DNA of 22,661 nucleotides. It comes from a virus. Position numbers and translations under genes: made by a program. The notes beneath the pieces were generated by a model. That model worked only from the letters and a program-made list of their open reading frames with translations, did not search any database and was not told the origin of the DNA. How positions within the stretch are numbered: the stretch's first letter is position 1; every line of letters begins with the position of its first letter. Where the stretch lies: the IMG/VR virus record IMGVR_UViG_3300025694_000843, positions 1-22,661 of that record, one strand, 5' to 3'. Positions 1-22,661 of the stretch are shown here, in pieces.

Positions 1-1
1 T

Positions 2-2770
2 GACAATGCAAGAAGTGGTCTCAAGCAGATGTTTGACGACATTGGATCTGGCGCGAAGAGTGCAAAAGAAGCGTGGAATGATTTTGGTCTTGGTTTGGCT
101 AAGACATTACTTGATCGAATGACGCAAAATAATATAGACAAAATAGTCAAAAACTTAACATTTGCATTTACCGGAGAAGAAGGAAAGTCTGACGCTGAAA
201 AAATAGCTAGCGAAACTTCAAACTTAGTCGGAGTAAACAATAAAATTATATCTTCGAATCTAGAATTAATATCCGCAATAAATGGCCAGACAGAAGCGTT
301 AAAAAAACAAATAGACTCAGAGACACCAGTAGATACGCCCTATAGAGACAAAATTCCAGATAGTGAAGGTATTACCTTCAAGGGTTTTGACGCTAAGAGT
401 ATGGCCGCCATAGCGCCCGTGACAAAAAAAGAGACTGATAAAACTACAAGGCGGCTACAAAAGATCGGAAAACAAACAATTAAAGAAGAAAGAGATAAAG
501 CAAAATTGGAAAAAAATGAATCTATTAACGGTATAGGTGATGATATAAGAAGGGAGCTTAATAAAGTAAACGCAAAAAACCAAGAAACTTCGAATACAGA
601 AAGGTTGGCTGGACAAGCTTCAGACAATTACATCCCTGGCGGCATGCAAATTTTTGGCAGGAATCAAATTGAGAATATTGCCGCAGGTACAAGCGGGCAA
701 GTCCAATCTGATAATTCCGTGAATTATAGCGCTGAACTTTACAATAGAAATTTTAAAGCAATGACCGGTAAAGAAGCAGAAGAAGGATATGGGAGAGCTT
801 ACGATGGAGTCAATAACCCAACCCCAGCAGGTCACGGTCCTATGGGGATGCTTAAGGACTTGATTAGTACTACAAGCGCAAGAGTAGGGGTGGGAGGGAA
901 AAATACATTAGAAGCACGCGCGACACAATTACCTGGGAATCTTAAACAACGAGATGAGATAGTATCGAACTTAAAGGAGTTAGAAGCCCTTAGAGAACTA
1001 AAAGGCGAACTAAAGGAAATAAAACATTATTCGCTAAACGCAGCTCAACCATTAAAAGAGATAGACGAAGAATTGAATGCGGCAGCTAAAGAGGCTTTAA
1101 AATTAGAAAATGTAGACCTTAACGTCGATGATGTCATAGAAAAGCTGAATGAAAAAATGAGAAAACTTTCTGATGCATTACGACAAACCTCAAGTGAACT
1201 TGGTATAAATCAACTTCCCGTTCTAAAAAGTCAAGCCGTTACAAGTAATAAATTCTCAGGCGGCAAAATACAACACTTTGCAAAAGGCGGATTTGTAGAC
1301 GGCCCAGCAGGCGTAGATAAAGTTCCCGCAATGTTAACGGCAGGAGAGTATGTCGTACCTAAAGACAAAGCAAAGCAATTCAAACAAAGCGGCGGAGAGA
1401 TACAGAATTTCGCAATAGGCGGAATGGCCAAAGAGCTAAACAACGAAAACTCTAAAAATAGAACCATCAGGGGCGCACAAGGCGTAACGCAATTACTGGT
1501 TATGAATGAGGTCTCTCGCGGGATGGCTAAATATTTAGAAAAGCCAAAAGATGACGGGCCCCCAACATTTGATAAAAATAAATTCAACAATTTAGACCTA
1601 AGATCAGACGTAAATATCAAGCGTGGAGATCCTAGATTGAGCGCAAGGTTTTTAGCTAAAGATCCAGTGATGCAGGAATATAAAGATTATCTCTTAGAGA
1701 AGGCTGCTTACGACGTGGAAAAGAAAAACCAAAAGGTCGATAAAAAAATGCAGACAATCGGCTCTGTACTTTCGTTTATGAGTAGCTTTGCAATTGGCCA
1801 AATGTCAGAGATAATAGCGCCTTATGTTCAAAAAGCAGTTGGGTGGGCAAAAAATAAGACTATAAATACTGCCATGGGCCATACAGGTTTAGGAAAACAT
1901 TCAGATGCATTTAAGCAGGCCAGAAGCGATGGATTAAACGTAAATTACAAAGACGTAAGTAATCATATTGAGTCTGGAGAATTTCTAAATATAAACGACA
2001 AGAATTACGCCTTTATGCCGCAGCCGGATGGTAGTGATGATTGGGAAAGAATGAACACGGGTTCCACCGCTAAGACTCATAGGGGTCAAGGAACTGGTAT
2101 TAACAAAAATAATGCATCAATGCTTAAAAGGGCAAGAGGTTATCAATCTGGAGGCTCGATACCAGCAATGCTTACAGCGGGAGAAGGCTTCGTTCCAGCT
2201 CCTGTTGCAAAGAGAATTGGTTATGATAATTTAAATCGCATGAACACTACTGGTGGGCTTCCAATTGTTCAAGGCAAAGGAGGAATAGATAATGTTGGGC
2301 CAGTAGGATTAACCGAGGGCGATTTTATCATAAAGAAAAGCTCAACAGACAAGCTTCTCAGAGAGAATCCCAACATGATGCGTTTCGCCCTACAGAATCC
2401 AGAGGGATTCAAAAGGGGTGAGCAGGGTTATTACGAAGGAGGAGTAGTTGGTAGCCCTTCAACAATTCCCGCTCCATCCGTACCAAAGCAAGCTCCAACA
2501 AACAGACTCAAGAGTGCGGATCCTGCTGAGATGCTTAATCAGTCTTTCAACCAAAAACAAGAAGCCGCTGTAGCGCCACAACAAAAAAGCGAAGTAACCA
2601 ACAATATAAACGTTAATGTATCCATAGATCAAACAGGAAAAGAAACGGTATCGACAGAGAATTCTAACAGCTCATACGAAGAAGAGCAGCAACTTTCATT
2701 AAAAATAAAGAGCGCCGTACTGGATGTAATCAGGCAAGAAAAGAGAATAGGTGGGGAACTTAGCTCATGA
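2..2770 (+). CDS. Tape measure protein, C-terminal part (5' end outside window)
   Basis: The frame is open from the first bases of the window, so the ATG at 29 is probably internal and 922 residues of a longer protein are visible. Tape measure proteins fill the tail tube, set tail length and are ejected with the DNA. The first visible residues (a KSAKEAW..F..GLAKTLLDRMT helix) resemble the helical stretch common near the end of the core of these proteins. A charged helical, likely coiled-coil region lies at about 953-1204. Three copies of the Gly-rich module typical of tape measure tails follow (1259-1381, 2150-2221, 2273-2386; signatures VPAMLTAGEYVVPK, IPAMLTAGEGFVP, VGLTEGDFIIKK). A moderately hydrophobic helix is at about 1748-1828. 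The C-terminus (VIRQEKRIGGELSS) matches the usual 'E+RPGG' end. It is followed by tail genes and overlaps the next gene by ATGA. Identification comes from motifs and position, without database comparison. Confidence 0.85.
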   Translation, partial: DNARSGLKQMFDDIGSGAKSAKEAWNDFGLGLAKTLLDRMTQNNIDKIVKNLTFAFTGEEGKSDAEKIASETSNLVGVNNKIISSNLELISAINGQTEALKKQIDSETPVDTPYRDKIPDSEGITFKGFDAKSMAAIAPVTKKETDKTTRRLQKIGKQTIKEERDKAKLEKNESINGIGDDIRRELNKVNAKNQETSNTERLAGQASDNYIPGGMQIFGRNQIENIAAGTSGQVQSDNSVNYSAELYNRNFKAMTGKEAEEGYGRAYDGVNNPTPAGHGPMGMLKDLISTTSARVGVGGKNTLEARATQLPGNLKQRDEIVSNLKELEALRELKGELKEIKHYSLNAAQPLKEIDEELNAAAKEALKLENVDLNVDDVIEKLNEKMRKLSDALRQTSSELGINQLPVLKSQAVTSNKFSGGKIQHFAKGGFVDGPAGVDKVPAMLTAGEYVVPKDKAKQFKQSGGEIQNFAIGGMAKELNNENSKNRTIRGAQGVTQLLVMNEVSRGMAKYLEKPKDDGPPTFDKNKFNNLDLRSDVNIKRGDPRLSARFLAKDPVMQEYKDYLLEKAAYDVEKKNQKVDKKMQTIGSVLSFMSSFAIGQMSEIIAPYVQKAVGWAKNKTINTAMGHTGLGKHSDAFKQARSDGLNVNYKDVSNHIESGEFLNINDKNYAFMPQPDGSDDWERMNTGSTAKTHRGQGTGINKNNASMLKRARGYQSGGSIPAMLTAGEGFVPAPVAKRIGYDNLNRMNTTGGLPIVQGKGGIDNVGPVGLTEGDFIIKKSSTDKLLRENPNMMRFALQNPEGFKRGEQGYYEGGVVGSPSTIPAPSVPKQAPTNRLKSADPAEMLNQSFNQKQEAAVAPQQKSEVTNNINVNVSIDQTGKETVSTENSNSSYEEEQQLSLKIKSAVLDVIRQEKRIGGELSS
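1259..2386 (+). repeat. Three diverged copies of the tape-measure 'GG..PAMLTAGE(Y)VV' module
   Basis: This is a protein-level repeat inside the tape measure gene. Copy 1 (1259-1381) has GGFVDGPAGVDKVPAMLTAGEYVVPK split over two segments; copy 2 (2150-2221) has GGSIPAMLTAGEGFVPAPVA; copy 3 (2273-2386) has GGIDNVGPVGLTEGDFIIKK. The shared core is Gly-Gly, a short acidic or proline turn, then hydrophobic-L-[TS]-x-GE-hydrophobic-hydrophobic-[PK]. The same core is widespread in phage tape measure C-termini. The copies are strongly diverged, so the repeat is visible at protein level and not as a DNA repeat. Confidence 0.7.
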
Positions 2771-3792
2771 GGCAAGCTGTTTTAGGTTATGAACAAAAAT
2801 TCTTTATAAACGGAACTCAAATATCAGGAGTTCAAAACGTTGCGGGCTCTTATGCGATAGATGAAAGACCAATAAATGTTCTTGGTTGGGGTCATGTAAA
2901 TAAAAATTTCTATAATGATAGAGAAAGATTTGCTCAGCCTGATGGGTCTTTTATATTGGACGAGAATGGATTTAATATATTAGGAGAAGAAAGTTTAGAT
3001 TGTGCGGTAGATGGAGACATAAGCGGATTTCCAGAGAGCATGGCTGTTTTGAACGCCCCATTGGAGGGTTCTTTTTCGATTAATTCTGTATTGGTCAGTG
3101 AAGATTTCTTTTTACAATTCACGGGAGACGTGCCATTTACTGGAAGTATTCATCATGGAAAGAAATACTTTGGTTTTGATAAGGGGTACATAACTAGCCA
3201 CTCTGTTTCTTGTGGCGTTGGAGAACTTCCAACGACATCCACATCAATAAGAGTTTTCGGAGACATAGGTGGATCTCCTGAGTTTATGGAGCAAGAAGAT
3301 GAGGGTGGACTATTTCTTCAGGAAGATGGATTTGCAATAGGCTCAGAAGATTCTAATGCCGGAATATACAACGCATCAGGTGATAATCCCTTTCCTGAGA
3401 TAAGGCTGCCAAATCAAGGGTCCATTATTGTAGAGTGCGCAGGGGCGACGACAGATAGGGTTACATCCTTTAACTACAGTATAGACATACCTATATCCCC
3501 AATTTACACAGTAGGCTCTTCTGTGCCGGCGCAGGTAGATGTTGCATGGCCAGTAACCACGAACACTTCTTTCAGTTTAGATATAGACAAATACGAATAT
3601 CAAAGCTTGAGGAAATATTTAAAGTCTCCCACAGTTCACGACATTGCGATAAAAATCAACGATTGCTTTGGTGTTCCGATTCAGCATTATGTAGTTAAAA
3701 GTGCGAGATTAATAGGAGAGGACATGGCCGCTTCGACAGACGGGAAAATGACTGTAAATTTAACATATAAATCTTACTATAATAAGAGATGA
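2767..3792 (+). CDS. Tail protein with tube-like/distal-tail-like domains (341 aa)
   Basis: The ATG overlaps the tape measure stop as ATGA, with a purine-rich AGGTGG about 12 bases upstream. The protein is beta-rich, with no signal peptide or membrane segment. It appears to hold two halves, about residues 15-167 and 216-340. The C-terminal half (TSFNYSIDIPI..., LDIDKYEYQS, IAIKINDC..., ending in MTVNLTYKSYY) aligns by eye with the end of the next gene product and has the strand pattern of tail-tube-like proteins. Two copies of a short acidic Gly motif (residues 55-77, SFILDENGFNILGEES; residues 173-196, LFLQEDGFAIGSEDS) interrupt it. Proteins just after the tape measure are usually distal tail or tip ring components, which is my best guess. 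A firm family assignment is not possible from sequence alone. Confidence 0.55.
   Translation: MRQAVLGYEQKFFINGTQISGVQNVAGSYAIDERPINVLGWGHVNKNFYNDRERFAQPDGSFILDENGFNILGEESLDCAVDGDISGFPESMAVLNAPLEGSFSINSVLVSEDFFLQFTGDVPFTGSIHHGKKYFGFDKGYITSHSVSCGVGELPTTSTSIRVFGDIGGSPEFMEQEDEGGLFLQEDGFAIGSEDSNAGIYNASGDNPFPEIRLPNQGSIIVECAGATTDRVTSFNYSIDIPISPIYTVGSSVPAQVDVAWPVTTNTSFSLDIDKYEYQSLRKYLKSPTVHDIAIKINDCFGVPIQHYVVKSARLIGEDMAASTDGKMTVNLTYKSYYNKR
2929..3354 (+). repeat. Two copies of a short acidic 'L..E(D/N)GF.I..E(E/D)S' motif
   Basis: Copy 1 is at 2929-2997 (residues 55-77, core FILDENGFNILGEES) and copy 2 at 3283-3354 (residues 173-196, core LFLQEDGFAIGSEDS). Both are flanked by acidic residues and sit between beta-rich segments. 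They look like small exposed insertions or linkers duplicated within one protein. A looser form (DFLIDELGRKYILTEGAKRI) occurs near the N-terminus of the product encoded from 10030. No function is known to me. Confidence 0.5.
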
Positions 3793-4988
3793 GTAAGCCT
3801 TTTTATAGATACGAAGATGTTCCATTGTTGATGGCTTCTGAGGGCCAAGAGCCAGTTATGGTTTTTGCTAATAGAGCTGGTTTATCTGCTAGCCAACCGA
3901 TACAAGCAAAGAAATTTATAGAGGATTATCATATATCATTCGCATTGCAAACTGGAGATATACATTTTACTGGAGCTCATGAATCGGGTTTCTTGATGGG
4001 TCCGCGCAACGGCCCAGGAGTAAGACTTCCAGAATCAGTTGAAAATATATTAAGCGGAACTAAAATTGCCTATCCTGGCGGACAAGGACTTTACTTAACT
4101 GAAGATTTATCTGCTGGTGATTATTATATAAATGTAAGATCTACAGGTGAGACTATATTGAGGTACGAGGAAGACATAGAGCATGGAGAAGTTGAGGTCT
4201 TAAGGAATTACGCAGCAGGAGGAATAGTAAGAGGTTCTTTGGATGTGACCTATTACATGAACACTGGAAATCTTCATACTTTTGCAGACTTAACGGGCTT
4301 GCTTGATCCTAATATTTACCCGCAAGTAAACGAAACAAAAATAACAGGATGCTTTGGTGACTACATTTTTGAAGACGCGTATTTAAGAGAGCTTTCTTTT
4401 TCGGCTCAACCCTTTCAGGTTGTAGAATCAAACTTGAGTTTAGATATATATGGAAGAATGTTGTATCAGTCTGGATTGGCCGACTCTATAATTGAAAATT
4501 ACGGATGTCTAAAAGAACAACAAATAAGCGTACCTCACGCAATCAATACAAAAATACTTGGAGCCTCTGATGTAGGAATAGAATATCCTTTAGATTTTTC
4601 ATACAGCATAACGTCCACAAGAAATCCAGAAGTACCAATACCTCTAAGCGGAAAAATGAGCGAAGAAGGAGAGCTCCCAATAAGGGTAACCAAGGAAGCT
4701 ATAGACATTAGCATAAGAATAAGAGGGGAAAAGTTAGATCCATTTTTAAAAATATCAGGGCAAAGAGCTAATGTTACGGTTCAGTTGTCAGACATAGGTT
4801 TTAGTAAAGAATTCACAGACAACAATCAAGGTCTACTCAAAGAGTTTAGATTAGCGGGAAGCTTGGTTCATCCAGATTTGCCGTCTCAAGAGTTAAAGGA
4901 TTATGGAGTTGTTGAAGAGGATAATTTAAGCGTGTCAGAGGGAGGGTTCCTCCAAGGTTCCGCAACAATAAAACAATCTTATAGATAA
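3789..4988 (+). CDS. Tail protein, apparent paralogue of the preceding gene product (399 aa)
   Basis: The start overlaps the previous stop as ATGA. The protein is beta-rich and soluble, with no catalytic motif. Its C-terminal half (about residues 250-399) parallels that of the upstream product: FSYSITSTRNPEVPI against FNYSIDIPISPIYTV, then IDISIRIRGEKL against FSLDIDKYEYQS, then a closing strand GSATIKQSYR against TVNLTYKSYY. The N-terminal half has a further beta region (GIVRGSLDVTYY..., YLRELSFSAQPFQV..., LSLDIYGRML) that may be a second copy of the fold. Two adjacent, related, probably two-domain proteins directly after the tape measure suggest stacked rings at the tube-to-tip junction. 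That role is inferred from position and strand pattern. Translation of the following giant gene is coupled through TAATG. Confidence 0.5.
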   Translation: MSKPFYRYEDVPLLMASEGQEPVMVFANRAGLSASQPIQAKKFIEDYHISFALQTGDIHFTGAHESGFLMGPRNGPGVRLPESVENILSGTKIAYPGGQGLYLTEDLSAGDYYINVRSTGETILRYEEDIEHGEVEVLRNYAAGGIVRGSLDVTYYMNTGNLHTFADLTGLLDPNIYPQVNETKITGCFGDYIFEDAYLRELSFSAQPFQVVESNLSLDIYGRMLYQSGLADSIIENYGCLKEQQISVPHAINTKILGASDVGIEYPLDFSYSITSTRNPEVPIPLSGKMSEEGELPIRVTKEAIDISIRIRGEKLDPFLKISGQRANVTVQLSDIGFSKEFTDNNQGLLKEFRLAGSLVHPDLPSQELKDYGVVEEDNLSVSEGGFLQGSATIKQSYR

Positions 4989-7900
4989 TGGATATATCGA
5001 ATTCAGGGTTGGATGTTAATTGCGTACAATGGTGGCAGCAGAGCGGCGACGCAAATCTTGTGTTATTGGATGAGCCAACTGGATCTAGCGAGCAACTTTT
5101 TGAGTACCCGGAGTCTGGCTCCTATAGACCTGTAGAAGATGCTTATTTGTCGGGTAAAGGTATACAGTATTTTGCACAAACGGGTGAGGATGTAACTCTA
5201 GCCAAGTATGTTTATGTAGATTACAATCCTAATTATTATTATACAGAAAATGATATTTTATCAATAGATGATTTAGTTTTTTCTCAAGATAGAAATTTTA
5301 ATATATCGACTAGTAAAGAATTAAACATTAGTGAATTTTTTAAACTTAATCCTAATTTAGGTTATTCTATTAATGTATATGTTAAAAAGGATAATGAGTC
5401 TACTAGTTTAATAGATAATTATAAAACATATATAACAGAGAACCAAGATAGATCTGTTAATATTGGAGATTCTATTGGTGTTGGTGTTGGTATAAAGTTT
5501 TATGATAAAAGTGATGTTGAGCTTTATGCGCCGAATCTAAGGGACACCCATAGGTTAATGGCGGCTAGTGAATTAAACCATAATGAATACTATAATGTAC
5601 AATTAGATATAGCCAACACTTCAATACCTGATGAAGCTGTTTCTGCGCAGTTAGTTTTATTTGTTTATGGAATGAGTGCTGGTTCATTTATTTTCAAAAA
5701 ACCATCAGTAAGAAATTTAAGTAAGTTCTTTTATTGCATAAAGGATCACAAGTCAACTTCATACAATAGCCCGAACAGCAAGGATGGACTAGAGTATTGG
5801 ACTCAAGATTTTGTCTGGAGACCTTCCTATGGAGCCAAGTCTGACTTTGTGGCAATAAATGAAGAATTAAAAATGGGAGAAGGTAAAGATTATGTTACCA
5901 ATATGGCAATAAACGCACTGCCGATGGAATTAACATTAAACTTTAGAAACCGAACAGACAAGGAAGCTAGAGCTATTGTTCACTTTTTGCAGGAAAAATC
6001 ATTTGCATACGAGTCAATTTTTAGCCTCGATTATAAGGGCGACAGATTATTGTCAAGCGAAATATCGGCGTTTAACTTTGAGTTTTCGTACCCGTACAGG
6101 AATGACTTAAAATATACTTGCACTCAGTTTAATCATACTATTTCTTATAGAAATAATAATAATGTAAATGCTAAGTTTGTATGCAATACAGAAAGCTCTC
6201 TGTCAAGTGTGGAGAGTCATGCTGGCTACAATAAAAGAATTGATGCGCTGATACCTATATTTATAGACGAAACCACTCACTTCAAAAAGGGCGAGCAAAT
6301 CAAATTAAACACCTTCACCTTGGAAGAAGGAGATGGAGTTATAACAATCGATACCAAAAAAATAAAAACAATCAAAAGGTATCCAGAAGATCCCTTGACT
6401 CCAATAACTGGGGGGATAATAACTTTTACCGATGATGTAGATATAGAAGAAGAAGATTGCGTTTACATAACAATTGCAGATCCAAAAAACTCTATTTTTA
6501 ATGTTGGAAAAACAAAGATAAAGAAAAAAATATCAAAAAACCAATACGCTTTTTGGCCAATACTTGAAGAAGGAGATGAGTCAGACGTTGCGAACTTGAG
6601 GGCAACATCTTCTGCTGGAGAGAACACTTCTGTACAATGGTTTGACGAAGTTGGAGAAAGTGAATTAGAACCTAGGCAGGAAGAGCTACTCACAACTGAC
6701 TTGGCAGATCAATTATGGAAGCCAACCGATGTAGATAGAATAACTCCAAGAAATGAATTATTCGAATCAGAGGATGGAGCTCAATACTTTGAAGAGACTA
6801 CAGAAGAGTTTATAACAATAAGGGGTGAAGATTTTATAATAGGTGGCAACATCATGATGAAGAAGATGCAAGTCTGCCCAGAGGACTGTATGTTCAGTAA
6901 GGTTCTTTTACCAGAGCATGTTTCGAATATACCGTCAGAGGTAATAGATCCAGCAACTGGGGCGGCCAGAAAAAGGCAGGTTTATCTTAAAAACTACAGA
7001 AGGATGCAGATAGACTCAGACATAGATGCAGAAAGCCTGTACGTAATCTTTACGCCTTTAGAGAATTTTACACTAGAAGCGAAGGATGATTTCTGGTTGC
7101 TTGTGTCTGCGGTCCAAGGCAGAAGTAGTATTTACTTAAAGGATCCGAATGAAATACCTAAATATCCATGGTTAGAGGTTAGGAACTTTGACCACAAGCC
7201 AAGTTTGGCATTTAGTTTAGAACAAACGCCTGATAATATTCAATCAAGTTTTCTAAAATACTATAACAAGAAATTCAAGAGGGGTATTAATGGAAACTTA
7301 TCAACTTTTAATTTGACATTTGAACAAAGAAGCGACGAAGAAGCATCTGAAATATTGCAGTTTCTCGAGAGTCATCTTGGTTATAAGAAGTTTAGGTTTC
7401 AAATGCCGCGCCCATATCTAAAAGATGGAAGTTACATCACTTCGCCAAGCAGACCTTATATTTCGAGCTTCTATTGTCCTAGTTGGGGGCACGATATAAT
7501 ATACAAAAATAATCACACAATATCTGCGACATTTATAGAGTCCACAACTTCAATAGAAGAGGATCTAAGGAATGTTTTTGGAATAGGAAGAGATGAAGAT
7601 AAACCGTGTTATGGAGCAGAAATATACGACCCAATAACGACCCATGAGCTTTGCACTTTTTCTTCTCAATTGATGGCTGCAAAGGGTGCCGGTTTTGACC
7701 TTAATCAAGACTCAAAAACTGCAAAATCTAAAGCTGTTGATTTAGTCTTTATAGTTGACACGACGGGGAGTATGACAGTTGCCTCTATGGAGACTAATGG
7801 GGTAACTAAAACAAAGTACCAAGTAGCCATAGATATAGTTTTGAAAATGATAACAGCTCATGATAGTTATGTCGTGCCTGGGACTGAATCATACAATGAA

Positions 7901-10033
7901 TTCGACGCGCCACCATTAAGCTTTGGGTCTAGGAGTGGAGATGATACGGCCCCACCGTGGCCAGCAGATAATCAGGTTTTGGATAGTTTAATTTCTAAAT
8001 TATATGACCCGCTAAAAGAGCTGCAGGAAGAGCTGGAAAATAATGATTATAATTTAGAGAACCTAGATAGATTTAAAATAAAAATAGACCAAAAAAGAGT
8101 AAATCTTGGTTTTATACTGATGGCAGATAGTAGGCAGGTGATACAAGACGTATCGGATTATCCTAACTCATTCGATAAAGTGCAGTCTTATAAGAGCGTA
8201 AACATAAAAAACCCTAATAACACACTATCGGAAGATTCGCCTAGAGCAGTTAGTCAGGCCTTGGCTCAGTTTTATAATAGCCCACGAGCTGAGCATGTGA
8301 CCGATAGGATTATTATTATGTTGAGCGATGGTATTTTTACGACTCCCGACGTAACTGGATTGTCGCCACCCTATAACCAGGTTTATAGCCAATACACTCT
8401 TGACATGTGCGCTCAACTAAGAAAAGGCGGGGATTTGGCGGTTAGAAGACCATCTGACGAGACGCTTAAGAAGTATGGGTATCAATCTCAAAATCCATAT
8501 GCCAAAATGGAACAATATAAATTTAAAGAAAGAGATGGCGGCAAGTCAGCTTATAATAATCCTGACCTGGGTAAAGATAATCCCGCATGGTATGAAGAGG
8601 AAATGCCAACGGTGTTTATGTTTGCTAGGGTGGGCTTTCCAGGTTTCCTAGCGGTTCGAGCCCCAAACTATGTTTATGACTATGATAAGCCTGCGCCATA
8701 CCTAGAGCCGCCAGGTAAGACTCCTCAATTCTTTTTTCCAATAACGCAGGGCGGAGACCCTAATGGCGAGGTTACCAGAATGATGGACTTGATAAAAGTT
8801 GTAGAAATGCTTACCAATGATAATGGTTATCAGAACGTACTATCGATAGTTCTATATAATTGTGGCCCTCACGATGTAAAACTAAAAAACACATTAATTA
8901 ATATCGAAGGCCAAAACACCGCATTAAAATACACTACTGAAATATTAAAAGAAGGTATACCCAAAGGAGGAAACGTTAGGGATTTAACTTTCACGCAGCC
9001 AGATCAGGGATTAGGGTCAATAGTAAAAGGTTACGGGGGCCAATACTTTGGCGACTTGGACAATCAAGATTTATTTTCAGACGACCCTAAGGCTTCAAAT
9101 ATATTGTGGACTTCATTTAATACTCAATACGAAGTGTCAAGACAAGGCGTAATAGAAGACATAAATGGAGGGTGGGCCGCAAACTCAAATTTAACAAACG
9201 GAGTTAAGAATACAGGTGTTGCATTTAAAGGTATGCCGATAAGAGTATTTAAGGCAGATTCAGGCCTACAGATAACAGACTACAACATAGGAAACGTTAC
9301 CCCTAGTAATGGGTACAGAGGGGATTATTCCCATTTACCAGCAATAAAGCCTGGTGAAAAACTTGATTTATTTTTTGGAGTAAAGACTAATAAGTTGAGC
9401 GACTTTTCTGAAAAAGTTCAACTCTTTATCAATTCAGACGACGAAACAATGAAGGAGATGGATTGTTATGCTAATTATAATTTTGAAATAATCATTCCAT
9501 CAAGCAAGGAGTCTTTAGGTGATTCTGACACTAAGGATAATAGTGACCCAACTGATTGCCAGAGTGTATGGATGAATTCAAATCTGATTATAGATCATCC
9601 AGAATATGGAAAAGTTTCTTTTGATAGCAGCCCTAAGTTGCCTATCGCCCCAACATACAACCCTTGGGCTTTAAGGAATTTCGCAGACAAGCCGCCGACA
9701 TCAGGGGGTAATTCTTTCAAGATGTGCAACATAGCTTCAGCTCAAACATATACATTTTCTCAACCAATAAGAAATCCTCTTTTGGCTGTTTATAGTTTGG
9801 GGAACCCTAATTTAAGCGTGACCATAAAAACAAGTACCAAAGTTATCGATTATTCGGGAGGAGCAAAATCAGCTGACCATTCTACTATAGTTGTTGATAC
9901 AGACTTTAGCTTCAAAGGGCCAGAGGCTTTTGGAGTCCTGCAGTTCCCGGGGGAGCATACAAGTATAACTTTAACGCCAAACACCGCTGAGTGTTACTAT
10001 AGTCTCGTATGGGGGTTGCAATATTGCCCATGA
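4988..10033 (+). CDS. Giant tail-tip protein: two gpM-like domains, vWA, Ig-like and carbohydrate-binding-like modules (1681 aa)
   Basis: The start is fixed by the TAATG overlap with the previous stop. Domains by eye: motif copy A (residues 11-75); a jelly-roll, CBM-like insertion (about 73-252); lambda gpM-like domain 1 (about 303-405; MELTLNFRNRTDKEA..IVHFLQE); motif copy B (547-613); gpM-like domain 2 (about 733-855; LTFEQRSDEEA..ILQFLESH, FYCPSWGHD, TISATFIE); and a vWA domain starting near 915 with MIDAS residues D924-x-T926-x-S928 (VFIVDTTGSM), a possible Thr near 1079 and the SDG strand (IIIMLSDG, D1114). A late GYGGQYFGDL resembles the last vWA strand and could end the domain near 1360, implying a long insertion. 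An ASPM/SPD-2/Hydin-type Ig-like domain (about 1400-1505) and a beta-rich C-terminus (1520-1681) follow. In lambda, gpM is about 109 residues and sits at the tape measure end of the tip. The vWA domain probably binds a divalent metal and mediates adhesion; that is inferred. Confidence 0.72.
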   Translation: MDISNSGLDVNCVQWWQQSGDANLVLLDEPTGSSEQLFEYPESGSYRPVEDAYLSGKGIQYFAQTGEDVTLAKYVYVDYNPNYYYTENDILSIDDLVFSQDRNFNISTSKELNISEFFKLNPNLGYSINVYVKKDNESTSLIDNYKTYITENQDRSVNIGDSIGVGVGIKFYDKSDVELYAPNLRDTHRLMAASELNHNEYYNVQLDIANTSIPDEAVSAQLVLFVYGMSAGSFIFKKPSVRNLSKFFYCIKDHKSTSYNSPNSKDGLEYWTQDFVWRPSYGAKSDFVAINEELKMGEGKDYVTNMAINALPMELTLNFRNRTDKEARAIVHFLQEKSFAYESIFSLDYKGDRLLSSEISAFNFEFSYPYRNDLKYTCTQFNHTISYRNNNNVNAKFVCNTESSLSSVESHAGYNKRIDALIPIFIDETTHFKKGEQIKLNTFTLEEGDGVITIDTKKIKTIKRYPEDPLTPITGGIITFTDDVDIEEEDCVYITIADPKNSIFNVGKTKIKKKISKNQYAFWPILEEGDESDVANLRATSSAGENTSVQWFDEVGESELEPRQEELLTTDLADQLWKPTDVDRITPRNELFESEDGAQYFEETTEEFITIRGEDFIIGGNIMMKKMQVCPEDCMFSKVLLPEHVSNIPSEVIDPATGAARKRQVYLKNYRRMQIDSDIDAESLYVIFTPLENFTLEAKDDFWLLVSAVQGRSSIYLKDPNEIPKYPWLEVRNFDHKPSLAFSLEQTPDNIQSSFLKYYNKKFKRGINGNLSTFNLTFEQRSDEEASEILQFLESHLGYKKFRFQMPRPYLKDGSYITSPSRPYISSFYCPSWGHDIIYKNNHTISATFIESTTSIEEDLRNVFGIGRDEDKPCYGAEIYDPITTHELCTFSSQLMAAKGAGFDLNQDSKTAKSKAVDLVFIVDTTGSMTVASMETNGVTKTKYQVAIDIVLKMITAHDSYVVPGTESYNEFDAPPLSFGSRSGDDTAPPWPADNQVLDSLISKLYDPLKELQEELENNDYNLENLDRFKIKIDQKRVNLGFILMADSRQVIQDVSDYPNSFDKVQSYKSVNIKNPNNTLSEDSPRAVSQALAQFYNSPRAEHVTDRIIIMLSDGIFTTPDVTGLSPPYNQVYSQYTLDMCAQLRKGGDLAVRRPSDETLKKYGYQSQNPYAKMEQYKFKERDGGKSAYNNPDLGKDNPAWYEEEMPTVFMFARVGFPGFLAVRAPNYVYDYDKPAPYLEPPGKTPQFFFPITQGGDPNGEVTRMMDLIKVVEMLTNDNGYQNVLSIVLYNCGPHDVKLKNTLINIEGQNTALKYTTEILKEGIPKGGNVRDLTFTQPDQGLGSIVKGYGGQYFGDLDNQDLFSDDPKASNILWTSFNTQYEVSRQGVIEDINGGWAANSNLTNGVKNTGVAFKGMPIRVFKADSGLQITDYNIGNVTPSNGYRGDYSHLPAIKPGEKLDLFFGVKTNKLSDFSEKVQLFINSDDETMKEMDCYANYNFEIIIPSSKESLGDSDTKDNSDPTDCQSVWMNSNLIIDHPEYGKVSFDSSPKLPIAPTYNPWALRNFADKPPTSGGNSFKMCNIASAQTYTFSQPIRNPLLAVYSLGNPNLSVTIKTSTKVIDYSGGAKSADHSTIVVDTDFSFKGPEAFGVLQFPGEHTSITLTPNTAECYYSLVWGLQYCP

Positions 10034-10758
10034 GTTTTATAACTGAAGAGTCTGGAGTATGCCTTTCGGAGACCGGAAATTCGGTGATTGCTGGGTGCGA
10101 CTTTTTAATAGATGAGTTGGGTAGAAAGTATATACTGACAGAAGGAGCAAAAAGAATAATCCCAGAAGGGGATTGTTTCCCAATTACTGACTTTGACTGT
10201 AGCAAGCTTGATAGAATTACTGTGGATAGCGGAAAATTTGTAACCATAATTAATACCTGTAGTCTCCCTTTAACTATAACGGGATTTAAAAACGAAGACC
10301 CGTTGAGATTTTCTATATTTAAGTACCCGGAATATTCAGGCTACGCAGAATATAATACTGGTAACACTCAAGAACTTCCTTTTACTGTCGAACCATTCCA
10401 AAGAGTAAATATAAATACCTTTTTTCATCCTTTATATTCCGAGCTCGAAAGTGGAAACGCAGGAACTTATGAGAATAGAACTGGAGATAAGTTTGAGTCT
10501 AACGTTTCAATACTTCCGGGTTTTGAGGTATTGAACTGTGTGGAGGACCCAAATACTTCTATTTTATGGTGGGAGGAAAATGAGTATTGTGATTTAGTTT
10601 TATTAAATGATGCGGAGAAATCTTTTAATCCTGCAGCTCAGTGGTTTCAGGAGTCTGGTGATGATAACTATCAAGTCAGGGAGTCATTATTTGAATCATA
10701 CACTGAAGATGCTCAGTATTTTGAAGAGAAAGGTGAAGAAGATGTGACGGTAAAGTAC
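5018..10758 (+). repeat. 'QWF..xG...ELFES..AQYFEE.GEEDVTV' motif, three copies over two genes
   Basis: Copy A is at 5018-5212 (VQWWQQSGDANLVLLDE ... IQYFAQTGEDVTL). Copy B is at 6626-6826 (VQWFDEVGE ... ELFESEDGAQYFEETTEE). Copy C, in the next gene, is at 10555-10758 (AQWFQESGDDN ... SLFESYTEDAQYFEEKGEED). The shared pattern is Q-W-[WF], acidic/Gly, a gap, then [IA]-Q-Y-F-x-[EQ]-[TK]-[GT]-E-[ED]-[DF]-[VI]-T. Protein similarity is clear; DNA identity is only patchy, so the copies are old. In the giant protein each copy precedes a gpM-like domain. Confidence 0.7.
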
Positions 10759-11415
10759 AACTCAAAAGCTATATCTTCTTATTGTTCGCCAAAGTTTAAA
10801 TTAGAAGGAGAGTTTATCTGCGAGCCGGTTGATAGAGACTTCTTGAATAATGACGAAAACTTTATAGAGCCCGACCTTTCAGTATTGAAAAAAATACAGA
10901 ATGACTATTTTTTAAGTAAGAAGAAAACGATAGAGATTAACACTACTGATGTAGTGACAGTTCAGAATATTTACCAAGGATTAAAGGACTCTTCTTTAGC
11001 TTACGCGGCAATGTTGAATAATATGCAACCTAATTGGTATGAAGCTTATGGGAACCTAGGAATATCTGGAGCTCTAGGCGTTTTTCATTCCTTAGTGCAG
11101 GGGGTTATAGATGCAGGCCAGGATAATGACATAAACAATTTACTGCAATCCTCGTTACCTGCAACACAAGTGAGTTATGGAGACAAGAAGATTCAAGTTT
11201 CTTACGCAAGTAATAACACCTCTGAAGTGCAACTTGATGGGTATAATTGGACAGGAATGATTATCAAAAACGAACCAGTTGAAAACGCTGGAGACGTAAG
11301 TAATCAAGCTGTATTTTTTAACGCAGAAATTATTCCAGGACAAGCAAAAGATGTAAGAATGTTTATTGTCGATAGTGGAGATTTTAATAACTACCCAATG
11401 AAAGAGACGATATGA
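10030..11415 (+). CDS. Tail-associated protein with Ig-like domain and shared QYFEE motif (461 aa)
   Basis: An in-frame ATG exists at 10009, but the ATG at 10030 overlaps the upstream stop as ATGA, matching its neighbours, so I choose it (461 instead of 468 residues). The N-terminus has a loose acidic motif (FLIDELGRKYILTEG). Next comes a probable Ig-like domain of the ASPM/SPD-2/Hydin type (10009+3x65 onward, about 10200-10530; KFVTIINTCSLPLTITGF, ELPFTVEPFQRVNI), then motif copy C (10555-10758). The C-terminal third is helical in part (LSVLKKIQNDYFLSKK, SSLAYAAMLNNM, GVFHSLVQGVIDAG) and then beta-rich (YNWTGMIIKNEP). No enzyme motif is visible. Shared motif and Ig-like domain type suggest it works with the giant protein upstream. 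Function is unknown; it is called structural on position only. Confidence 0.55.
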   Translation: MSFITEESGVCLSETGNSVIAGCDFLIDELGRKYILTEGAKRIIPEGDCFPITDFDCSKLDRITVDSGKFVTIINTCSLPLTITGFKNEDPLRFSIFKYPEYSGYAEYNTGNTQELPFTVEPFQRVNINTFFHPLYSELESGNAGTYENRTGDKFESNVSILPGFEVLNCVEDPNTSILWWEENEYCDLVLLNDAEKSFNPAAQWFQESGDDNYQVRESLFESYTEDAQYFEEKGEEDVTVKYNSKAISSYCSPKFKLEGEFICEPVDRDFLNNDENFIEPDLSVLKKIQNDYFLSKKKTIEINTTDVVTVQNIYQGLKDSSLAYAAMLNNMQPNWYEAYGNLGISGALGVFHSLVQGVIDAGQDNDINNLLQSSLPATQVSYGDKKIQVSYASNNTSEVQLDGYNWTGMIIKNEPVENAGDVSNQAVFFNAEIIPGQAKDVRMFIVDSGDFNNYPMKETI

Positions 11416-12557
11416 ATATTTACAGTATGTCCTCTGGTGACAACGACCCAAGTAATGATTATGTAAGAATGCACGTTGCGATGGACGCTGGGACGAGTTC
11501 GAATATACGAATATATAATAGTGGAATATCTGGGGTAATTCAGTATAGCTCTACTTCTGATTACGCATGGAAGGTTGAGAGGGTTAAATATATTTCCGAA
11601 GAAACTGTTGAACTAAGCGCATCAGAGAATCAAAAAATTGGTTACCCTTCAGGTTTTGCGTGGATTCCTGGAGATTCAATATCTTCTCTTTCTAATTCAG
11701 AAGAAGTTGAGACAGGAAAACTAGATTCGTTGACGGAGAAGTCAGAATTAAGTAATAACGAATATTTGAAATCTGGATCGCTTGTATTAGAAGACTTGTA
11801 TGATGATGAGTGGAGCCCTCAGGGTATAATGAAGGTTTCAAACGTATATTCTCTCAAGGGTAACATGCCTTTTGTGAATATAAAAAATAAAGAAATAAGC
11901 TCAACTGGGTCTTTTGATATTTACGCTTCGTCACTTGAAGGATGCATTTTCACAATGGATATAAAAAGGGATTTCATAAGCGGGGATTCCAACGGGCCTG
12001 GTAGCTTGTTATTGCCAGACTTAATAAAAACAAAAACAACATCTTCAGCGAGCAAGGGTGAAACTTTAAAAGAGTGGAACAGCATGTTTGAGATAAACCA
12101 AAACTCCAACGTAGATTCTATATTCAAAAACGGACAAAACAGAGATGAAGTTTTTATCCAAGAAATGCAGAATTATTTAGAAAAAAATTGGTACAACAAG
12201 TTAAAAAGAAATTTGTGGGGAAATTATATAGATAATGAAAGCATGCAATTAAGCTCAAGAGATCCAGAAACATTAAAGAATCATATATTCTATTGTTTTT
12301 ATTATTTTGGAGCTTCTGATGATATAAATATATTATCTAATACTAGTTTTAGTAGTAGCGAGGGAATGAATTGGTATATTGGTCTTGGTGGTAAAAGTTT
12401 ATTTTCGGAAAACGTAAGGGCGCTAAGATCTGAACTCGCATACCTTCCAGTAGTAAAGCAAACAAAAGAGATAACAAAAATATACGCATCTCCTCCAAGA
12501 ACAACTTATTCATACAATTTACAAAATAATATTAATATTGCTGATTTTATTGATTAA
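11412..12557 (+). CDS. Uncharacterised tail-region protein (381 aa)
   Basis: The start overlaps the previous stop as ATGA, with AAAGAGA upstream. I do not recognise this protein. It has no signal peptide, membrane span or catalytic motif. The N-terminal third is beta-rich (VRMHVAMDAGTSSNIRIYNS, DYAWKVERVKYIS). The strand at NAEIIPGQAKDVRMFIVDSGD at the end of the preceding product resembles this one's DYVRMHVAMDAGTSSNIRIY, a weak hint that the two are related or continue one fold. The central part is Ser/Glu-rich (SSLSNSEEVETGKLDSLTEK) and then helical (EVFIQEMQNYLEKNWYNKLK). The last 250 bases are visibly more AT-rich. It lies between the expected gpM and gpL slots, where lambda has no gene. 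Confidence 0.5.
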   Translation: MNIYSMSSGDNDPSNDYVRMHVAMDAGTSSNIRIYNSGISGVIQYSSTSDYAWKVERVKYISEETVELSASENQKIGYPSGFAWIPGDSISSLSNSEEVETGKLDSLTEKSELSNNEYLKSGSLVLEDLYDDEWSPQGIMKVSNVYSLKGNMPFVNIKNKEISSTGSFDIYASSLEGCIFTMDIKRDFISGDSNGPGSLLLPDLIKTKTTSSASKGETLKEWNSMFEINQNSNVDSIFKNGQNRDEVFIQEMQNYLEKNWYNKLKRNLWGNYIDNESMQLSSRDPETLKNHIFYCFYYFGASDDINILSNTSFSSSEGMNWYIGLGGKSLFSENVRALRSELAYLPVVKQTKEITKIYASPPRTTYSYNLQNNINIADFID

Positions 12558-12563
12558 TTAATT

Positions 12564-12569
12564 TATAAT
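12564..12569 (+). promoter_or_regulatory. Possible -10 box (TATAAT) just before the gpL-like gene
   Basis: The 18-base gap between the stop at 12557 and the ATG at 12576 is entirely A/T and contains an exact TATAAT at 12564-12569, seven bases before the ATG. No Shine-Dalgarno sequence is present. A good -35 box is not visible at the usual spacing (12541-12546 is CTGATT). A T4-like late promoter (TATAAATA) is only loosely approximated. This could be a weak internal promoter, possibly giving a leaderless message, or simply AT-rich spacer. Confidence 0.2.
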
Positions 12570-12575
12570 ATATAT

Positions 12576-13610
12576 ATGAAAGATACAGGTAAAAATATTA
12601 AAGCTTTATTCGAGCTGGATCCTTCTGCTATTATATGTTTGTATAAGATAGATTTAAAAGGGAAAGGTCAGTATTTATTTCATGCTGGAGAAAATGGATA
12701 TAAAAATAAGCTAGTATTCAATAGCCAGGAGTACGATTTCTTTCCTATAAAGGCTGACGGCTTTGAGATTCAAGGAGATGGCAGATTGCCCAGACCTAAA
12801 TTAACATTCACAAACCATCAAGGAGTAATCTCATTGCGCCTGAATCACTTTGACGATTTTATTAATTACAAAGTCACTAGAATAAAAACATTTGTTAAAT
12901 ATTTAGATGCAGTTAATTTTCCTAATAATTTTAATCCTCACGCCGAACCTGATCCTGATGCGGCTTTTGGTGAAGATGTTTTCTTTGTTAATCAAAAAAC
13001 AAAAGAAGATGATAATATAGTAGAGTTCGAATTGGTTTCACTGCTTGAGTTGCAGAACGCAAGCGTGCCAGCTAGAACAGTATACTCTAATAGTTGTCCT
13101 TGGCAGTACAGAGGAGATATAGGTTGTGGATATAAAGGTAAGCCAATATCAAATGGTAAGAATAAAAGGTTTGTGCCAAGCGGTTATAATGAAGATATGG
13201 TTGGGCCTGAAGTATATTTTAGCGGCGAATTTAAAACAAAAGAGTTTGCCAAATTTGAGGAAGGAAATGTTTATCCAGATTGGTCTATAACTTCTACCTA
13301 TTCCAAAGGAGATACCGTTAAGCTAGTCCCTTACGATCATGATTCTTCATTGAATCCTATTGATATTTATGTTTGCCTGAATGATGGTGTTAGGTCGAAC
13401 CCTATTTACGATACAGAAAATTGGGTTTTAGATGATTGCGATAGAAGTTTATGTGGATGCAGGCTTAGATTCTCAGATTCAGCTACAGGAGCTGGAGGCG
13501 GAAAAAGAATTACAGAGAACCCAGAGGGTAAGGATCAGTTCTGGACCGAATCAGAAGAAGGTCTTCCCTTTGGAGGTTTTCCCGGAGTTGACCCTTATGA
13601 GTTTAAATAA
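12576..13610 (+). CDS. Minor tail protein, lambda gpL-like, with Fe-S cysteines (344 aa)
   Basis: Phage lambda gpL is a tail-tip protein with a C-terminal [4Fe-4S] domain. Here the N-terminal domain (LFELDPSAIICLYKID..., DFFPIKADGFEIQGDGRLP, RPKLTFTN) matches that family. The cysteine region starts CPWQYRGDIGCGY (C174, C184) and resumes DDCDRSLCGCRLRF (C288, C293, C295), ending in the family signature LPFGGFPG (residues 330-337). About 95 residues (195-285) lie between the two cysteine pairs. They contain DWSITSTYSKGDTVKL...IYVCLNDG...NPIYDTENW, the pattern of CBM5/12-like chitin-binding modules, so a sugar-binding module seems inserted next to the cluster. The ATG has no Shine-Dalgarno sequence. 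It is followed directly by the gpK-like gene, as in lambda. Confidence 0.87.
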   Translation: MKDTGKNIKALFELDPSAIICLYKIDLKGKGQYLFHAGENGYKNKLVFNSQEYDFFPIKADGFEIQGDGRLPRPKLTFTNHQGVISLRLNHFDDFINYKVTRIKTFVKYLDAVNFPNNFNPHAEPDPDAAFGEDVFFVNQKTKEDDNIVEFELVSLLELQNASVPARTVYSNSCPWQYRGDIGCGYKGKPISNGKNKRFVPSGYNEDMVGPEVYFSGEFKTKEFAKFEEGNVYPDWSITSTYSKGDTVKLVPYDHDSSLNPIDIYVCLNDGVRSNPIYDTENWVLDDCDRSLCGCRLRFSDSATGAGGGKRITENPEGKDQFWTESEEGLPFGGFPGVDPYEFK

Positions 13611-14324
13611 ATGTTTGAGAGAGAAGTCATAGTTCATGCAGAGAGCAATCCAGAAGAAGAAGTGTGTGGATTTATTTTGCTTCATAAAGATTTAACTGTA
13701 TCAGTTGAGCCCGCAATAAATGAACATTCGGCGCCAAGAGATTGCTTTACAATATCGCCAAAAAGCTTCATAAAACATTCTATAGACAAAACAATAGTAG
13801 GAATATACCACTCTCATCCAAGGAGCAACGAGAGGCCTTCTCCGCCAGATATAGCTATGTCTGAGGAAATGGGTATTCCTTATTTAATCTACAGCGTAAT
13901 AACCAAGAAGTTTTTTCTTTATTACCCCGAAAGCTATGAGCCAGAAAAGCTTACTGGAAAACCTTACATCAAGGGCTTCTTTGAATGCACCTGTATGTTC
14001 AAAGACTATTTCAAAAAAGAACTAAACATAAACATATCTAAATGGAACGAAAACTATTGGCTTCCACAAGAAGATAAAGACGCAAATAAACTATTAATAA
14101 ATATATTAAATAATAATTTAAAAAAAATAGAAGATAAAAAATTACAAAAACATGATGTAATATTATTTCAAGTAAAGAAAAATTTTAGATATCATGTTGG
14201 TATATATTGTGGGGATGATTACTTCTTGCATCAGGCCACTGGTATTTTATCCAGGAGAGAGTTATTGGACGAACGCTGGCAAGCAAAAATAAAAGAAGTG
14301 TACAGACATCCATCGTTAGTGTAA
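13611..14324 (+). CDS. Tail tip peptidase, lambda gpK-like: JAMM/MPN plus NlpC/P60 (237 aa)
   Basis: The ATG abuts the upstream stop (TAAATG). The N-terminal domain (about 1-115) has the full JAMM metal-binding motif: E near 16-17 ahead of CGFI, then H67-S-H69-P, seven residues, S77-x-x-D80. The C-terminal domain (about 118-237) fits NlpC/P60 cysteine peptidases: C126 in FFECTCMFKDYF as candidate nucleophile, H195 in RYHVGIYCGDD, H207 in YFLHQATGIL, and the terminal SRREL. gpK-type proteins act in tail assembly and probably peptidoglycan cleavage at entry; both active sites look intact. The residue before the nucleophile is Glu instead of the usual Asp, and a second Cys (C128) lies nearby. 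The linker (about 14090-14210) is Lys/Asn/Leu-rich and strongly AT-rich. Total length is close to lambda gpK. Confidence 0.9.
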   Translation: MFEREVIVHAESNPEEEVCGFILLHKDLTVSVEPAINEHSAPRDCFTISPKSFIKHSIDKTIVGIYHSHPRSNERPSPPDIAMSEEMGIPYLIYSVITKKFFLYYPESYEPEKLTGKPYIKGFFECTCMFKDYFKKELNINISKWNENYWLPQEDKDANKLLINILNNNLKKIEDKKLQKHDVILFQVKKNFRYHVGIYCGDDYFLHQATGILSRRELLDERWQAKIKEVYRHPSLV

Positions 14325-14332
14325 ATATACAT

Positions 14333-14337
14333 AAGGA
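14333..14337 (+). promoter_or_regulatory. Shine-Dalgarno AAGGA of the gpI-J gene
   Basis: AAGGA lies six bases before the ATG at 14344, in a 19-base gap that separates this gene from gpK. It is the best-spaced ribosome binding site in the window and supports the chosen start. Most other genes here rely on stop-start overlap. Confidence 0.6.
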
Positions 14338-14343
14338 AAAAGG

Positions 14344-17300
14344 ATGAAAAGGGTATTTTTACACGGAGAACTCGGGAAAAAGTTCGGTAAGGAATGGAAG
14401 CTAGACGTTAGCTCTCCGTCTGAAGCTGTGTCTGCACTGTTCGCTAACGATAGAGAAATAGAATCATACCTTAACAAGAAAGAAAAAGCAGGAATATATT
14501 ATGGTGTAAAAAGAGAGAAAAGCGACAACTTTATAGATCGAGTTGATTACGTGTTACCAACAAAAGAAAATATACATATATTTCCTATGCCGCAAGGAGC
14601 TGGATTTGCTGGAGGACTAATAATGACCGCATTAATAACCGCTGCTAGCATGTATGTTAATAAAAAAATAGCGGAAGCTATGGAACGAGACGATTCTACC
14701 TTGGCAGTGCAAACTGAATCTTTTATATTTAATGGTGGAGAAAATAGATACCAACAAGGATCTACTGTACCGGTTGGGTACGGAAGGATGAAGATTGGTA
14801 GCAATGTAGTATCGGCATGCACTGTAAATTATGATTATGATTCAGAAAGAGGGCGGGTTATAAATTTTGAAGATGGCTTATATAGTTTGGTGCCAGGTTA
14901 TAGTAAGCACTACATACCTGAAGCAGGGCCACTATTATCTTCTCTTGTTTCTAATTTGTTCGACGGGAAAAGTAATTTTAAGGCTTCGGATCCAGCATAC
15001 TTATTTCTTAAAAAATCATTGCCTAATACTTATTTCGGTGCAAACGATGGTGTTTATGGTCAATATGTTGACGCAGACACGCAAAGGAAAGAGACAACCA
15101 CGTTTAAAGAAAAGAGCGGAAATAGTATTGGCGGATACTATTATTATGAGTATAACTGGTTCAAGGGCGTAGATGTTAGAAAAATGGGTACTCCCGGTAT
15201 TGGGCACCCTGGAAATTGGATTGCTAATTCAAAAGCTGATAAGAACTACAAGGTTAAAGCATCTGACGCAGCTACTAGTTCATTTGTATGCCTACAGAGT
15301 GTACCTACCCCCGACGATAGTATAGAATTTGGAGATTTCTATCCCGTGTCTTTTGCTAAAGATGGAGAACTTGATTATATAGCGGGAAAAGAGCAGTCGA
15401 AGTCGTATGATGGTTTCTTTCCCATACCGGTTGGACAAAGATGGAGGAACGCTAACAAAGGTGATGGGGTTGGTTGGTTTAAGCTTGAGTCCGCTTCCAT
15501 ATATAAAGCAATCGACTTAGTGTGCGAAGGATCAATAGAAGGTTTTTGCGACAAGAATGGAGAAACCCTAAAGTTTAATAAGAATGCAGAAAAAATAGAT
15601 GACCCTCTTGACCCTAAGTTTTTAAGAAATACTGGAGATGATTATCTGCAAGGCGTAATATTGGATGACTCACAGGTTAAGGAGGTCAATTTAAACACAA
15701 AAAAAGATGCATATAACATCAACGAGTTCGATATAGACATAGCTCAAAGCAGGAGCAAAGTTATAGGCGCAGATAATCAATCTCTTCTCGAACCTCAATA
15801 CTCGTTCAGCGCAAACACTAAGGATATAAATGCTCCACTTTATGGCCCTAGGGAAATAAGCACAAATAATATAACAGATAACGCTAATGATTTAGCTGAG
15901 TTTCAAAAAAATAAACCTTATGCGCAAGGAGATTATGTTTCATACCAGGAGGGTGCTGGAGAAAAATACACATACAAAATAAACTCTAGTTTGAATAATT
16001 TATTCAATAGGTACGGCAACCATAACTATCAGGGCAATGATACGGAAATAACTTACATCCAAAACGGAGAGCTTGCGGAGTTTTATTTAACTACCGAATC
16101 CATAAATCAATACCAAACATTTTCTGGAGAATATGTTGATGTTAATGATAATAAATTTTATGAACCAGGGGACAAGGTTAGATCCAAGAAGTACGATGGT
16201 GGTGTTGGTTATTATAAAATGGGGGAAGATGCTGGTGATTTCATTGGGCTATTTGATGAAAATTCAGAATATAAAAATAGCGAAAATAAAGTCATAATGA
16301 TGCCGGTAGAAAACACCGCAAATGTTAGCTCGACCATTTACAAAATAACTGGAGACTATGAGCCCGGAAAGCAGATAGAGTTTGCGCCTGAACAATTTAG
16401 GACGATAACGTTTAATGATTTTACTAAACCTTTATCTGCAAAAGAGCGCGACAGCGACAAAGAGGTGACAACCGACCCATTGTATATAATGAAGTATACA
16501 GAAGATGAAGATGTTTCATCTAAGAACTGGTTTAATGAGGAAGATATTACACCTGGAAATATTGCAGGATTGTGGCAGAAGATAGAAATAAATGGAGTAA
16601 AAGATATTAAAAATGGAGCAGGTGGCCCAGGAGCAGATGCGGAGGATCGTGCAGATTTAATAAGTAAGATATTTTTATTAGCTGGCACCGCCGACCAACA
16701 AACAATTAGAACATCAGAGGAGGAATATTACGTAAGTCACGCTATAATAAACCCCTTGGTGGAGGAGGTTTATGTTACTGTTCAAATTGATGAGTTGGCT
16801 TATATTTACGAAGGAGATTCTGTAGAAGTAACTTATCAAATAGGGAAATTGTGGACATTTATTGCTGGTGCATTGGGCGCCTATTATATATATCAGGCTA
16901 TTTTTAGTGGAACGGTTAAGACTTCGGCCATAAATAATGCAATGGGGTTGGTGGCTACGCCTTTTCCTAATGCTGGTGCAGCTGCCCTTGGTGGGGTTGG
17001 ATATTTAGATGTAGCCATGAACCAAAAAGAGTCTCTTGCTCATGCTGTAGTTTGGTCAGCTGTAACTTTATGGATGGCATTTTCTGACGCATTTAAAATA
17101 GGAGAAAAAATAGAAAACGCAGGTGAGATATGGCCAAACAAGGCCAAGTTCAGGATAAAATATGGCAACCAGGGGGAAATACCTTATTCTACCGACGTAT
17201 ACATTTATGGTGTCGCAACTTCCCCATATAGGAAAGATATAAAAATATACTTGCCGCCAAATCCTTCAAGAAAAGATAGAGACATTAAAGTTTACAAGCT

Positions 17301-19758
17301 CAATAGAGAAAGGAATCCAGTAAAAGAAGGTGAACAAGCGGCAAGATACAAAGAGAAATTTTTACTTGCAGCTATTACGGAAATAACCCCAGTTCAGTTG
17401 AGTTACCCAAACTCGGTTGTTATTGGCACTAGAGTTAATGCAAAAGATGTAGCCTCAATACCAAAAAGAAACTACCACCTAAAGTTAAAGAAAGTGGCAG
17501 TTCCAAGTAATTACGACCCGGAAACAAGGCAGTACGATGGAAACTGGGGTGGAAGATTCAAAGGGCAAGCATCTAAAGAAGATCCGGTCCCTGAAGAAGC
17601 AAAACTTTGGACCGACAACCCAGCCTGGTGTTTGTATGATTTAATATCAAGCAAAAGATATGGAGTAGGTAAATTTGGAATAAAGCCCGAAAATATAGAT
17701 AGATGGACTCTTTACAGGATAGCGAAATATTGCGATGAGTTTATTCCGACTGGTTACAGCTCGAAAACTCCTAAAAGAAAATTCTCTTTGTCCGGAGAAA
17801 ATACCATATCAATAACCGCAGAGGGCCCTTATGATGATGCGGATTTTCAGAGCGAATATAATCACACGAATAAAAAACTAGCAATTTATTATAATCACGG
17901 AATATGCGAATCTATTAAAATAATTGGAACAACATTATCTGGCAAGAAAATAATACTAGAGAGAAACCCAGCTCAGGAGTCAGGGGAGTGCGCTGTAGAA
18001 ATAGACTATCCATTGGTTGAGCCAAGGTACACATTGAATGCATTTTTAATGAACTCCCAAAATGCCTTTAAGTTAATAAATGAATTTGCTGCGATATTTA
18101 GAGCTTTTGCTTATTGGTCAGGGGGCGCAATCAACTTCTTTCAGGATCAGAAAAAAGATTCAGTAATGTTGTTTGCTAACAATAATATATCCAAAGAAGG
18201 ATTCTCTTATTCTAGTACGCCGAAAACAAGCAGAACTAATTCATGTAAGATAAAATACGTGGACAAGTACAATATGTTTAGAGCAAAAATGGAACATTCT
18301 GAGGACAGGAAATCCATACAAGAGAATAATATCATAGAGCAAACCATAGATGGGTTTGGAATAACTTCTCAAGCTCAAGCAAAAAGGGCTGCTGACTTTT
18401 TAGTCAAGGGCGCAAACATGGAGACGGAACTATTGTCTTTTGTTACCAGCTCGCTTGGATCTTATCTCAAGCCAGGAGATGTCATAGATGTTTTAGATAA
18501 CAAAAGAACTATAGGTAGGTTTGCTGGTAAAATAGTTGATGTTGAAATAAGCGGAGACGGAAAAACTGCGGAACTAATGGTCGATTACCCAATAAGAACA
18601 ATAATAGAAGAAGATGATAAGGACACATGGAAGCAAATAACAATTTATAATACCTCAGGAAATCAAACAATTGAATCATTGGATGATTTAGGGGAAGTAA
18701 CGGACCAGCAAATAGAAGACATGAGGGCCGAGCAAATAAAAAAGTTCACGGTCAATAAGATTTATGAGAACGACACTAAACTAAGGTTGGTTAATAACCC
18801 ATATAGTCATGTAACTGGTGAGTACACTTGGGTTGAAGCCCTAAAGGATGCAGAAGAGCGCGGAGGGATACTTGCGACCATAAACAACGAAATGGATCAA
18901 GTAATGGTTCAGGCTATGTTGCCAGAAGATGAGATGGCGTGGATAGGTGGATATTATTTAGAACTTCCGATACCTGAAAAATTTATATGGCATCAACCGC
19001 AAGAATGTGACAGTAACGAAATAACATTTTTTAGCTGGCTTGATGGATACCCTAGGGTGGCAAAAGAAATAGAGTCAGACCTGGCGTCAGAAGGAAACTT
19101 GGAAACTGATCACATATGCCCTCTAGGCACACTAGACATAGCGGCAGATAATGAGTTCCCTGGAGAAATTTTTATAGCAGTTAGTGGTTCTGAGAATAAT
19201 TCAATACATGGAGATTGGGTTACATTGAGTGGGGATACGAAACTTGGATACATTTTGGAAAAACAAGCTGATGAGTCGTTTTTTAATTTAAAAGACACTA
19301 AGGGTACTACTTTCATGATGGAAGATTCCGTAAACCTTGCAGAGCCCAAGAAATATAAAATACTAAACATAGCGGAATCTTCTAATGGTGTATATAATAT
19401 TCAAGGATTAGAATATAACGAAGACAAGTTTGATAATATAGAAAGAGATTTATCCCTAACGCAACCAAAGTCACCGGTGATATTTACAGAAAATAGCATT
19501 GACCCACCCTCCGAAATAACAGTGGAAATATTGAGCGAAGATATCAAAAACAATATACCATACGGAGTAAAGGCTACTTGGTCAATGGTTATTGCTGCGG
19601 CAAGTTACAGGGTACAGTTCTTTAACGAAAACATTCTGCTGGCAACATTCGAAGTGCCTAACGATAAGACTGCTGAAACTATATCGCACGAATTTAGGAG
19701 CGAAAGAGTAGTCGAGAATGGTACTTATTACGCAAGAGTTTATTCAGTAACAACATAA
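14344..19758 (+). CDS. Central tail tip / host specificity protein, gpI-gpJ fusion with C-type-lectin-like domain (1804 aa)
   Basis: The N-terminus (residues 1-120) is gpI-like: a beta-grasp segment (RVFLHGELGKKFGKEWKLDV, SPSEAVSALF) and a Gly/Ala hydrophobic helix (GAGFAGGLIMTALITAA). gpJ follows: QGSTVPVGYGRMKIGS; AIDLVCEGSIEGFCD (389-403); WTDNPAWCLYDLISSKRYG (1089-1107) with CDEFIPTGY; LINEFAAIFRAFAYWSGG; FSYSSTPKTSRTNSCKIKY; GITSQAQAKRAADF; YLKPGDVIDVLD. Insertions: about 160-380; about 505-750, with YAQGDYVSY and FYEPGDKVR segments; and a hydrophobic stretch at 836-917. Residues 1478-1640 form a C-type-lectin-like domain (YTWVEALKDAEERGGILATI, MAWIGGYY, FIWHQP, FFSWLDGYP, GDWVTLSGDTKLGYILEK). 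The end (about 1720-1804) is fibronectin III-like. gpJ-type proteins form the tip and bind the receptor; lambda gpJ is about 1130 residues. Confidence 0.9.
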   Translation: MKRVFLHGELGKKFGKEWKLDVSSPSEAVSALFANDREIESYLNKKEKAGIYYGVKREKSDNFIDRVDYVLPTKENIHIFPMPQGAGFAGGLIMTALITAASMYVNKKIAEAMERDDSTLAVQTESFIFNGGENRYQQGSTVPVGYGRMKIGSNVVSACTVNYDYDSERGRVINFEDGLYSLVPGYSKHYIPEAGPLLSSLVSNLFDGKSNFKASDPAYLFLKKSLPNTYFGANDGVYGQYVDADTQRKETTTFKEKSGNSIGGYYYYEYNWFKGVDVRKMGTPGIGHPGNWIANSKADKNYKVKASDAATSSFVCLQSVPTPDDSIEFGDFYPVSFAKDGELDYIAGKEQSKSYDGFFPIPVGQRWRNANKGDGVGWFKLESASIYKAIDLVCEGSIEGFCDKNGETLKFNKNAEKIDDPLDPKFLRNTGDDYLQGVILDDSQVKEVNLNTKKDAYNINEFDIDIAQSRSKVIGADNQSLLEPQYSFSANTKDINAPLYGPREISTNNITDNANDLAEFQKNKPYAQGDYVSYQEGAGEKYTYKINSSLNNLFNRYGNHNYQGNDTEITYIQNGELAEFYLTTESINQYQTFSGEYVDVNDNKFYEPGDKVRSKKYDGGVGYYKMGEDAGDFIGLFDENSEYKNSENKVIMMPVENTANVSSTIYKITGDYEPGKQIEFAPEQFRTITFNDFTKPLSAKERDSDKEVTTDPLYIMKYTEDEDVSSKNWFNEEDITPGNIAGLWQKIEINGVKDIKNGAGGPGADAEDRADLISKIFLLAGTADQQTIRTSEEEYYVSHAIINPLVEEVYVTVQIDELAYIYEGDSVEVTYQIGKLWTFIAGALGAYYIYQAIFSGTVKTSAINNAMGLVATPFPNAGAAALGGVGYLDVAMNQKESLAHAVVWSAVTLWMAFSDAFKIGEKIENAGEIWPNKAKFRIKYGNQGEIPYSTDVYIYGVATSPYRKDIKIYLPPNPSRKDRDIKVYKLNRERNPVKEGEQAARYKEKFLLAAITEITPVQLSYPNSVVIGTRVNAKDVASIPKRNYHLKLKKVAVPSNYDPETRQYDGNWGGRFKGQASKEDPVPEEAKLWTDNPAWCLYDLISSKRYGVGKFGIKPENIDRWTLYRIAKYCDEFIPTGYSSKTPKRKFSLSGENTISITAEGPYDDADFQSEYNHTNKKLAIYYNHGICESIKIIGTTLSGKKIILERNPAQESGECAVEIDYPLVEPRYTLNAFLMNSQNAFKLINEFAAIFRAFAYWSGGAINFFQDQKKDSVMLFANNNISKEGFSYSSTPKTSRTNSCKIKYVDKYNMFRAKMEHSEDRKSIQENNIIEQTIDGFGITSQAQAKRAADFLVKGANMETELLSFVTSSLGSYLKPGDVIDVLDNKRTIGRFAGKIVDVEISGDGKTAELMVDYPIRTIIEEDDKDTWKQITIYNTSGNQTIESLDDLGEVTDQQIEDMRAEQIKKFTVNKIYENDTKLRLVNNPYSHVTGEYTWVEALKDAEERGGILATINNEMDQVMVQAMLPEDEMAWIGGYYLELPIPEKFIWHQPQECDSNEITFFSWLDGYPRVAKEIESDLASEGNLETDHICPLGTLDIAADNEFPGEIFIAVSGSENNSIHGDWVTLSGDTKLGYILEKQADESFFNLKDTKGTTFMMEDSVNLAEPKKYKILNIAESSNGVYNIQGLEYNEDKFDNIERDLSLTQPKSPVIFTENSIDPPSEITVEILSEDIKNNIPYGVKATWSMVIAAASYRVQFFNENILLATFEVPNDKTAETISHEFRSERVVENGTYYARVYSVTT
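18775..19263 (+). other. C-type-lectin-like domain within the gpJ-like protein
   Basis: Residues 1478-1640 of the gpI-J product follow the C-type lectin fold order: helix 1 with W-x-x-A and E-x-x-G-G (WVEALKDAEERGGILATI), helix 2, the WIGG strand, an F-x-W segment, a WLDGYP loop, then a C-terminal GDW...GYILEK strand. Only two cysteines are present (about 1555 and 1592) and the Ca-site EPN/QPD and WND motifs are absent, so calcium-dependent sugar binding is not supported. It sits between the conserved gpJ core and the C-terminal fibronectin III-like domain. Confidence 0.75.
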
Positions 19759-22661
19759 TGTCATTTAATAATTCCAGTCAAGTTCAAATACCTCTATCTA
19801 ATCCCAGGTTAAAATACGGAAAAACTTTTAGGATTTCGAATATATATTTAAATTCATCTAGTGAGATTCAGGATGTAAAAGAATTGCAGCCGTCTTCTGA
19901 CTCAACGTCTTATTATAAGCAGAACTTTCAGACCTCAAACCTGAATTTAGAATGGGAGGTAATCGATCCAAGAAACGACTACATATATAAAAACCCATCA
20001 GACATAGAGAAGAATGTATACATAAGTGGTTTCGATGTAAACATATATGAAAACTACGGAAATTTAACAGGACAAAATGCTATAGATAATGGAACCAGGG
20101 TATTTTCTCAGTCAGGTATATTAGGTAATACTTTAAACTATGAAATCACAGGGGACAACTATAGTAGAAATTATTCTGTAGAGATAACATTAACAGACTT
20201 TACTGGTAACAAGAATAGGGCAATATTGACTACCCAGAACCCGATGCCTAATTATTCTATTTTATCAACCGGAGTTGATATGGGAGTTTTTAATTGTAGT
20301 TATAGCGGGCTAACTGGAGGAAATGGATCAAGCATAGCAAACGGTCTTAGATATCTAGAACTTTATAATTTTACTGGATTTGAAGGCGGCACTTTCCCTG
20401 ACAAGAGCAAAGCTATAAGATCACAAACTGGCGATAATGGTTTTGTGTCTGTGGAGTTGACGCCTGGCGCCAATAATTATGTAATGTCAGTTCCTAAGGA
20501 TTTATATTCTTATGGAGATATATCTGGATTTTTTAAACCTCAGGAGTATGTAACTGGGGTTGGATTTAGCGGGTTCATAGGGAACCCTGAGCAACCATTA
20601 CTGATAGATTATAACCCAGCAATAAGAAACATTAATGGCTACAGGATATCTGGTGGCGATGCATATCGCTATACATTTGATTTGAATTACAACACTGGCA
20701 GTGATTTAATGACAACTTGCTACGGTGTGACAGGAACAGGTCAGACAACAGGTTCAGTACTTGGTTATGATGGTGAAATATTTTATGATAGCGGGGTTGC
20801 CTTTGATGCGACTTACAATTATAATAATACTGGGATTGAATATACATACGATAATTCACTGCCAATTCAGGAGGGTTTTAATACTGGAGAATTAAAAGAT
20901 GCAGCAACTATAACTGGAGTAGGATTTACTGGATCTGGAACATATGGAAGTGGAGCGGGAGAATATTGGGCTGAATCTTTTCCTAAGTATACTGGATACG
21001 TTTCAAAGGATAATGGAGGTGGCGTAATATCAGGAGGAATTTACAACTATGGATATTACGACCCTTATGAAAATAAATTTAAATGCGCTAGTAACGAAGA
21101 AATAAAATCTGGAATACTGGAGACTAGGGGAATATATTCTATCCCTGTAAACAACCCGAATAGTTATGATATACAGTATCATGATGGAGTTAATTTTCAA
21201 AAGAGTTACGAGCAGGGAGCCTCTTATCTTAATTCGATAGGGCGCATGCCTGCGGTGATAATGAATAAATCCCAATTGACTAAGATTTCTGAAATTAGCG
21301 GAGGGATTGGATGGCTAGGGTTAAGGCGGAACAAGGTTGGGGTTATGACTAGTTTGTTCTCTGAGGATTTTAGCAATCAATCATTCCTTGAAAGTATAAA
21401 CATAGATCAGGAGCAAAGTAGAGACATACAGATAACAAACCTAACTGGAGGAACGGAAAGCTCAAGGCTGGAAATAAATGATGTAGGGGAGTATTGGTGT
21501 TGGACAAACTCAAGCGGAACTCATATATATAAATATGCAGGAAGTGGATACGAAAAAACAAGAGAGGCTCATTTAAAATTAGACATAAAGAGAAATAGTG
21601 ATGATTATCTAATATATACCACAGGATTTAAAGCTGAATCTAGACCGGTAGAAATAAATGAAATGACTGGAATATCCGGTGGGTTAGATATACGTTTTCG
21701 ATACAACTTTGAAGATCATTATTATGAGTCTGGACTGCAACAGGGGGACCAGACAAATTATAATTTAATCCAGGCAAACCTATACACGGGAGACACTTAT
21801 GGATTTTCTATTTCAGATGATAATTTATACAAATCGTTTAAAGAAGATCAGCCAGGAGATACAACAATAGAAGCATTGCAATCTGGGGTGGATTTCTCAT
21901 ACAATGAAGATGGAGATAATCCTCCTGGATTTTTTCAGATATTACCATTTGACACAATTGGAACTGGAGTTTTAGCGGACGTTAATAAAATCATAGCTGA
22001 AGCTGAAGGCGGAAACCCTGAAGACCCCATAAAATTAATACAGAATGATCAAATTACCATTGTGAATCTTGATGGAATGCGGGCCGCTAATCAGAATTAC
22101 ATAAAAGTTAAATTTCCATTCGAGCATGAATATGCGCCGATAGTTACTTTTGGTATTGAGTATGATGGTGGAGACGAAACGATGTCTTATTTAGGAGCAA
22201 TGGTAGTTGGGAAAGCGAGCACCAAGGATGTGTCGTTTTTATTTACAGAAATACCTCCAAGCGATGGATACTCTCTTTATGTTAGATCTGCTAGCGGAAA
22301 CACTAAGACAAGAGAGTTTATATTTAAACCATGGAGCCCCACCATGGCTTCTTTGTTTGCCTGGTATGACGCAAGCGATAATTCGACGCTAACAATAAAT
22401 TCTGGTATAGTGGAAGCTATAGCTGACAAAAGCCTGAATAATAACAGCCTATTAGCAGGCTCATCTTCTGTGAAGAATCAGACACTAATACCTGGAGGGC
22501 AAAATTCATTAGACGTTATATCCATGGATGGAGACGACCATTATGTCACTCAAAATATGAACCTACCAAGTAGCGGCAACCTATCTATTTTTATGGTTTG
22601 TAAAATAGACGCCATAGACTCACCGCTTGATTCAATATTATCTGCCGTCGGGCCAACCAGT
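19758..22661 (+). CDS. Receptor-binding/tail fibre protein, 3' end outside window (first 968 aa)
   Basis: The start is the ATG of a TAATG overlap with the gpI-J stop. The frame stays open through 968 codons to the last base, so the gene is cut by the window. The N-terminal part (to about 20250) is fibronectin III-like (LNLEWEVIDPRND, VYISGFDVNIYEN, YSVEITLTDFTGNKNRA), continuing the style of the gpJ end. Gly/Thr-rich beta modules with TGVGF[ST]G at about 20550 and 20910 follow. A possible second C-type-lectin-like or Ig-like segment lies at 21180-21560 (YEQGASYLNSIGRMPAVIMN, GWLGLRRN, VGEYWCWTNSSG). An H-type-lectin-like beta domain is at 22095-22303 (YIKVKFPFEHEYAPIVTFGI, PPSDGYSLYVRS). A LamG/ConA-like domain begins at about 22353 (LFAWYDASDNSTLTINSG, MDGDDHYVT) and is truncated. 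This domain mix is typical of receptor-binding fibres that follow gpJ. Confidence 0.82.
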   Translation, partial: MSFNNSSQVQIPLSNPRLKYGKTFRISNIYLNSSSEIQDVKELQPSSDSTSYYKQNFQTSNLNLEWEVIDPRNDYIYKNPSDIEKNVYISGFDVNIYENYGNLTGQNAIDNGTRVFSQSGILGNTLNYEITGDNYSRNYSVEITLTDFTGNKNRAILTTQNPMPNYSILSTGVDMGVFNCSYSGLTGGNGSSIANGLRYLELYNFTGFEGGTFPDKSKAIRSQTGDNGFVSVELTPGANNYVMSVPKDLYSYGDISGFFKPQEYVTGVGFSGFIGNPEQPLLIDYNPAIRNINGYRISGGDAYRYTFDLNYNTGSDLMTTCYGVTGTGQTTGSVLGYDGEIFYDSGVAFDATYNYNNTGIEYTYDNSLPIQEGFNTGELKDAATITGVGFTGSGTYGSGAGEYWAESFPKYTGYVSKDNGGGVISGGIYNYGYYDPYENKFKCASNEEIKSGILETRGIYSIPVNNPNSYDIQYHDGVNFQKSYEQGASYLNSIGRMPAVIMNKSQLTKISEISGGIGWLGLRRNKVGVMTSLFSEDFSNQSFLESINIDQEQSRDIQITNLTGGTESSRLEINDVGEYWCWTNSSGTHIYKYAGSGYEKTREAHLKLDIKRNSDDYLIYTTGFKAESRPVEINEMTGISGGLDIRFRYNFEDHYYESGLQQGDQTNYNLIQANLYTGDTYGFSISDDNLYKSFKEDQPGDTTIEALQSGVDFSYNEDGDNPPGFFQILPFDTIGTGVLADVNKIIAEAEGGNPEDPIKLIQNDQITIVNLDGMRAANQNYIKVKFPFEHEYAPIVTFGIEYDGGDETMSYLGAMVVGKASTKDVSFLFTEIPPSDGYSLYVRSASGNTKTREFIFKPWSPTMASLFAWYDASDNSTLTINSGIVEAIADKSLNNNSLLAGSSSVKNQTLIPGGQNSLDVISMDGDDHYVTQNMNLPSSGNLSIFMVCKIDAIDSPLDSILSAVGPTS
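22353..22661 (+). other. LamG / concanavalin A-like lectin domain, truncated by window end
   Basis: The segment reads LFAWYDASDNSTLTINSG, then IADKSLNNNSL, then SMDGDDHYVT and LSIFMVCKID. This is the standard opening of LamG/ConA-like domains in phage and bacterial surface proteins (W-x-DA, D+S-x-N-N, DG-x-D-x-hydrophobic, F-hydrophobic-V). It usually binds glycans or forms part of fibre heads. Only about the first 100 residues are visible. Confidence 0.75.

Follow-up and report, generated by a model that had tools for sequence, protein, structure and literature searches.

A vWA domain fused to gpM-like domains in a putative phage tail-tip protein, with exchangeable loops beside a predicted metal site

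Described vWA domains and the gpM-vWA gene

The vWA or integrin-type domain is a classic adhesion fold in animals and in bacterial pili, and adhesins such as PitA, MIC2, and TRAP present it at the tip of a surface structure. In typical vWA adhesins, the third position of the MIDAS metal site is Thr, not Glu. In integrin β3, Glu220 lies at the same position as the Thr of the αI domains. This Glu takes part in ion binding at the MIDAS/SyMBS (PMC3792891).

The viral vWA proteins that we found in the literature are mostly partners of AAA+ proteins (PMC7911831, PMC7824862, PMC8651126). By its description, the closest precedent for the protein studied here is gp164 of the Bacillus thuringiensis phage 0305phi8-36, whose gene in the baseplate/fibre region encodes a vWA domain; in the relative BtI1, a different domain takes its place (PMC2147016). 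This is a fibre gene of a myophage, and it lacks a gpM fusion. VWA domains also occur in the fibres of extracellular contractile injection systems (PMC12923769). A vWA domain in a phage baseplate gene is already known; we did not find the gpM-gpM-vWA-Ig architecture described in the literature searched, which covered few subscription papers. As for gpM itself, the lambda protein is a single domain of 109 amino acids, and six copies, in two conformations, assemble into a ring with 3-fold symmetry (PMC10721106).

The window (the whole stretch of viral DNA that we analyzed, 22,661 nucleotides) contains a gene for a gpM-like protein of 1681 amino acids:

4988..10033, plus strand: tail-tip protein gene (two gpM-like domains, vWA, Ig-like, and variable C-terminal domain), an open reading frame of 1681 codons
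5858..6232, plus strand: first gpM-like domain, about residues 291-415, similar to the second by BLASTP (E = 5e-9)
7184..7534, plus strand: second gpM-like domain, residues 733-849, Pfam PF05939 (E = 4.5e-14)

The second gpM-like domain was the only match reported when the whole protein was compared to Pfam and PHROGs. It belongs to PHROG 14 (minor tail protein) and matches the structure of the lambda tail tip protein M (8iyk_M, E = 1.4e-4). The first was recognized by direct segment-to-segment comparison with the second. Downstream are genes of the gpL, NlpC/JAB, and gpJ types (from Pfam and PHROG), and the gpL- and gpJ-type proteins match lambda-like tail proteins at under 60% identity. The protein shares with lambda gpM both the gpM fold and sequence and a place in the tail-tip operon, ahead of the gpL-, gpK-, and gpJ-type genes. 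Unlike lambda gpM, it is a tandem, and it is fused to vWA, Ig-like, and C-terminal domains. Gene order suggests that the protein is present in the virion.

The protein with both JAB and NlpC/P60 domains (gpK type) is at 13611-14324, and the lambda tail tip has the same combination. At 2767-4988, the likely tape measure gene is separated from the gpM gene by genes for two proteins of 341 and 399 amino acids, which had no match in Pfam or PHROG and no clear relationship to each other. Lambda has no genes at this position; the viral contig L037 has the same order as the window.

Relatives of the 1681-residue protein were found on 37 other viral contigs (L004, L006, and so on) in five scans. Several of these contigs are over 100 kb, and some are nearly identical to each other. 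The layout of gpM-gpM-vWA-Ig plus a C-terminal domain is common to most of them, by sequence comparison. In four relatives (L036, L037, L039, and L041), the vWA domain is instead at the start of a separate gene, which in L037 lies directly behind the gpM-type gene, so the fusion is a trait of a lineage and the module also exists unfused. The window had no match among 50,697 phage records, whether we compared the DNA or the 1681-residue protein. Searches of phage isolates with tblastn, using three members as queries, found no relatives, and two pattern scans of prokaryote genomes gave no confirmed relative.

Fold of the vWA and Ig-like domains

The part of the protein behind the gpM-like domains divides as follows:

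7730..8842, plus strand: vWA domain, residues 915-1285, from the AlphaFold model, Foldseek, and matches to Pfam VWA in 15 of 30 members
7856..8098, plus strand: insertion between helix 1 and strand 2, residues 957-1037, with a conserved PPW, from model secondary structure and the alignment
8837..9490, plus strand: Ig-like beta domain, residues 1284-1501, from beta strands in the model, invariant residues, and weak Foldseek matches to Ig-like domains
9503..10030, plus strand: exchangeable C-terminal domain, residues 1506-1681, with 11 unrelated types among relatives

With an alignment of 30 sequences, AlphaFold gave a model of the vWA region with a pLDDT of 87.1 and a pTM of 0.88. This superseded a model from nine close relatives, which had a pLDDT of 44 and no usable fold match. 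When the better model was compared to the PDB with Foldseek, vWA proteins (PitA, MIC2, TRAP, TEM8, and factor B) took 12 of the 13 top ranks; the best E value was 6.8e-5, only the top match passed E = 0.001, and MIC2 had a probability of 1.00. The fold matches are mostly extracellular adhesion proteins, and the pilus-tip and parasite adhesins PitA, MIC2, and TRAP are the closest solved folds, although their surrounding domains are different. In a library of viral structures, there was one match below 0.001, to a giant-virus protein, along with weak matches to phage proteins named as vWA.

The window's sequence by itself matches Pfam VWA with E = 0.025 (15.2 bits, below the curated cut-off of 23.8), while 15 of the 30 family members match it, with a best E value of 5.7e-5 and with single-sequence scores that are consistent across members. 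The relative L046, which has a textbook DISGS...GGTS...TDG, matches the structure of the vWA domain of human CLCA1 (E = 0.0011). Profile searches of PDB sequences gave no significant match.

In the model, strand 1 (917-924) is followed by helix 1 (943-956), an insertion, strand 2 (1038-1045), helix 3 (1084-1097), strand 4 (1106-1113), helix 5, strand 5 (1208-1214), strand 6, and helix 7 (1258-1276). The larger insertions are at about 957-1037 and 1144-1207. With this Rossmann-like alpha/beta fold, the predicted structure indicates that the vWA domain is real.

The initial annotation had placed a vWA domain at residues 915-1360, behind two gpM-like domains, and had raised the idea of a wider family. 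Structure prediction, gene order, and the relatives bear out the fold, its position, and the family, and Pfam agrees for half of the members if not for the window alone. The proposed end does not hold: the domain ends near 1285. The motif GGQYF (residues 1350-1354, window 9035-9049), which had been read as a late vWA strand, is placed by the model past residue 1285, in a coil within a conserved insertion of the Ig-like domain; its GGQ is invariant. Nor is the stretch from the SDG motif to GGQYF a single insertion, as had been suggested. Within it lie the last elements of the vWA domain, from helix 5 (whose RRPxD is invariant) through strands 5 and 6 to helix 7, and the Ig-like domain then begins.

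The predicted metal site and exchange of the loops beside it

The positions that correspond to the MIDAS, and the variable segments around them, are:

7757..7771, plus strand: MIDAS motif 1, D924-T-T926-G-S928, from the alignment; at the end of strand 1 in the model
8231..8233, plus strand: position of MIDAS motif 2 (Thr), E1082, from ungapped alignment to GGTSF of L046
8327..8329, plus strand: MIDAS motif 3, D1114 of SDG, invariant in 30 of 30 members; directly after strand 4 in the model
8168..8407, plus strand: exchangeable cassette, residues 1061-1140, with both MIDAS-side loops, from profiles of synonymous difference and DNA identity
8330..8389, plus strand: hypervariable loop after SDG, residues 1115-1134, from variability comparisons and synonymous-difference profiles

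FIVDTTGSM (with D924, T926, and S928) and SDG (with D1114) were named at the outset as MIDAS motifs, and both are where a vWA domain should have them, at the end of strand 1 and the end of strand 4, respectively. By the model's secondary structure, the three MIDAS segments are all on the C-terminal edge of the sheet. Because D1114 is present in 30 of 30 aligned members and D924 in 28 of 30, the motif is not due to chance. Of the five metal-site residues first named, four fit their positions; the fifth position has a Glu of the integrin-β type and not a Thr near 1079. We rejected T1079 as the MIDAS Thr: it is not conserved in the alignment (the 95%-identical L004 has Pro there), and the site lacks a Thr of the αI type. 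E1082 was placed by its gap-free alignment to the GGT of L046 and the helix that follows.

At this third position, 14 of the 30 rows have Glu, and all 14 have an intact D-x-[ST]-x-S. Another 14 have Lys or Arg, and half of those have a damaged motif 1. The others are L046, with Thr, and L009, with Ser and with Lys instead of D924. When a tree is built without the MIDAS columns, the Lys/Arg rows cluster together (support 92/66), which suggests a single old split between the two states. By analogy, members with Glu could hold a metal ion as integrin β subunits do: the β I-like domain shares the vWA fold and the Asp-x-Ser/Thr-x-Ser, Glu, and Asp of the metal site. It differs from the phage domain in its insertions and has no detectable sequence homology to it beyond the fold; also, the phage vWA domain is in a tail protein, and its metal binding is a prediction. 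In the Lys/Arg class, a positively charged side chain might stand in for the metal. Since about half of the family has Lys or Arg here, metal binding cannot be family-wide. Nor is metal binding necessary for the protein to be kept, as the vWA fold persists in members whose MIDAS is lost (L009, L054, and most of the Lys/Arg class). Metal-dependent adhesion by the vWA domain of the window is a plausible proposal.

Within the Glu class, variability in the vWA domain is highest in two loops, one before helix 3 and the other after SDG. For four close pairs, the odds ratios for differences in these MIDAS-face loops versus the rest of the domain were 3-10.6, and for further pairs, the odds ratios versus other loops were 2-13 in seven of eight; we chose the loops after a first rough inspection that included some of these pairs, and the pairs are not independent. 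The eighth of the further pairs is the window and L006, which share the loops. The five Lys/Arg pairs showed no significant loop effect. Positive selection was not seen by dN/dS, as the values were below 1.

Between the window and L006, the synonymous difference is 0.11-0.14 at residues 1061-1140, 0.29 at 1021-1060, and 0.48-0.78 in the other bins within residues 701-1505. L006 and its sister L014 show the reverse (0.40-0.87 at 1061-1140 and 0.05-0.25 outside 1021-1140). Similarly, L004 and L011 have the same loop allele, even though L004 is elsewhere a near sister of the window: the synonymous difference between L004 and L011 is 0.23 and 0.03 inside the cassette and 0.67-0.89 outside 1021-1140. 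Judging by these profiles, there are two separate transfers of a cassette of about 80 codons across the MIDAS-side loops (window/L006 and L004/L011).

Larger blocks have been exchanged as well. The DNA of L009 is 99.05% identical to the window over 6.4 kb, up to position 7672. Past this point, the vWA-Ig part is 28-65% identical (amino acids, per 60 residues) and the C-terminal part 15-23% identical, and similarity returns downstream. So L009 has kept the gpM part and has a different vWA block, without D924.

The C-terminal domain belongs to no known family and has no Pfam or PHROG match. Four members lack it. In the pairs L015/L016 and L028/L030, the sequences are almost the same until the C-terminal domain, where the two members of each pair are unlike. 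The window's C-terminal domain is again close to those of L006 and L014 (synonymous difference 0.11-0.21), which indicates that this module moves independently. Another module, MYDQxxFxGNxVLxxxGP, is on a gpM-only protein in L037 (7289-7894) and behind the vWA-Ig block in L028 (11855-12808; BLASTP E = 1e-10), which indicates that gpM-only and vWA proteins exchange C-terminal domains.

Possible roles, and a repeated module

Overall, we lean towards a role as a component of the tail-tip ring with a vWA-Ig arm, an integrin-β-type metal site, recognition loops on the MIDAS side, and a specificity tuned by recombination. The protein would be a gpM-type component of the distal-tail ring of a lambda-like tail tip, with vWA-Ig as a peripheral arm and the C-terminal domain as an exchangeable end. 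We infer that three copies of the tandem would form a six-domain ring that presents three vWA arms. In the window's class, the predicted metal site is D924, T926, S928, E1082, and D1114, and the two loops beside it would form a surface for recognition, with a molecule exposed on the host cell as the most likely ligand. Recombination of any of three units (the loop cassette, the vWA block as a whole, or the C-terminal domain) could retune the specificity. Modular, recombining specificity regions are a trait of receptor-binding proteins, so these swaps are suggestive of receptor binding but are not specific to it. The repeated swapping of the MIDAS face between related phages suggests that the domain may help decide which surface is gripped, and the hypervariable loops and cassette recombination lend independent support to recognition at this face. 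A more definite version, in which the protein is an integrin-like, metal-dependent adhesin of the tail-tip ring with specificity in the loop cassette, and in which Lys/Arg replaced the metal in the sister lineage, is tentative.

It is somewhat unlikely that vWA-Ig is instead a spacer or assembly platform for a receptor-binding C-terminal domain, with a metal site that is a fold-stabilizing relic in some members. The swapping of C-terminal domains between near-identical proteins is what we would expect of receptor binders, and this view stays alive because the vWA fold outlives the MIDAS in many members. Yet four members have no C-terminal domain at all, and a spacer would not be expected to show variation and recombination focused on the MIDAS-side loops, as in the Glu class. 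A recognition arm fits better than a passive spacer, given the ring position, the adhesin-type fold, the conserved site under variable loops, and three nested modules (loop cassette, vWA block, and C-terminal domain) that have been exchanged.

The variable loops might also contact co-varying neighbors in the tail, so that cassette exchange would reflect compatibility within the tip and not host specificity. vWA domains often mediate protein-protein contacts, and the swapped block in L009 extends beyond the end of the gene towards downstream tail genes. But the transfers of about 80 codons (window/L006 and L004/L011) did not alter the vWA, gpM, and Ig sequence around them, and we consider this explanation improbable. 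Still less probable is a vWA domain that partners with AAA+/MoxR proteins and is used in assembly, even though most viral vWA proteins in the literature we found are of that type (PMC7911831, PMC7824862). Here the domain is fused to tail-ring domains within a tail-tip operon, its fold matches are mostly extracellular adhesion proteins, and no ATPase was recognized among the window's proteins that were searched; we found no support for a role as an AAA+ partner.

A vWA family in the tail-tip ring of siphophages would contrast with the viral vWA proteins in the literature we found, which are mostly ATPase partners. If the recognition arm is real, then exchangeable loops beside a metal site would provide a small, naturally occurring test system for how MIDAS specificity changes, and the analysis names a residue range to watch in predicting the hosts of such uncultured phages.

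The protein also contains two copies of a short module (with patterns such as WWQxSG...EQxFE...QYFxExG...VT) that occurs once more in P0005:

about 5024-5227: first copy, P0001 residues 13-80
6632-6817: second copy, P0001 residues 549-610
about 10561-10773: copy in P0005

By blastp, residues 13-104 of P0001 match the relatives' homolog of P0005 (36% identity), and L014 lacks the second copy. From this distribution, the module looks like a small mobile insert in tail proteins.
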